Under the pieces are notes generated by a model that had not been told where the DNA came from, ran no database searches, and saw only the letters and a list, made by a program, of their open reading frames with translations. This document shows, one piece after another, positions 1-64,000 of a stretch of DNA of 64,000 nucleotides. Within the stretch, counting starts at the first letter, position 1. Every line of letters starts with the position of its first letter. The DNA is taken from the NCBI RefSeq assembly GCF_001742185.1, contig NZ_CP015750.1:4526001-4590000 (forward strand), given 5' to 3'. Origin of the DNA: Pectobacterium wasabiae CFBP 3304. Lineage in GTDB: Bacteria > Pseudomonadota > Gammaproteobacteria > Enterobacterales > Enterobacteriaceae. Position numbers and translations under genes: made by a program.

Positions 1-1418
1 GCAAAATCGCTGAGGTGTCCATCATCGGCTTTGTACTGATGATGCTAGCGATTGTCTACGGTGGTAACATCGCCGCACACCCCTACTGGGGGCCATTCTT
101 CACGCTGAAGGGTACATCACTCACTTGGGTTTTGGTGATCTACGGCTTCGTCGCCTCTGTTTTGCCGGTCTGGCTGCTGCTAGCACCGCGTGATTATCTC
201 TCTACCTTCCTGAAAATTGGGGTGATTATCGGGCTAGCCGTTGGTATCGTGTTCGCGATGCCAGAAATGAAAATGCCCGCCGTCACTCGTTTTATTGACG
301 GCAGCGGCCCTGTCTTCTCAGGCTCGCTGTTCCCCTTCTTGTTTATTACCATCGCCTGCGGCGCGATTTCCGGCTTCCATGCCCTGGTTTCCAGCGGTAC
401 CACGCCTAAGTTAATTGAACGCGAAAGCCATATCCGCTTCATCGGCTATGGGGCGATGCTGATGGAATCCTTCGTGGCTATCATGGCGCTGATTTGTGCC
501 TCGGTTATCGAGCCGGGAATCTATTTCGCCATGAACTCACCTGCTGCCTTGATCGGCACCACGGTTGAGAGCGCTTCGCTGGCCATTAACAGTTGGGGAT
601 TTGTGATTACCCCACAGGAATTGAGTGCGATTGCCAATGACGTCGGCGAAGCCTCTATTCTTTCCCGTGCCGGTGGCGCACCGACCTTTGCGGTGGGTAT
701 GGCCTATATCATCACCGAAATCTTTAACAGCCGGGCGATGATGGCATTCTGGTATCACTTCGCGATTCTGTTTGAAGCGCTGTTCATCTTGACCGCGGTT
801 GACGCCGGGACACGCGCCTGTCGCTTCATGGTGCAGGATCTGGTCGGTATTGCGATTCCGAGATTAGCGAACAGCCATTCCTGGCTGGGGAATCTGGCCG
901 GTACGACCGTTGCCGTTTCCGGTTGGGGGTTCTTTGTGTATCAGGGCGTAATTGACCCGCTGGGCGGTATCAACACACTCTGGCCGCTGTTCGGTATCGG
1001 TAACCAAATGCTGGCATCAATGGCGCTGATTCTCGGCACCGTGGTGTTGTTTAAGATGAAGAAACAACGCTATGCATGGGTGACGATCGTCCCTACCGTC
1101 TGGCTGTTTATTACATCGATGACGGCAGGCTGGCAAAAAATCTTCCACGAAAAACCGAGTATCGGTTTTCTGGCTCAGGCGAAACGCTTCGCAGCAGGCA
1201 TCGAACAGAACACGCTGATCGCGCCAGCCAAATCGATTAAAGATATGGAAACTATCGTTTTCAGTAATCAGATCAACGCTGCGCTGTGCGGGTTCTTTAT
1301 GCTGGTGGCAGTGACGATGCTGGTTTCTGCGTTCTTCGTCATTCGTCGTGCACTCAACAGCAATGAGCCAACGGCAAAAGAAACGCCGATTGTCTTGCGA
1401 GACGGCGCTCAACCTTAA
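1..1418 (+). CDS. CstA-family carbon starvation / pyruvate transporter, 5' truncated by window edge
   Basis: This is the C-terminal two thirds of a CstA/BtsT family inner-membrane transporter. The frame is open from base 3, and the GTG at 15 is internal, not a real start, because family members are about 700 residues long. Conserved family segments are visible: LPVWLLLAPRDYLSTFLKIG, FPFLFITIACG, SGFHAL, SSGTTPK, FWYHFAILFEALFILTAVDAGTR and DPLGGINTLWPLFGI. Many hydrophobic helices are present and it ends in KETP. Known members take up peptides (CstA) or pyruvate with protons (BtsT); the sequence does not let me choose. The small YbdD/YjiX partner usually found downstream is absent, and a terminator hairpin follows. 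Confidence 0.9.
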   Translation, partial: KIAEVSIIGFVLMMLAIVYGGNIAAHPYWGPFFTLKGTSLTWVLVIYGFVASVLPVWLLLAPRDYLSTFLKIGVIIGLAVGIVFAMPEMKMPAVTRFIDGSGPVFSGSLFPFLFITIACGAISGFHALVSSGTTPKLIERESHIRFIGYGAMLMESFVAIMALICASVIEPGIYFAMNSPAALIGTTVESASLAINSWGFVITPQELSAIANDVGEASILSRAGGAPTFAVGMAYIITEIFNSRAMMAFWYHFAILFEALFILTAVDAGTRACRFMVQDLVGIAIPRLANSHSWLGNLAGTTVAVSGWGFFVYQGVIDPLGGINTLWPLFGIGNQMLASMALILGTVVLFKMKKQRYAWVTIVPTVWLFITSMTAGWQKIFHEKPSIGFLAQAKRFAAGIEQNTLIAPAKSIKDMETIVFSNQINAALCGFFMLVAVTMLVSAFFVIRRALNSNEPTAKETPIVLRDGAQP

Positions 1419-1441
1419 ATATCAATGGCATATCCGTTACC

Positions 1442-1467
1442 ATCCCTCCCGCGTGGAGGGATTTTTT
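1442..1467 (+). terminator. Rho-independent terminator of the CstA-family gene
   Basis: An 8-bp stem (1442-1449 with 1455-1462, ATCCCTCC/GGAGGGAT) and a 5-nt loop run directly into a T tract at 1462-1467. It sits 24 bases after the stop codon. Confidence 0.85.
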
Positions 1468-1558
1468 ATGGCGCGCCATCTCTGGGCACCAGCCTTACGA
1501 ATTTAGCACGGAGCTTGTGTCGTACAGGAGCGAGGTCATCAAGCACCACAAATGACAC

Positions 1559-1580
1559 TAGCGCCGCATTGGCGGCGCTA
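1559..1580 (-). terminator. Stem-loop downstream of araD
   Basis: A perfect 9-bp GC-rich stem (1559-1567 with 1572-1580, TAGCGCCGC arm) has a 4-nt loop and lies 38 bases past the araD stop. It lacks a T tract, so it may stabilise the mRNA 3' end or be a weak terminator. Confidence 0.5.
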
Positions 1581-1617
1581 TATGACTTAAAGATAATGAG
1601 GAAGGAACCGCTGCGGT

Positions 1618-2313
1618 TTATTGTCCGTAATAGGCGTTCTTACCGTGCTTACGCAAGTAGTGCTTATCCAACAGCGTTTGCTGCATCTCACCCAACTGAG
1701 GCGTTAACTGGCGCGAGAAAATCCCCATGTAGGCAAGTTCTTCCAGAACCACGGCATTATGCACCGCGTTATCGGCATCTTTCCCCCACGCAAAGGGGCC
1801 ATGCGAATTAACCAATACAGCGGGGACATCCACCGGAGAAATTCCGCGCTGGCGGAAAGTTTCGACGATCACTGTTCCCGTATCCCACTCATAGCGGCCG
1901 TTGATTTCTTCGTCCGTCATCAGGCGCGTACAGGGAATGGGGCCATAAAAGTAGTCCGCGTGTGTGGTTCCCCAGGCGGGGATGTCTTTACCGGCCTGCG
2001 CCCATATCGTGGCATGGCGGGAATGGGTATGCACAATACCGCCGATATCAGCAAATTCCAGATACAGCACACGGTGAGTATCGGTATCTGACGATGGCTT
2101 CTTCGTCCCCTCCACTACTTTGCCACTTTCCAGCTCAACAACGACCATATCCTCCAGCGTCATGGCCGAATACTCCACGCCGGAAGGTTTGATCACCATC
2201 AGGCCGCGCTGCCGATCTACCGCGCTGACGTTTCCCCAAGTAAACGTCACCAAATTATGCTGCGGCAGGGCCAAATTGGCCTCCAACACCTGTCTTTTTA
2301 GCGTTTCTAACAT
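1618..2313 (-). CDS. araD: L-ribulose-5-phosphate 4-epimerase
   Basis: The 231-residue product is the class II aldolase-fold epimerase that interconverts L-ribulose 5-phosphate and D-xylulose 5-phosphate. It matches E. coli AraD along its whole length, including the start [17 protein letters not shown], the zinc-binding [12 protein letters not shown] (HxH) motif, the SHGPFAWG segment that carries a further zinc histidine, and the end [10 protein letters not shown]. UlaF and SgbE are paralogues, but the termini fit AraD best. It stands alone here without araB or araA, so arabinose catabolism must draw on another locus. An arabinose-responsive operator could not be identified upstream. Confidence 0.93.
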
Positions 2314-2649
2314 AATCAGCCTCCCATCGACGCGATAACACCATTCTCGCGGCCTGACGAATTCGTCGCTATGGGCTAAATCGCTAAAGACCTAGCGGTG
2401 TTCTGCTATGGAAAAAAGAAAGAGACACGCCACAGAATTGCGCAAAAAACAGTCAACCTTATCAAATATTGCTATCGTTAAAGTAGTGTCTGGGAATTAG
2501 GATTTTTTACCTGTCGTCGTTTTTTCCGATGATTATACTTGTCATCAGGCGGTAACAGGCTGCATTTCTTTATTTAATACCGCAAAAATCACTTTGTTCG
2601 ATATTTTCCTCACAAGAAACGTGAGACTAAGAGCAGAAAGGGGAAGAAA
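2314..2649. other. Divergent araD/osmB intergenic region
   Basis: This 336-bp AT-rich spacer holds the promoters of two divergent genes. A clear Shine-Dalgarno sequence (AAAGGGGAAG) lies just before the osmB start at 2650. No RNA gene or ORF was recognised. Confidence 0.6.
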
Positions 2650-2865
2650 ATGAAATTAAACAAACGTTTTGCGACAGCCGCTCTGGCAATTACGCTCGCT
2701 GTTACGCTCGCAGGTTGTTCAAACATGTCGAAACGTGACCGTAATACCGCAATTGGTGCCGGTGCTGGCGCGGTTGGTGGGGCTATCTTAACGGATGGCG
2801 GAACATTAGGAACGCTGGGCGGTGCTGCCATCGGCGGGCTGATTGGCCGTCAGGTCGGTAAATAA
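2650..2865 (+). CDS. osmB: Osmotically inducible lipoprotein OsmB
   Basis: This is a 71-residue lipoprotein with a basic N-terminus, a hydrophobic signal and the lipobox LAGC, with lipidated Cys at residue 23. It is followed by SKRDRNTAIGAGAGAVGGA and a glycine-zipper stretch, nearly identical to E. coli OsmB. Family members are outer-membrane lipoproteins induced by osmotic stress and by the Rcs/RpoS systems. It has its own terminator and is convergent with yciH across an ERIC repeat, keeping the E. coli neighbourhood osmB-yciH-pyrF. The next amino acid after the lipidated Cys is Ser, which predicts outer-membrane sorting. Confidence 0.95.
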   Translation: MKLNKRFATAALAITLAVTLAGCSNMSKRDRNTAIGAGAGAVGGAILTDGGTLGTLGGAAIGGLIGRQVGK

Positions 2866-2874
2866 CGAATTTAT

Positions 2875-2910
2875 AGCAGCAGGTTCACGGGAGTAAACCT
2901 GCTGCTTTTT
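2875..2910 (+). terminator. osmB Rho-independent terminator
   Basis: A perfect 11-bp stem (2875-2885 with 2896-2906) with a 10-nt loop is followed by TTTTT (2906-2910), 9 bases after the osmB stop. Confidence 0.9.
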
Positions 2911-3035
2911 ATACTCGTCATACTTCAAGCTGCATGCATGTTGGCTACGCTCACTCACCCGAATCACTTACCTGAGTAAGCTCATCGGGATTCCCTCTCT
3001 TGCCGCCTTCATGCAACTCGAATTATTTAGAGTAT
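2911..3035. repeat. ERIC (intergenic repeat unit) element
   Basis: This 125-bp imperfect palindrome starts ATACTCGTCATACTTCAAGC and ends GAATTATTTAGAGTAT. Its core (ACTCACCCGAATCACTTAC..GTAAGCTCATCGGGATTC) resembles the ERIC centre used for ERIC-PCR primers. It fills the space between the convergent osmB and yciH genes, the usual location for these non-autonomous elements. Confidence 0.9.
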
Positions 3036-3046
3036 ATCTACAATGA

Positions 3047-3376
3047 TTAGCCACCAGCCAGCTTGACCTTCATCCCCTTCGCTTCCAGAAGTTGTTTTAG
3101 CAGGTCGCGTTTATCTCCCTGAATTTCTATCACGCCCTCTTTCACTGAACCGCCGCAGCCGCATTTTTTCTTCAACTCAGCAGCCAGCTTATCCAACGCC
3201 GCATCATCAAGATCGAGGCCATTAATCAGGCATACCCCCTTGCCTTTGCGCCCACTGGTCTGACGCTGGATACGCACGATGCCATCGCCTTTTGGTCGAA
3301 CTACTTTTTCTTCTTCCGGCGTAATGCGCCCAGTTTCTGTGGAGTAAACCAGTTGACTGTTTTTATCATGATTCAT
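3047..3376 (-). CDS. yciH: SUI1/eIF1-like translation factor YciH
   Basis: This 109-residue protein has the SUI1 fold. Visible family features are the ETGRI N-terminal segment, the basic loop [32 protein letters not shown] and a C-terminal [10 protein letters not shown]. The archaeal and eukaryotic relative eIF1 checks start codons; bacterial YciH is thought to discriminate against aberrant initiation complexes, but this is less certain. Its ATG overlaps the pyrF stop (ATGA), so the two are probably translationally coupled, as in E. coli. Confidence 0.95.
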
Positions 3377-4116
3377 GATGAAGCACCGTTTAACAGCGAC
3401 GCACGAATATCACGTAGCGTCCGCGCTGGATCGGCCGATTGGGTGATCGGACGCCCAATTACCATATAATCCACGCCCGCCTGCTGCGCCTGAACGGGCG
3501 TCATAATACGGCGTTGATCGCCAACATCGCTGCCAGCGGGGCGAATCCCCGGCGTGACCAGCTTAAATGACTGACCACATACCTGCTTCAACCGCTGTGC
3601 TTCATGCGCAGAACACACCACGCCATCCAGCCCGCTGTTATGCGTTAGCACAGCCAGTCTTTCCGCCTGCTCAGCAGGACTGACGGTAATGCCAAGTCCG
3701 CGTAAATCCTCTTCGTCCATGCTGGTCAACACCGTTACGGCAATCAACAGTGGTGCATCTTTACCAAACGGCACCAGCGCTTCTTTCGCTGCCGTCATCA
3801 TACGTGAACCGCCGCTGGCGTGAACATTCACCATCCACACGCCAAGATCGGCAGATGCCGCCACGGCGTGAGCGACGGTGTTCGGAATATCGTGGAATTT
3901 CAGATCGAGAAACACATCAAAGCCGCGCTGCTGTAACGTCTGTACGAATTGTGGGCCAAATAAGGTAAACATCTCTTTGCCTACCTTCAAACGGCAATCC
4001 TGCGGATCGATACGGTCAACAAACGACAGCGCCGCATCCTGACTAGCGTAGTCCAACGCGACAACAATCGGGGATGATACCGCTTGATTCTTTTGCTGTA
4101 GATTCTCGTTTTTCAT
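3373..4116 (-). CDS. pyrF: Orotidine 5'-phosphate decarboxylase
   Basis: The enzyme catalyses the last step of UMP synthesis, decarboxylating OMP in the cytoplasm. The 247-residue protein shows the (beta/alpha)8 family signatures: VALDYAS at the N-terminus, the catalytic Asp-Lys-Asp segment [11 protein letters not shown], a VTPGIRP loop and [10 protein letters not shown] for phosphate binding. The length is normal. It follows lapB in the lapA-lapB-pyrF-yciH order and overlaps yciH by 4 bases. Confidence 0.97.
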
Positions 4117-4299
4117 TCGTCACCCAGTCTTTTGCGAAGCTAAAATTCCCGCCGCATTCTACATGTCCCGTCCCTGAAATCCCAGCGGCCTGAAGACGAA
4201 TGCCGTTAAAGACGTTGGCTGAAACGGAAATCACACACAACGCTTTGCATGTTGTAACTAAAGTGCATTAAAATAATATCAACTTGATATCGTGAGATA

Positions 4300-5469
4300 T
4301 TATTGCCCGTCTAGTCCACGGATCGGCTTCACGCTGGCCCAGGTACGACAGGAAGGACATTGCCAATAGAGCGATTGTGACGTGAAACCGCATTTGCGGC
4401 AGCTGTAGCGAGGTTTGGTGCGAATTTGTTCGCCTACCATGTCACGCAATCCCTGAAGATTTTCTTTTGTTCGTCCGTCTTCCGCTTCATGCAGGTGAAA
4501 ATCCATCAGGCGATGGAACACGCGCATCGTGGGGTGACGTTGAAGCTGTCGGTTAATATAAGCCTGTGCGACCTCCGCACCCTCTTCTTTTTCGAGGATG
4601 TCGGCCAGCATCAATTCCGCCGTTGCGCCGGTATTTTCTTCTACGCAGCGTTTGAGGAAGTTCGCCCAATCCAAAGGCTTATCTAAATGCTGATAGCACT
4701 CCTGTAGCATCGGCAGCGTTTCACTAACCAGCTCTTTATCCTGATCGAGAACCTGTCGCAACGCTTCCACAGCGCGCGAATGATCCTGCTGCGCCATGTA
4801 GATGCGTCCCATCATGATAGACGCACGAGCGCACTGATTGTCCGCCGTCGCCCCTTTCTTCAGGAGCGTTAGCGCTTTATCCAAATCGTCGCTGCCCATC
4901 GCCAGTAGTGCCAACTCACAGTAAAAATGAGCGATGTCCACGCGGAGCTGATCTTTACCCATCTTGACCAGTTTTTCCGCAACATCGATTGCCGTCTGCC
5001 AGTCACTGGTTGCCTGATGGATTTGCAATAGTTGCTGCAAGGCGCTGCGTCGAAAATCTTCTTCATCCACCAACTGATTGAAAATCTCTTCGGCGCGGTC
5101 ATACAACCCCGCGGCCATATAGTCGCGCCCCAACTGTTGCACCGCCAACAGGCGTTGTTCAAACGTTAATGATGCGCTTTCGGTTAGCGCCTGATGGATG
5201 CGGATCGCACGATCAACTTCGCCACGCGAACGAAACAAATTGCCGAGTGTAAGATGGGCTTCAAAGGTGTTGCTGTCATCCTTGAGCATGTCGAGGAACA
5301 GTTCCACCGCCTTATCCTGCTGATTAGACAACAAAAAGTTGACCCCGGTGACATACTCACGGGACAGGCGGTTGGATTCCTGCTCTTTGTCCTGCTGCGC
5401 ACTTCTGCGACCCATGTACCAGCCATAAGCGGCGGCCACGGGCAGCAACAGAAACAGCAGTTCTAACAT
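4300..5469 (-). CDS. lapB: Lipopolysaccharide assembly protein B
   Basis: This 389-residue protein is anchored by a single N-terminal helix (MLELLFLLLPVAAAYGWYMG). A cytoplasmic array of TPR repeats follows (for example AHLTLGNLFRSRGEVDRAI and RASIMMGRIYMAQQDHSRA). It ends in a rubredoxin-like metal site with two CxxC pairs (CRKCGF and CPSCRTW). In E. coli LapB (YciM) directs FtsH to degrade LpxC and so sets the LPS level. lapA lies 12 bases upstream, so the two form an operon. Confidence 0.96.
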   Translation of the reverse strand: MLELLFLLLPVAAAYGWYMGRRSAQQDKEQESNRLSREYVTGVNFLLSNQQDKAVELFLDMLKDDSNTFEAHLTLGNLFRSRGEVDRAIRIHQALTESASLTFEQRLLAVQQLGRDYMAAGLYDRAEEIFNQLVDEEDFRRSALQQLLQIHQATSDWQTAIDVAEKLVKMGKDQLRVDIAHFYCELALLAMGSDDLDKALTLLKKGATADNQCARASIMMGRIYMAQQDHSRAVEALRQVLDQDKELVSETLPMLQECYQHLDKPLDWANFLKRCVEENTGATAELMLADILEKEEGAEVAQAYINRQLQRHPTMRVFHRLMDFHLHEAEDGRTKENLQGLRDMVGEQIRTKPRYSCRKCGFTSQSLYWQCPSCRTWASVKPIRGLDGQ

Positions 5470-5481
5470 AGAGAGAATTCC

Positions 5482-5787
5482 TTAGTGGGTGACCGTCTGC
5501 TCTGGCACCACATTCTCCTCGGTGGAGGTAGAAAGCTGTTGTTCCAGACGCTTGATTTTACGTTGTGCACGGCCAAGCGCAATGCGTTGACGCAGATAAA
5601 ACAGACCACAAATAACCCAGCCAAGGCCAAAGCCCAGAGCAAATAGCGTGGCGAGCAGTGTGGAGATAGAATACTCCCCCCGCGCCAGCAGATAGTTAAA
5701 TGTCACAACCTGATCGTTGTGCGCACCCAGTGTGACAGAAATGATGAATATCGCTAGCACGAGTAAAAAAATCAGCAAATATTTCAC
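5482..5787 (-). CDS. lapA: Lipopolysaccharide assembly protein A
   Basis: This 101-residue inner-membrane protein has two hydrophobic segments (about residues 3-20 and 40-65), a short periplasmic loop containing AHNDQVVTFNYLLARGEY, and a charged cytoplasmic coiled coil (RAQRKIKRLEQQL). Size, topology and position before lapB match E. coli YciS/LapA, which works with LapB in LPS homeostasis. The pgpB gene, adjacent in E. coli, here lies about 11 kb away beyond the sugar island. Confidence 0.94.
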   Translation of the reverse strand: MKYLLIFLLVLAIFIISVTLGAHNDQVVTFNYLLARGEYSISTLLATLFALGFGLGWVICGLFYLRQRIALGRAQRKIKRLEQQLSTSTEENVVPEQTVTH

Positions 5788-5986
5788 ATTTTCCTTCCTG
5801 TGATATCCATTAACCGGATGAATTATGCCAAATTTTGGCGACCAACCCCATTAAATTACCATGTCCAGCACAGACAGGGAAATCATGGTATCAGTCCAAT
5901 TTTTTGCCATCGTCTTTGCCATCACACTTATCACGGTACGAAAGCCGAAAATAAGAACCGCACGCCACCGCCGTCTGCGCTTGTTA

Positions 5987-6006
5987 TTTATTCTGTGCTG
6001 AATAAA
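5987..6006. promoter_or_regulatory. Inverted repeat before the SorC-type regulator
   Basis: TTTATTC-N6-GAATAAA (5987-5993 and 6000-6006) lies 34 bases before the regulator start. Its half-sites resemble the GAATA/TATTC arms found upstream of the island's transport and transketolase genes, which would fit autoregulation. This is inferred from sequence alone. Confidence 0.35.
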
Positions 6007-6039
6007 AATGACAGCAGCATGCCAGCAAGGGGGAAAGTC

Positions 6040-6984
6040 ATGTCAAAGCAGGACGAACAGCGATTATTGGTCAAGATCGCTACGCTCTATTATAGCGAAG
6101 GGATGAAACAAGCAGAAATTGCCGCGTCACTCCATTTGTCACAGTCTTTTGTATCCCGCGCTATCACGCGCTGTGTTAAAGAAGGTGTGGTCAAAATCAG
6201 CGTAATTCAACCCCCGAACATGTTCATGGGGCTGGAATCCGCGATTCAAAAGCGTTACGGCATCGATCAGGCCATCGTGGTAGATGTCGCCGACAACGCC
6301 ACGCTGGCACAAATCAAGCAGGCAATTGGTTCCGCGGCCGCGCACTATGTCCAAACCAGCATCCGTCCTGACGATTTGGTCGGCATCTCATCCTGGAGTA
6401 GCACACTGCGGGCGATGGTGGATAGCCTGCACCCGCAAAGCGTCAAAGCGCAGGGCGTCATCCAACTGTTGGGCGGCGTGGGGCCAAATGGCAATGTGCA
6501 GGCGACCATTCTGACGCAAACGTTAGCCAACCAGCTAAGTTGTCCGGCCTATCTCTTACCCGCGCAGAGCATTGAACGTTCGGTGGAAGATCGCGCCCGT
6601 TTGGTGACCAGCGATGAGGTTTCCAGCGTGGTCGACAAATTTAGCGAAGTGAGCCTGGCGCTCGTGGGCATCGGCGTGCTGGAGCCGTCGCAATTACTGA
6701 AAAATTCCGGTAACTATTATCACGAAGCGATGCTGCACCAGTTGGCCGAACGCGGTGCCGTGGGGGATTTATGCCTGCATTACTACAACGCGGAAGGCGA
6801 ACCGGTGTTACAAGACGATGAAGATCCGGTGATTGGTATGGCGTTACCACAGCTACGTCTGTGTCCGCGCGTGGTCGCACTGGCAGGCGGTGTCGAGAAG
6901 AGTGCGGCGATTCGCGGCGCATTAACTGGCCACTATGTTGATGTGTTGATTACCGATCGATTAACCGCCGAGACGCTGATCTAA
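6040..6984 (+). CDS. SorC/DeoR-type (sugar-binding) transcriptional regulator of the apiose-type island
   Basis: This 314-residue regulator has an N-terminal helix-turn-helix (KIATLYYSEGMKQAEIAASL, then HLSQSFVSRAITRCVKEGVV) and a C-terminal SorC-type sugar-phosphate-binding domain (DDLVGISSWSSTLRAMV, the LLGGVG loop, GIGVLEPSQLL, ALAGGVEKSAAIRGAL). I start at ATG 6040, which follows AAGGGGG at good spacing; the open frame reaches further upstream but without family similarity. It converges on the catabolic genes and is the obvious candidate to control them. The effector is unknown; a phosphorylated pathway intermediate is typical of the family. Confidence 0.85.
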   Translation: MSKQDEQRLLVKIATLYYSEGMKQAEIAASLHLSQSFVSRAITRCVKEGVVKISVIQPPNMFMGLESAIQKRYGIDQAIVVDVADNATLAQIKQAIGSAAAHYVQTSIRPDDLVGISSWSSTLRAMVDSLHPQSVKAQGVIQLLGGVGPNGNVQATILTQTLANQLSCPAYLLPAQSIERSVEDRARLVTSDEVSSVVDKFSEVSLALVGIGVLEPSQLLKNSGNYYHEAMLHQLAERGAVGDLCLHYYNAEGEPVLQDDEDPVIGMALPQLRLCPRVVALAGGVEKSAAIRGALTGHYVDVLITDRLTAETLI

Positions 6985-6993
6985 TAGACTTAT

Positions 6994-7019
6994 CACCCGG
7001 CGGTTTATGCCGCCGGGTG
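6994..7019. terminator. Stem-loop between convergent genes
   Basis: A perfect 10-bp GC-rich stem (6994-7003 with 7010-7019) and a 6-nt loop lie between the regulator and the isomerase gene. There is no strong T tract, so termination could act on either strand or be Rho-assisted. Confidence 0.55.
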
Positions 7020-7101
7020 TGATGTACCGCGAAGATGGCGTCACGATAACGTCAGGCGCAGAATAATTCCCCTATTCCAAGCCTGACGAACCTTACCGCA
7101 G

Positions 7102-8100
7102 CTACTCGTTAACGTTAATGGATGACAGCAACGCGTCCTGTACAATCCGCTGAGCCTGTAACGGGTTTTGCGCTTCCTGTGCCGCCTGAAGCGCCGGAAT
7201 ATCCAGTTTGTCCAGCGCGCGATAGATATGCTTCAAGAAACGAATGGACAGTTGCGCCGCCTCAACGTGATTCTCACGGAACGGGAACTGATCGAGCTGC
7301 CACACGCCCTGCCAATTGTTGATTTTCAGCACGTAGAAAAACTCGAAAATCTCGGTCATGTGCACGGTGCCGACTACCAAATCATCATCCCAACCGCGCA
7401 GATTGTCATTCACATCCATGCCGAATAGCCGACCGCGATCGATAATCAACTGGGCAGAATCCGCTGGTGATTCGCCGCCATACAGTGCATGGCCGAAGTC
7501 CAGTAGCACGCCAACGTTATCTAACCCGATATCTTCAATCCCCAACAGCGTTCTCGCGGCGGAATCCCAGGTCATTTTCACGCGCGGCTCGCGCGGTTTG
7601 TACTCGATGGCGAATTTCACATCCGGGTTAGCGCCTGCAAGATCGCGCATGCCATCAACCGCCAGCTTCCACAGGTTTTTATGACTAACCTGGAACGGAT
7701 AATCCCAACCATCCTGTCCCGGCCAGACTTTAACGTAATTCGCCCCCAGTTCACGCACAATGCCAGCAGATTCGTGCATCAGATCAAATGCCGCAGCCCG
7801 AGCGGCCGGATCGGGATTGGTGAAAGCGCCACGCGACCACTTTTGCAGGTAAATTTCCGGCGTGATGCCAATCGCTTTCAGCCCTGCATCCTTCAGCGCG
7901 TCTTTCACTTCGCTCAGTGTGACGCCCGGCGTGAAGGGATAAGGCAGATCGACATAGGAAAGTTCGCCGACTTCTTTCGCTGCTTTGATCTGATCGATCG
8001 TACTCAAAGCCGGGCCGTAGCCGTCCACCGCGTAGCGGTCGATATAATTCGCAAAATGCCACAAACCGGCACCAAATTCAGGGTAGTTATACGTTGCCAT
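7102..8100 (-). CDS. Sugar isomerase, xylose-isomerase-like TIM barrel; candidate D-apiose isomerase
   Basis: This 332-residue TIM-barrel protein belongs to the sugar phosphate isomerase/epimerase (AP-endonuclease 2-like) superfamily. Likely metal ligands are visible in [11 protein letters not shown] (Glu), [15 protein letters not shown] (Asp/His) and GMDVNDN (Asp). It is the last gene of the minus-strand island, 83 bases after the kinase gene. The described non-oxidative D-apiose pathway uses an isomerase, a kinase and a two-subunit transketolase, and the neighbours here are exactly these, so D-apiose to D-apulose is the favoured reaction. L-rhamnose or another ketose/aldose pair cannot be ruled out from sequence alone. 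Confidence 0.75.
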
Positions 8101-8183
8101 AATAAAGTCACCTCTTTAATTTATAAGATATTGAGCTGCTTATCTTTCTTGCGTATCGGATAGGTTCTTACTGTTAAAAATAA

Positions 8184-9674
8184 TCATGATGCAGGCCGCA
8201 GACGTGCACGCGCCACTGCCGTGCGCCACTGTTGATAGCTCTCCAGAATGACGTGATTCACCGCCGACGGTTCGATAACTTCGACCTCTCGCGGTAGCGC
8301 GGCGATCTGTTCGTTGTGTTCCCACCATCCCAGCATCTTGCCGCCCAAGTACGCCGCCCCCAGCGCAGATACTTCCGCGTTGTGATTGCGAATCAGAGGG
8401 CGCTGTAATAAGTCGGCCTGAAACTGCATCAGCCAGCGGTTTTGCGTCGCGCCACCGTCAACGCGCAGAGCGGGTAACGCGGCCTGCGATACCTGCTCCA
8501 TAGCGAAAAAAACGTCAGCAATTTGATAGGCAATCGCTTCAAGCCCGGCACGGGCGATGATGGCAGGTGTGGTGGCGTCGCATAAACCACACAGCAAGCC
8601 GCGTGCTTGCACATCCCAATAGGGCGCACCCAGCCCGGATAAGGCAGGAACAAAGAAAACGCCCTGATTCGATTCGGCGCTGAGCGCCAGTTCGGTCAGT
8701 TGCGTAACAGAAGGGACGCCCAGCATCTGCCCAATCCAGGCAAAACCCGATCCGGTATGCGTAATGTTGCCTTCCAGCGCGTAGCGCAATTCGCCATCGT
8801 GCCAGGCAATCGTGGTGCTGAGCCCGGCGGCGTGAAGATGTGGCGTGTTGATGGTGGTCATCAGCGACGAGCCGGTTCCGTATGTCGCCTTGATTGCACT
8901 GCTTTGGTTGATGCCCTGCCCGTACAGCGCAGCATGGGAATCGCCAATCAGCGCCACGATCGGTACGCCAGCAGCCAGCCCGCTGATACCCGTCACGCCG
9001 GTGTGACCATGCAGCGCCGAGGAAGGCGTAACAGCAGGCAGGCAAACGCTGGGGATACCGAACAGCGCCAGCAGATCCTCATCCCAACAGCCACGATGGA
9101 TATTGAACAGTTGGGTTCTCGCCGCGTTGGAATAGTCGGTGGAGTACGCCCGCCCGCCGCTAAACTGCCAGTTAAGCCAGCAGTCCACCGTCCCGATGCA
9201 CAACTCCCCCTGCATCGCTCGGGCAACGCCGTTTGGCAGTTCAGCCAGCATGGCATGAAGTTTGGCTGCGGGAAAAAGCGGATCGACTTGCAGTCCGGTA
9301 CGGGATTCGATCAGACGAGCTTCGGCACTATCCTGCAATGCCTGACAGAATTTCTCGGCACGGCGATCTTGCCAGCTAACCAGCGGTGTCAGCGGTTTTC
9401 CGGTTTGCCTGTCCCAAATCAGCACCGATTCACGCTGATTGCTAATCGCAACACCCACCACCTGAGCGCGGTGTAATGACGACAGGCAGGTTTCCGCGGC
9501 CTGACAAACCGCACGCCAAATCGCCATCGCATCCTGTTCGGCCCTACCCGGCTGCGGATGTGCCACCTGCAAGGCAACAGCCGCTTTAGCCAGAATTCGC
9601 CCTCGCTCATCGACGGCAATCGCCTTAGCGTTCGTCGTCCCTTCATCGATTGCCAAAATAACCGGCGTAAACAT
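8184..9674 (-). CDS. FGGY-family carbohydrate kinase; candidate D-apulose kinase
   Basis: This 496-residue sugar kinase has the ASKHA fold. The N-terminal phosphate loop is VILAIDEGTTNAKAIAVDE, the middle holds GDSHAALYGQG and TYGTGSSLM, and the C-terminal half has LRVDGGATQNRWLMQFQADL, the FGGY signature region. I choose ATG 9674 because GGGAGG sits 6 bases upstream; ATG 9677 would overlap the preceding stop. The glycerol-kinase-like sequence together with the transketolase pair points to phosphorylation of D-apulose at C4. Other FGGY substrates (xylulose, erythritol) fit the neighbourhood less well. Confidence 0.82.
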   Translation of the reverse strand: MFTPVILAIDEGTTNAKAIAVDERGRILAKAAVALQVAHPQPGRAEQDAMAIWRAVCQAAETCLSSLHRAQVVGVAISNQRESVLIWDRQTGKPLTPLVSWQDRRAEKFCQALQDSAEARLIESRTGLQVDPLFPAAKLHAMLAELPNGVARAMQGELCIGTVDCWLNWQFSGGRAYSTDYSNAARTQLFNIHRGCWDEDLLALFGIPSVCLPAVTPSSALHGHTGVTGISGLAAGVPIVALIGDSHAALYGQGINQSSAIKATYGTGSSLMTTINTPHLHAAGLSTTIAWHDGELRYALEGNITHTGSGFAWIGQMLGVPSVTQLTELALSAESNQGVFFVPALSGLGAPYWDVQARGLLCGLCDATTPAIIARAGLEAIAYQIADVFFAMEQVSQAALPALRVDGGATQNRWLMQFQADLLQRPLIRNHNAEVSALGAAYLGGKMLGWWEHNEQIAALPREVEVIEPSAVNHVILESYQQWRTAVARARLRPAS

Positions 9675-9676
9675 CA

Positions 9677-10621
9677 TCAGCCTCCCGGACAAAGACGCAG
9701 TGCTGCGTTGACAATACCCGTCACGTCTAGCCCGTGATGCGCCCGCATCGCGCTCCGATCGGCTGCAATCGCGTATTGACCATCAGGGATCCCCAACCGA
9801 ACCAGCGGGATCCCACTGCCCGCTTCCGCCAGTACTTCCGCAACCAGACTGCCTGCACCGCCGTTGACGTTATGTTCCTCGACGGTGATGACGCGAGGCG
9901 TTTCACTCAAAATTTCAAGCAATTGCTGAGTATTGCACGGGCGGATAGAGGAAAGATTAACCACCGTAGCGGAGAGTCCTTTTTCTGCTAATAATTCAGC
10001 CGCCGTCACAATTTCATGCACGGTCGACCCCAACCCGACCAGCGTGATATCACGACCTTTGCGTAGCACATCGATCTGTCCTGGCACAAAACGGTAGTGC
10101 TCATCATGCAAGGCTGGCAGCGCTTTCCCATCGAGGCGAATATAGACGGGCCCCTGATGTGCAAACGCATAATCAATAATCTGGCGACACTCTTCCGGGC
10201 TGGATGGCGCGTAGATCTCAATGTTGCCAAACCCTCTCAACACCGCGATGTCATCAATACTGTGGTGCGTGCTGGCAAGCGGGCCGTAGCTACAGCCCGC
10301 ATTAAGCCCAAACAGCTTGACGTTGCTGTTGTTGTAACAGACGTCGACTTTGAGCTGTTCGTTGGCGCGGGAGATCAGAAACGGTGCCGCGTTGCAGGTC
10401 ACCGCGATCTTGCCGCCGATGGACAGTCCTACCGCCGTCCCCACCATCGTTTGTTCTGCAATCCCCACGTTGACGATGCGGTCGGGAAAACGCTGTATGA
10501 ACGGTGAAATCTTCGCCGTGGAGGTCGAATCCGCCAACACCGGAACGACATCAATCCCCTGTTCGACGGCCTTGATGAACTGCTCGACCATCACGCTTGC
10601 CAGATGTTCTGCGCTACTCAT
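9677..10621 (-). CDS. aptB: Transketolase C-terminal half; candidate apulose-4-phosphate transketolase subunit B
   Basis: This 314-residue protein carries the pyrimidine-binding and C-terminal domains of a split transketolase. VNVGIAEQTMVGTAVGLSIGGK holds the catalytic Glu that activates thiamine diphosphate; STHHSIDDIAVLRG and the terminal domain VITVEEHNVNGGAGSLVAEVL follow. The gene overlaps the N-half gene by 8 bases, so a 1:1 complex is expected. In the D-apiose route such a pair splits D-apulose 4-phosphate to give dihydroxyacetone phosphate and a C5 sugar phosphate. The chemistry is inferred from the kinase/isomerase context; the family assignment is firm. Confidence 0.85.
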   Translation of the reverse strand: MSSAEHLASVMVEQFIKAVEQGIDVVPVLADSTSTAKISPFIQRFPDRIVNVGIAEQTMVGTAVGLSIGGKIAVTCNAAPFLISRANEQLKVDVCYNNSNVKLFGLNAGCSYGPLASTHHSIDDIAVLRGFGNIEIYAPSSPEECRQIIDYAFAHQGPVYIRLDGKALPALHDEHYRFVPGQIDVLRKGRDITLVGLGSTVHEIVTAAELLAEKGLSATVVNLSSIRPCNTQQLLEILSETPRVITVEEHNVNGGAGSLVAEVLAEAGSGIPLVRLGIPDGQYAIAADRSAMRAHHGLDVTGIVNAALRLCPGG

Positions 10622-11444
10622 CTTTTAGTTCCTCCAACGCCAGTGCAATTTCTTCGCCTTTCGGCACTCGGTGATGCCATTCAGCTCGGCCCTGAATAAA
10701 CGACACACCCGCGCCTTTTTCCGTATTCGCAATCACCACATTCGGCTTGCCGTTGCGAGGCAGGTTATTCAGCGTGTCCACCACCGATTGCATGTCATTA
10801 CCTGCGCATTCCGTGACTTGTAAGCCAAAGGCCTGCCACTTTTCTGCCAGCGGATCGGTATTCATAATGGAGCAGGTCGTTCCCGCCAGTTGCAGCTTGT
10901 TCTTGTCGTTGATGATGACCAGGTTATCCAGTTGGTAATGCGCCGCCACCAGCGCCGCTTCCCAGTTACTGCCTTCTGCCAGCTCGCCATCGCCCGTCAG
11001 GACAAACACCCGGCGCGGGCTGTTATCGCGCTTCGCCGCCAGCGCAATGCCGACAGCAACCGGCAGCCCGTGCCCCAGCGCCCCGGTGTTCAGCTCAATC
11101 CCCGGCGTTTTGTGCTTGACCGGATGCCCTGGCAAATGCGAATCAGGATGCTGATAGGTTGCCAGCCATGCTTCTGGGAAATAGCCCGCCTCGGCCAGAC
11201 AGCAGTAATAGCCGCCAACGGCATGACCTTTTGACTGGATATAAATATCCCGCTGCGGGTCTTGAAGACGATCCGGCGCACAGTTCAGGATGTGGAAATA
11301 CAGCGCCGTCAGAATCTCAACCTGTGACAGATCTGCGCCCGTGTGCCCACCAGCCGGACTATTGGCATTCAGATGAATAATGCGGCGACGAATGGCGCGG
11401 GCTTTGTTCGTCAGCGCCTCCACCGACAATGAGTACGGATTCAT
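10614..11444 (-). CDS. aptA: Transketolase N-terminal half; candidate apulose-4-phosphate transketolase subunit A
   Basis: This 276-residue protein is the diphosphate-binding half of a split transketolase. The thiamine-diphosphate/Mg motif is clear (GDGELAEGSNWEA, ending NDKN). HLNANSPAGGHTGADLS and IQSKGHAVGGYYCCLAEAG supply active-site histidines. The start ATG follows GAGGTGAGGT. It is the first gene of the catabolic half of the island, preceded by a 190-bp gap with a GAATA-N2-TATTC palindrome. General transketolases are single chains of about 660 residues, so the split form marks a dedicated pathway enzyme. Confidence 0.86.
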   Translation of the reverse strand: MNPYSLSVEALTNKARAIRRRIIHLNANSPAGGHTGADLSQVEILTALYFHILNCAPDRLQDPQRDIYIQSKGHAVGGYYCCLAEAGYFPEAWLATYQHPDSHLPGHPVKHKTPGIELNTGALGHGLPVAVGIALAAKRDNSPRRVFVLTGDGELAEGSNWEAALVAAHYQLDNLVIINDKNKLQLAGTTCSIMNTDPLAEKWQAFGLQVTECAGNDMQSVVDTLNNLPRNGKPNVVIANTEKGAGVSFIQGRAEWHHRVPKGEEIALALEELKDE

Positions 11445-11476
11445 ACCTCACCTCACTTGAATTTTTACTCAAAAAC

Positions 11477-11488
11477 GAATATTTATTC
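11477..11488. promoter_or_regulatory. Palindrome GAATA-TT-TATTC upstream of aptA
   Basis: This short palindrome lies 33 bases before the aptA start in an AT-rich promoter-like stretch. It shares both arms with the palindrome upstream of the sugar-binding-protein gene (15922-15933), suggesting a common operator. Confidence 0.45.
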
Positions 11489-11570
11489 ATATAAAATCAA
11501 AAAAAATTGCGCTCAAATCGGGCCTCGGTATGCCTACCGACATCGCTCCCGCCACAACCCAACGCCCCGT

Positions 11571-11604
11571 GCTATCTATGCTTAAATGCTATCTACACTA
11601 AAAT
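11571..11604. repeat. Two tandem 17-bp imperfect direct repeats
   Basis: GCTATCTATGCTTAAAT (11571-11587) is followed directly by GCTATCTACACTAAAAT (11588-11604), identical at 14 of 17 positions. A third degenerate copy may follow to about 11620. The repeats lie between the permease stop and aptA. No function is assigned. Confidence 0.6.
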
Positions 11605-11634
11605 ATTCTCTACCCTTAATGCACCTGCGCCTAA

Positions 11635-12732
11635 CTAAGCGCCTTCCGCCGCCGCCTTCTGTGACACAATTGCAGCCTTGTGCTGCATACGGTTTTGCAT
11701 CTGGTCGATAATCACCGCCACAATGATGACAATGCCTTTAATTACCATCTGCCAGAACTCACTCACGCCCATCATTACCAGCCCGTCGGCAAGAATACCG
11801 ATGACAAACGCACCAATCAGCGTGCCCAGAATCGTGCCTCGTCCGCCCGCCAATGAGGTTCCACCGAGTACTACGGCAGCGATCGCGTTCATTTCAAAAG
11901 CGGTGCCTGTTGCCGGATGGCTGGCGACTAACTGGGAGGACACCACGATGCCCGCGATAGCCGCGCAGAAGCCGGAAATGGTGTAAACCCAGACTTTGAC
12001 CTGACGCACTTTGACGCCGGAGAGCTCAGCAGCACGCTCATTGTCACCAATCGCATAGACATGACGGCCGAACGGCAGGCGACGCGCCACGTAGGCAATC
12101 ACTAGTGCCAACACCAGCATCAGCCAGATAGCCAGCGGTAGCCCCAAGATCGTGCCGGAGCCAATCAGCTCAAAGCCGGTATTGCCCAACTGCGGGTTAC
12201 CGCCTAAACCGGGGAACGTCTCCCCACCGGAAATCAGCATCGACGCCCCACGCACGATATACATGGTGCCCAACGTGCAGATAAAAGGCGCAACGTTATA
12301 CCGTGTGATAATCCAGCCGTTGATAGCGCCGATGAGCGCACCAATCAGCAGCACGACAGGTACAATGACCCACACGCTGGGGAAAATCGCAATGCCGAAC
12401 ATGGGCAGTACAATACCCTGGGTAATCATGTAACCCGCCACCATGCCGCACAGCCCCAGCGTGGCGCCGATTGACAAGTCAATCCCGGCGGTAATGATGA
12501 CAAACGTGATGCCCAGTGCCAGAAACGCATTGATGGCGATGTGCTTCACCATGATGATTAGACTGCCCGTTGCCAAAAATCCGGGCACCGTGAAGGCAAA
12601 GAACCCCAGAATCAGAAACAGCGCGATGAACGTGCGCAGCCTGAGGATCAACAGCAGGATGCTCTCTCGTGAGCGTACAAACTTACCCGGAGATAGCGCA
12701 CCTGACGCCGCCGGAAGGTGAGTCGTTTTCAT
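11635..12732 (-). CDS. Ribose-type ABC transporter permease (candidate D-apiose uptake)
   Basis: This 365-residue RbsC-like permease has about eight to ten hydrophobic helices. Family segments include INAFLALGITFVIITAGIDL, SIGATLGLCGMVAGYM, AIGDNERAAELSGVKV (the coupling EAA-like loop) and NAIAAVVLGGTSLAGGRGTI. I start at ATG 12732, one base after the ATPase stop and preceded by AAGGG; an in-frame GTG lies at 12750. It is encoded with an ATPase, a DUF2291 lipoprotein and a periplasmic binding protein, forming one importer for an unphosphorylated sugar. Confidence 0.9.
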   Translation of the reverse strand: MKTTHLPAASGALSPGKFVRSRESILLLILRLRTFIALFLILGFFAFTVPGFLATGSLIIMVKHIAINAFLALGITFVIITAGIDLSIGATLGLCGMVAGYMITQGIVLPMFGIAIFPSVWVIVPVVLLIGALIGAINGWIITRYNVAPFICTLGTMYIVRGASMLISGGETFPGLGGNPQLGNTGFELIGSGTILGLPLAIWLMLVLALVIAYVARRLPFGRHVYAIGDNERAAELSGVKVRQVKVWVYTISGFCAAIAGIVVSSQLVASHPATGTAFEMNAIAAVVLGGTSLAGGRGTILGTLIGAFVIGILADGLVMMGVSEFWQMVIKGIVIIVAVIIDQMQNRMQHKAAIVSQKAAAEGA

Positions 12733-12733
12733 G

Positions 12734-14290
12734 TCAGAACCCTTGTGCACTTGCCGAAACCAATGCCGACTCGCTGGCCGACTGACGCACGATATTCGCC
12801 GTCAGTTTGCCATTCGACATCACCAAAATACGGTCCGATACCGCCATAATTTCTTTCAGATCCGAGGTGGAAAACAGTACGCCGATGCCCTGTTCGGACA
12901 ACCCGACCATCATTTCAAACACATCGGCCTTAGCTCCCACATCGATGCCACGCGTCGGTTCATCCAGCAACAGTACTTTGGGGCTGGTCAGCAGCGAGCG
13001 ACCAATGACCACTTTTTGCTGATTACCGCCGCTGAGCGCCTGAATTTCCACCTCGGGCGAAGACACTTTGATGGCTAACTGCCCAATTGTGCTGGCGACC
13101 ACTTCTTGCTCCTGCCGCTGGAAGATCGCCATGCCGTATTTCAGCCGTCGCCACAGGCTGGCGATGGTGAGATTGGACGCCACCGACGAGAGGGGAAAGA
13201 TGCCAGTTTTTTTGCGATCTTCCGGTACCAGGCTCATTCCCATGCGAATGCGCTGCGCAGTAGAAAGACGCGGATTAACCGGTTTGCTATCCAGATAAAT
13301 CTTGCCCAGATAATCATTCTGAATACCCAGCAAACACTCAAAAAGTTCGGTGCGCCCCGCTCCCATCAGCCCGTAAATACCGACGATTTCCCCTTCACGT
13401 ACCATCAGCGAGACATCATTCACCACCTGATGCCCAGCATCATTGAGGCAGGTAAGATGTTCCGCTTCCAATACCGGTGCACCAAACGTTCTGCCCGGAT
13501 GCAGGAAACTAGTGACAGGGTCACCGCCGAGCATTTCCCGCACGATCCACGGTACATCGATGTCGCTCACCGCTGCTTCCGCCTGAAAACAGCCGTCGCG
13601 CAGGATAGTGATGTAGTCGCCAATCGCCATCAGCTCTTCGAGCCGATGCGAAATGTAGATGATGGAAACATTCTGATGAGTCAGCTCACGGATCACGCGA
13701 AACAGAATATCCACTTCGGTTTTGCTTAGCGCAGAGGTCGGTTCGTCCAGAATCAGAATGTCGGCCTGATCCGCCAGTGCCTTGGCAATTTCTACTAGCT
13801 GCTGTTGGCCGACTTTCAGGCTAGCGACCTCGGTACGCGGCGAAATAGCCTGATCGAGACGCGCCATCAGCTCCGCCGCAATCCGCTCCTGCTCCAGGTA
13901 ATCGATAGGCGCAACGCCCTTTTGCAGTTCCCGACCCAGGAAGATGTTCTCTGCCACGCTCAGGTTTTCGGACAGGTTAAGTTCCTGGTGCACCATGCCG
14001 ATGCCTTTCGCCGCCGCATCGCGGGTATCCGCAATGTGCACCACATTGCCGTTTAGCAGGATCTGGCCGGACGTAGGCTGCTGCACACCTGCCAGAATCT
14101 TCATTAGCGTCGATTTTCCTGCTCCGTTTTCGCCAATGATCACGTTGACCTTGCCGCGATAAACGTTGTAATCGACGTTATCCAGCGCTTTGGTGCCGGG
14201 AAACAGCATAGTGATGCCTCGGGTTGCCATCACAATTTCGGGGCGACGAGCCGTGCTGGGTTGTAGAGAGACATCCGATTTTTCCATCAT
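12734..14290 (-). CDS. Ribose-type ABC transporter ATPase, two tandem nucleotide-binding domains
   Basis: This 518-residue RbsA-like protein has two fused nucleotide-binding domains. The first has a canonical Walker A (GENGAGKST), LKVGQQQLVEIAKAL and Walker B ILILDEPTSAL. The second has the usual degenerate Walker A of this family (GLMGAGRTELF), a good signature LSGGNQQKVVIGRSL and Walker B VLLLDEPTRGID. Its ATG overlaps the stop of the upstream DUF2291 gene and it abuts the permease gene, so the four transport genes are translationally linked. It powers uptake by ATP hydrolysis at the cytoplasmic face. Confidence 0.92.
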   Translation of the reverse strand: MMEKSDVSLQPSTARRPEIVMATRGITMLFPGTKALDNVDYNVYRGKVNVIIGENGAGKSTLMKILAGVQQPTSGQILLNGNVVHIADTRDAAAKGIGMVHQELNLSENLSVAENIFLGRELQKGVAPIDYLEQERIAAELMARLDQAISPRTEVASLKVGQQQLVEIAKALADQADILILDEPTSALSKTEVDILFRVIRELTHQNVSIIYISHRLEELMAIGDYITILRDGCFQAEAAVSDIDVPWIVREMLGGDPVTSFLHPGRTFGAPVLEAEHLTCLNDAGHQVVNDVSLMVREGEIVGIYGLMGAGRTELFECLLGIQNDYLGKIYLDSKPVNPRLSTAQRIRMGMSLVPEDRKKTGIFPLSSVASNLTIASLWRRLKYGMAIFQRQEQEVVASTIGQLAIKVSSPEVEIQALSGGNQQKVVIGRSLLTSPKVLLLDEPTRGIDVGAKADVFEMMVGLSEQGIGVLFSTSDLKEIMAVSDRILVMSNGKLTANIVRQSASESALVSASAQGF

Positions 14291-14919
14291 TGCGTCCCCC
14301 CACTGCTCGTTTCGGTCAGGTTTAACGTCATCGGCACCGCATCGCTGATGCCCTGCTTCGTCACCACCAGCGCCGCCAACACGTTAGCGGTTTTACCTTG
14401 CACACTGGCATCCAGTTCCGGCAATGACGCGATTGCTTTGCTATTCAGCGCACGCGCCAATTGGGCAAACTGCACCTGATTTTTGAAATCATCAAAGCGG
14501 ATAAATCCTGCCGCATCGCGAATCGCATTGCCTTTGACTATCGGCCCCAATTGAAACGTGACAGCGTCACCTCGCACATCAAGCGTCAATTTTCCTTCAC
14601 GGCTTTCCCGATCAACCCCACTGACCGTGCCCTGAAGCCGCGCGTAGACGGCTTTACGTGCCGTTCCCTCCAGCGCTGCCTGCATTTTCTTCACGTCATC
14701 CCAGGACAGCGCCTGCTGCTGCGCCGCAGGGAGCAACGTTGGCTGCCACAGCGCCGTCGCGATGTTCTCTGGCGTCATGGTGCTATAGCCCGGCGTAGAC
14801 GTTGGATCGACCGGAATGATCGGCTTACCGTTTTCATCCAGATCAACCACCGTACAGGCAGACAGCAGCAAGGCGCAGAGTCCAACCCAACCAGCGCGAT
14901 ATCGTTCATCAAACAACAT
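14287..14919 (-). CDS. DUF2291 periplasmic lipoprotein linked to sugar ABC transporter
   Basis: This 210-residue protein has a signal sequence and lipobox LLSAC (Cys at about residue 22), followed by TVVDLDENGKPI and a soluble domain of the DUF2291 family. DUF2291 genes recur inside ribose-type ABC operons, but the molecular role is not established; an accessory role in ligand capture or transporter assembly is plausible. Here it sits between the binding protein and the ATPase, overlapping the latter by 4 bases. Val after Ser-Ala-Cys-Thr gives no inner-membrane retention signal, so either membrane is possible. Confidence 0.8.
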   Translation of the reverse strand: MLFDERYRAGWVGLCALLLSACTVVDLDENGKPIIPVDPTSTPGYSTMTPENIATALWQPTLLPAAQQQALSWDDVKKMQAALEGTARKAVYARLQGTVSGVDRESREGKLTLDVRGDAVTFQLGPIVKGNAIRDAAGFIRFDDFKNQVQFAQLARALNSKAIASLPELDASVQGKTANVLAALVVTKQGISDAVPMTLNLTETSSGGTQ

Positions 14920-14963
14920 AACGACTCCTCTATCAGCAGGCGCTAGCGCACCTGCTGCCTCGA

Positions 14964-15995
<1,032 letters not shown>

Positions 15996-16133
15996 TCAGG
16001 AATAGCGAAGTCGCTCACAAATTGTTTACATTTTGTGCGGGAAGTAAGAAAAGTTGAATCTACCGCTTGGTTAGAGAGATAGTGTTTATCATTGAGCTAG
16101 TTTGCGACGCTACTCTCATAAGGACATCGGCAC

Positions 16134-17284
16134 ATGGTTGAGCAAGATTGCATCTTCGATCTCGTCATTGATAGAAGTAACTTATCCTCCATAAAATGGG
16201 GACGTTATAAACGAGCAGATATTATTTCTTTCGGTACGGCAGATATGGACTTCCCTTCACCCTCCTGCATACGCGAAGCGCTGGTTCGCAAGGCTGAAAG
16301 CGGTATGTATGCTTATGAATATAAGCCAGATACCTATTATCAAGCCGTCACTGAGTGGTTCAAGTACAACCATAACTGGAATATGAAACCCGAATGGCTG
16401 ACTAATTGCCCAGGGATGTGGGCGCTGTTTTCCCTGTGCTTGCAAGCCTATACCTGCTTCATGCTCCGTATTTTCACCCAGCAGTGAGCGTGATTGAAGG
16501 CGCGGGTCGGAAAGTCGTGGCACAACCACTGCACTATAACGGCCATCATTACGCGTTTGATGCCGAGGAATTTGAGCAGATTATCGTCAAAAATAAAGTG
16601 AAGTTATTTTTTCTAATTAACCCGCACAACCCAACGGGGCTCATGCTCAGCCGTAAGGAACTGTCTATTGTCGCTGGCATCTGCGAACAACACGCAGTCA
16701 CTGTGGTTTCGGATGAGATTAATAGCTATCTTACCTACGACGATAGCGAGTTTGTTCCTTATGGCAGTGTTTCTTCTGCAAGCCAACGCCACTCAGTGAC
16801 CCTAACTTCTCCTTCCAAAGCCTTCAACTTACAGGGGCTAACCTACGCAATCGGTATCATCCCGAACAAAGTAATGTGGGAGCAGTTGGAGAAAATCAGA
16901 GTGGGTATGGATTTTGACTTCGCGACGAATATTTTCAGCATTGCAGCCGCAGAGGCGGCTTACCGTGACGGCAAAGCATGGCTTAACGAGCTTAACGCTT
17001 ATCTTCAGGAAAACCTTGATGTTATGGATGCATTTTTCAGTCAAAACATGCCGGATATCAGACTCATTAGGCCGGGCGGCGGCTATATTGCCTGGCTGGA
17101 TTTCAGAGCATATCAACTGTCAGCAGAAGAACTTAAAAATATCATTCTGGACAAGGCTGGAGTAGGCCTGACTTGGGGTGAGACATTCGGCCCGCAAGGC
17201 GATGGGTTCGAACGTATCAACTTTGCTTGCCCAAGATCCGTGCTTCTCGAAGGGCTAGAACGTCTACAACAGGCATTTTCATAA
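16134..17284 (+). pseudogene. Frameshifted MalY/PatB-like PLP aminotransferase (cystathionine beta-lyase family)
   Basis: The N-terminal part (16134-16487) reads FDLVIDRSNLSSIKWGRYKR through TNCPGMWALFSLCLQAYT, and the C-terminal part continues in another frame from about 16451 (HAPYFHPAVSVIEGAGRKV to the end). Comparison with E. coli MalY suggests about 19 bases are missing at the junction, removing roughly six residues of the usual SETGEGVVI segment and shifting the frame. The PLP lysine (TSPSKAFNLQGL) and NPHNPTG motif survive in the second part. Intact relatives cleave cystathionine or act as aminotransferases. A sequencing error is less likely for a deletion of this size. It is divergent from the sugar-transport genes. 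Confidence 0.8.
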
Positions 17285-17333
17285 CGTTATAGTCTCTTCG
17301 ATATCGCCCCTTCGATTTTAGTTCTACTACCAT

Positions 17334-18110
17334 CTATGAGGATTTATTCTCGGCGGCATCCTCTTCCGCCTGTTCTTTGATTTCTTCATACCGGAGCGAT
17401 AGCGGGCCGCACCAACGCTGCGCCAGCCAACTGGCGACCACCACTAGCAACCAACTGATTAACGTCGCCACCACCAGATCCTGCGGCCAATGCATGCCGA
17501 GTACCAGACGGCTGCCCATGACGCCACTGGCCCAAAGCATCAGGATCGCCACGGTTTTATAATGGCGACGTGCCCACAGTAACCCAACGCCTAGCAGTGC
17601 CCAGGTCGCGGCAAACAGGGTATGTCCAGAGGGAAAAGCAAAGCCGGTTTCAAACTGCCAGTGGCTGCGCAGCCATTGTGGGATCTGGGTTTGATCCTGC
17701 AACTGCGTTTTCACCAGTTCCGAGCGATCCTTGCGCGGTAGCGAATAGAAATAGCTATCATCCACCTGATGATTTTTCTCCAGCCAGACAACATAAGGCC
17801 GGGATTCCTGCGCCCACTCTTTAATCACCGATTTGATTCCCTGCCCAACCAACACCGTAATCGCCATAATAACCAACAGGCCAAGAGCAGGTTTCAGACG
17901 AAAACGCAGGCACCAGAGAAACCAGATACTTAGCACTATACTAGTCAGAATGCCCCACGGCGATGTCACCGTCTCGGTGATCCAAAAGAGTACACGCAAC
18001 CAAGGCCCGCCATACTCGGGTTGCCACTGCCAGCCGCTCATCCAGATAATCATTGGCATAATCAGCAATAGCGCGGCACCAATGGTGGTTCGTTTGGCAA
18101 TGTCGTACAT
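17334..18110 (-). CDS. pgpB: Phosphatidylglycerophosphatase B / undecaprenyl pyrophosphate phosphatase
   Basis: This 258-residue membrane PAP2-type phosphatase has about six helices. All three catalytic motifs are present: KEWAQESRP (C1), the PSGH of FAFPSGHTLFAATW (C2) and SRLVLGMHWPQD (C3). In E. coli PgpB removes the terminal phosphate from phosphatidylglycerophosphate, diacylglycerol pyrophosphate and undecaprenyl pyrophosphate on the periplasmic side. It is divergent from ribA as in E. coli, but separated from lapA by the sugar island. Confidence 0.95.
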   Translation of the reverse strand: MYDIAKRTTIGAALLLIMPMIIWMSGWQWQPEYGGPWLRVLFWITETVTSPWGILTSIVLSIWFLWCLRFRLKPALGLLVIMAITVLVGQGIKSVIKEWAQESRPYVVWLEKNHQVDDSYFYSLPRKDRSELVKTQLQDQTQIPQWLRSHWQFETGFAFPSGHTLFAATWALLGVGLLWARRHYKTVAILMLWASGVMGSRLVLGMHWPQDLVVATLISWLLVVVASWLAQRWCGPLSLRYEEIKEQAEEDAAENKSS

Positions 18111-18385
18111 AATTTCTTCCCATAATTCAGCATGATGCCTTGCAACAAAACTTTCACAATTCTATCAGAAAATCCGACATGAACTGTCAGTATGGCGTAA
18201 AATAGCGCTCAGTTCTGTCAACGAAGATGAAACCAAACTGAGGTCAGGTCAGGCTGTAATTCAATTTTTGTGATGTTCTTAGACAGGCTTTTTTGCTGGT
18301 CAAGCACGATAGGTCGCAGTAGGATTCGCCTCAGCACTTTTTTTGGACACAGCTTTTTTTGGATACCGCGTTTTTGGAGAAAAGT

Positions 18386-18979
18386 ATGCAACTAAAACGG
18401 GTGGCGGAAGCCAAATTACCCACTCCGTGGGGCGATTTTCTGATGGTGGGTTTTGAAGAAATCGCTACAGGCCATGACCACCTTGCGCTGGTTTATGGTG
18501 ATATTTCCGGTTCAGTTCCCGTACTTGCCCGCGTGCATTCCGAGTGCCTGACGGGAGATGCCTTGTTTAGTCTGCGCTGTGACTGTGGTTTCCAGCTTGA
18601 GGCCGCCTTGGGTCACATCGCCGAAGAAGGCCGCGGCGTGCTGTTATACCATCGTCAGGAAGGCCGTAACATTGGGTTGCTCAATAAGATCCGCGCTTAT
18701 GCATTGCAGGATCTGGGAGCAGATACAGTGGAAGCTAACCATCAACTCGGGTTCGCCGCCGACGAGCGCGACTTCACGCTATGCGCTGACATGTTCAAGC
18801 TGCTGGACGTTGATGCAGTTCGCCTGCTGACGAATAATCCGCAGAAAGTCAAAATCCTCAACGAAGCAGGCATCAACATTGTCGAGCGTGTGCCATTAAT
18901 CGTCGGGCGCAACCCGAAGAATGAACACTATCTAGCCACCAAGGCGGCTAAAATGGGGCACATGCTGGACATCAAATAA
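18386..18979 (+). CDS. ribA: GTP cyclohydrolase II
   Basis: This 197-residue enzyme opens the imidazole ring of GTP in the first committed step of riboflavin synthesis. The start [20 protein letters not shown] matches E. coli RibA, so ATG 18386 (after GGAGAAAAGT) is chosen over the longer open frame. Zinc cysteines lie in [20 protein letters not shown], and GTP-binding residues in [17 protein letters not shown] and LLTNNPQKV. The size is normal. No FMN riboswitch was seen in the leader. A terminator shared with the convergent oppA-like gene follows. Confidence 0.97.
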
Positions 18980-19012
18980 CGATTCCGAATAGCGTTATTT
19001 GCTCACAGGCAC

Positions 19013-19045
19013 AGACCGCCAGTATGTTACCGGCGGTCTTTTTTT
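19013..19045 (+). terminator. ribA Rho-independent terminator
   Basis: An 8-bp stem (19013-19020 with 19032-19039, AGACCGCC arm) and an 11-nt loop run into seven T residues (19039-19045), ending just before the convergent oppA-like stop at 19048. Confidence 0.85.
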
Positions 19046-19047
19046 GC

Positions 19048-20682
19048 CTACTGTTTAATCACATATATATCCTGTGTGTAGTAATTACCACGGATATCGG
19101 GCAAGAACCCACCGATGTAAGGTTTCACCATCTGTGGCTGGACATAATAATAAATCGGCAGAAGTGGCATCTGCTGGTTCAGAATCGTCATTGCCTGCTG
19201 ATAAATCCCCTGCCTTTCCTGCCGACTGTCTACCGTTAGCGCTTTTTGCAGCAGCGCATCATATTCCGCGTTACTGAATTTAGAATTGTTGTTGCTGTTA
19301 CCCGATTGCAGAATTTCCAGGAAGGTACTCGGCTCATTGTAATCACCATTCCATGAATAGCGAACTACCTCATAGCTGCCGGAGCGGATCGTATCCAGCA
19401 TGGTTTTCCATTCCTGATTCTGTAATGTTGCCTCTACGCCGAGGTTCTTTTTCCACATTGAATTCGCCGCGATAGCAACACGCAAATGCGATTCTGACGT
19501 GTTATAAAGCAGGTTAAAGCGCAGCGGGTTTTTCGCGTTAAAACCGGCCTCTTCCAGCAATTTTTTCGCTTCCGCATTACGCTGCTCTTGCGTCCAGCCT
19601 GCCCATTCTGGCTCCTGCCGCGTATAGCCCCCGGTGTTTTGAGGAACCAGGCTATATGCGGGCTTCTGCCCCATGCCCATCACTTTTTCAGCGATAACCG
19701 CTTTATCCAAACTCAGGTCTAAGGCGCGGCGCACTCTGACATCATCAAACGGCGGTTTTTGCGTATTGAACTGATAGAAGTAGGTAGACAACAGCGGCGA
19801 AACTTTCACCTCCTGCGGATATTCTTTTTGCAGTGACGCAAACTGCACGGGCGACAGAAGCCCCGTGATATCAATTTCACCGGATTTATAGCGATTCAGT
19901 TCCGCCGCCTGCGAGCTAATCGGCAGGTACGTGACTTTGTTAATCACGGTATGCGCATCATCCCAATACTGACTATTGCGCTTACCGACGATACGTTCGT
20001 TAACCACCCATTCGCTCATCGTATAAGGGCCGCTGCTAACAAAATGCCCGACCTGCGTCCAGTTTTCTGGGTATTTTTCCAGCACCGCTTTCGGCAATGG
20101 CACCAGCACATGATAAGCCGACATTTCCAGGAAATAAGAAAGCGGACGTTCCAGCGTAACTTCAACGGTATGGCTATCCAGCGCCTTTATGCCCAGCGTG
20201 TCTGGTGCCTTTTTGCCCACCATAATATCTGCCGCATTCTTCACGTACATACTGGCGACGTAGCTGCCATAAGGCGACAGCGTTTTAGGATCGCCAAGGC
20301 GTCGCCAACTGTAAACCACATCGTCGGCGGTCAGCGGCGAACCATCAGACCATTTGGCATCAGGCCGCAGGTGGAACGTCCACACGGTGTTGTCTTTATT
20401 ATCCCAACGTTCGGCCAGTCGCGGCTGTATCGTGCCGTCATCACCTACGCGCACCAGATTATCGAAGAAGTCGTTGATAATATGGCCTTCTACATCGCTT
20501 TCTACCTTATGCGGATCCAACGAAGCAGGCTCTGAACTATTACCTCGTACCAGCTCTTGCTTGTCCGCCAATACCACACCAGCGGGAACCTGGGCAGCAA
20601 AAGCCGAGCTTATCCCCCCCGCTGCACACAAAGTAAGAAGCAGCAACGAGTGTTTAAAACGTTTTTTGATTACATCATTCAT
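19048..20682 (-). CDS. Orphan OppA/MppA-like oligopeptide-binding protein
   Basis: This is a 544-residue periplasmic peptide-binding protein of the OppA class (SBP family 5). It has a signal peptide (KRFKHSLLLLTLCAAGGISS, then AFAAQVPAGV) and strong OppA-like blocks: SLDPHKVESD, WTFHLRPDAKWSDGSPLTADD, VNERIVGKRNSQYWD, TYLPISSQAAELNRYKSGEID and a C-terminal YYYVQPQMVKPYIGGF. The start ATG 20682 is preceded by AGGAGG. No permease or ATPase gene is adjacent, so it probably lends specificity to the main Opp or Dpp transporter, as MppA does for murein tripeptide in E. coli. OppA paralogue and MppA cannot be told apart here. It interrupts the ribA-acnA neighbourhood. Confidence 0.88.
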   Translation of the reverse strand: MNDVIKKRFKHSLLLLTLCAAGGISSAFAAQVPAGVVLADKQELVRGNSSEPASLDPHKVESDVEGHIINDFFDNLVRVGDDGTIQPRLAERWDNKDNTVWTFHLRPDAKWSDGSPLTADDVVYSWRRLGDPKTLSPYGSYVASMYVKNAADIMVGKKAPDTLGIKALDSHTVEVTLERPLSYFLEMSAYHVLVPLPKAVLEKYPENWTQVGHFVSSGPYTMSEWVVNERIVGKRNSQYWDDAHTVINKVTYLPISSQAAELNRYKSGEIDITGLLSPVQFASLQKEYPQEVKVSPLLSTYFYQFNTQKPPFDDVRVRRALDLSLDKAVIAEKVMGMGQKPAYSLVPQNTGGYTRQEPEWAGWTQEQRNAEAKKLLEEAGFNAKNPLRFNLLYNTSESHLRVAIAANSMWKKNLGVEATLQNQEWKTMLDTIRSGSYEVVRYSWNGDYNEPSTFLEILQSGNSNNNSKFSNAEYDALLQKALTVDSRQERQGIYQQAMTILNQQMPLLPIYYYVQPQMVKPYIGGFLPDIRGNYYTQDIYVIKQ

Positions 20683-20962
20683 ATAACCTCCTGTTATATC
20701 CCCGTCATACTTCAAGCGGTATTCGCGTTGTTATCGGGGCGTGGTTGAGAAATAATTTTTACTTATTCCCCATAGAGTTAGCGTTACAACAACATAACCA
20801 TAATTCGCCAGAGGATACGAGGATTTAATGCGGGAAAACGTGCGCAGGTACACCAAGATGAATATCTCGTTCTTCATCACCGGAAATCGAAGTAAGCTGG
20901 GCTGCCAGCAATCGTTCACGTTCGGTAAACGCAGCGATGCCATTCTTTCTCTGGAATTAACC

Positions 20963-21394
20963 ATGACATGTAGTACTAAAATACCGGCGCTTCTGCTTAC
21001 AGTGACAACGTTTCTACTTGTCGGCTGTCCCGGCCCAGGTGACAGATTGCAGCCAGATGAATTAACGTCGGTCAGGCAAGTTAAAGACAATGTTTGTTTT
21101 TTAGTTAATGAGCCTGTGGATTACCAACCAACGCTTATTGTGATTAGTACAAGATTCGCCCCGCCGCAGGAATGGATGCAGTATGACAATCCCAGTGTGA
21201 TCGTGTCACAGGGCGAACTGTGCATTCCTCCTTCTTTTTACCGCTTTTTAGACGACAGGACATACGTCGTCAGGTATATCCTGCAATCGAAAAAGCACAG
21301 TGATTCGCGAAGAAGCATCGTGTCTGCGATAGCGATGACGAACGGCAGCATTCGGAGCGTGCCGCTTAGGGAAGATGAAGCCACTTATTATTGA
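20963..21394 (+). CDS. Putative T6SS-immunity-type periplasmic lipoprotein
   Basis: This 143-residue lipoprotein starts MTCSTKIPALLLTVTTFLLV and continues GCPGPGDRLQPDE, with lipobox LLVGC and lipidated Cys at residue 22. The GCPGPGDR-x4-E start followed by a small beta-rich domain (NVCFLVNEPVDYQP, SQGELCIPPSFY) resembles a family annotated as putative T6SS immunity periplasmic lipoproteins. I recognise the family from the mature N-terminus only. The frame opens upstream at 20828, but the lipoprotein signal fixes the start at 20963. No effector or T6SS gene is nearby, so it would be an orphan. Function unproven. Confidence 0.65.
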   Translation: MTCSTKIPALLLTVTTFLLVGCPGPGDRLQPDELTSVRQVKDNVCFLVNEPVDYQPTLIVISTRFAPPQEWMQYDNPSVIVSQGELCIPPSFYRFLDDRTYVVRYILQSKKHSDSRRSIVSAIAMTNGSIRSVPLREDEATYY

Positions 21395-21444
21395 TGTTCG
21401 CTTTTTCAGGCATATAGAAAAGAGATATCGAATTATGGACGAAG

Positions 21445-21473
21445 CACCACGAGCAGATTTTCTGCTCGTGGTG
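21445..21473. terminator. 12-bp perfect stem-loop between convergent genes
   Basis: The arms 21445-21456 (CACCACGAGCAG) and 21462-21473 pair fully around a 5-nt loop, between the lipoprotein gene and acnA. No T tract on either strand; it probably serves as a shared mRNA end. Confidence 0.6.
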
Positions 21474-21486
21474 GCTGTATATAAAA

Positions 21487-24159
21487 TTACAGCATATTGC
21501 GGATAACGTAATGCAGAATACCGTCGTTTTGGTAATAGGTCAGTTCATTACGCGTGTCGATGCGGCAACGGGTCTTGATCGTCTGCGTATGACCATCAGC
21601 ACCCGTGATATTTACTTCAACGGTGGCACCCGGTGTTAGTTGATTTAATCCCGTAATCGAAATTTGCTCGTCACCGGTTAATTGCAACGTTTTACGCGTC
21701 ATACCGTCAGGAAATTCCAGCGGCAGGATCCCCATCCCAATCAGGTTAGAGCGATGGATACGCTCGAACGACTCGGCGATCACCACGCGGACACCCAGCA
21801 AGCGTGGGCCTTTCGCCGCCCAGTCACGACTCGATCCAGAGCCATACTCTTTCCCAGCAAACAGCGCCAACGAGACCCCCTCCTCCTTGTAGCGCATCGC
21901 CGCATCATAGATCGTCATCTCATTCTGCGACGGAATATGACGGGTATAGCCGCCCTCTTTACCCGCCACCATCTCATTACGGATACGGATGTTGGCAAAC
22001 GTGCCACGCATCATCACTTCATGGTTACCGCGCCGTGAACCGTAAGAATTGAACTCCGTGGTTTCGACGCCTCGCTCCAGTAAATATTTTCCTGCTGGGC
22101 TATCGCGCTTGATGTTACCTGCCGGTGAGATATGGTCGGTCGTGACCGAATCCCCCAGCATCGCCAGAATGCGCGCCTTGTGGATATCCTGAACCGGCTC
22201 AGGTTCTTTCCCCATCTCCAGAAAGAAAGGCGTCTGACGAATATAGGTTGACTCTTCCGGCCATTGATAGGTAGGGTTGTCGTCGACCTCAATGTCTTGC
22301 CACTCCTCTGTTCCTTCAAACACCGCCGCATATTGTTGGTGGAACATGCCTGCGCTGACATTCAATACCGCGTCCGCCACCGCCTTCGTCGAAGGCCAGA
22401 TGTCTTTCAGATAGACTGCTTTGCCGTCACCATCTTCCCCCAGCGGTTCTTGTGTCAGATCGATGTTCATATTCCCCGCCAGCGCATACGCGACCACCAG
22501 CGGTGGTGATGCCAGCCAGTTCGTTTTCACCAGTGGATGAATACGGCCTTCAAAGTTACGGTTACCGGACAACACCGCACCGACTGTCAGATCGCCTGCT
22601 TTTATCGCGGCTTCAATCGCATCCGGCAGCGGACCAGAGTTACCAATACAGGTGGTACAGCCATAGCCCACCAGATTAAATCCCAGTTCGTCGAGATACG
22701 GCGTTAATCCCGCTTTAGCATAGTAATCCGTGACGACCCGTGAGCCCGGTGCCAGCGACGTTTTAACCCACGGCTTGGTTTTCAAGCCACGCTCTACGGC
22801 ATTTTTTGCCAGCAGTCCGGCCGTCATCAGCACGCTAGGGTTGGAGGTATTCGTGCATGAGGTGATCGCGGCAATCACGACCGCGCCCTGATGCAAGCGG
22901 TGTGTCTCACCTCCCAATGTGAACGCTTCATAGTCAGAGCGATTTTTCACCGAACTGATATCCAGCTCTCGACTGGCTTTAAAGGCGTCCGGCACGCCAG
23001 CCAGCGGCACACGATCCTGTGGACGCTTCGGTCCTGCCAGACTGGTTTCCACTGTTGCCAAATCCAGCGCAAGCTGGCTGGTAAATACCGGCTCATCCCC
23101 AGCATTGCGCCACAGCCCCTGCTGCTTACTGTAGGCTTCCACCAGGGCAATCTGTTCTTCTGTGCGGTTGGTCAACCGCATGTAATCCAGCGTAATGTTA
23201 TCGATAGGGAAGAAGCCACAGGTTGCACCATATTCTGGTGCCATGTTAGCGATAGTCGCACGATCCGCCAGCGGCAGCGAATCCAGCCCATCGCCGTAAA
23301 ATTCCACAAATTTGCCGACCACGCCGTGCTTACGCAGCATCTGCGTTACCGTTAGAACCAGATCGGTTGCCGTGATCCCTTCGCGCATTTTGCCACTTAG
23401 CTTGACGCCGACCACATCAGGGATCAGCATCGAAACAGGTTGCCCCAACATCGCGGCTTCGGCTTCGATCCCACCGACACCCCAGCCGAGTACGCCTAAG
23501 CCGTTAATCATGGTGGTGTGTGAGTCTGTCCCCACCAGCGTATCAGGATAGGCAAACTGTTTGTCGCCCTGCTTTTCGTACCAAATAGCCTTGGCGAGAT
23601 ACTCCAGATTCACCTGGTGGCAGATCCCGGTTCCCGGCGGCACAACGCTAAAGTGGCTAAAGGCATGTTGCCCCCAGCGTAGAAACTCATAACGTTCACG
23701 GTTACGCGCCATTTCCAACTGCGTGTTATCCGCTAGCGCCTGACGATCGCCGAAGTGATCAACCGTAACCGAGTGGTCGATAACCAGATCGACTGGCGAT
23801 AGCGGATTAACCTTATTAACATCGCCGCCCAGTCGTTTCACCGCCGCTCGCATCGCCGCCAGATCGACCACGGCAGGCACGCCGGTAAAGTCCTGCATCA
23901 ATACACGCGCGGGACGATAGGCAATTTCCCGATCGACGTGGCCGGTCTTCAGCCAGTCCACCACCGCCTGAAGATCGTCTTGCTCTACCGTGTCACCGTC
24001 CTGATGACGTAACAAATTTTCCAGCAATACCTTGAGTGACTTGGGTAATTTATCGATATTGCCGAGCGTTTTCGCCGCCTGCGGCAGGCTGTAATAATGG
24101 TAAGTCTGCTGTCGTACCGTCAGTGTATCCAGACACGTTTCGCGAAGATGTGATGACAT
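21487..24159 (-). CDS. acnA: Aconitate hydratase A
   Basis: This 890-residue aconitase converts citrate to isocitrate through cis-aconitate with a [4Fe-4S] cluster. Cluster cysteines are in AAITSCTNTSNPSV and VGYGCTTCIGNSGPL. Active-site segments DTLVGTDSHTTM, GNRNFEGRIHP and KEYGSGSSRDWAAKGP are intact. The start MSSHLRETCLDTL matches E. coli AcnA, so ATG 24159 (after GGGAGG) is used rather than the upstream alternative at 24171. AcnA is the stress- and stationary-phase isozyme; the apo-form can bind RNA. The length is normal. Confidence 0.97.
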   Translation of the reverse strand: MSSHLRETCLDTLTVRQQTYHYYSLPQAAKTLGNIDKLPKSLKVLLENLLRHQDGDTVEQDDLQAVVDWLKTGHVDREIAYRPARVLMQDFTGVPAVVDLAAMRAAVKRLGGDVNKVNPLSPVDLVIDHSVTVDHFGDRQALADNTQLEMARNRERYEFLRWGQHAFSHFSVVPPGTGICHQVNLEYLAKAIWYEKQGDKQFAYPDTLVGTDSHTTMINGLGVLGWGVGGIEAEAAMLGQPVSMLIPDVVGVKLSGKMREGITATDLVLTVTQMLRKHGVVGKFVEFYGDGLDSLPLADRATIANMAPEYGATCGFFPIDNITLDYMRLTNRTEEQIALVEAYSKQQGLWRNAGDEPVFTSQLALDLATVETSLAGPKRPQDRVPLAGVPDAFKASRELDISSVKNRSDYEAFTLGGETHRLHQGAVVIAAITSCTNTSNPSVLMTAGLLAKNAVERGLKTKPWVKTSLAPGSRVVTDYYAKAGLTPYLDELGFNLVGYGCTTCIGNSGPLPDAIEAAIKAGDLTVGAVLSGNRNFEGRIHPLVKTNWLASPPLVVAYALAGNMNIDLTQEPLGEDGDGKAVYLKDIWPSTKAVADAVLNVSAGMFHQQYAAVFEGTEEWQDIEVDDNPTYQWPEESTYIRQTPFFLEMGKEPEPVQDIHKARILAMLGDSVTTDHISPAGNIKRDSPAGKYLLERGVETTEFNSYGSRRGNHEVMMRGTFANIRIRNEMVAGKEGGYTRHIPSQNEMTIYDAAMRYKEEGVSLALFAGKEYGSGSSRDWAAKGPRLLGVRVVIAESFERIHRSNLIGMGILPLEFPDGMTRKTLQLTGDEQISITGLNQLTPGATVEVNITGADGHTQTIKTRCRIDTRNELTYYQNDGILHYVIRNML

Positions 24160-24385
24160 GCTTCCTCCCAAATTAACTTGCTATTCGTTATTCTGCATCG
24201 GGCGATTAATGAATAACCAGCCTGATCTTGCGGTCTTATTTAAAGATAACACAAACAAAAAATAACGTTTTTGCAACAAGTTGATATGAACGCAGCGATA
24301 GCCGTTAGCTATTGAAAAGAGGAACGCAGATGGGATAGAAAATAATAGCGGCAGCGGACAGAGGATACTGAACACAAGAATAGAG

Positions 24386-24404
24386 AAAAACGGCCCGAAG
24401 GCCG
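24386..24404 (-). terminator. Rho-independent terminator of the DAACS symporter gene
   Basis: On the minus strand CGGCC-TTCG-GGCCG (24391-24404) is followed by a T run (complement of 24386-24390). The stable TTCG tetraloop supports it. Confidence 0.75.
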
Positions 24405-24434
24405 TCTGTCTCAGCATAGTAATCTTAAGCGGAT

Positions 24435-25718
24435 TTAGACATTCCCAGTCGCCATCGCAGGGGCTTCTTCATCGGAATGGTCATGGTTTTGTTCCAGTTT
24501 GGCAACCACCGCTGTCGCCATGCCGTTACCAATGACATTGGTCGCCGTGCGGCCCATATCCAGAAACTGATCGATACCAATAATCAGTAAAATACCCGCT
24601 TCGGGTAAGCCGAACATCGGCAATGTGGCTGCTACCACCACCACCGCCGCGCGAGCGACACCCGCCATGCCTTTACTCGTGATCATCAACGTCAGCAGAA
24701 TCAGCGTTTGTTGCGTCAAACTCAGGTGAATATTGTAGGCCTGCGCGATAAACAGAATCGCAAAAGCCTGATAAATCATCGAGCCGACAAGGTTAAAGGA
24801 ATAGCCCAGCGGGAGTACGAAGCTGGTGATTTTTTTAGGAACGCCGAATTCGCTCAGTGCCTCCATCGTTTTCGGATAGGCCGCTTCGCTACTTGCCGTA
24901 GCAAACGCCAGCATGCTGGGTTCACGTAGCAGTTTGAGCAGTCCCCAGGTTGCTTTCTTCCCGAGGAACAGCGCAGCGGCGCCGAACATTAGCCCCCATA
25001 GCAACGCCAACCCAATATAGAATTCACCAATGACTTTGCCAAAGTCAAAGAGTAATCCCAGACCTTCGGTCGTAATAGAAGACGCTAATGAGGAAAATAC
25101 CGCCAAGGGCGCTAATCGCATGACATAATCCGTCACCCGAAACATCACTTTCGCCAGTTCCTCTATCATCGACTCCATCGTGACGGCATGCTTATTTTGG
25201 CCTTTCACAAAGGCCAGCGCCGAACCGAAAAACATGGAGAACACCAGGATCTGCAATATTTCGTTATTCGCCATTGCTTCGACGATGCTGCGTGGAAAGA
25301 TATGAGCAATAAAGCTTTTCAGTGTAAATCCGCCGGTACTCACACCAGTATCTACCTGAATTGGTGTACTTGGGATGGCGAGATTCATCCCAACACCTGG
25401 CTCAAAGATATTTGCCAACACCATGCCAATAAAAAGAGAAACCAGTGAAGAGCAAATAAACCACACCATCGCTTTCAGCCCTATTCGGCCGACAGAGGAA
25501 GAATTCCCCATACTGGCAAGACCAGAGACTAGCGTTGCAAATACCAAGGGTGCAATAATCATTTTTATCAGACGAAGAAAAACATCGGTCACTAAATTAA
25601 AGTAGGACACCACCTCTTTGGCTTCCTGCACAGTCAATAAAGAATGACAAGCTCCACCAACAATAATTCCGAAAATAATAGCTAAGGCTATAAAAAATAA
25701 TAACCGGTTCTTTTTCAT
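24435..25718 (-). CDS. Dicarboxylate/amino acid:cation symporter (DAACS family)
   Basis: This 427-residue GltP/DctA-family sodium- or proton-coupled symporter has eight helices and two re-entrant loops. Visible features are the serine-rich loop FATASSEAAYPKTMEALSEFG, the helix-7 segment GYSFNLVGSMIYQ and the helix-8 motif DMGRTATNVIGNG, which holds the Asp and Arg associated with acidic substrates. The usual NxDG of helix 7 reads NLVG here, so Asp is replaced by Val; this may change cation coupling or substrate. ATG 25718 follows GAGG. Substrate unknown; glutamate, aspartate or C4-dicarboxylates are possible. It lies alone before gstA. Confidence 0.85.
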   Translation of the reverse strand: MKKNRLLFFIALAIIFGIIVGGACHSLLTVQEAKEVVSYFNLVTDVFLRLIKMIIAPLVFATLVSGLASMGNSSSVGRIGLKAMVWFICSSLVSLFIGMVLANIFEPGVGMNLAIPSTPIQVDTGVSTGGFTLKSFIAHIFPRSIVEAMANNEILQILVFSMFFGSALAFVKGQNKHAVTMESMIEELAKVMFRVTDYVMRLAPLAVFSSLASSITTEGLGLLFDFGKVIGEFYIGLALLWGLMFGAAALFLGKKATWGLLKLLREPSMLAFATASSEAAYPKTMEALSEFGVPKKITSFVLPLGYSFNLVGSMIYQAFAILFIAQAYNIHLSLTQQTLILLTLMITSKGMAGVARAAVVVVAATLPMFGLPEAGILLIIGIDQFLDMGRTATNVIGNGMATAVVAKLEQNHDHSDEEAPAMATGNV

Positions 25719-26611
25719 AGTAACCTCATGGTAATGAATAGATTCAGACAATACACATTATTAGTAACGGTTAGTCGCCTAATGCACGGTCGTAAGCGAC
25801 CCACGGCTCATCCGATTTTTTCATAGTATTATCTGTGTCTTGATGTGGTGTTCATTGTGGTTCGGGAAGCGTATTTATTTTCCATCATTGATAGCGGATT
25901 TCTCGACGCCACGTAACGTATAATGGGAAACGTCATAGTTAATTAATATTACGTGCTTTCTGCGAAAATCATTGAGCATGACTACCTCTCCTTTATTACA
26001 TACGATAAATAAAGGGGTAGTTCATTCGGAATAACACGAAAACAACGTCCCTTCATACCCTTTCCTATTTTTAAAATATTAATGATACGTTAACCATGGG
26101 GGAATAACTTAAATTGACGTTATCATGAAAAATACGAAACCTGTCACTAATGAAATTTTTCTTATCAATAAAGTTAGTAATAATTAATTAACATCTAGCG
26201 ATCTCTCGCTGAAAAACATCACTCACACAGCCGATTTACAGTATTTGCTTCAAAAAGTAGCCAGATCGCTTTATTTAGCGGCTTTACCCGTACTATCGCT
26301 GCGTCTACCTGCACACCGTCTCTGGTGACCAATGAGCGATCCGTACCACAGTCAGTGGTATGTATTACATGTGACATCATTCTCCGCATGGCGAAACGCT
26401 CAAACCCGCAAAGTAGTCCCTGAATAGCATGATAATTTGACTTTACTCCGTCAAAATCGCCCAAATTTCATACGACAATCATACATAAGGAGTATTTTGC
26501 AAGAAGCCTCACACTCTATCGTTACGTTTTGTTGTAAAAAAACGACATGGCGTCATTCAACAATCATCAGCGCATGTGTTGGTGGAAAAATAATAATAGA
26601 AAGGGGTTTTC
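25719..26611. other. Long AT-rich intergenic region between DAACS gene and gstA
   Basis: This stretch of about 890 bases is markedly AT-rich and carries no recognisable gene; the longest open frame (26219-26464, minus) has no family features or good ribosome site. It should contain the divergent promoters of the symporter gene and gstA. The gstA ribosome site (GAAAGGGG) is at its right end. Confidence 0.5.
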
Positions 26612-27220
26612 ATGAAACTGTTTTACAAGGCTGAAAGCAGTTCTCTTTTTACACACATCGTTTTGATCGAATCCAAATTGGAGTTCAAACTGGAGAAGGT
26701 CAACCTGCGCACGAAAAAGACAGAGCGTGGAATCGACTATATGTCCATCAATCCAAAGGGAATGGTGCCAGCATTAGAGCTCGATGATGGATCTATCTTG
26801 ACTGAAGGCGTCGCTATTGCCGAATACATCGCCGATCTGGTTCCGCACTGTAACCTTATCGCCCCCACCGGGAGTACAGCACGCTACCATACGATTGAAT
26901 GGCTGAATTACATTTCCGCTGAACTGCACAAAACGTTTACACCGATCTTCCGTCCCGGTACGCCGGAAACGTATAAAGAGCTATTGACTGAGTATTTGCA
27001 GGTCAAATTCCGTTATATCAACCTGGTGTTGAGCGAACAAAACTATTTGGTCGCCAACCGCTTCAGTATCGCCGATGCGTATCTGTTTACCGTGATGCGC
27101 TGGGCACAGTCGTTAAAGCTGGATATGTTCCGCTACCCTGCGCTGGCCGCCTATCTCGACCATATTGCCGAGCGCCCTTCCGTCGCTACCGCACTTAAGG
27201 TTGAAAGGTTGAAAGGTTAA
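26612..27220 (+). CDS. gstA: Glutathione S-transferase, beta class
   Basis: This 202-residue GST has an N-terminal thioredoxin-like domain (NPKGMVPALELDDGSILTEG, cis-Pro and glutathione-binding residues) and an alpha-helical C-terminal domain (WLNYISAELHKTFTPIFRP, FSIADAYLFTVMRWA). Position before pdxY and overall similarity match E. coli gstA. The catalytic Cys10 of E. coli GstA and Proteus GST B1-1 is Ser here (KAESSSLFTH), so cysteine-based chemistry such as mixed disulphide formation may be lost, while Ser-type GSH activation remains possible. His106 region (ELHK) is kept. Confidence 0.92.
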   Translation: MKLFYKAESSSLFTHIVLIESKLEFKLEKVNLRTKKTERGIDYMSINPKGMVPALELDDGSILTEGVAIAEYIADLVPHCNLIAPTGSTARYHTIEWLNYISAELHKTFTPIFRPGTPETYKELLTEYLQVKFRYINLVLSEQNYLVANRFSIADAYLFTVMRWAQSLKLDMFRYPALAAYLDHIAERPSVATALKVERLKG

Positions 27221-27258
27221 CACGTAATAACGCCCCAGAATTCGGGGCGTTATTCGTT

Positions 27259-28119
27259 TCACGACAGGCGAACAGCCTGGAAATGATGGCGTGGATTGGC
27301 GATACCATCCTGAGCCGCAACCAGTTGCAGTTCATACTCATTCATTTCTTTCGTCACTAACATGACTTCATACACAGCCGCCGTTGTGTGCTCCAGCGCT
27401 TTATCCAACGCGACACCTTTCAGCAAATTCACCAGCAGCAACCCACTGGTCAAATCGCCTACGCCTACAGGCTGGCGTTCAAATTCCACCAGCGGGCGGC
27501 TGATGTGCCAGGCACCCGTCGGCGTGACCAGCAGCATTTCGAAGCTATCTTCACGACTTGCCGCTCGACTAAGGTGCTTCACCAGAACGATTCTTGGCCC
27601 TTTTTCACACAGTGCCCGTGCTGTCTCCACGGCTTCCGTCACGTTATGCACGGTACGGCCACCAAGCAGTTCCAGTTCAGGCAGATTTGGCGCGATAATG
27701 TCAGCCGCGAGCAGCGACTGCTGGCAGTGAAAACCAGAGACACCGGGAGCCACAATACAGCCTTTCTCCGGCGTCCCCATCACAGGATCGCAGAAGTATA
27801 GCGCGTCAGGGTTGGCGGCTTTTACCTGCCGAACAATATCCAGAATATGTTCACCTTGCTCAGCAGAGCCGATATAACCACTCAGCACCGCATGACACGT
27901 CTTCAACTTGTCGATATTCGCAATCCCCTGCACCACTTCAGTCAAGTGGCTGGCAGGCATCACACACCCCGTCCAGTTCCCGTATTGGGTATGGTTCGAG
28001 AACTGTACCGTATTCAATGGCCAAACGTTTGCGCCCATCCGACGCATTGGAAACTCTGCTGCGCTATTACCCGCATGACCAAAAACGACATGTGATTGGA
28101 TGGAAAGTATATTTTTCAT
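27259..28119 (-). CDS. pdxY: Pyridoxal kinase PdxY
   Basis: This 286-residue ribokinase-fold enzyme phosphorylates pyridoxal in the B6 salvage pathway. Diagnostic segments: [20 protein letters not shown] at the N-terminus, [16 protein letters not shown] (Mg/ATP), ILVKH-like VLVKHLSRA, and the catalytic Asp in [18 protein letters not shown]. The order gstA-pdxY-tyrS-pdxH is the same as in E. coli. It lies 84 bases downstream of tyrS and may be read from the same transcript, placing two B6 genes around tyrS. Confidence 0.96.
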
Positions 28120-28203
28120 TAGATATAACTCAAACCCTTGCCAGCGCCTATGCGCCTCAACTTACAAGAAGAAAGGGAGCTTACGCTCCCTTATCGGTGA
28201 TGC

Positions 28204-29481
28204 TTATGCTTTCCAGCAGATCAGGCAGTAGTGCTTTTTACCACGACGCAGCAAGGTGTAGCGATCAAACAAGCGGTCAGCAGCACTGAAAGTGTATTCA
28301 GGATTAGCCTGCTTTTCGCCGTTAATCGTTACCGCATTCGAAGCAATCATCGTGCGCGCTTGACCGCGCGACGGCACCAGTTCGGCGCTGACCAACGCCT
28401 GTTGTAAATCAGCGCTGTTTTCCAGTTCGATAATCGGCATGCCATCCTGCGCGAGCTGAGCAAAGTCGTCCTGCGTCATATCCTGCAACGCGCCAGAGAA
28501 CAGGCTTTGCGTGATGCGACGAGCCGCTTCCAGACCCGATTCACCATGAACCATACGCGTGACGTCTTCCGCCAGCACGTATTGAGCACGTGGAGCTTTG
28601 CCGCTGTTTTTGTCTTCTTCTTCCAGCGCATCAATGTCTTCGAGGCTCATGAACGTAAAGAACTTCAGGAAGCGGTACACATCGGCATCCGCCGTGTTGA
28701 TCCAGAACTGGTAGAATTTGTAAGGACTGGTCTTGCTGGCATCCAGCCAGATTGCGCCGCCTTCCGTTTTACCGAATTTCGTGCCATCAGATTTGGTGAT
28801 CAGTGGAACAGTCAGACCGTAAACCTGCTTCTGATTCATACGGCGCGTCAAATCGATACCCGACGTGATGTTGCCCCACTGGTCAGACCCACCGATTTGC
28901 AGTTCGACGTCATGCTGCTTGTTCAGCGAGGCAAAGTCATACCCCTGTAACAGGTTGTAGGAGAACTCAGTGAATGAAATACCGACATCATCACGGTTTA
29001 AACGTTGCTTAACGGCTTCTTTGCTAATCATCTGATTAACGGAGAAATGCTTGCCGATATCACGCAGAAAATCCAGCACGTTCATGTTGCCAAACCAGTC
29101 GTAGTTATTGGCAGCAATCGCACTGTTTTTACCGCAGTCAAAATCCAGAAAAGGAGAAACTTGGCGGCGAATTTTTTCTACCCACTCACCCACGGTGTCA
29201 GCCGTGTTCAGCTTACGCTCTGTGGCTTTAAAGCTTGGGTCACCGATCAGCCCCGTCGCACCACCGACCAGTGCTACCGGTTGGTGACCAGCAAGTTGGA
29301 AGCGCTTCAGGCAGAGCAGCGGCACCAGATGCCCCAAATGCAAGCTGTCAGCGGTAGGATCAAAACCGCAATACAGTGCAATTGGCCCTTGCGCCAGCCG
29401 CTCTGCTAACGCTTCCTCATCCGTCACCTGGGCAATCAAGCCCCGCTCTTGCAATTGTTTAATCAGGTTACTACTCGCCAT
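28204..29481 (-). CDS. tyrS: Tyrosyl-tRNA synthetase
   Basis: This 425-residue class Ic synthetase charges tRNA-Tyr. The HIGH-type motif is HLGH ([20 protein letters not shown]), the KMSKS-type motif is KFGKT ([16 protein letters not shown]), and an S4-like RNA-binding domain is at the C-terminus ([20 protein letters not shown]). The start [15 protein letters not shown] equals the E. coli protein, so ATG 29481 is chosen over 29493. Length is normal for the bacterial TyrS. Confidence 0.98.
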
Positions 29482-29715
29482 CGATAACTCCATTTTTATA
29501 AAAACAGGCCGTTACGTCCCCTTTGGGTTTACGCGCAGAGCCGTGAGAAATGCGCAGCATACCTGTCTGCTGTCGCATGATGATTTCGCTGCCGCATTAC
29601 CTTACGCAACAGACTACGAACGCCATATCGCCGGGCAATATCCAGCCAACGCGAAACTTCATAGAATAAAGTGCCGATGGTAGGAGCGCCAGCGTTTAAC
29701 ACGGATATTTCGTGA

Positions 29716-30399
29716 TTAAGGCGCTAAACGATCAATCTGCCAGCTCTCTTCTTGTCGCTGGTAGAAAAATCGGTCATGCAAGCGGTGCTCACCGCCCTGC
29801 CAGAACTCGACAGAATCGATGACGACGCGGAAGCCCCCCCAAAAACTCGGTAAAGGGACGTCGCCACTTTGGAATTTTTGCTTCAATTCTAAAAACTTGC
29901 TTTCCAGCACGCCGCGCGCGGAAATCCGGCTAGACTGTTTTGATACCCACGCACCAATCTGGCTGTCTTTCGGACGGCTATGGAAGTATTTCAGCACCTC
30001 AAGCGGCGACAGTTTCTCTACGCGCCCTAACACCATCACCTGCCGTTCCAGCATATGCCAGGGGAAAAGCAGGCTGATACGTGGATTGCTTTCCAGATGA
30101 TGAGCTTTTCGGCTGCCCATATTGGTATAAAACACCATGCCTTTCTCATCATAGTGTTTAAGCAGAACGATACGTTGATAGGGCTGCCCGTGTTCATCAA
30201 CAGTCGCGACAGACATCGCGGTAGGATCGGCCAGCTTCGCGTCACACGCCTGTTTCAGCCAGCGTTCAAACAAATCCAGCGGGTTAGCAGGGAGATCGCC
30301 ACGACGAAGCCCGCCACGCGTGTATTCACGGCGGATGTCAGCGATATCGGCTGGTTGAATAAGAGGAGTACCGTCAGAGGGGGAGCGTTCCTGAGTCAT
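29716..30399 (-). CDS. pdxH: Pyridoxamine/pyridoxine 5'-phosphate oxidase
   Basis: This 227-residue FMN-dependent oxidase makes pyridoxal 5'-phosphate from PNP or PMP. Family blocks include [58 protein letters not shown] (FMN contacts), SKQSSRIS and [15 protein letters not shown] at the C-terminus. ATG 30399 is preceded by AGGA and gives a protein of usual length; the frame is open further upstream. It lies 92 bases after mliC. Confidence 0.97.
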
Positions 30400-30505
30400 A
30401 ATATCCTGCTGTCGCAATGTCGGGCCAGAAGCGGGGAAAATCCCATTCTGCTCCCGTACCCGAAAAATCGCAATCAGCACTGACACCACTAACGTTCGGT
30501 GTCAG

Positions 30506-30823
30506 TTACATCGGTGACAACATGCAATCGTCCACGATAACGCGTTCACCTCGTTGGATAAATGCACGCTCGCCCTTGCTCCAGAACGTATAGGTGGCAT
30601 TGCTGTACCTGACTCCAGAAGCGGACACCACCTGAGGAAGCACCAAGCGTTCGCCATCCAGCAGGAAACTCACCTGTGCAGGCTTTTCGCCGCCCTGCTG
30701 TAACGTGACGGTTAGCGGCATGGTGCCACATTGATAATGCAGCGTTTCCACTGTCTGTTTATGACCAAAATAGCTGCATCCGCTTAGCAGGATCAGCACG
30801 GCCCCCGTCAGCAATTGTTTCAT
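30506..30823 (-). CDS. mliC: Membrane-bound lysozyme inhibitor of C-type lysozyme
   Basis: This 105-residue lipoprotein has lipobox LLSGC with lipidated Cys at residue 16 and a MliC/PliC beta-barrel domain: YQCGTMPLTVTL, VRYSNATYTFWSKGERAFI and the C-terminal DDCML. The second cysteine of the domain's disulphide is present. It protects the cell wall by inhibiting C-type lysozymes in the periplasm, plausibly useful against host or insect lysozymes. Start ATG 30823 follows AGGAGAAAA. It sits between anmK and pdxH as in E. coli. Confidence 0.93.
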   Translation of the reverse strand: MKQLLTGAVLILLSGCSYFGHKQTVETLHYQCGTMPLTVTLQQGGEKPAQVSFLLDGERLVLPQVVSASGVRYSNATYTFWSKGERAFIQRGERVIVDDCMLSPM

Positions 30824-30919
30824 TTTTTCTCCTGTCATTCTTGTCGATGGTGACAACTAACGCTGCCGCTCATTGAAGTTTAACAAGAGGATAAACACGA
30901 ACCTCTCGGTAAAATCTGA

Positions 30920-32032
30920 TTAATCCACGTTGCTCGGATAAATCGCGCCTAATACAGTTTCCTGACTCGCCCCCGTGACTGACGGCAGATTACCCGGCAA
31001 TCCCGATAGCGTTCGTGACGCCAGCCAGGCAAATGCCAGCGCCTCCATATCATCGCCGCTCACGCCATATTCATCCGTGGTGCTGACTTCGATACCCGGC
31101 AATAGGGCCGAGAGGCGCATCATAATGAGTGGATTACGCGCACCGCCACCACAAACCAATAAACGCTCACATCCACCGACCAGTAGCACCTGTTCAGCAA
31201 TGCTCATGGCCGTCAGTTCAACCAGCGTCGCCTGAACATCCTGCGACGCAATCGGCGGCAGGCCAGCTAGCATTCTTTCCAACCAGCCCAGATTGAAATA
31301 CTCACGTCCGGTGCTTTTCGGTGCCCGTAACGCAAAATAAGGATCGGTCAACATTCGACGTAGCAATAACGGGTTCACCTGACCGCTCATCGCCCATACC
31401 GCGTCTTTATCATACGGCTGGGCACAGTGCCGCCAGATCCAGGCGTCCAGTAGCATATTCCCCGGCCCGGTATCGTAACCCCGCACGGGCGCACCCGGCA
31501 CCAACAGTGACAGATTGGCGATCCCTCCGATATTGAGCACGATACGACGCTCGACAGGATGCAGTAACAGCGCATGATGGAATGATGGCACCAGCGGCGC
31601 GCCTTGCCCACCATAAGCCAAATCGCGACGACGAAAATCGCCCACGGTCGTGATACCCGTTAAGGCAGCAACACGGTTATTATCTCCTATCTGCAACGTA
31701 CACGGTGCATCGCTCGTAGGTTCATGCCAGACCGTCTGCCCATGGCAGCCAATCGCGGTAATATCCTGCGCCCCCAGCCCCGTCTCTTTAAGCAGCGTCA
31801 GAACCGCTTCGGCAAACAAAATACCCAAACGCGTATCCAACTGGCCCAAGGCAGACAGCGTCACTGCCTGCCCCTGACACATCCCCAAGATGGCCATTTT
31901 GATATCCTGCGGTATCGGGTGACAGTAGCTGGCCTGCTGAGCAACCGTATGTTCATCAATCGCGGCTAGCACAACATCAACACCATCAAGACTGGTGCCG
32001 GACATCACGCCAATATATCTGCCTGATCTCAT
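30920..32032 (-). CDS. anmK: Anhydro-N-acetylmuramic acid kinase
   Basis: This 370-residue kinase of the ASKHA superfamily hydrolyses the 1,6-anhydro bond and phosphorylates anhMurNAc in cell-wall recycling. Signatures: [20 protein letters not shown] at the N-terminus, [43 protein letters not shown] and [13 protein letters not shown]. The length equals E. coli AnmK. Downstream mliC and pdxH lie on the same strand. Confidence 0.97.
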
Positions 32033-32382
32033 TATATAGCCTTTTCCACTGTGGGATTAAAAAGAGAACACCGATAACAACCGTTACGTTGAGAATAAAA
32101 ATAGCACGTTAACACGCTGAATTATTAAATTTTTTGCGTTTTTGCCATACGGGTTAGGTTTTAACCAAAAGTGGGATTTTGATAATATTTGCTACAAAAA
32201 AAGCCGAGTGTTGTGCTATTTACTCTTCTGTTTAGACGTAATTTAAGCGCACTATTATATTCTGAAAAAAAGAGTAAAAAGAGTGGCATGCTACTCTGAG
32301 CCAGACCATAATTTATGGGTATAACACTGCGTCGGCCGAGGCTGAGCCAGCCCGACATATTCGCTATTGAGGAGTTTTTATT
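32033..32382. other. Divergent anmK/slyB intergenic region
   Basis: This AT-rich 350-bp spacer contains the slyB promoter region with a candidate PhoP site and a good slyB ribosome site (GAGGAG). No other gene is seen. Confidence 0.6.
32229..32258 (+). promoter_or_regulatory. Candidate PhoP box and -10 element for slyB
   Basis: TGTTTA-N5-AATTTA (32229-32245) resembles the PhoP direct repeat (T/G)GTTTA-N5-(T/G)GTTTA, with two mismatches in the second half. A TATTAT element follows at 32253-32258. slyB is PhoP-regulated in E. coli and Salmonella, which supports the reading; the spacing was judged by eye. Confidence 0.4.
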
Positions 32383-32850
32383 ATGATGAAGCGTTTGCTT
32401 GTGGTTACCCTTGCGGGTATCACGCTCGCTGGTTGTGCTAATACCAGTACGCTTTCTGGTGATGTGTACAGCGCATCCGAAGCTAAACAGGTGCAGACCG
32501 TTACCTACGGCACCATCGTTTCTATGCGCCCGGTGCAAATTCAGGCAGGGGAAGATTCTAACGTTATCGGCGCGCTGGGCGGTGCTGTACTGGGTGGTTT
32601 CCTGGGTAATACTATCGGCGGCGGTTCCGGTCGTAGTCTGGCGACGGCGGCTGGCGCGGTGGCGGGTGGTGTCGCGGGTCAAAGCGCGACGGGTGCACTG
32701 AACCGTACACAGGGCGTAGAGCTGGAAATTCGTCGTGATGACGGCAGTACCATTATGGTAGTGCAGAAACAGGGCGATACGAAATTCAGCGCAGGTCAAC
32801 GTGTTGCCATGGCCAGCAATGGCCGCAGTATCACTGTCTCGCCACGCTAA
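32383..32850 (+). CDS. slyB: Outer-membrane lipoprotein SlyB
   Basis: This 155-residue lipoprotein has lipobox LAGC (Cys at residue 18) and a glycine-zipper domain (GALGGAVLGGFLGNTIGGGS, then SRSLATAAGAVAGGVAGQ-like), followed by ELEIRRDDGSTIMVVQKQGD and the C-terminus VSPR. It is nearly collinear with E. coli SlyB, a PhoPQ-regulated protein that stabilises the outer membrane under stress. It is convergent with slyA, as in E. coli. Confidence 0.96.
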   Translation: MMKRLLVVTLAGITLAGCANTSTLSGDVYSASEAKQVQTVTYGTIVSMRPVQIQAGEDSNVIGALGGAVLGGFLGNTIGGGSGRSLATAAGAVAGGVAGQSATGALNRTQGVELEIRRDDGSTIMVVQKQGDTKFSAGQRVAMASNGRSITVSPR

Positions 32851-32857
32851 TGTTGCA

Positions 32858-32888
32858 TGACGATCGCCGCTTTTCGCGGCGATCGTCA
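32858..32888 (+). terminator. slyB downstream stem-loop
   Basis: A 13-bp perfect stem (32858-32870 with 32876-32888) with a 5-nt loop lies 8 bases after the slyB stop. It lacks a T tract. Confidence 0.6.
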
Positions 32889-32896
32889 CAACGAAT

Positions 32897-32950
32897 AAAA
32901 AATTCCCGGAATAAATAACCAATAATTGGTATCAGTAATATTACCGGGAT
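32897..32950 (-). terminator. slyA terminator region with nested hairpins
   Basis: On the minus strand an outer stem (32904-32909 with about 32944-32949) encloses an inner ACCAATaATTGGT hairpin and is followed by a T run (complement of 32897-32902). Confidence 0.6.
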
Positions 32951-32981
32951 TTCATTCTCCCTCTGCGTAACCCAAATTTAG

Positions 32982-33422
32982 TTACACTTGATTTTCATGT
33001 AATGCCAATATATTTTTCTCAAGACGCGCAACCAACAGCGCTAATTCATCAACCTGTTCCGGCGTAATTCCAAATAACACCTCACTTCGTGTATGACTAA
33101 TTACACCATTGACTGCCTGTATTATTGGTTCTGCTGATTCAGTCAGCATAATACGTTTTGCCCGACGATCGTGAGCACAAACGTGGCGAGTGATTAACCC
33201 CTTCTCCTCAAGTTGATCCAATGTCCGGACTAATGAGGGTTGCTCAATACCGATTGCTTTAGCCAATTGAATCTGCGACTGGCCGGGGGGTAAGTGGTAT
33301 ATGTTATGCAACGTGACCCAATGCGTTTGAGTCAGTTCAAGTGGTTTTAATCGGTGATCGACCAGTGCACGCCACACGCGCACCAGACGAGCTAAATCAG
33401 ATCCTAATGGCAATTCCATCAC
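32982..33422 (-). CDS. slyA: MarR-family regulator SlyA
   Basis: This 146-residue winged-helix dimer matches SlyA/RovA/Hor: [40 protein letters not shown], the recognition region [40 protein letters not shown] (wing, with DRRAK) and the dimerisation C-terminus. In soft-rot bacteria this protein (Hor) controls antibiotic and exoenzyme production; in Salmonella it counters H-NS silencing. A SlyA-type palindrome directly upstream (33435-33446) suggests autoregulation. Confidence 0.95.
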
Positions 33423-33434
33423 CTCTCCTTATTG

Positions 33435-33446
33435 TTAGCACGCTAA
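33435..33446. promoter_or_regulatory. SlyA operator-like palindrome upstream of slyA
   Basis: TTAGCACGCTAA differs at one position from the described SlyA site TTAGCAAGCTAA and lies 13 bases before the slyA start codon. Confidence 0.55.
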
Positions 33447-33649
33447 GTTATATCCCTGGATTGCAATCAACTCTGATTTATAAGAATAAAAAAACGATAT
33501 TATTATCGTAAAAATAGAACCTTCACGGAAGGCGATTCTATCAAATAAACGCCTTTTAAAAATGATCTTAGGCTTATTTTATTCAATCGAACGCGACTAC
33601 GTTGCTTAAACAAAATTTCACGTAAATAGATCATCTAAGACAAAATGGC

Positions 33650-33889
33650 TTAAAACAACGATGGCTGATGGGACTCTACTGGTGTATCGGTTTTTTCTGA
33701 ACGCTGTGACCGTTTCATTCTTTGCCGACACAAACGCAGTACATCCTGTTTCTGCGCATCACTCATTTGGCTCCAACTAAAGCGTTCGTTACGATTGCGA
33801 AAGCAACCGCGACAATATCCGCTGTCATCCGTCTGACAAATACCACGGCACGGATTAGGGACAACAAAGAGTTCAAGTTGCTCTGGCAC
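33650..33889 (-). CDS. ydhL: DUF1289 small cysteine-rich protein YdhL
   Basis: This 79-residue protein of the DUF1289 family has a four-cysteine signature in NPCRGICQTDDSGYCRGCFRNR, followed by RFSWSQMSDAQKQDVLRLCR and the end PSLF, as in E. coli YdhL. I choose GTG 33889, which follows GGGAGGT and gives the same length as E. coli; the open frame to 34084 shows no similarity. The cysteines suggest metal binding; function unknown. In E. coli it lies near nemR-nemA-gloA; nemR and nemA are absent here. Confidence 0.85.
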   Translation of the reverse strand: MPEQLELFVVPNPCRGICQTDDSGYCRGCFRNRNERFSWSQMSDAQKQDVLRLCRQRMKRSQRSEKTDTPVESHQPSLF

Positions 33890-34178
33890 ACCACCTCCCG
33901 CGACAACTCTATTTATTGAAGCCCTGTTCTTTACTGCTGGCAAGCCAAAACGGACCGTCACAATGAAAATAATTAGATAAGCATTGTAATCACTGACGAT
34001 TTTTTTATACGCAAGGTAGCCTAAAATTCCCCTACTGCGCAATAAACCCCTCCGGTTAGTACGTTTTAACACAAACCTCACCATCGTGTCGCATTTTTAG
34101 CATCACCCCAACAGCTTGGACTCACCAGAGCCACAACGCTATACTTCCCTTTTGTTGCACTTTTTTAACGAGGGCATT

Positions 34179-34586
34179 ATGCGTTTACTTCATACCATGC
34201 TGCGTGTTGGCAATTTACAACGTTCTATTGATTTCTATACTCAGATTCTGGGAATGCGTGTACTACGCACCAGCGAAAATACCGAATACAAATACACACT
34301 GGCTTTCGTCGGTTATACCGAGGAGAGCGAAGGTGCAGTTATCGAACTGACTTACAACTGGGGTGTCGACAGCTATGATTTAGGCAACGCCTATGGTCAT
34401 ATCGCGTTGGGCGTTGACGATGTTGCCGCAACCTGTGAGCGTATCCGCAAAGCGGGTGGCAATGTGACGCGTGAAGCTGGCCCGGTCAAAGGCGGTACTA
34501 CCGTTATCGCATTCATCGAAGATCCAGACGGCTATAAAATCGAATTGATCGAGAACGCCCACGCTGGTAGCGGCATCGGTCACTAA
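34179..34586 (+). CDS. gloA: Lactoylglutathione lyase (glyoxalase I)
   Basis: This 135-residue enzyme converts the methylglyoxal-glutathione hemithioacetal to S-lactoylglutathione. Nickel ligands of the E. coli type are visible: His5 ([10 protein letters not shown]), Glu56 (VIELTYNW), His74 ([10 protein letters not shown]) and Glu122 (GYKIELIE). The start ATG 34179 after GAGGG gives the exact E. coli length; the upstream extension is not used. It precedes rnt on the same strand. Confidence 0.97.
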
Positions 34587-34745
34587 TATCCAGTATTCTA
34601 CAGGTGCTACATCGGCACCTGTTCTCCCTCTTCGCCTCCTCTCATCTTCTGCTATTTCCTTCGTTTGAAAGCCAACGGGCATGCTGCATCTCCGGCCAAA
34701 ATTTGCCATAATGCGCGCTGCGTTTTGCTGACAATTAAGAGACAA

Positions 34746-35417
34746 ATGGCTGATAAAAGTGATCTGAACGCCCTGAGCGGCCGTTTTCGTGGGTTTTACC
34801 CGGTAGTGATTGATGTTGAAACCGCTGGATTTAATGCGAAAACCGATGCCTTGCTGGAAGTCGCGGCGGTAACATTAAAAATGGATCAAGACGGTTGGTT
34901 ACAGCCAGATGAAACCCTACATTTTCATGTTGAGCCATTCGAAGGTGCGATTCTAGAGCCTGCAGCGTTGGCGTTTAACGGTATTGACCCCACCAACCCA
35001 CTGCGCGGCGCAGTGAGCGAATACGATGCGCTGCACGAAATTTTCAAAGTCGTGCGTAAAGGGATTAAAGATCAGGGCTGCAACCGCGCGATTATCGTGG
35101 CGCATAATGCCACGTTCGATCACAGTTTTATGGCAGCGGCAGCGGATCGTTGTAGCCTGAAACGTAACCCATTCCACCCTTTCGCCACGTTCGATACCGC
35201 CGCACTCAGCGGGCTGGTTCTGGGCCAGACGGTTCTGGCTAAAGCCTGTATTACCGCCGGTATTGCGTTCGACTCCAGCCAGGCGCACTCCGCGCTGTAT
35301 GACACCAACCAGACCGCATTATTATTCTGTGAGTTGGTTAATCGCTGGAAACGTCTGGGTGGGTGGCCACTTGCGCTGGAAGAAAATGCTGCCGAAGACG
35401 CGTCAACCGAAGACTGA
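34746..35417 (+). CDS. rnt: Ribonuclease T
   Basis: This 223-residue DEDD-family 3'-5' exoribonuclease trims tRNA and other stable RNA 3' ends. Catalytic motifs: [20 protein letters not shown] (Exo I, D-x-E), [12 protein letters not shown] (Exo II) and [20 protein letters not shown] (Exo III with His and Asp). Start [20 protein letters not shown] matches E. coli Rnt, so ATG 34746 is used. A stem-loop at 35444-35469 separates it from the convergent grxD. Confidence 0.96.
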
Positions 35418-35443
35418 TAAAACGCGAAAATTAGTGGTAAAAA

Positions 35444-35469
35444 CAACGGGTGCCATAAGGCACCCGTTG
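35444..35469. terminator. rnt/grxD intergenic stem-loop
   Basis: A perfect 11-bp stem (CAACGGGTGCC arm, 35444-35454 with 35459-35469) has a 4-nt loop, between convergent genes. No clear T tract. Confidence 0.55.
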
Positions 35470-35528
35470 GAATATTCACGCTCACAATATAACAATACTT
35501 AGCATTGTTATTACACGTGCTTAAAGCA

Positions 35529-35879
35529 TTACTCTTGATCGGCCTGCTGCGCTTTGTATTTATCAGCCGTTTCTTTGATCAGTTGTTGCAGTTCACCGCG
35601 CTGAAACATTTCAACTACGATATCACAGCCGCCAACCAGTTCGCCGTCCACCCACAACTGTGGGAATGTCGGCCAGTTCGCGTATTTCGGCAGCTCAGCA
35701 CGAATATCCGGGTTCTGTAAAATATCAACATAAGCAAAGCGTTCGCCACAGGAAGACAATGCCTGAACGGTCTGTGCAGAAAAACCGCAGCTTGGCAATT
35801 TTGGGGAACCTTTCATGTACAGCAGAATCGGGTTTTCAGCAATTTGGCGCTGAATTTTTTCAATTGTCGGTGTCGTCAT
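35529..35879 (-). CDS. grxD: Monothiol glutaredoxin 4
   Basis: This 116-residue monothiol glutaredoxin has the CGFS active site (GSPKLPSCGFSAQTVQAL). It shows the glutathione-binding segments NWPTFPQLWVDGELVGGCDI and a C-terminal helical extension. Monothiol glutaredoxins carry a bridging [2Fe-2S] cluster, often with BolA, and act in iron-sulfur trafficking. Length and sequence match E. coli GrxD. Confidence 0.97.
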   Translation of the reverse strand: MTTPTIEKIQRQIAENPILLYMKGSPKLPSCGFSAQTVQALSSCGERFAYVDILQNPDIRAELPKYANWPTFPQLWVDGELVGGCDIVVEMFQRGELQQLIKETADKYKAQQADQE

Positions 35880-36220
35880 CTTCTTGCTTCCTTAAATCTA
35901 TAGGATGGCTAACGTCCAAAACGCTAGCCATGAGTCGCTGTCAGAGTGTTACGACAGCGACATTGACTCAATGATATTGTACCGATGCCACTAGCTACAA
36001 AAAAACGCCATTTTTTGTAGGGTTATTTTTCTATCTCGATTATTCGGCATTGGTGAAATCAACGCCAGAAAACGCTGATAAATCAAACGAAAAAATAACT
36101 ATTAACGTTTTTTCACTATTCTGTATGAATAAAGCGACCGTGCCCACTTTTTTATGACGCCGTTTTCAGGAATACTGTGCGGATTGAGCGAGTTAAGGAT
36201 TATGTTCGGTCACTTTTATT
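35880..36220. other. Divergent grxD/mepH intergenic region
   Basis: This 341-bp AT-rich spacer must hold promoters for both flanking genes. I see no gene, and no strong consensus site that I can defend. Confidence 0.5.
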
Positions 36221-37072
36221 ATGCGCTTATTTATTACTCTTTTTATATTATTTTTCAGCAACCTATCCCTGAACATCGTTCAGGCTGCGCCGCATACCCC
36301 GCATTCTGCACCGAAGAAAAGCGCCGTTGAAGAAACGAATAAGAAAGGTCGTCAAACAAAGGGTAATGCTAAATCACCGACGCCAATCAAAAGCAAAAAA
36401 CCAGAACCCATCGCAGTCAGCAATAAGGCCAAACCTCGCACGGCTAACAAATCGGCAGAAAAGACGCCATCACGGACGCAAGGTAGCACACCAGCGCTAG
36501 TGAAAAAAAACCTTAAAAAGCTGAAGCCTGAAAACGATAGGCAGACAATCGCACAGGCCAGAGTCAAAACCGGGCTGAAGAAGACCGTACTCAAAGGGAA
36601 AGTGGATAAAGACCCACCAACCACAGAAAAAGGGATGACGCTGAGCGCGGCACACAAAAAACGCTATCAGCACGCCAAAACGACAGCAATGAATAAGTTG
36701 ATGAGCCAGATCGGTAAACCTTACCACTGGGGCGGTTCATCTCCTTTTACCGGATTCGACTGTAGCGGACTGGTCTATTATGCGTATAAAGATGTCGTTA
36801 AGATCCAAATCCCACGTACCGCGAACGAAATGTACCATCTGCGCGATGCCGCTCCGATTAAAAAGAGTGAACTGGAAAGTGGCGACCTGGTCTTCTTCCG
36901 CATCAACAATCGTGGGGCAGCCGATCATGTCGGGGTTTATTTGGGAGAAGGCAAATTTATCCAGTCGCCGCGTACAGGCTCAGATATTCGTATCAGCAAA
37001 CTGAGTGAGGACTATTGGCAGGAGCACTATGTTGGAGCGCGGCGCGTGGTGACACCACAGACTATTCGTTAA
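36221..37072 (+). CDS. mepH: NlpC/P60 murein endopeptidase, MepH-like
   Basis: This 283-residue secreted protein has a signal peptide ending about LNIVQAAPH, a long Lys/Pro/Thr-rich low-complexity linker (residues about 25-140) and a C-terminal NlpC/P60 domain. The catalytic Cys is in GFDCSGLVYYAY and His in ADHVGVYLGEG, with GKPYHWGGSSP upstream. By position next to grxD it is MepH (YdhO), which cleaves meso-DAP to D-Ala cross-links in the periplasm. The basic linker could bind the anionic wall. In E. coli sodB follows; here it does not. Confidence 0.9.
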   Translation: MRLFITLFILFFSNLSLNIVQAAPHTPHSAPKKSAVEETNKKGRQTKGNAKSPTPIKSKKPEPIAVSNKAKPRTANKSAEKTPSRTQGSTPALVKKNLKKLKPENDRQTIAQARVKTGLKKTVLKGKVDKDPPTTEKGMTLSAAHKKRYQHAKTTAMNKLMSQIGKPYHWGGSSPFTGFDCSGLVYYAYKDVVKIQIPRTANEMYHLRDAAPIKKSELESGDLVFFRINNRGAADHVGVYLGEGKFIQSPRTGSDIRISKLSEDYWQEHYVGARRVVTPQTIR

Positions 37073-37106
37073 GAGATAGGGGCAACCTACGTCGAACAGC
37101 AGTGAT

Positions 37107-37163
37107 GCAGACACGTTTTATGCACCACAAACGTGTCTGCGTGCTTAACTAATGCGGAAGCAC
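37107..37163. terminator. Two stem-loops between mepH and ynhF
   Basis: A perfect 12-bp stem (37107-37118 with 37129-37140) is followed by a 6-bp stem GTGCTT/AAGCAC (37141-37146 with 37158-37163). They lie between the convergent mepH and ynhF and may end both transcripts. Confidence 0.55.
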
Positions 37164-37170
37164 CGAGCGG

Positions 37171-37260
37171 TTAGTTCAGCACCGCAACAAAGCTAAATGC
37201 GATGATCACGGCCAACGAGCCAACGGTTGTCAGCAGAGACATCTTCAGATTTGTATCCAT
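37171..37260 (-). CDS. ynhF: Small membrane protein YnhF
   Basis: This 29-residue single-span protein begins MDTNLKMSLLTTVGSLAVII and ends AFSFVAVLN. A strong ribosome site (AAGGAG) precedes the ATG. Size, an N-terminal M-x-T-x-L-K-x-S-L pattern and position next to purR match E. coli YnhF, a small stress-associated inner-membrane protein of unknown mechanism. One hydrophobic helix spans about residues 8-27. It is too short for most automatic ORF callers. Confidence 0.85.
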   Translation of the reverse strand: MDTNLKMSLLTTVGSLAVIIAFSFVAVLN

Positions 37261-37650
37261 AAACCACTCCTTATTAGCGAACAAGTTTCATCTGAAACTT
37301 CCTCTGAAAAAAAGACACCACCATTTGCAGCAGAACCCACAGGGCAGTTAAAGCCACAAATAATAGGGTTATTACGATTCTTTCATAATTCTAGCGAAAA
37401 ATCTCCGACGAATGCATCACTAATAGTATAAATTAGCCCTTTCACTTTCATGATAAATCGGACACAATCCGCTGTTTATGAAAGCGCTGCGTATCAGTCG
37501 AAAAACGTCAAGCCAGATCCCTTCGGTATAACATTCGGCACTCTCCTTCTGAAATCCTGTTTTTTAGCTTAGAAGAAGAACTTTAAACGTAGGCAAACGA
37601 TTAACAATATACTTACGTCTGTAACAGGTAAGTTCAGGAGTCATTTTTAG
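37261..37650. other. Divergent ynhF/purR intergenic region
   Basis: These 390 bases contain the ynhF ribosome site at the left end and the purR promoter with a PurR-type operator at 37591-37606. No other gene is visible. Confidence 0.55.
37591..37606. promoter_or_regulatory. PurR operator-like site upstream of purR
   Basis: AGGCAAACGATTAACA matches 9 of the 11 fixed positions of the PurR consensus ANGCAANCGNTTNCNT, 45 bases before the purR start. PurR represses its own gene in E. coli. Confidence 0.5.
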
Positions 37651-38676
37651 ATGGCAACGATTAAAGATGTGGCAAAACGTGCTGGCGTTTCCACCACAAC
37701 CGTATCGCACGTGATTAATAAAACACGTTTCGTCGCCGAAGAGACTAAGGCAGCCGTCAGGGCAGCAATCAAGGAATTGCACTACTCGCCCAGCGCCGTC
37801 GCCCGCAGCCTCAAAGTTAATCACACTAAATCTATCGGCTTGCTGGCCACATCCAGCGAAGCACCCTATTTCGCTGAGATCATTGAAGCAGTCGAAAACA
37901 GTTGTTATGCCAAAGGCTACACGCTGGTGCTGTGTAATTCTCATAACGACATCGGCAAACAGCGCGCTTATCTCTCGATGCTGGCGCAAAAACGCGTCGA
38001 CGGCCTGCTGGTCATGTGTGCCGAATACCCGCCAGAACTCTTGGGCATGTTGGAAGATTATCGCAGCATTCCCATGGTCGTCATGGACTGGGGACAAATG
38101 CACAGCGATTTCACCGATACCATCATCGATAACGCCTTTGAAGGCGGCTATATGGCGGGTCGCTATCTGATTGAACGCGGCCATCGGGATATCGGTGCCA
38201 TCCCAGGAATACAAGAGCGCAACACGGGCAACGGACGCTACCTTGGCTTTTTAAAAGCGTTGAAGGAAGCCGACATCGCCGTGCGCGATGAATGGGTCGT
38301 GCGAGGCGATTTTGAACCGGAATCCGGTTATAAAGCCATGCATCAGATTCTCGCGCAAAAACAGCGGCCCACCGCCGTATTCTGTGGTGGCGACATCATG
38401 GCGATGGGTGCCATTTGTGCGGCAGACGAATTGGGGTTACGTGTACCACAGGATATTTCGGTGATCGGTTATGACAATGTGCGTCACGCACGGTTCTTTA
38501 CACCGGCACTAACCACCATCCATCAGCCGAAAGAGCGTCTGGGCCAATCCGCCTTCTCTATGTTGCTGGATCGTATTACCAGCAAGCGCGAAGATGCACA
38601 CGTCATTGAAGTGCATCCGACGCTGATTGAGCGCCGCTCGGTTGCCGACGGCCCGTTCCGCGATTATCGCCGCTAA
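37651..38676 (+). CDS. purR: Purine nucleotide synthesis repressor PurR
   Basis: This 341-residue LacI-family repressor opens with the HTH and hinge [36 protein letters not shown]. The effector domain contains [18 protein letters not shown] and NRYL-like [10 protein letters not shown]; the protein has the E. coli PurR length. With hypoxanthine or guanine bound it represses purine biosynthesis genes. A PurR-like operator is present in its own promoter region. In E. coli ydhB and ydhC separate it from cfa; here cfa follows directly. Confidence 0.96.
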
Positions 38677-38984
38677 CCTCGACAATTCAACACACACGAT
38701 TTTCTTATACCTATCCGCTTTCCCTCTCTGCTTCAGCCAATTCTCTTGTATATTGGCTGAAGCGACTCTAAACTGAACTTTGCGTTTCAGTTTCACTGAT
38801 AAAACCCAAAATAGTGATGGCCGCACTTCGGTAAACAGGTACGCATTTTTTGCCAATGGGCACCCCGTTTACGCGCAAATTTCTTCTTCATTTTTCTCTG
38901 GTGACAGCCGATACATCGGCTGCGGTAAGTGCTGTCCAGGTATGTTTTTCCATACTTTCACACGTGAAAAATTTAGGAGACATC
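38677..38984. other. purR-cfa intergenic region with two stem-loops
   Basis: This 308-bp spacer holds a perfect 12-bp stem-loop (38730-38741 with 38752-38763) and an 8-bp stem-loop AAACTGAA/TTCAGTTT (38770-38777 with 38786-38793). The rest is the cfa leader, ending in TTAGGAG before the ATG. Confidence 0.6.
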
Positions 38985-40136
38985 ATGGGTACACCTTATG
39001 CAAAAGAACAGCGTAGCCATACCTCGCCCTGGTTCAAAATCATGCAGGAAAGGCTAACCGCTGCGGATATCACCATTAACGGCTCTCGTCCTTTTGACAT
39101 CCACGTGATCAATACCAGTTTTTTTAAACGCGTCTTGCAGGAAGGTTCATTGGGGTTAGGTGAAAGCTATATGGACGGATGGTGGGAGTGTGAACGGTTG
39201 GATATGTTTTTCCATCGTGTCCTGCGCGCAGGACTAGAAAATACATTACCTCGCCGCTTGCACGATCTTACGCGAGTCGCCATTTCCCGCATCACCAATT
39301 TGCAGTCCCGCAGACGTGCCCGAGTGGTCGGCGAGCTGCATTACGATTTGGGTAATGACCTTTTTGCCCTGATGTTGGATCCTTACATGCAATATTCCTG
39401 CGCTTACTGGAAACAAGCGCAAACGCTGGAACAGGCGCAGGAAGACAAACTCACCCTGCTTTGTGAAAAACTCCAGCTAAAATCAGGGATGACGCTGCTG
39501 GATATCGGTTGCGGTTGGGGTGGACTTGCCGAATTTGCGGCGCGCCGCTACGGTGTTTCCGTTTACGGCATCACCATTTCCAAAGAACAACAGATGCTGG
39601 CGCAGCAGCGCTGTCAAAATTTGGACGTCCTCATCAGGCGACAAGATTACCGCGATCTCGATCGGCAATTTGACCGAATAGTATCGGTAGGCATGTTTGA
39701 GCACGTCGGGCCACGCAACTATGATAACTACTTTCGTATTGTACGCCGCAGCCTAAAGCCAAATGGGCTGTTCCTGCTGCATACCATCGGCGCTAACTCA
39801 ACCGGTTCACGCCTCGACCCTTGGATTCATAAATATATCTTCCCCAACGGCTGCATTCCATCCATTCAGCATATTGCGCAGGCGAGTGAACCTTACATGG
39901 TGATGGAGGACTGGCACAACTTCGGTGCCGATTACGATCGTACCTTAATGGCGTGGCATACGCGCTTTCAGCAAGGATGGCCCCAGCTTTCCACACGCTA
40001 TACTGCCCGCTTCCGTCGGATGTTCAGCTACTATCTGAACGCATGTGCCGGAGCATTCAGAGCAAGAGATCTTCAGCTCTGGCAGATTGTCTTCAGCATT
40101 AATGGCATTGACGGCGGATTATGCGTTTTGCGTTGA
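38985..40136 (+). CDS. cfa: Cyclopropane-fatty-acyl-phospholipid synthase
   Basis: This 383-residue SAM-dependent enzyme adds a methylene bridge to unsaturated acyl chains of membrane phospholipids, usually in stationary phase or acid stress. The SAM-binding motif LLDIGCGWGGLAEFAARRYG is clear, as are YGITISKEQQMLAQQR, VSVGMFEHVG and the C-terminal AGAFRARDLQLWQIVFS. The start MGTPYAKEQ at 38985 follows TTAGGAG and gives nearly the E. coli length; the open frame upstream to 38850 is leader. Confidence 0.96.
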   Translation: MGTPYAKEQRSHTSPWFKIMQERLTAADITINGSRPFDIHVINTSFFKRVLQEGSLGLGESYMDGWWECERLDMFFHRVLRAGLENTLPRRLHDLTRVAISRITNLQSRRRARVVGELHYDLGNDLFALMLDPYMQYSCAYWKQAQTLEQAQEDKLTLLCEKLQLKSGMTLLDIGCGWGGLAEFAARRYGVSVYGITISKEQQMLAQQRCQNLDVLIRRQDYRDLDRQFDRIVSVGMFEHVGPRNYDNYFRIVRRSLKPNGLFLLHTIGANSTGSRLDPWIHKYIFPNGCIPSIQHIAQASEPYMVMEDWHNFGADYDRTLMAWHTRFQQGWPQLSTRYTARFRRMFSYYLNACAGAFRARDLQLWQIVFSINGIDGGLCVLR

Positions 40137-40198
40137 GAGGAAGAAGAGGAACCGGATGAGCGTATCCATCCGGTTTAACAAAATAGGCGACACAAAAC

Positions 40199-40834
40199 TT
40201 AGTCTTCGCTACCGAGTTCGCTCGCCTGCTTGCTGGCGAGTACGCGCTCGACGGTATCCACCACGGCCTGCGTTTGCGGGTCGATTTCAATATTAATGCG
40301 ATGCCCCAAACGCTTCTGCCCTAGCGTTGTGCGATTCAACGTTTCTGGAATTAAATGCACGCAGAAACGTCCGCGAGTCACCTCGCCCACCGTCAGGCTG
40401 ATGCCATCAATCCCGACGAAACCTTTGTGCAGCACGTATTTCATCAGCGCTTCATCTGCCAGGCGGAACCAAATCTGGTGGTTGTTCTCTGAAACCTGAA
40501 TCTTAACCACTTCCGCCGTACACATAATGTGGCCCGACATCACATGTCCACCGATCTCATCACCGAATTTCGCCGCTCGCTCAATATTCACGACATCGCC
40601 TTCATGAATATCACCCAGATTCGTTAGCCGCAGCGTTTCTTTCATCAGATCAAAACTGACACGATCGCCGTCAATAGCCGTCACCGTCAGGCAGCAGCCG
40701 TTGTGCGCCACCGATGCACCGAGCGAGAGCCCTGGCAGCAGGTCGGGGGAGAGTTGAACAACGTGAGTACGAAAATTGGATTTTTCTTCAATTGACACCA
40801 CAGGTGCGGTGCCCTGAACAATACCGGTAAACAT
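40199..40834 (-). CDS. ribE: Riboflavin synthase, alpha subunit
   Basis: This 211-residue enzyme dismutates two 6,7-dimethyl-8-ribityllumazines to riboflavin. It consists of two homologous lumazine-binding barrels, beginning [12 protein letters not shown] and, at about residue 98, [14 protein letters not shown]. Each has a substrate loop ([32 protein letters not shown]). It is called ribC in E. coli nomenclature and lies divergent from mdtK as there. Length normal. Confidence 0.96.
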
Positions 40835-41082
40835 GCGGTTTGCCTCTTAAAAACAAAGAAATGACGCTGTGCAGTGTGCCCGATATTTTACGGAAAACCA
40901 AACCGGAATGCCGAGCGTCAAACGCTCTCGAAACGGCAGCGTAACAAAAAGAATATATTCTCTTTCATGCTGGTTTACTTTTATTAAGTCGTTACAATAA
41001 CGCTCTCATTTTATTCTTGACGTTTTTCATATCCAGATTATTCATCCCGCTAGCAAAATTAAGTCATTCAAGGAAGGTATCC

Positions 41083-42456
41083 GTGCAACAGTATCTGACA
41101 GAAGCGCGTAAATTATCGGCGCTTGCTGTTCCTGTCATTATTGCGCAAGTGTCCCAAACATCAATGGGTGTGGTTGACACCATCATGGCAGGCGCTTATA
41201 GCGCCACCGATATGGCCGCCGTCGCAGTGGGGACGTCTATCTGGCTACCCGCCATTCTTTTCGGCCACGGTTTGCTATTGGCGCTAACGCCCGTTGTCGC
41301 CCAGCTCAACGGTTCCGGCCGTCGCGATCGCATCTCTCATCAGGTGCGGCAATCGTTTTTCCTGGCCGCCATCATTTCTCTGCTGACCATGCTGGTGCTG
41401 TATCAGGGTGAATATGCCATCAATCTGATGAGCGCCGACTCACCGGAACTGGCAGCAAAAGCCATCGGTTATCTGCATGCGTTGCTGTGGGGCGTACCCG
41501 GTTATCTGTTCTACCAAGTGCTGCGCTGCCAGTGTGAAGGGCTGTCCAAAACCTATCCCGGCATGATGATTGGGTTCATTGGGCTGTTAATCAACATCCC
41601 GATTAACTATATCTTTATCCACGGTAAATTTGGCATGCCCGAACTGGGCGGCGTCGGCTGTGGCGTGGCTACCGCGTCGGTTTACTGGATCATGATGCTG
41701 TTGATGATGCTCTATACCCGACGTGCTCCCTGGCTACGCGATATCCGCCTTCATCGCCCGGCATTCCGGCCGGATGTTGCCGTACTCAAACGACTGTTTG
41801 GCCTCGGCTTACCTATCGCGCTGGCACTACTTTTTGAAGTTACGCTGTTTGCGGTGGTAGCGCTGTTGGTTTTACCGCTGGGTGTCGTCGATGTGGCAGG
41901 CCACCAGATTGCCCTAAACTTCAGCTCTCTGATGTTCGTCCTCCCGCTCTCGGTTGGCGTTGCCACGACCATTCGCGTCGGGCATCGTTTAGGGGAGGGA
42001 TCGGTTGAAAACGCCCGCATTGCCGCACACACTGGCATCATGGCGGGAGTCGCGTTAGCCAGTTGCACGGCAATTTTCACTACGCTACTGCGTGAACCTA
42101 TCGCCCTGCTCTACAATCAAGATCCTCTGGTGGTCGCGATGGCTTCGCAGCTCATGCTTTTAGCCGCTGTTTATCAAATATCCGATGCGGTTCAGGCAAT
42201 CGGCAGTGGCGTACTGCGCGGTTATAAAGACACCCGCGCGATTTTCTATATTACGTTCACTGCGTATTGGGTATTAGGGTTACCAAGCGGCTATCTGCTG
42301 GCGTTGACAGACGTCATCGTGCCGCGCATGGGACCTGCGGGTTTCTGGTGTGGTTTCATCATTGGCCTAACGGCAGCAGCAGTGATGATGGTGACGCGGA
42401 TTCGTTTTCTTCAGCGCCAGCCCGCCGCGCGAATTTTAGCGCGGGCCGCCCGCTAG
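41083..42456 (+). CDS. mdtK: MATE multidrug/Na+ antiporter MdtK
   Basis: This 457-residue MATE-family exporter has 12 predicted helices in two related halves. Family segments include [57 protein letters not shown] and [16 protein letters not shown] choose GTG 41083, preceded by AGGAAGG, which gives exactly the E. coli MdtK length and N-terminus; the frame is open upstream to 41017. It exports cationic drugs and norfloxacin in exchange for Na+ or H+. Confidence 0.96.
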
Positions 42457-42477
42457 ATAACGTTTCATCCTGTCTTC

Positions 42478-42617
42478 TACCCTAAATAATTCAAGTTGCG
42501 TGACAAAACGCTGGCGTTTTGAACAACGCCAAAGCGTTGGCTCTTTAGGGCGAGGCCCACGACGGGCCGAGTATTTAAGGGCAGCCAACGCACAAGCAGC
42601 TTGAAGCATGACGGGTA
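42478..42617. repeat. ERIC-like element with an atypical core
   Basis: This 140-bp element has ERIC-type termini (TACCCTAAATAATTCAAGTT and AGCTTGAAGCATGACGGGTA) and GCAGCCAACGC near the right end. Its interior differs: it holds small hairpins such as AACGCTGGCGTTTTG and GGCCCACGACGGGCC instead of the typical ERIC centre. It lies between mdtK and tRNA-Val. Confidence 0.75.
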
Positions 42618-42758
42618 TCGTCGAAAAAAACGGCGGAACGAATACAAGCTCAGCAATCGCACCGGCAAGTGCACAAAATTGCATTTTTCTTCTTGCCAGT
42701 TTTCCCCTTGCTCGCTACTATTCGCCCCGCTGTCAGACAGGCAGTTCGGTATCTAAAT

Positions 42759-42835
42759 GCGTTCATAGCTCAGTTGGTTAGAGCACCACCTTGACATGGT
42801 GGGGGTCGTTGGTTCGAGTCCAATTGAACGCACCA
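42759..42835 (+). tRNA. tRNA-Val (anticodon GAC)
   Basis: The 77-base gene folds as a cloverleaf: acceptor GCGTTCA/TGAACGC, D-loop AGTTGGTTAGA, anticodon stem ACCACC/GGTGGG-type with loop TTGACAT, T-arm GGTTCGAGTCC, discriminator A and encoded CCA. The anticodon GAC reads valine codons. It corresponds to E. coli valV/valW, which are tandem there; only one copy is here. Confidence 0.97.
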
Positions 42836-42941
42836 TTTTTTGCTTTTCCCTCTTTTACTCCTTACTTATTCCCCATTCTTTGATGCAACAAACACCGTCA
42901 TTCACAACAATCTGTTAGTTCATATCTTTTACTGCGCCCAG

Positions 42942-42972
42942 TTAAGTAACTAAATTAACCATTAAGTAACTA
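42942..42972. promoter_or_regulatory. Two 11-bp direct repeats, 20 bp apart, upstream of lldP
   Basis: TTAAGTAACTA occurs at 42942-42952 and exactly again at 42962-42972, a period of 20 bp that places both copies on the same DNA face. This suggests a cooperative operator for the lldP-lutABC operon; ArcA-like TTAA elements are also possible. Confidence 0.5.
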
Positions 42973-43120
42973 TTTTCACACCCATTATGCACTTTTTTGT
43001 TTCATCTGACCCGATTCAGCTAAAACTATTTAATAACCGCTCATTATATAAGTGTATATAGCACCACGTTGGTATTCCTTGTTTTTTTACTTCTTAAAAT
43101 CAGGATGTCAGGACACCGCT

Positions 43121-44674
43121 ATGTACGATTATTTATATTTTTTCCTGGGTAGCTTCCCACTGTTAGTTATGATTGTTCTTATTCTCAAAATAAAAATGCC
43201 TATCCACCATGCGGTACTGATTACGCTGACGCTAACCGTCGCGATCGCCGCTCTATTCTGGCACACGCCACTAAAAACGCTGGGGTTAGCGGCAAGCTAT
43301 GGCGCTCTGAAAGGCCTATGGCCCATTGTCATCGTTATTCTGGGTGCCATATACAGTTATAACCTGATGCAAAAAACACGCAGCATGGACGTACTACGTG
43401 ATGTCCTTGCCAGTGTCAGCGATGATAAACGTATTCAGGTATTGCTGATTTCATGGTGTTTTGGTGGTTTTCTCGAAGCCGCAGCGGGTTATGGCACCGC
43501 TGTTGCGATCCCCATCGGCATCCTTATCGCACTCGGCTTTAACCCGATGAAGGCAGCCGTCGCATCGCTGGTCGCGAATACCGTTCCTACCGCTTTCGGC
43601 GCTGTCGGCATTCCGGTTTCCATTTTAGCGGAACAGGTTAACCTCCCGGTCACCACATTAAGCGCCACGGTTGTACTGCAACTGGCGTTATTCAATATTC
43701 TCCTCCCCTTTGTCATCATCGCAATCATCGGTGGCGGTATTAAAGCCATTCGCGGCGTGTTCGCTATTACGCTGGTGTGCGGCATCACCACGCTGGTGCC
43801 GCAGTATATTGTGGCCGTCCACCTCGGGGCCGAATTGCCCGCTTTCGCAGGCAGTTTAGCCAGCCTGATAGCGGTCACGTTAATGGCAAAATGCCGTAAA
43901 AAAGAGACCGAAACGGCCTACCTTATCGACAGCGCGCAGCGCACTTCCCTATCAGGCTACTCCTCCAGTCAACTGGGGCGTGCCTGTGCGATTTATATCC
44001 TGATTTTTACCTTTATTCTGCTTTGCTCTCCGCTGTTCCCCACTATCAGAGGCATCGTCTCTCAGGTGGCTTCCGTCATTCCCTTTTACCTGACGGAGAC
44101 ACAAGTACTGAAGTTGAAGATCGATTGGATTGCCACTCCCGGCGTCCTGATCATCATCGCCAGTCTGCTGGGCGGTTTTATACAGGGCGCGAATCTGGGA
44201 ACCATGCTGAGTGTCTTCGTCAGTACGGTAAAACAGCTTAGAAACTCGATTATCGCAATTACCGCTATCGTCGCCATGGCGACGGTAATGGATGTCAGCG
44301 GACTGATCGCCACGCTGGCACAAACCATGGTGGACGTAACCGGAGGGGGATATCTGTTTATTGCTCCCGTAATTGGAGCGTTAGGCACTTTCGTCACCGG
44401 CAGCGACACCAACTCCAACGTGCTGTTTGGCAAGTTACAAACCATGGCGGCGGAAAAATTGCATGTTGATCCCGTCTGGCTGGCGGCGGCGAATACCGCA
44501 GGGGCCACCGGCGGCAAGATGATATCGCCGCAAAGTATCGCGATCGCGGTGTCGGCAACGCGCATGGAAGGGCAAGGCAGCGCAATCATGTCCGGTACGC
44601 TGAAGTATTGTGGCGTTTACATCATCATTCTCGGGCTCAAGGTCGGCCTGGTCTACTACCTGTTTATGGCCTGA
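43121..44674 (+). CDS. lldP: L-lactate permease
   Basis: This 517-residue LctP-family permease has about 12-14 helices. Signature stretches are FGGFLEAAAGYGTAVAIPIG, VANTVPTAFGAVGIPVSIL, GFIQGANLGTM, GTFVTGSDTNSNVLFGKLQT and NTAGATGGKMISPQSIAIA. It imports lactate (and usually glycolate) with protons. I start at ATG 43121, which begins the family N-terminus MYDYLYFFLG and follows AGGA; the frame opens earlier at 43052. lutABC follow within 46 bases, so it is the uptake gene of this operon. Confidence 0.93.
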   Translation: MYDYLYFFLGSFPLLVMIVLILKIKMPIHHAVLITLTLTVAIAALFWHTPLKTLGLAASYGALKGLWPIVIVILGAIYSYNLMQKTRSMDVLRDVLASVSDDKRIQVLLISWCFGGFLEAAAGYGTAVAIPIGILIALGFNPMKAAVASLVANTVPTAFGAVGIPVSILAEQVNLPVTTLSATVVLQLALFNILLPFVIIAIIGGGIKAIRGVFAITLVCGITTLVPQYIVAVHLGAELPAFAGSLASLIAVTLMAKCRKKETETAYLIDSAQRTSLSGYSSSQLGRACAIYILIFTFILLCSPLFPTIRGIVSQVASVIPFYLTETQVLKLKIDWIATPGVLIIIASLLGGFIQGANLGTMLSVFVSTVKQLRNSIIAITAIVAMATVMDVSGLIATLAQTMVDVTGGGYLFIAPVIGALGTFVTGSDTNSNVLFGKLQTMAAEKLHVDPVWLAAANTAGATGGKMISPQSIAIAVSATRMEGQGSAIMSGTLKYCGVYIIILGLKVGLVYYLFMA

Positions 44675-44720
44675 TGTAACAATAAAAAAATCCATCTACA
44701 TTGAGTAATGGGAGTCTGTC

Positions 44721-45440
44721 GTGAATGTTAATTTTTTTGTTACCTGTATTGGTGACGCTCTGAAATCCCGTATGGCACGTGATTCCGTACTGCTACTGGA
44801 GCAGTTGGGTTGCCACGTGCACTTTCCCGAAAAACAGTCGTGTTGCGGGCAACCGGCCATCAACGGCGGTTATATCAACAGTGCTATTCCCGGCATGAAG
44901 AGCATCATTGCCGCGCTGGAAGACAATGACGACCCGATCATTTCTCCAGCCGGTTCATGCATGAACGCGATCCGCCACTATCCTGAGTATCTGGCCGATG
45001 AGCCAGAATGGGTACTGCGTGCCGAACGCGTCGCCGAACGCATGAAAGACCTAACCTCGTTCATCGTCAATACGCTTGGCGTGACGGATGTCGGTGCTCG
45101 TCTATCAGGAACCGCGGTTTACCACCCTTCCTGTAGCCTGTTTCGCAAGTTAGGCGTGCGCGAAGAGCCCATCGCGCTACTCAACCACGTTCAGGGCCTG
45201 CACTTGCTGCCGTTTAAGGCAGAAGAAACCTGTTGCGGCTTCGGTGGTACGTTTTCGGTGAAGATGGCAGAAATTTCTGGCGAAATGGTCAAAGAAAAAG
45301 TCAGCCACATGATGGATGTCAAACCCGACTACCTGATTGGCGCTGATGTCAGTTGCCTGCTCAATATCGGTGGCCGCATGCAGCGTGAAGGCCATCCGGT
45401 CAAGGTGATGCACATCGCCGAAGTCTTGATGAGCCGCTAA
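44721..45440 (+). CDS. lutA: L-lactate oxidation complex subunit LutA (CCG-domain iron-sulfur protein)
   Basis: This 239-residue protein has two cysteine-rich CCG domains, with QSCCGQPAINGGY and EETCCGFGGTFSVK as the clearest motifs plus CIGD near the start and HPSCSLFRKLG. It is the LutA/YkgE/LldE subunit of the LutABC L-lactate dehydrogenase, probably binding a 4Fe-4S-type cluster and passing electrons. The start is GTG 44721 after GGGAG. Nine bases separate it from lutB. Confidence 0.93.
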   Translation: MNVNFFVTCIGDALKSRMARDSVLLLEQLGCHVHFPEKQSCCGQPAINGGYINSAIPGMKSIIAALEDNDDPIISPAGSCMNAIRHYPEYLADEPEWVLRAERVAERMKDLTSFIVNTLGVTDVGARLSGTAVYHPSCSLFRKLGVREEPIALLNHVQGLHLLPFKAEETCCGFGGTFSVKMAEISGEMVKEKVSHMMDVKPDYLIGADVSCLLNIGGRMQREGHPVKVMHIAEVLMSR

Positions 45441-45449
45441 GGAGAGGAT

Positions 45450-46871
45450 ATGAGCCTAAAAACCAGTGATGTTAAATTCAAGGATCGTATTCAAACCCAG
45501 ATTCACGATCCCATCATGCGTAAGGCGGTTGCCAATGCGCAAGAACGTATCGGCGCAAATCGTCAGAAAATGGTCGACGAGTTAGGCCATTGGGAAGCAT
45601 GGCGTGACCATGCCGCCCAGATCCGCGAGCATGTACTTAACAACCTCGATGCCTACCTTTACCAGCTCTCAGAAAAAGTGACAGCCAACGGTGGACACGT
45701 CTATTTCGCTAAAACCAAAGAGGATGCCACCCGCTATATCCTTCAGGTTGCTCAGGCTAACCATGCCAAAAAAGTCGTCAAAGCGAAATCGATGGTCACC
45801 GAAGAAATCGGCATGAACCACGTCTTGCAGCAGGCGGGAATTGAGGTTATCGAAACCGATCTGGGCGAATATATTCTGCAACTGGATCAAGATCCGCCGT
45901 CACATGTCGTCGTTCCCGCTATCCACAAAGATCGCTACCAGATCCGCAAGGTATTACACGAAAAACTAGGCTATGACGGGCCAGAAACGCCAGAAGCCAT
46001 GACGCTGTTTATTCGTAAGAAGATACGTGAGGATTTTCTCAGTGCGGAAGTTGGCGTAACCGGCTGTAACTTCGCGGTGGCGGAAACCGGCTCGGTGTGT
46101 CTGGTCACCAACGAAGGTAATGCGCGCATGTGTACCACGCTGCCAAAAACGCACATTGCGGTGATGGGCATGGAGCGTATTGCCCCGACGTTTGAGGAAG
46201 TGGACGTTTTAATCACCATGCTGGCACGTAGCGCGGTCGGCGCGCGTCTGACGGGCTACAACACCTGGCTGACGGGGCCACGGGAGGCGGGACATATTGA
46301 TGGGCCGCAGGAATTCCATCTGGTGATCGTCGATAACGGTCGTTCACAGATTCTCGGCTCCGCGTTCCGCGATATTCTGCGCTGTATCCGCTGTGGCGCC
46401 TGCATCAACACCTGCCCTGCCTATCGTCACATCGGTGGACACGGCTACGGCTCCATTTATCCTGGCCCGATTGGTGCGGTTATTTCTCCCTTGTTAGGTG
46501 GCTATCAGGATTTCAAGGAGTTGCCCTATGCCTGCTCGCTCTGCACCGCCTGCGACACCGTGTGCCCAGTCCGCATTCCCTTATCGTCACTGATTCTCAA
46601 ACACCGACGCGTTATGGCGGAAAGCGGAATAACGCCGAAAGCCGAACAGCGCGTGACGAAGCTATTCAGCTACGTGAATAGTCATCCAAAGCTATGGAAG
46701 GTCGGAATGATCACCGGAGCCCATGCCGCAGGCTGGTTTATCAAAAACGGTAAACCACGCATTGAGATGGGTGCCATCGGTGAATGGACGGAAGCGCGCG
46801 ATCTGCCGGATGCAGACGGTGAAAGCTTCCGCAGTTGGTTTAAGAAACATCAGGCGAGAGGAAGAAAATGA
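45450..46871 (+). CDS. lutB: L-lactate oxidation complex subunit LutB (iron-sulfur protein)
   Basis: This 473-residue protein combines an N-terminal LUD domain (KMVDELGHWEAWRDHAAQIR, ANHAKKVVKAKSMVTEEIGM, GCNFAVAETGSVCLVTNEGN) with a C-terminal ferredoxin-like part carrying two [4Fe-4S] motifs, CIRCGACINTCPAY and CSLCTACDTVCPVRI. It matches LutB/YkgF over the full length. The ATG follows AAGGAGAGG and its stop overlaps the lutC start, showing tight coupling. Confidence 0.94.
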   Translation: MSLKTSDVKFKDRIQTQIHDPIMRKAVANAQERIGANRQKMVDELGHWEAWRDHAAQIREHVLNNLDAYLYQLSEKVTANGGHVYFAKTKEDATRYILQVAQANHAKKVVKAKSMVTEEIGMNHVLQQAGIEVIETDLGEYILQLDQDPPSHVVVPAIHKDRYQIRKVLHEKLGYDGPETPEAMTLFIRKKIREDFLSAEVGVTGCNFAVAETGSVCLVTNEGNARMCTTLPKTHIAVMGMERIAPTFEEVDVLITMLARSAVGARLTGYNTWLTGPREAGHIDGPQEFHLVIVDNGRSQILGSAFRDILRCIRCGACINTCPAYRHIGGHGYGSIYPGPIGAVISPLLGGYQDFKELPYACSLCTACDTVCPVRIPLSSLILKHRRVMAESGITPKAEQRVTKLFSYVNSHPKLWKVGMITGAHAAGWFIKNGKPRIEMGAIGEWTEARDLPDADGESFRSWFKKHQARGRK

Positions 46872-47566
46872 TGGAAAACCGCGATAGTTTTCTGGCCGAT
46901 ATTGCCCGTCAGCTTGGCCGCAAGGTGCGCCACGCTCCCGCTCCGCTACCCAGGCCAGCGAGCCATCATGCTCGTACCCGATTAACCGATCTCACCGTGC
47001 AACAGCGTTGTGATGCCTTTATCGATGTCGCCACTAACGTCATGCTGGCACACTGCGAAATCACCAGTGAAGCCGACGCAGCGCAGGCTGCGCTGCGATT
47101 GTGCGATAAATACGGTCACGCGCCCGTGATTATCAGCGGCGATCGGCGTTTAGAGGCATTAGGGATCACCGCGTGTTTGCAGCGTGAGTGTCAGGCCACC
47201 GTATGGGATCCCAGCGTGGGAGAAGAAAACCTGCGGCTGGCAGAGCAAGCTAAAGTCGGCGTAGTTTACGCGGAATATGGCCTAACCGAATCAGGCGGCG
47301 TGGTGCTATTTTCCGCTCCTCAGCGAGGACGTGCCGTCAGCCTGCTGCCGGAGTCCTCTCTCTTTGTGCTACGTAAAAGCACATTGTTACCCCGCATCGC
47401 ACAGTTGGCACAGCACCTACATCACATGGCGCAACAAGGCGAGCGTATGCCGTCGTGTATTAATATTATTGGTGGCCCGAGTTCCACCGCCGATATTGAA
47501 CTGATCAAAGTGGTCGGCGTACACGGGCCGATTAACGCCGCCTATCTGATCGTTGAGGACTGTTAA
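46868..47566 (+). CDS. lutC: L-lactate oxidation complex subunit LutC
   Basis: This 232-residue LUD-domain protein matches LutC/YkgG: RCDAFIDVATNVMLAHCEIT, AKVGVVYAEYGLTESGGVVL, SLLPESSLFVLRKSTLLPRI and INIIGGPSSTADIELIKVVG. It completes the LutABC complex, which oxidises L-lactate to pyruvate. ATG 46868 overlaps the lutB stop (ATGA); ATG 46871 is an alternative. A 10-bp stem-loop follows. Confidence 0.93.
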   Translation: MMENRDSFLADIARQLGRKVRHAPAPLPRPASHHARTRLTDLTVQQRCDAFIDVATNVMLAHCEITSEADAAQAALRLCDKYGHAPVIISGDRRLEALGITACLQRECQATVWDPSVGEENLRLAEQAKVGVVYAEYGLTESGGVVLFSAPQRGRAVSLLPESSLFVLRKSTLLPRIAQLAQHLHHMAQQGERMPSCINIIGGPSSTADIELIKVVGVHGPINAAYLIVEDC

Positions 47567-47572
47567 CACCCG

Positions 47573-47600
47573 GGCAGGCGGCATCATTTCGCCGCCTGCC
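47573..47600. terminator. lutC/carboxylase intergenic stem-loop
   Basis: A perfect 10-bp stem GGCAGGCGGC/GCCGCCTGCC (47573-47582 with 47591-47600) with an 8-nt loop lies between the convergent lut and guanidine operons. No T tract. Confidence 0.6.
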
Positions 47601-47617
47601 ACGATACATCACAGAAT

Positions 47618-50600
47618 TTATCCCTGATACTCAATCACCACCACGCACTGCCCGGCACGAACCGATGCGCCGGGCTGGCAGCGAATCTCTCGAACCCTGC
47701 CGCGCTGTGGCGATACAATCGGGATCTCCATTTTCATGGATTCAAGGATCATCAGCGTTTCTCCTTCAACCACCGTCTTACCCACCGCCGTAACGACCTG
47801 CCAGAGGTTGCCGGAAATGGGGCTTTCCACACCGACCTGCCCCGGTTGGATCGGCGCTTCGCTCGCGTCCTCAATTACCACATCCACGCTATCCGCCACC
47901 GATTGACCGGCAATACGCCAGCGCTCGCGTTCCGCTTCAAACGCCGCCCGTTGGCGCACGCGGAATGTCTCGATCTCTTCCGCTTCCCGCGACAGGAAAT
48001 CCTGATAGGCGTTTAGCACCAGTTCACTGTGTTCGATCCGTAGCGGGTAACGCCCTAAGGGGAAATCCCGTCGGATGGATAACAGTTCATCGGCCGATAC
48101 CGGATAAAAGCGAATTTGGTCGAAGAAACGCAGCAGCCACGGCTTGCCGTTAAAGGCGTCAACGCCGCGATAGCGATCCCACATTTGCAGCGTGCGCCCG
48201 ACAAACTGGTAGCCACCCGGTCCTTCCATGCCATAAACACACAGGTAAGCGCCACCAATACCTACCGAGTTTTCCGCCGTCCAGGTACGCGCTGGGTTAT
48301 ATTTGGTGGTGACTAAACGGTGGCGCGGATCCAGCGGTGTCGCAACGGGCGCACCAAGATAAACGTCGCCCAGCCCCATCACCAGATAGCTGGCATCAAA
48401 TACCGTGCGATACACCTCATCGAGATTATCCAGTTCGTTAATACGGCGGATAAACTCAAGGTTACTCGGGCACCAGGGCGCATCGCTGCGTACCGTGGTC
48501 ATGTATTTCTGAATCGCCAACTGGCAGGCGGGATCGTCCCAGGACAGCGGCAGATAAACCACTCGTGACGGTACAGTCAGATTTTTTTGCGTACAAACGG
48601 CAAGCCATAGCGAGGAAAGCACGTCTAACAGGTGCGATAGCACCAGCGTCTCTGGGCGATAGTGCACCTGCAACGAACGAATGCCCGGCGTGATATCAAT
48701 GATGCCATCCAGCGTCTGCTGTTCCAGCGCCAGCATTAGCGCATGAACGCGAAAACGCAGCGCCACGTCCAGTTCCGCCGCCCCCACTTCCAGCAATAGA
48801 TGGGTATCGCCAGACAGCCGTGCAACCAGCCGTTTATCCGCGTCACCGATATCCAATACCACTGGAGAAATGCGCACAGCAGGCGACCAATCGATGGCGA
48901 TAGGAACAAGCTGCTCCACCTCAGCATGACGCGCCAATGCCAGCGAACGCGCCGTGGCGAGATCGACGGGAATAAAGCGCACGCGATCGCCAGCATTAAG
49001 CTGCCCTAACGCCCACAGGTCGGCCTCGATCACCGTCACCGGACAAACAAAACCGCCCAGACTTGGGCCATCGGGCCCCAGAATGACCGGCATATCCCCC
49101 GTGAAATCCACCGCACCGATGGCATACGGGTTGTCGTGAATGTTCGAAGGATGCAACCCAGCCTCTCCACCGCTATCGCGAACCCATTCTGGTTTCGGCC
49201 CAATCAAGCGCACGCCAGTACGACTGGAGTTAAAATGCACTTCCCACTCGGTAGAAAGAAAGGTGTCCATATAGGCAGGTGTAAAATAGTCCGGTGCAGC
49301 ATGTGGACCATAAATTACGCGCAGTTCACGCACCGCAGGCAAGGTGGTGCGCAATGCGTCCGGCAGGCTGTCGCCGACGCGTCTGTCCGTCAGCGGAGCA
49401 AGGTGCAAGACATCCCCCGCCCGCAGCGCACGCCCGGCATGTCCGCCAAACTGCCCCAGCGTGAACGTGCTTTTACTACCAAGGTAATCTGGCACCTCAA
49501 TACCACCACGCAGGCAGAGATAGCTGCGTACACCCTGTTTCTGCATTGCCCCTAAACGCAACGTGGCACCGGCTGGTATCGCAAATAGGCGATCCATCGA
49601 GACGGGCTGACCATCTATCTCAATAGCGATAGTCGCCCCCGTAACAGCCGCCACCGCATCCGTGTTAAAACGCAATGTCGGCCCGTTCATTGTGATCTCC
49701 AGCGCAGCCGTTCCCGCTGGATTTCCCACTAATCGATTCCCTAAACGCAGCGCGCGATCGTCCATCGGACCCGACGGTGGCACGCCGACCGACCAGTATC
49801 CAAGACGTCCTGGGTAATCCTGTACAGTGGTTTGCGTACCCGCACTCACCACTTCGCAGGTTGTCGCCTTATAGGCCAGCGCATCAAGACAGCGCGTCCA
49901 CGGCTGGCCGCGGGTAAACGGTTCTGCCGCCAGAATCTGACGCAGGTAGTCACGGTTGTGTTCCACACCGTAGAGTCGCGTGTCCGCCAATGCTCGATCC
50001 AGCACAGCCATTGCCTGCTCACGGGTCGGTGCGCAGGCGATGATCTTCGCCAGCATCGGGTCAAAAAACGGGGGGATGTCACACCCGGCCGTCACCCAAG
50101 TATCGATGCGCAGGCGGTGTCCTTCTGACGTGGGGAATTCGACTTCCGTCAATAATCCCGGTGACGGTTGGAATTGTTTGCCCGGATCTTCAGCGTACAG
50201 ACGCGCCTGAATCGCATGCCCCTGAGGATTCAGTTGAGCAGCCAGTTCGCGCAGCGGCGGCAGATCCCCTGCGGCCAGTTCAATCATCCAACGCACCAGA
50301 TCCACGCCCCAGACCTGCTCCGTTACGCCGTGCTCAACCTGTAGGCGCGTGTTGACTTCAAGAAAATAAAAACGGTCGGTCGCACTGTCGTAGACGAACT
50401 CCACCGTCCCCGCACTGCGGTAATTCACCGCCTGCGCCAGACTGATTGCCGCAGAACACAGTGCGTCAGCGACGCCGTCCGGCAGATTGGGCGCAGGCGT
50501 TTCTTCAATGACTTTCTGGTTACGACGCTGTACCGAGCAGTCCCGAACCCCCAGCGCCAGCACGTCGCCCTGACCATCACCAAAAATCTGTACCTCAAGA

Positions 50601-51220
50601 TGCCGGGCGCGTTCGATATATTTTTCAATGAAAACACCCGCATCGCTGAAATTGTTCTGTCCCAGCCGCTTTACCGTGTCAAACGCCTCGGACAGTTCCG
50701 TGGCGCTGTAGCAGACGCGCATTCCAATCCCACCGCCGCCCGCCGTGCTTTTGAGCATGACCGGGTAGCCAATCTCTGCCGCCGCGCACAGAGCAGCATC
50801 AATATTTTCCAGCAGCTCGGTGCCTTCCAGCAGCGGAACGTGGTACTTTTTCGCCAGCGCCCGTGCGGTATGTTTTAAGCCGAACACACGCAACTGCTGC
50901 GGTGTCGGCCCAACAAAGGCAATCTGCGCCGCTTCACAGGCTTCGGCAAACGCCGCATTCTCAGACAGAAAACCATATCCCGGATGGATGGCCTGCGCCC
51001 CACTACGCTGCGCCGCCGATAAAATTTTCGCGACATCCAGATAGGTATGTGCCGCCGCGCCCTCTCCCAGACTAATCGCTTCATCGGCATCCTGAATATG
51101 CAGGCTGCTGATATCAGCATCAGAGTAGACCGCGACGCCACGGACGTTCATCTCACGCAATGAACGCAGAATACGGCACGCAATCGCACCACGGTTAGCA
51201 ATCAGAAGTGTATCGAACAT
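47618..51220 (-). CDS. Biotin-dependent guanidine carboxylase (urea carboxylase family)
   Basis: This 1200-residue multidomain enzyme has, in order, biotin carboxylase (FDTLLIANRGAIACRILRSL; MLKSTAGGGGIGMRV; FLEVNTRLQVEHGVTEQVWG), the two KipI/KipA-like (DUF213-type) carboxyltransferase domains (residues about 470-1050) and a biotinyl domain with ILESMKMEIPIV near the C-terminus. Annotation pipelines call it urea carboxylase. The operon is controlled by a guanidine-I riboswitch and includes cgdA/cgdB, the pattern of enzymes shown to carboxylate guanidine, so guanidine is the preferred substrate. No amidase domain is fused. Its start has only a weak ribosome site and lies 9 bases after a degenerate upstream frame. 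Confidence 0.88.
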   Translation of the reverse strand: MFDTLLIANRGAIACRILRSLREMNVRGVAVYSDADISSLHIQDADEAISLGEGAAAHTYLDVAKILSAAQRSGAQAIHPGYGFLSENAAFAEACEAAQIAFVGPTPQQLRVFGLKHTARALAKKYHVPLLEGTELLENIDAALCAAAEIGYPVMLKSTAGGGGIGMRVCYSATELSEAFDTVKRLGQNNFSDAGVFIEKYIERARHLEVQIFGDGQGDVLALGVRDCSVQRRNQKVIEETPAPNLPDGVADALCSAAISLAQAVNYRSAGTVEFVYDSATDRFYFLEVNTRLQVEHGVTEQVWGVDLVRWMIELAAGDLPPLRELAAQLNPQGHAIQARLYAEDPGKQFQPSPGLLTEVEFPTSEGHRLRIDTWVTAGCDIPPFFDPMLAKIIACAPTREQAMAVLDRALADTRLYGVEHNRDYLRQILAAEPFTRGQPWTRCLDALAYKATTCEVVSAGTQTTVQDYPGRLGYWSVGVPPSGPMDDRALRLGNRLVGNPAGTAALEITMNGPTLRFNTDAVAAVTGATIAIEIDGQPVSMDRLFAIPAGATLRLGAMQKQGVRSYLCLRGGIEVPDYLGSKSTFTLGQFGGHAGRALRAGDVLHLAPLTDRRVGDSLPDALRTTLPAVRELRVIYGPHAAPDYFTPAYMDTFLSTEWEVHFNSSRTGVRLIGPKPEWVRDSGGEAGLHPSNIHDNPYAIGAVDFTGDMPVILGPDGPSLGGFVCPVTVIEADLWALGQLNAGDRVRFIPVDLATARSLALARHAEVEQLVPIAIDWSPAVRISPVVLDIGDADKRLVARLSGDTHLLLEVGAAELDVALRFRVHALMLALEQQTLDGIIDITPGIRSLQVHYRPETLVLSHLLDVLSSLWLAVCTQKNLTVPSRVVYLPLSWDDPACQLAIQKYMTTVRSDAPWCPSNLEFIRRINELDNLDEVYRTVFDASYLVMGLGDVYLGAPVATPLDPRHRLVTTKYNPARTWTAENSVGIGGAYLCVYGMEGPGGYQFVGRTLQMWDRYRGVDAFNGKPWLLRFFDQIRFYPVSADELLSIRRDFPLGRYPLRIEHSELVLNAYQDFLSREAEEIETFRVRQRAAFEAERERWRIAGQSVADSVDVVIEDASEAPIQPGQVGVESPISGNLWQVVTAVGKTVVEGETLMILESMKMEIPIVSPQRGRVREIRCQPGASVRAGQCVVVIEYQG

Positions 51221-51229
51221 ACGCTAGAC

Positions 51230-51472
51230 TCATGCAAGGGCAGGTCGTCCCGCCAAAATGCGATCCGCATGATGGTCGTCCATCGCGGTAACGGTCAAAT
51301 GATGTAGAGGCGTGCTACCACACCGGAATTATCAGGCTTTGTCAGGCGGAGAACGGTTCGTCGACGGCAGAAAATACCGGTTAGCTCTCGCCTCCAATGC
51401 GCTCACCAGCCACGCTTTCATGCACTGCCATCGCGTGTGTTTTTCACGGCAACGATCCGGCGTCAGTTCCAT
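51230..51472 (-). pseudogene. Interrupted reading frame between cgdB and the carboxylase
   Basis: An ATG at 51472 overlaps the cgdB stop region and is preceded by GGAGGTGCTGAT, an excellent ribosome site. It reads 46 residues ([20 protein letters not shown]..) to stops at 51332-51334 and 51329-51331. The same frame then stays open for 32 more codons (..HHLTVTAMDDHHADRILAGR..) to a stop at 51230, just before the carboxylase ATG. This looks like a small gene broken by stop codons, or a genuine 46-residue peptide. I do not recognise a family. Its loss could weaken translational coupling to the carboxylase. Confidence 0.45.
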
Positions 51473-52098
51473 ATCAGCACCTCCGCAGGCGTCGGGTTCC
51501 AGCCGTTACACGGGTTGTTAAGCTGCGGACAGTTGGAAATCAGTACGATGACATCCGTTTCGGCGCGTAGCTCTACGTATTTTCCCGGCGCGGAAATGCC
51601 ATCCTCAAAGGTCAGCCCGCCTTCTGCCGTTACCGGCACGTTCATAAAGAAGTTAATGTTCGCACCAATATCTTTCTTGTTCAGACGACCATCGTGCAGA
51701 CAGGCACAAAGAAAATTGTCACGGCAACTGTGCATGTAGCGTCGGTCGAGCGCATAGCGCACGGTATTGCTCTCCTGCGCACAGGCACCACCCAGGGTGT
51801 CATGCCGACCACAGGTATCAGCGACGATTGTCAACAACGGATTACCGAGATTGGAGAACAGCACGCTGCCCGTCGTCAGGTAGACGCTATTCTGGCGGCG
51901 CAGCGTGCGCTGTGGATCGTAACGTTCGCGTGGGTCATCAACGCGATAGAACAGCGTATCCACCGCCTGGTTACCTTCCAAATCCAGCAGTCGCAGCGTC
52001 TGACCTTGCTTGACCTCAAACAGATAGGGTTCTCCGGCAGGGATCACATGACGGAAGACCGCGTCTTCGGCTATTTTATTGCTGGCAATTAACGTCAT
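51463..52098 (-). CDS. cgdB: Carboxyguanidine deiminase subunit CgdB (DUF1989, urea carboxylase-associated)
   Basis: This 211-residue DUF1989-family protein shows [60 protein letters not shown] and the metal-site-like [17 protein letters not shown] and [12 protein letters not shown]. Such proteins were long called urea carboxylase-associated proteins; in guanidine-utilising bacteria the pair forms carboxyguanidine deiminase, giving allophanate plus ammonia. ATG 52098 follows AAGGAGG. It lies 11 bases after cgdA, so a complex is likely. Confidence 0.85.
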
Positions 52099-52109
52099 AT
52101 CCGGCCTCC

Positions 52110-52856
52110 TTATAGATAACCGCGTTCGGTATTGTGAAACGCGCGTGCATTTTCCTCACGGAACTCACGGCAGTATTTGGCGACATCCTCACCTTCTGTT
52201 CGGCTCCAGGTGAGCGAGATCGGACGCGGCGCATATATCGGGTTAGGATCCATCGGGTGTTGCAAGGCAGTCAGCACCACCAGCGTGTCCATCGGTGCAT
52301 ACAGCTCGATGTAGTCGCCCGCCTGAGAATGATTGCTGTGAAAGTGAAACTGTCCTTGCGCATCCACCGTGACTTTGCTGAACAGGTTGATCGTCATCAG
52401 CAGATCTTGCAGATTGAGATTCCATTTCCCCATTTCGACCAGCAGGTTATCCATCCCGTTACGGAAAAAACCGTTACGCAGTTCCTGATAACGCCCCTGC
52501 CCGTATTTCTCATGCACCTCCTGCGCATTGAGTACGCCACCCATGCTGTCGTGCCAACCGCAGGTGTCGGTAACGATCGCCGCCAGTACCCGTCCCATGT
52601 CGGAATAGAGACAGTGTCCAACCGTTAATTTGGCGGTGTGTTGTCCTTTCAGAGTGTCCGGCAGGTTTAACCGTTCGCTAGTCTGGTGCGCGTTAAACAT
52701 CAGCAGACCCACATTGCCGCTGCCTTCCACATCGGTGATCCGCAGAATCTGTCCGCGCTTGAGAATGAAGGAAGTATGGCCTCCGCCCGGTACCGTTTCT
52801 TCATCAAATGTTGACCGGCCTGCCGATGTATTTTTCGATATCTGTATCTCTGTCAT
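52110..52856 (-). CDS. cgdA: Carboxyguanidine deiminase subunit CgdA (DUF1989, urea carboxylase-associated)
   Basis: This 248-residue paralogue of CgdB shares the DUF1989 plan: [65 protein letters not shown] and [16 protein letters not shown]. The [17 protein letters not shown] motif in both subunits is likely to bind the metal. The ATG at 52856 follows GGAGC; a GTG three bases earlier is an alternative. Ten bases separate it from the ATPase gene upstream. Confidence 0.85.
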
Positions 52857-52869
52857 CACAGAAAGCTCC

Positions 52870-53652
52870 TTAAATGGGGGATGTCATCGCGCTAACAGCA
52901 GGAGGCAGCGCACGCTGGCGCGTGGCGAGACGCGCCTGATTCAGCGGGATGTCATAAGTAATACGTGCGCCATAGGCTTCCGGCGCATGGGGATCGACGC
53001 GCACTTTGTCGAACACCAGCAAACGCGTGCCGAGGTGGAACCCTTCAGGCAAATCGTGGGTAACCATAAAGACCGTTAAGCGGGTTTCCCGCCACAGCTC
53101 CAGCAGCAGGGAATGCATATCGCCGCGAATGCCGGGATCCAGCGCCCCAAAGGGTTCATCGAGCAGCAGGATGCGCGGCTGGACAATAAACGCCTGCGCA
53201 ATCGCGAGCCGCTGCTGCATCCCGCCGGAAAGCTGATTCGGATATTTGTGCATCGCCTGTCCAAGCCCAACACGTTCCAGCATGCGAGCCGCACTGCTCC
53301 GCACTTCTTGCTTGCCTCGTCCAAACAGCCTGCCGAGCCAAGGAGAACGTGGTATCTCCAGCCCAATCACCACGTTTTCCAGCACGGTTAAATGTGGAAA
53401 AACCGAATAGCGCTGAAACACCACGCCGCGGCTGACATCCGGTTCGGCGGGTAGCGGTTTCCCTTCGAGCCGCACTTCACCACGACTGGGGGGTTCCTGC
53501 CCCAGCAGCAGGCGCAAAAAGGTGGATTTACCACAGCCGGATGCCCCGACCATCGTGCAGAATTCCCCCTCCTCAACGTTCAGGTTGAGCCGTTCCAGCA
53601 CCACATGGTCGCCGTATTCTTGCCAGATGTTATCGATCTCGATAAAACTCAT
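52870..53652 (-). CDS. ABC transporter ATPase of nitrate/taurine type (guanidine uptake candidate)
   Basis: This 260-residue nucleotide-binding protein has Walker A GASGCGKST, Q-loop, signature LSGGMQQRLAIAQAF, Walker B ILLLDEPFGALD and the switch His in FMVTHDLPEGFHLG. It belongs to the NrtD/SsuB/TauB class. Its ATG overlaps the permease stop. Encoded in a riboswitch-controlled guanidine operon, it probably powers uptake of guanidine or a guanidine-releasing compound. Confidence 0.9.
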   Translation of the reverse strand: MSFIEIDNIWQEYGDHVVLERLNLNVEEGEFCTMVGASGCGKSTFLRLLLGQEPPSRGEVRLEGKPLPAEPDVSRGVVFQRYSVFPHLTVLENVVIGLEIPRSPWLGRLFGRGKQEVRSSAARMLERVGLGQAMHKYPNQLSGGMQQRLAIAQAFIVQPRILLLDEPFGALDPGIRGDMHSLLLELWRETRLTVFMVTHDLPEGFHLGTRLLVFDKVRVDPHAPEAYGARITYDIPLNQARLATRQRALPPAVSAMTSPI

Positions 53653-54464
53653 GTTTTACTTTCCTCTGACCACGGGAACCAGCGGCGATGCAGCCAACGC
53701 AGTGCCATATCCATCAGCCATGCCAGCAGCGTGATCCACACCACGTAAGGCAGAATCACGTCCATCGCCAGATAGCGACGTACCAGAAAGATGCGGTAGC
53801 CAAGCCCCGCCGTTGCTGAAATCGCTTCGGCGGAAATCAGGAACAGCCACGCCGCCCCCAGCAGAAGCCGCAGGGAAATCAGCAGCCGCGACAGTAACTG
53901 CGGCAGGATGACGCGCAACACCACGATCCAACTGTTCGCGCCCAGCGTTTGTGCTTTGATCAGCATTTCCTGTGGGATATTACGGGCGCGCTGTTCGAGA
54001 TCGCGCGCCAGCATCGGCGTGACGCCAATGACGATCAGCATCACTTTCGAGAGTTCATCCAGCCCGAAGACGATGAAAAGAATGGGTAAAATCGCCAGCG
54101 GTGGGATCATCGACAGCACGGTCATCAACGGCGAGAGCGAGGCACGGAACAGCGGAAAAGCCCCCGCCGCAATCCCAAACAGCAGACTCAACAGGCTGGC
54201 GATCCCCAGTCCCAGCGCAAGACGAACCAGACTGGCCTGCGTATCCAGCCAGAACAGGTAGTCACCGCTACGTTTGTCTTCGGTAAATGCCATGCGCTGA
54301 ATTGCCTCGGCCATTTGCCCAAGACTTGGCAGCAGTTTGTCATTGGGATTGGCTTCCAGCCGCAGTGCCGACCCCACGAGGTACAGCACCAGCAGCACGG
54401 TAAACGGCAGCAGGACAAGCAGCAGCCGTCCGCCTCGGCTGGGGGAGCGATTGATCAAGCGCAC
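53649..54464 (-). CDS. ABC transporter permease of nitrate/taurine type (guanidine uptake candidate)
   Basis: This 271-residue binding-protein-dependent permease has about six helices and a C-terminal half with the EAA-type loop (TVLSMIPPLAILPILFIVFG, EMLIKAQTLGANSWIVVLRV, ILPQLLSRLLISLRLLLGAA). The start is GTG 54464 after GGAGAG. It overlaps the ATPase gene by 4 bases and follows the binding-protein gene by 23 bases. Confidence 0.9.
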   Translation of the reverse strand: MRLINRSPSRGGRLLLVLLPFTVLLVLYLVGSALRLEANPNDKLLPSLGQMAEAIQRMAFTEDKRSGDYLFWLDTQASLVRLALGLGIASLLSLLFGIAAGAFPLFRASLSPLMTVLSMIPPLAILPILFIVFGLDELSKVMLIVIGVTPMLARDLEQRARNIPQEMLIKAQTLGANSWIVVLRVILPQLLSRLLISLRLLLGAAWLFLISAEAISATAGLGYRIFLVRRYLAMDVILPYVVWITLLAWLMDMALRWLHRRWFPWSEESKT

Positions 54465-54487
54465 GATAGTCTCTCCAGTCTGCGAGG

Positions 54488-55546
54488 TCAGAGTTTGTTC
54501 TCTGCGGCCAGACGCACAAAGGTGTCGTCAAAGCGCAGTTTTACATTGGCGCTGTCGCCTTGTGTAACCTGACCAGGGAACGTTATGCCGATAAAATCCG
54601 CACTCTGTGCACCAGTGCCGAGCAACCCTTTATCAAAGGAGAAATCTGCGACGCGTTTCATGGTGTTCGGGAGATCGGCGCTGGTCAGAAACGCCAGGTT
54701 GTCCTGCGCGGAATAAAACAGATGGGTGGTTTTTAGCTGTGCCTGATAGCCTGCTAAATCGGTGCCGGAGGCCGCAGCCATCGATTCCAGCGCCGGCTTG
54801 TCGCCCGCCTTCATTAGCGCCATCATTTCAAACCAGGCTCCGGCCAGCGCTTTACCCAGCGCCGGATTCTCTTGCAGCGTCTGCGTGTTCACGACCATCA
54901 TGTCGATCAGTTCACCGGGGATCTGTCCGGACTGAAAGACTTCCGAGATATCCGGCTGGCTTTTAATCGCGGAAAGCTGCGGGTTCCAGGCGACAGCCGC
55001 CTGTACGCTGCGGGTAGCGAAAGCAGCAACAATATCGGCATCTGACGTATTGACGACCGTGACATCCCGCTCCCGTAGCCCGGCCGTTTCCAGACCGCGC
55101 ACTAGCAGGTAATGGGAAACAGAGAGTTCAGGCAGGTTGACCTTCATTCCGCGCAAGTCGCCCAGCGTTTTCCCTTTGCCTTTGAGCACGATACCGTCAT
55201 TGCCTGCGGAGAAACTGCCAAGCAGCAGCGCCGTGGTATCCACACCGCCCGCCGCCGGAATGGTCAACGCATCCATGTTGGTCATCGTGCAGCCGTCAAA
55301 CTGTCCGGCGGTGTATTGATTGATCGACTCGACGTAGTCGTTAAGCTGGGTAACCTTAATTTTGATGCCGTACTTGTCGGCCCATTTATCGATAATGCCC
55401 TGCGTGCCGATGACGCCCCACGGCATCCACCCGGCATAGATAGTCCAGCACACGTTGAATTGCGTTTTAGGCGCTGCCTGTGAAGGGAAACTCAGCAGCG
55501 CTGAGAGACTGAGGACGCAAACGCCCAGTAAACGAGATAGGTTCAT
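54488..55546 (-). CDS. Periplasmic binding protein of nitrate/taurine-type ABC transporter (urea carboxylase-linked)
   Basis: This 352-residue NMT1/TauA-like binding protein has a signal peptide ending LLSFPSQAAPKTQ. Motifs include VCWTIYAGWMPWGVIGTQGI, GTMTN-like DGCTMTNMDALTIPAAGGVD and RSVQAAVAWNPQLSAI. It is the first gene of the operon, with ATG 55546 after CCGGAGG, 21 bases past the riboswitch terminator. Family members bind small anions or amines; guanidine or a derivative is inferred here from the riboswitch. Confidence 0.9.
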   Translation of the reverse strand: MNLSRLLGVCVLSLSALLSFPSQAAPKTQFNVCWTIYAGWMPWGVIGTQGIIDKWADKYGIKIKVTQLNDYVESINQYTAGQFDGCTMTNMDALTIPAAGGVDTTALLLGSFSAGNDGIVLKGKGKTLGDLRGMKVNLPELSVSHYLLVRGLETAGLRERDVTVVNTSDADIVAAFATRSVQAAVAWNPQLSAIKSQPDISEVFQSGQIPGELIDMMVVNTQTLQENPALGKALAGAWFEMMALMKAGDKPALESMAAASGTDLAGYQAQLKTTHLFYSAQDNLAFLTSADLPNTMKRVADFSFDKGLLGTGAQSADFIGITFPGQVTQGDSANVKLRFDDTFVRLAAENKL

Positions 55547-55567
55547 GCCAGACCTCCGGTTGAGTAG

Positions 55568-55613
55568 GAAAAAAGCGGGAACAGCGCGACACCATGGGTG
55601 TTGCTGTCTCCCG
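55568..55613 (-). terminator. Attenuator terminator of the guanidine riboswitch
   Basis: On the minus strand a long imperfect stem (CGGGAGACAGC..GCTGTTCCCG, with AACACC/GGTGT above) ends in GCTTTTTT (55569-55576). Its 5' arm overlaps the conserved CCCGGGAG of the riboswitch, so ligand binding should block the hairpin and allow read-through. Confidence 0.85.
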
Positions 55614-55700
55614 GGCTTTTGTCCCGCCGTGTAACCTCAACTGGAGGTCGCCAGCTCTCGGACCAGACATCCATATTGCATGGATCGGAACCCTAGCCAG
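55606..55700 (-). ncRNA. Guanidine-I riboswitch (ykkC type)
   Basis: The minus strand carries the hallmark ykkC segments in order: GCTAGGGTTCCG, GTCTGGTCCGAGAGCTGGCG, an arm closed by ACCTCCAG/TTGAGGT, and ACACGGCGGGACAAAAGCCC with GGGAG after it. These form the paired stems that bind guanidinium. An intrinsic terminator overlaps the 3' end, giving an ON switch for the transporter, deiminase and carboxylase genes. Confidence 0.93.
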
Positions 55701-55749
55701 CTATTCAGGTTGTTCAGCGCCCTATGTGGTGCCGTCCCGAATAGATAAA

Positions 55750-55766
55750 AGCAAAATGCGTGCCAG
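55750..55766 (-). promoter_or_regulatory. Sigma-54 (RpoN) promoter for the guanidine operon
   Basis: CTGGCACGCATTTTGCT on the minus strand fits the sigma-54 consensus TGGCACG-N4-TTGC(A/T) at every fixed position, with exactly 10 bases between GG (-24) and GC (-12). Transcription would start near 55740, about 40 bases before the riboswitch. This predicts control by an enhancer-binding protein such as NtrC; no convincing NtrC site was found upstream. Confidence 0.75.
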
Positions 55767-55872
55767 CACTAGAAATACCGCTACGGCTGGCTGTGTGCAG
55801 GGAAGAATGCCGTTCTCGCGTCATCACGGTGCAGTAGCACAATGAACGCGCCTCACGGCAGTGCAGAGAGGG

Positions 55873-56301
55873 TTAGCCGATACGGGGTTTATGTGCAGAA
55901 TCGCTCGCCGCTATTTTTTCCAGCAGCGCACTAAACATGGCTTGTTCATCAGAGGACAGCGCTTGCAGCATCTGCGCTTCAATGTGCTTTTCCTGATGCA
56001 GAAAAACTTGCGTAAACGCGATGCCTTTATCAGACAAACTGAGCCACACGCTGCGGCCATCATCTGGGTTATCGATCTTGCGGACATAATCGCGTTTAAC
56101 CAGTTCCGCCACCATACGGGTGATTTGCGCCTTATCCCGACCCACCGTTTTCGCCAGCAATTGGGGCGTAATCCGCCCTGCCGCCGCGATGATCTTACAT
56201 AAACGAATGTGCACGACATCCAGATTGATGTCGTGCGCTTTCATCTGTTCCTGCATCTGTGCCTTATAGCTTTCTAATAGGGTAAAAAGGGCTTTCATCA
56301 T
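55873..56301 (-). CDS. MarR-family transcriptional regulator
   Basis: This 142-residue winged-helix protein has the MarR plan: an N-terminal dimerisation helix (LFTLLESYKAQMQEQMKAHD), helix-turn-helix GRITPQLLAKTVGRDKAQIT, RMVAELVKRDYVRKIDNPDD (wing with DGRSVW) and C-terminal helices. ATG 56301 or 56298 are both possible. It is divergent from the DUF3861 gene, with two palindromes between, so it probably regulates that gene and itself. The ligand is unknown. Confidence 0.85.
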   Translation of the reverse strand: MMKALFTLLESYKAQMQEQMKAHDINLDVVHIRLCKIIAAAGRITPQLLAKTVGRDKAQITRMVAELVKRDYVRKIDNPDDGRSVWLSLSDKGIAFTQVFLHQEKHIEAQMLQALSSDEQAMFSALLEKIAASDSAHKPRIG

Positions 56302-56307
56302 AGTTTA

Positions 56308-56352
56308 TTGACTCAGTCAATCAATGATCATATAGTTGATTTTATCAACTAT
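56308..56352. promoter_or_regulatory. Two palindromic operators between marR-type gene and DUF3861 gene
   Basis: TTGACT-C-AGTCAA (56308-56320) and ATAGTTGAT-TTT-ATCAACTAT (56332-56352, perfect 9-bp arms) fill the 81-bp divergent promoter region. Centre-to-centre spacing is 28 bp. They are natural binding sites for the adjacent MarR-type dimer. Confidence 0.6.
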
Positions 56353-56382
56353 CTATCACGAGTTCAATTTAGCGAGGCTACG

Positions 56383-56646
56383 ATGGGAAACATCTATCAG
56401 ATTACGGTGGAAGAAAAAGGCGAGCAGCAACGCACGCTGTCGTTTGAATTCTCGCTTCACGACGACCTGTTCAAGTTACTGGAAAAAGTCGATGGCAAGA
56501 TGGACATGACGCCGGAACAAACTCAGGCCTTTATGGTGGGGTTGAAACTATTTGGCGAAGTGATGATGCAACAAAGAAAACACCCGCTGTTTAAGGAATT
56601 TTCCACTCCGTTCAGGGAGTTCATGATGAACCTGAAGAAACAGTGA
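56383..56646 (+). CDS. DUF3861 family protein
   Basis: This 87-residue protein starts MGNIYQITVEEKGEQQ, with SFEFSLHDDLFKLLEKVDGK and a helical C-terminus (PLFKEFSTPFREFMMNLKKQ), matching the DUF3861 family. No catalytic motif, signal or membrane helix is seen. ATG 56383 after GAGG is preferred over the earlier frame start at 56308, which would lie in the operator region. Function unknown; the divergent MarR-type regulator suggests inducible expression. Confidence 0.8.
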   Translation: MGNIYQITVEEKGEQQRTLSFEFSLHDDLFKLLEKVDGKMDMTPEQTQAFMVGLKLFGEVMMQQRKHPLFKEFSTPFREFMMNLKKQ

Positions 56647-56688
56647 TCGGCACAGATACACAGAAAATGCACCACAGTAGAAAATGAT

Positions 56689-56723
56689 ACTCCCTGCGCG
56701 GCCTGAACGCCCGCGCAGGGAGT
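56689..56723. terminator. 12-bp stem-loop between DUF3861 gene and katG
   Basis: The perfect arms ACTCCCTGCGCG (56689-56700) and CGCGCAGGGAGT (56712-56723) enclose an 11-nt loop, between convergent genes. No strong T tract. Confidence 0.6.
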
Positions 56724-56732
56724 GGTTACGTA

Positions 56733-59219
<2,487 letters not shown>

Positions 59220-60353
59220 CTACAGCGCAGGCGAACGGAGTATGAACTGGGTAATTTCAGCTCGTTTCCCTAAGCGGATCGGAAAGCCGTTCCAGAGACC
59301 CGCGCCATTGCTCACGTACAGATGCATGCCATCTACGTCATAGCTGCCAGAGACATAGCCTTCATTCGCCAACTGCGTCACCCAGTGCATGCCCAGCACC
59401 TGTCCGCCGTGTGTATGGCCAGAAAGCTGTAAATCGGCTCCGGCACGCGCATTCTCTTTCGCCCCAGTGGGTCGATGGCTCAGCAGAACGACAGCGCTAT
59501 TCGGCGATATTCCCTCAAGCGCAGCACGCGTATCCGGCAGTTGTTGTTTAAAATCAGCAGCGGTGCGATCGGTAATGCCCGCCAGTACAAACGCGGCATT
59601 ATCACGGCTAATCAACACATGCTCATTGAGCAACATGCGCAAACCCAACGCATTCAGCCGCTGCACCCATTGCGAATATTCCACGTAATATTCATGGTTG
59701 CCGACGATGGCAAACACGCCTTGTGGGGCTGTCAGGTTACGCAGCGGCTCCATATCGTCGTGACGGGCACTGACGGTGCCATCGGCCAAATCACCCGTAA
59801 TCACCGTCAGATCGGGCTTAAGCGCGTTAGTTTTTGCCACTACCGCTTCGATCCAAGGGCGCTGCAACAGACGGCTGGCGTGTAAATCCGTTAGCTGTAC
59901 CAGTCGGAAACCGTCCAGCGCTGGCGGTAGCTGCTTCAGTTCAACCTCTACCGTACGGACGTCAGGAACACGTACTGCGGCTTCCCACACGCCAATAGCA
60001 GCCAGTCCCATCGCCACAGCGGCAATGCCGCCACGCAGCACCATATTGTTCAGCAGAACATTTCCGACTGACTGGGATAAAAAACGGCCTAGGACGCCGA
60101 GAAGATCGACAGCCAACAGCAAGAATGCAGATATCAACAGCGCACCGAAAGCCCATCCCAGCAGCATCAGGACGAATGCAGGCACTTCAGGCGATGCCAT
60201 CGTGCCAAAAAAGGTGCGCGTAATCAGATGATGCTGCGAAACCAGCAGCAGTGACACCGCCAGCATGCGCTTTACAGGCGCCCCGACACGTAAGCGCCAG
60301 ACCAGACGCCAGATAACATAGAGGGCGATGAGCCCGGTAATGGCATGAAACAC
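59220..60353 (-). CDS. Membrane-anchored metallophosphoesterase
   Basis: This 377-residue protein has four N-terminal hydrophobic helices (to about residue 130) and a calcineurin-like phosphoesterase domain. Metal-binding motifs are in order: QLTDLHASRLLQ, VITGDLADG, IVGNHEYY, LLSHRP and LSGHTHGGQVLG. It resembles YkuE/YaeI-type enzymes, some of which act on lipid pyrophosphates such as UDP-diacylglucosamine-like substrates. The start is GTG 60353. Substrate not determinable from sequence. Confidence 0.88.
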   Translation of the reverse strand: MFHAITGLIALYVIWRLVWRLRVGAPVKRMLAVSLLLVSQHHLITRTFFGTMASPEVPAFVLMLLGWAFGALLISAFLLLAVDLLGVLGRFLSQSVGNVLLNNMVLRGGIAAVAMGLAAIGVWEAAVRVPDVRTVEVELKQLPPALDGFRLVQLTDLHASRLLQRPWIEAVVAKTNALKPDLTVITGDLADGTVSARHDDMEPLRNLTAPQGVFAIVGNHEYYVEYSQWVQRLNALGLRMLLNEHVLISRDNAAFVLAGITDRTAADFKQQLPDTRAALEGISPNSAVVLLSHRPTGAKENARAGADLQLSGHTHGGQVLGMHWVTQLANEGYVSGSYDVDGMHLYVSNGAGLWNGFPIRLGKRAEITQFILRSPAL

Positions 60354-60393
60354 GGATGTTTTCTCTCTTTATCGGTGATATCGGTATATTGAT

Positions 60394-60432
60394 GCGGACA
60401 TTATTTCCCAGGGAAATGTTTATAGTGTCCGC
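60394..60432. promoter_or_regulatory. Nested inverted repeats between metallophosphoesterase and deoR-type genes
   Basis: GCGGACA (60394-60400) and TGTCCGC (60426-60432) flank a second palindrome ATTTCCC-A-GGGAAAT (60403-60417). The outer arms share the CGGACA/TGTCCG half-site with the large palindrome at 62622-62661. Confidence 0.45.
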
Positions 60433-60615
60433 TAAGATCGTGTCAAGACGTTTACATCGCCGCTCACACATTGCGAATCAACGTGGTAGAGAGGTTGTGT
60501 TGCCAGAAGGGGCAGATTAACATGGCGCGATTCCCTGCTGTACACGTCACTGACCAGAGTGAAGTCTGCTCGCTGACGGCAGATTGTGCATGATTTTGAT
60601 TAACCAAGGACATTT

Positions 60616-61389
60616 ATGTTCGATTACACCGACTTTCCCGAACAACGGCAATCCAAAATCAGGCAGATCCTCAGCGAGGAAGGCAAAGTCGTCTGTACGC
60701 AGCTCTCGCGTGAATTGAACGTATCAGAGCACACCATACGGCGCGATCTAAAGGAACTGGCACAATCCGGTGCCTGTAAGCGCGTCTACGGCGGCGCAGT
60801 CAGCATGCCGCCAGAAGCCATCGATTTTTCCAGTCGGGCAACCATCGACGCAGCACAAAAAGATCGCATTGCTCAGGCCGTCATCCCGCTGATAAAACCT
60901 AACGGCTGCGTCTTCTTTGACACTGGCACCACCAATCTAGCGGTGGCGAAACAGATCCCAGCGGGTCTGAAGTTTACCGCCGTGTGTAATTCGCCCATTA
61001 TCGCGGCGGAATTGATGCAACATCACGATGTAGAAGTGATTTTTCTTGGTGGAAGGATCCAGAAGGAAGTCGGCGGCGCGATTGGTATCGACACACTCAG
61101 GCAGCTAGAGAAGATGTATTTCGATCAATGCCTGCTGGGAGGCTGTGCCTTTGATGCTAATGAGGGGTTGACCGTTTTTGAATATGACGATGCGGAATTC
61201 AAGAAGTGTCTCGTAACCCGCAGCAGCGAAGTGATCGTGGCCCTGACTGCCAATAAAATCTCCGCTCTGGCGCGCTATCGCGTTGCCGCCTGTGATGAGA
61301 TCACCTCGCTGGTAACCGATGACGAAATCCCCCCTGCCTGCCAGAGCGTGTTAAGCGAAAAAAATCTGGATCTGATTATTGCCCGATAA
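60616..61389 (+). CDS. DeoR-family transcriptional regulator
   Basis: This 257-residue DeoR-type repressor has the N-terminal HTH (RQSKIRQILSEEGKVVCTQL, then SRELNVSEHTIRRDLKELAQ) followed by KRVYGGAV. The DeoR_C sugar-phosphate-sensing domain contains VFFDTGTTNLAVAKQIP, VIFLGGRIQKEVGGAIG and CLLGGCAFDANEGLTV. ATG 60616 follows AAGGA. Its neighbours are a HAD sugar phosphatase (convergent) and a DctA-type symporter, suggesting a local regulon sensing a phosphorylated metabolite. Confidence 0.88.
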   Translation: MFDYTDFPEQRQSKIRQILSEEGKVVCTQLSRELNVSEHTIRRDLKELAQSGACKRVYGGAVSMPPEAIDFSSRATIDAAQKDRIAQAVIPLIKPNGCVFFDTGTTNLAVAKQIPAGLKFTAVCNSPIIAAELMQHHDVEVIFLGGRIQKEVGGAIGIDTLRQLEKMYFDQCLLGGCAFDANEGLTVFEYDDAEFKKCLVTRSSEVIVALTANKISALARYRVAACDEITSLVTDDEIPPACQSVLSEKNLDLIIAR

Positions 61390-61422
61390 TATAACGGTAG
61401 CCCCAGCGGCTGCCGGTTCCAC

Positions 61423-62214
61423 TCATGAAAGCAGCAGCTTTATCGTTTTTAGCACCCCATCATCGTCATTACTGCGGGTAATAAAATTCGCCGCTGCTTT
61501 GGTTTCCTCAAACGCATTGCGCATCGCAAAGCTGTAAGCGGCACGGCTCATCAGTTCAATATCATTGTAACCATCACCGAACACCATCGTTTCATCAAAA
61601 GTAACCGCTAATTTATTCTGAAGGATTTCTACGGTATGTCCTTTATGTACGCCAACATTAGCAATGTCGATCCAAGCCGCTTCGGAAACCACGATATAAA
61701 CATGGTCGTGGAACGCATCGAGATACTTCGCCGTTTCGTGACAGTGTCCTGCTGGGTCATAAACTGTGATTTTCACAAAGTCATCGGTAACGGCAGCAAA
61801 ACTGGGTATCAACGTGACATTAGCGTACGATTTCTTCACCTTTTCCAGTAAGGCTGGGCTGATCGTTTCCTTTACCATCGCCCCATTTGGGGTACAGCCG
61901 ATGATCACATGCTGGTCGTCTACGCTTTCCAGCACGCCAATCAGGCTCAACGCAAGACGGTTTTTGATGAGCGATTGGTAAACATAATCGCCCTGATGTT
62001 TGATGCGCGTCGCGCTATCCCCCAAAATCCAGATATCTTTCGCCTCATCGCCAAAAAGCGCTTCCACCCGTTCGCACTGCTTACCCGTGCAGGTGGCAAA
62101 CTGCACGCCCTTTTCTTTCATTAACGCATAAACCTCGGCAAATAAGGCTCTGTTGTAATCGCCATCGCTGTGAAGAAACGTGCCGTCCAGATCGGTAATT
62201 ACCAACTTGATCAT
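61423..62214 (-). CDS. Cof-type HAD-superfamily (sugar) phosphatase
   Basis: This 263-residue HAD phosphatase has all catalytic motifs: LVITDLDGTFLHSDGDYN (nucleophile Asp and acid Asp), a motif II Thr in FATCTGKQCERV, Lys in VGVHKGHTVEIL and VFGDGYNDIELM (Asp pair for Mg). The large C2B cap places it in the Cof/YbiV/YidA group, which dephosphorylates sugar phosphates and related metabolites. ATG 62214 follows GGGGAG. It is convergent with the DeoR gene. Confidence 0.9.
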   Translation of the reverse strand: MIKLVITDLDGTFLHSDGDYNRALFAEVYALMKEKGVQFATCTGKQCERVEALFGDEAKDIWILGDSATRIKHQGDYVYQSLIKNRLALSLIGVLESVDDQHVIIGCTPNGAMVKETISPALLEKVKKSYANVTLIPSFAAVTDDFVKITVYDPAGHCHETAKYLDAFHDHVYIVVSEAAWIDIANVGVHKGHTVEILQNKLAVTFDETMVFGDGYNDIELMSRAAYSFAMRNAFEETKAAANFITRSNDDDGVLKTIKLLLS

Positions 62215-62823
62215 TCCACTCCCCTTTCAGATTGTACGTACACAGACAGCCGCATTTCAGGCTGGGAACAGCCCGCCTGAACAAGGAAAAATAGCACTTT
62301 TGCGCGGTGAGTTAGACGACTGGCGTGATGATTACACACAAATGCTCGCTTTAGCTCGATGATGTATTTTTCCGCAAAAAAGAGTAAACCGCATACGATA
62401 AAAATCATTTTCACTAGATACATTGAGATATTACGCGAAAGCCAGCATAGCACCCATTGACAATACGCAACAAGAAGCAAGATCAATCAATAGTGAGCGT
62501 GCAAGGTAATAACGTAGTGGCAGAACTGCCATGCGGTTAGCAACACTTAAATATCCAACCGAGATCATGTTATTCACATTTCATTAAACCCCACCGTTGA
62601 CAACGTCACTGCGACGCCACATTAATATGTACGGACAAGTTAAAATGTCCGTACATATTAAAATATAACATTGGCTACAAAACATGACTTCTGACGCAGG
62701 TTGTATCGCTAAAAATCAAAAAAATCTTGTTAGTTCATGTCGTTAGAGACATTCACTGCATGATGCCGAGTTTTGCGGGTTCAGCCTTTATCCGTACTGT
62801 TTCACCTACAAGAGATCAACACT
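62215..62823. other. Intergenic region between HAD phosphatase and DctA-type symporter
   Basis: These 609 bases hold divergent promoters and the 40-bp perfect inverted repeat at 62622-62661. Short open frames here lack ribosome sites and family features. Confidence 0.6.
62622..62661. promoter_or_regulatory. Perfect 16-bp inverted repeat with 8-nt spacer
   Basis: The arm TTAATATGTACGGACA (62622-62637) and its exact reverse complement (62646-62661) flank AGTTAAAA, 162 bases before the symporter start. Neither side has a T tract, so it is more likely an operator (two dimers or a tetramer) than a terminator. Confidence 0.65.
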
Positions 62824-64000
62824 ATGTCGACAAAAACACCTGTCTGGAAAGGTCTGACATTTCAGGTTCTGGCGGCGATGGCACTGGGTATCGCCCTCGG
62901 TTTTGCCGCGCCGGAATTGGCAGCAAAGTTTAAAATACTCGGTGATATCTTTCTGAAGCTCATCAAGACCGCCGTCGCGCCGCTCATCTTTTTCACGGTA
63001 GTGCATGGCATCGCCTCCGCTGGGGATATCAAGAAAGTGGGCAAAATCGGCGTGCGCGCGCTGATCTATTTTGAACTGGTTTCTACCTTCGCCCTCGCTC
63101 TCGGCCTCGGCTGGGCAAATCTTATTGATATTGGTTCAGGCATTCATGCTGGGAGTATCAGCCAGACGGCGACCGCCGCCGTTGACTCTGTAATAGCAAA
63201 AGGCCACATGCCTACCACCACGATGGATTTTATCTACGGTATTTTCCCCGATAACTTCATTGGTGCCTTCGCTGGTGGGCAGCTCTTACAAGTACTGGTG
63301 GTCTCACTGATTTTTGGGTTTGCTTTACTTGCACTCCCCCACGAAAAACGCATCGTGATTGAAAATGGCATGAACCGCATCTCGGAATGCTTCTTCGAGT
63401 TCATCAACTTAATCATGAAATTAGCCCCGATTGGCGCATTCGGCTCCGTAGCTTATGCGGTGGGAAGTAACGGCAGCAGCGTGCTGCTATCTCTGCTGAA
63501 TCTGGTATTAATGTTTTATGCCGCTGTCGCCTTTTTCATCGTCGTCATTCTGGGCAGCATCTGCCGATTTGCAGGATTCAGCCTCACCCGCTTTCTTAAA
63601 TACATCCGTGATGAGATCGTGATTGTGCTGGGAACAGCCTCGTCCGAAAGTGCGCTACCTCGGCTGTTGCAGAAATTAGAGCGTTTCGGTTGTTCGCGGC
63701 AGAGCGTAGGGCTGATTCTCCCAACCGGCTACGCATTCAATCTCGACGGAACCAGCATTTACATGTCGATGTGTACGTTGTTTATCGCCAATGCCTACGG
63801 CGTCGATCTGAGCTGGCAACAACAAATGGGCATTCTTCTTATCATGCTGGTGACGTCAAAAGGTGCCGCGGCCGTCTCTGGCGGCAGCTTCGTGGTGTTC
63901 GCGGCAACGGTGGCAACAGTGGGTAATCTGCCGATAGAAGGGCTGGCGTTAATTTTCGGTGTCTATCGCTTTATGTCTATGGCGATTGCGTTGTGCAACA
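62824..64000 (+). CDS. DctA-type C4-dicarboxylate/cation symporter, 3' truncated by window edge
   Basis: The 392 residues in the window are the N-terminal nine tenths of a DAACS-family symporter. It starts MSTKTPVWKGLTFQVLAAMA at ATG 62824. Family features are present: IKTAVAPLIFFTVVHGIA, the serine loop LGTASSESALPRLLQKLERF, helix 7 PTGYAFNLDGTSIYMSM with intact NLDG, and KGAAAVSGGSFVVFAAT. This resembles DctA more than GltP, so succinate, fumarate, malate or aspartate are likely. A related sugar acid cannot be excluded given the DeoR/HAD neighbours. The frame is still open at the window end. Confidence 0.88.
   Translation, partial: MSTKTPVWKGLTFQVLAAMALGIALGFAAPELAAKFKILGDIFLKLIKTAVAPLIFFTVVHGIASAGDIKKVGKIGVRALIYFELVSTFALALGLGWANLIDIGSGIHAGSISQTATAAVDSVIAKGHMPTTTMDFIYGIFPDNFIGAFAGGQLLQVLVVSLIFGFALLALPHEKRIVIENGMNRISECFFEFINLIMKLAPIGAFGSVAYAVGSNGSSVLLSLLNLVLMFYAAVAFFIVVILGSICRFAGFSLTRFLKYIRDEIVIVLGTASSESALPRLLQKLERFGCSRQSVGLILPTGYAFNLDGTSIYMSMCTLFIANAYGVDLSWQQQMGILLIMLVTSKGAAAVSGGSFVVFAATVATVGNLPIEGLALIFGVYRFMSMAIALCN

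Follow-up and report, generated by a model that had tools for sequence, protein, structure and literature searches.

A sigma-54 promoter and a guanidine-I riboswitch in series appear to place a double lock on a guanidine-uptake operon of Pectobacterium wasabiae

Organization of the locus

The stretch of DNA analysed here, referred to as the window, comprises 64,000 nucleotides of the 5.04-Mb genome of the plant-associated bacterium Pectobacterium wasabiae CFBP 3304 (contig NZ_CP015750.1, positions 4,526,001 to 4,590,000). An operon on its minus strand encodes a presumed guanidine ABC importer, two carboxyguanidine deiminase subunits and a carboxylase. The nearest named relatives of the first gene, among the best 80 of 580 matches, are Pectobacterium sequences with 96-98% identity. 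Read along the minus strand, a MarR-type gene is followed by NtrC-like boxes, a sigma-54 element, a guanidine-I riboswitch, its terminator and the gene for the substrate-binding protein. The features are listed below in this order, by position within the window.

55873-56301, minus: MarR-type gene, upstream neighbour co-directional with the operon (family matches)
55849-55865, minus: NtrC-like box TGCACTGCCGTGAGGCG, 9/14, with a block TGCACTGCCGTGA conserved in Pectobacterium
55836-55852, minus: weak NtrC-like box GGCGCGTTCATTGTGCT, half-site score 7.5/9, outside the best two by the 14-position score
55817-55833, minus: NtrC-like box TGCACCGTGATGACGCG, 10/14; 19 Pectobacterium loci conserve its TGCACC half
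55750-55765, minus: sigma-54 (-24/-12) promoter element TGGCACGCATTTTGCT, GG-N10-GC, 12/12 scored consensus positions
55606-55707, minus: guanidine-I (ykkC) riboswitch aptamer (RF00442, 97.3 bits, cut-off 63)
55569-55613, minus: intrinsic terminator, its 5' arm overlapping the aptamer 3' end; CGGGAGACAGC pairs with GCTGTTCCCG, followed by T6
54488-55546, minus: substrate-binding protein of the presumed guanidine ABC importer (TIGR03427, 563 bits; named a putative urea ABC substrate-binding protein in NCBIfam)
53649-54464, minus: ABC permease (PF00528)
52870-53652, minus: ABC ATPase (PF00005)
52110-52859, minus: carboxyguanidine deiminase subunit UAAP1, DUF1989 (TIGR03425, 320 bits; PF09347)
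51463-52098, minus: carboxyguanidine deiminase subunit UAAP2, DUF1989 (TIGR03424, 331 bits; PF09347)
51240-51287, minus: guanidine-II (mini-ykkC) riboswitch inside the operon (RF01068, 38.5 bits, cut-off 32)
47618-51220, minus: carboxylase, probably of the guanidine type, annotated as urea carboxylase (TIGR02712, 1845 bits; Asp705 near the substrate-selector position)

Elsewhere in the window, an Rfam match to HPnc0260 at 42797-42933 (minus) lies opposite a tRNA gene at 42759-42832 (plus) and is likely a by-product of tRNA antisense sequence in the model.

Promoter and activator

Sigma-54 elements were scored at 12 positions, using the spacing GG-N10-GC with TGGCACG / TTGCW. The consensus element that an initial annotation of this DNA had placed on the minus strand matches at all 12 positions, and its coordinates were correct within about one base. 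It predicts a transcription start near 55739, 32 nt ahead of the guanidine-I aptamer, and RpoN is encoded in the genome (profile match, 524 bits). The pattern TGGCACGNNNNTTGCW occurs in the genome only at the window's site, compared with two occurrences of the reversed pattern used as a control. Base composition predicts 0.016 matches per 64 kb and 1.3 per genome, so that a lone motif proves little; it is placement and conservation that carry weight.

Relatives were picked by similarity to the first gene of the operon, irrespective of riboswitch and promoter. The best 80 of 580 range across Enterobacterales, Pseudomonas, Burkholderiales and one Thiorhodococcus; counts among them are not independent, since they include related sequences and two pairs of loci (L009/L010 and L038/L039) that each come from a single assembly. 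The initial annotation had proposed aligning the upstream region in related genomes, and every one of these 80 relatives proved to have a GG-N10-GC element that matches at 9-12 of the 12 positions, 203-298 nt ahead of the gene match, together with a guanidine-I motif. With elements placed against the aptamer automatically, a score of at least 10 within 130 nt of the aptamer was obtained in 79/81 loci (the window and the best 80 of 580), compared with 74/10,066 control windows drawn from the same loci; one of the 81 (L065) scored 6 through a misplaced aptamer, its actual element scoring 11. Among 65 loci dereplicated from the 80, the GG and GC are invariant because the search criterion sets them, and the remaining positions follow the consensus too (first T in 65/65, A of GGCA in 64/65). 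Within Pectobacterium, 25 genomes were searched, and all 19 that carry guanidine-I have an element of 10-12/12.

In loci from other classes of the phylum, for example L099, L107 and L111, the element lies just 26-27 nt before the aptamer, as it also does in L102, L108 and L112; at this distance transcription would start roughly at the first base of the aptamer.

The operon could also draw on two sources of RNA, in which case basal transcript would come from a sigma-70 promoter or from transcription running on past the MarR-type gene, and the riboswitch would be the main control. In favour of this, the MarR-type gene precedes the operon on the same strand and has sigma-70-like matches ahead of it, and the scan listed no terminator-like site on that strand from the end of this gene (55873) to the riboswitch. 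However, the promoter scan listed no sigma-70-like promoter on the same strand between this gene and the guanidine-I riboswitch, and sigma-70-like scores above the aptamer in the 81 loci (mean 7.5) are similar to those of shuffles (7.6). A basal supply that leaves the riboswitch in charge is considered unlikely. A nearby sigma-70 promoter as the main driver was rejected on the same two results.

Upstream of the sigma-54 element, NtrC-like boxes were scored at 14 positions against the published NtrC box, TGCACCAnnnTGGTGCA, as given in the available text of its source (PMC8743547). Among the 65 dereplicated loci, a box of at least 10/14 lies 60-115 nt above the element in 53, compared with 3/65 in a control stretch of equal width farther upstream and 3.5% of shuffles that retain dinucleotide blocks only roughly. 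At a threshold of 11/14 or better the corresponding figures are 24/65, 1/65 and 0.4%. Single bases were shuffled in the controls for half-site scoring and for hairpins. Boxes in the relatives score up to 13/14, and their best mean positions are about -100, -80 and -68 from the element. Measured from the start, this is roughly -85 to -120, a usual range for an enhancer. The blocks TGCACTGCCGTGA and TGCACC are kept amid variable stretches in the 19 Pectobacterium genomes with guanidine-I among the 25 searched, and one Paraburkholderia relative (L067) combines an element of 11/12 with a box of 11/14.

The genome encodes NtrC (profile match, 807 bits), and we infer that it acts as the activator of the guanidine operon. 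With regard to membership of the NtrC regulon, the proposal of NtrC control in the initial annotation stands in part: the relatives carry positioned boxes at the frequency given above, whereas the window's own are weak, at 10/14 and 9/14 with the third weaker still. The imperfection of these boxes would also suit a different enhancer-binding protein as activator, in which case the first signal would not be nitrogen status, and several further proteins of the genome match part of the NtrC model strongly (169-394 bits). Against such a protein, the boxes are both enriched and positioned in relatives, the co-directional neighbour is of the MarR type and not of the enhancer-binding kind, and a similar Burkholderia operon is NtrC-dependent (PMC5491218). 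We hold an activator other than NtrC to be improbable.

The Burkholderia operon, I35_7283-7286 of B. cenocepacia H111, is compared here by its published description only, in the available part of the source: it encodes a related ABC periplasmic protein and a carboxylase, is described as serving urea utilisation in a text in which the word riboswitch does not appear, and is down in an ntrC mutant (PMC5491218). Its "urea carboxylase" gene has a log2 change of -6.0 in that mutant, the neighbours I35_7283 and 7285 are entered as "na(m)", and sigma-54 also regulates 95% of the genes whose transcription differed (PMC5491218). The available text of an NtrC study in P. stutzeri names urease and nitrate genes, and neither guanidine nor urea carboxylase (PMC8443478).

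That the sigma-54 match arose by chance beside the riboswitch was rejected as extremely improbable: the genome-wide expectation and the two reversed matches allow for it, but the conservation in the best 80 of 580 relatives and the low rate in control windows contradict it.

Riboswitches

The guanidine-I riboswitch is present as a single copy in the genome. The initial annotation had described a ykkC riboswitch with a terminator on its 3' end, and the match to the family at 97.3 bits, with the conserved GGGAGA shared by both folds, agrees with that description. The terminator hairpin extends over about 55613-55576 with a predicted energy of about -20 kcal/mol and is followed by six T (55574-55569). 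The GGGAGA end of the aptamer forms the 5' arm of this hairpin, which makes the expression platform exclusive with the aptamer. A simple terminator scan did not list this terminator, probably owing to mismatches in the stem. The alternative between aptamer and terminator fits the usual mode of guanidine-I riboswitches, which is that of an ON-switch according to the available text of PMC12186494.

A competing hairpin was found in 67/67 distinct leaders, but hairpins of -13 kcal/mol or better also form in 135/335 shuffles, so the mere presence of a hairpin is weak evidence. The U-tract behind it is more restricted, with 6-7 T of 9 in Pectobacterium and a tract present in many other Enterobacterales, whereas 27/31 distinct leaders outside Enterobacterales have at most 4 T of 9. 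The termination step therefore does not generalise beyond this order; elsewhere the off state may use something other than intrinsic termination. Most leaders of L043, L045-L054 and L056-L081 retain the hairpin with the U-tract mostly gone.

A guanidine-II riboswitch before the carboxylase gene (51240-51287, minus) is absent from the initial annotation. Its position implies a third, guanidine-dependent control step. In 27 Enterobacterales genomes with guanidine-I, compared by eye from match positions, guanidine-II lies 4.1-4.4 kb downstream in 20 and 6.8 kb downstream in one, and six have none. Guanidine carboxylases have been defined by Asp at TIGR02712 positions 701 and 956, in the available text of PMC11410670. 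In a pairwise alignment, which places the selector positions only approximately on the profile, the window's carboxylase has D705 where the second copy in the genome has Asn, and there is one further D/N difference, at D1015. If position 705 is the selector, the window's carboxylase is probably of the guanidine type and the distant one of the urea type.

In one relative, Pectobacterium sp. CFBP8739 (L007), only a 258-residue piece of the carboxylase was matched, and the distance from the start of the first gene to guanidine-II is about 2 kb instead of 4.3 kb. The operon in this strain looks rearranged or deleted.

A pathway in two places

The downstream genes had been said to import guanidine and release its nitrogen. 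Importer, deiminase and carboxylase genes are indeed present, but the allophanate hydrolase is encoded outside the operon, so the release of nitrogen is incomplete within it. No allophanate hydrolase was found in the window or in seven named Pectobacterium loci (one of them, L007, with a broken-up carboxylase region), nor in several Erwinia and Pantoea loci. The sole copy in the genome above the family cut-off lies about 210 kb away at C1:4366009-4367808 (825 bits); a second match, at C1:2910705 (199 bits), is below threshold. The distant locus (L113:2400-7809, or C1:4362399-4367808) holds the allophanate hydrolase with the second, Asn-type carboxylase, and this urea operon also encodes a UrtA-type urea-binding protein and a protein that weakly matches a phosphonate-utilisation regulator model. 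A riboswitch at this locus was considered and rejected, as no Rfam match up to E 0.1 was found there.

All 24 Pectobacterium genomes that have the allophanate hydrolase gene carry a sigma-54-like element 56 nt before its start codon, scoring 10/12 in 20 and 9/12 in 4. An NtrC-like box of 10-11/14 is found at -89 in 22/24 of these loci; it sits in an inverted repeat with T-rich sequence behind, and may instead be the terminator of the gene above. Allophanate hydrolase is present in 19/19 Pectobacterium genomes with guanidine-I, and the single genome of the 25 that lacks it also lacks guanidine-I. Nitrogen control would, as judged from these promoters, switch on both halves of the pathway together.

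Importers and exporters

Guanidine stresses cells and also serves them as a source of nitrogen, and its riboswitches are found ahead of exporters as well as importers. The search for guanidine-I riboswitches covered 299 genomes at the level of the phylum, 32 of which gave a match, and 197 at the level of the order, 27 of which did; all 64 distinct copies were scored. The next gene was classified, and an element was counted when it scored at least 10/12 within 130 nt of the aptamer, a level reached by 0.5% of shuffles. An element precedes 47/54 guanidine-I copies before import genes, namely 40/46 before a substrate-binding protein, 4/5 in permease-first arrangements and 3/3 before a second type of binding protein. 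Seven import-type copies have no qualifying element within that distance; L160 has one at -139 and L148 is a near miss. For other next genes the counts are 1/3 (deiminase-first), 0/1 (APC transporter) and 1/2 (unclassified).

The single guanidine-I copy before an SMR exporter has no element (0/1), nor do three guanidine-I-like matches before EamA-type genes (0/3; L141, L142 and L143). These three score 42.6-58.4 bits, short of the family cut-off, and may lie outside guanidine-I altogether; they are possibly ykkC relatives with another ligand. Among 47 guanidine-II loci, elements were found before 0/23 SMR exporters, 1/19 carboxylases and 1/5 others. This set includes L129, which is below the cut-off, and excludes one of 48 loci (L122) as too short; 16 of 46 order-level guanidine-II matches had no locus, of which the window's own was scored as L120 and the remaining 15 were left out. 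A separate observation is L119, in which a guanidine-II before a non-SMR gene has a sigma-54-like element of 11/12, 51 nt upstream.

Over all guanidine riboswitches before SMR exporters, the element is found in 0/24, and the difference from the importers (47/54) has a Fisher p of 3e-14 with related loci treated as independent. However, 23 of these 24 riboswitches are guanidine-II, so the contrast between import and export is confounded with riboswitch class. Within guanidine-I above the cut-off (47/54 vs 0/1) p is 0.15, which is not significant, and it becomes 0.0008 when the three weak EamA copies are added (0/4), related loci again being treated as independent in both. The initial annotation had reasoned that the promoter fits the use of guanidine as a nitrogen source rather than its detoxification; the association of the element with import genes is consistent with this, whereas the confounding with riboswitch class leaves the argument partial. 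On balance we lean towards the broader proposition that a sigma-54/NtrC promoter sorts the guanidine riboswitches of Pseudomonadota, such that importers are made only in nitrogen need and exporters whenever guanidine appears, and that in Pectobacterium the same signal couples the riboswitch operon to the urea operon.

Proposed control of the operon

The AND logic put forward in the initial annotation is borne out by the anatomy of the locus, where a sigma-54 element and a guanidine-I ON-switch lie in series and are conserved in relatives. We think it likely that the operon is controlled in series by an NtrC/sigma-54 promoter, guanidine-I termination and guanidine-II, and that nitrogen control joins the distant allophanate hydrolase. 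Under nitrogen limitation, phosphorylated NtrC would bind at 55817-55865 and activate sigma-54 RNA polymerase at 55750-55765, giving RNA from about 55739. As expected from the riboswitch family and the sequence, without guanidine the 3' GGGAGA strand of the aptamer would join the terminator and transcription would stop near 55569; with guanidine, GGGAGA would be held in the aptamer and the polymerase would continue into the importer and deiminase genes. Guanidine-II would then gate translation of the carboxylase, as is known for its family. The allophanate product would be finished by the allophanate hydrolase about 210 kb away; since this enzyme is encoded behind a separate sigma-54-like promoter, nitrogen control would be what links both parts of the pathway.

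The guanidine-uptake operon thus appears to be on only when nitrogen shortage and guanidine coincide, and this double lock seems to be common to many relatives. If so, gating of the import type by nitrogen would account for how cells avoid taking up guanidine that they do not need, and studies in ammonium-rich medium would capture only part of how import operons respond. The double lock would be testable in common laboratory strains.

Relation to known systems

The nasFEDCBA promoter of Klebsiella oxytoca is under NtrC/sigma-54 control. Its leader likewise provides substrate-responsive antitermination in a nitrogen-assimilation operon (PMC7496416), with the difference that it is read by the protein NasR and the window's leader by an RNA aptamer; NtrC is not mentioned in the available text of that paper. 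The guanidine operon would be a version of the same plan, general nitrogen control first and substrate-specific attenuation second, with RNA in place of the sensor protein.

COG3665 is presumably the DUF1989 family. In this group, 102 genes of the alpha, beta and gamma classes have been predicted to be sigma-54-dependent, of which 59% are named urea carboxylase; this is a bulk prediction, and the word guanidine does not occur in the available text (PMC12316311). Sigma-54 control of these genes has thus already been predicted, and the combination of guanidine-I and guanidine-II in one operon is already published. Guanidine-I at the head and guanidine-II before the carboxylase have been described in Raoultella terrigena, Klebsiella michiganensis, Erwinia rhapontici and Vreelandella boliviensis, the same layout as in the window, and the available parts of these descriptions name neither sigma-54 nor NtrC control (PMC12186494; PMC12508155). 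Strong expression on guanidine relative to ammonium is given for Vreelandella in the available text; in this comparison the two signals change together. The available text of PMC12186494 sets the allophanate hydrolase beside the carboxylase, whereas it lies about 210 kb away in P. wasabiae and was not found beside the carboxylase in E. rhapontici (L011). The riboswitch in the available text of PMC12421884 is a ppGpp reporter and is irrelevant to guanidine control. No link between guanidine riboswitches and sigma-54 or NtrC was found among the papers listed from the open literature; it may be mentioned in primary papers on guanidine-I or guanidine use. Among the loci scored here, those of E. 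rhapontici, two Raoultella species and K. michiganensis carry a sigma-54-like element of 10-11/12.
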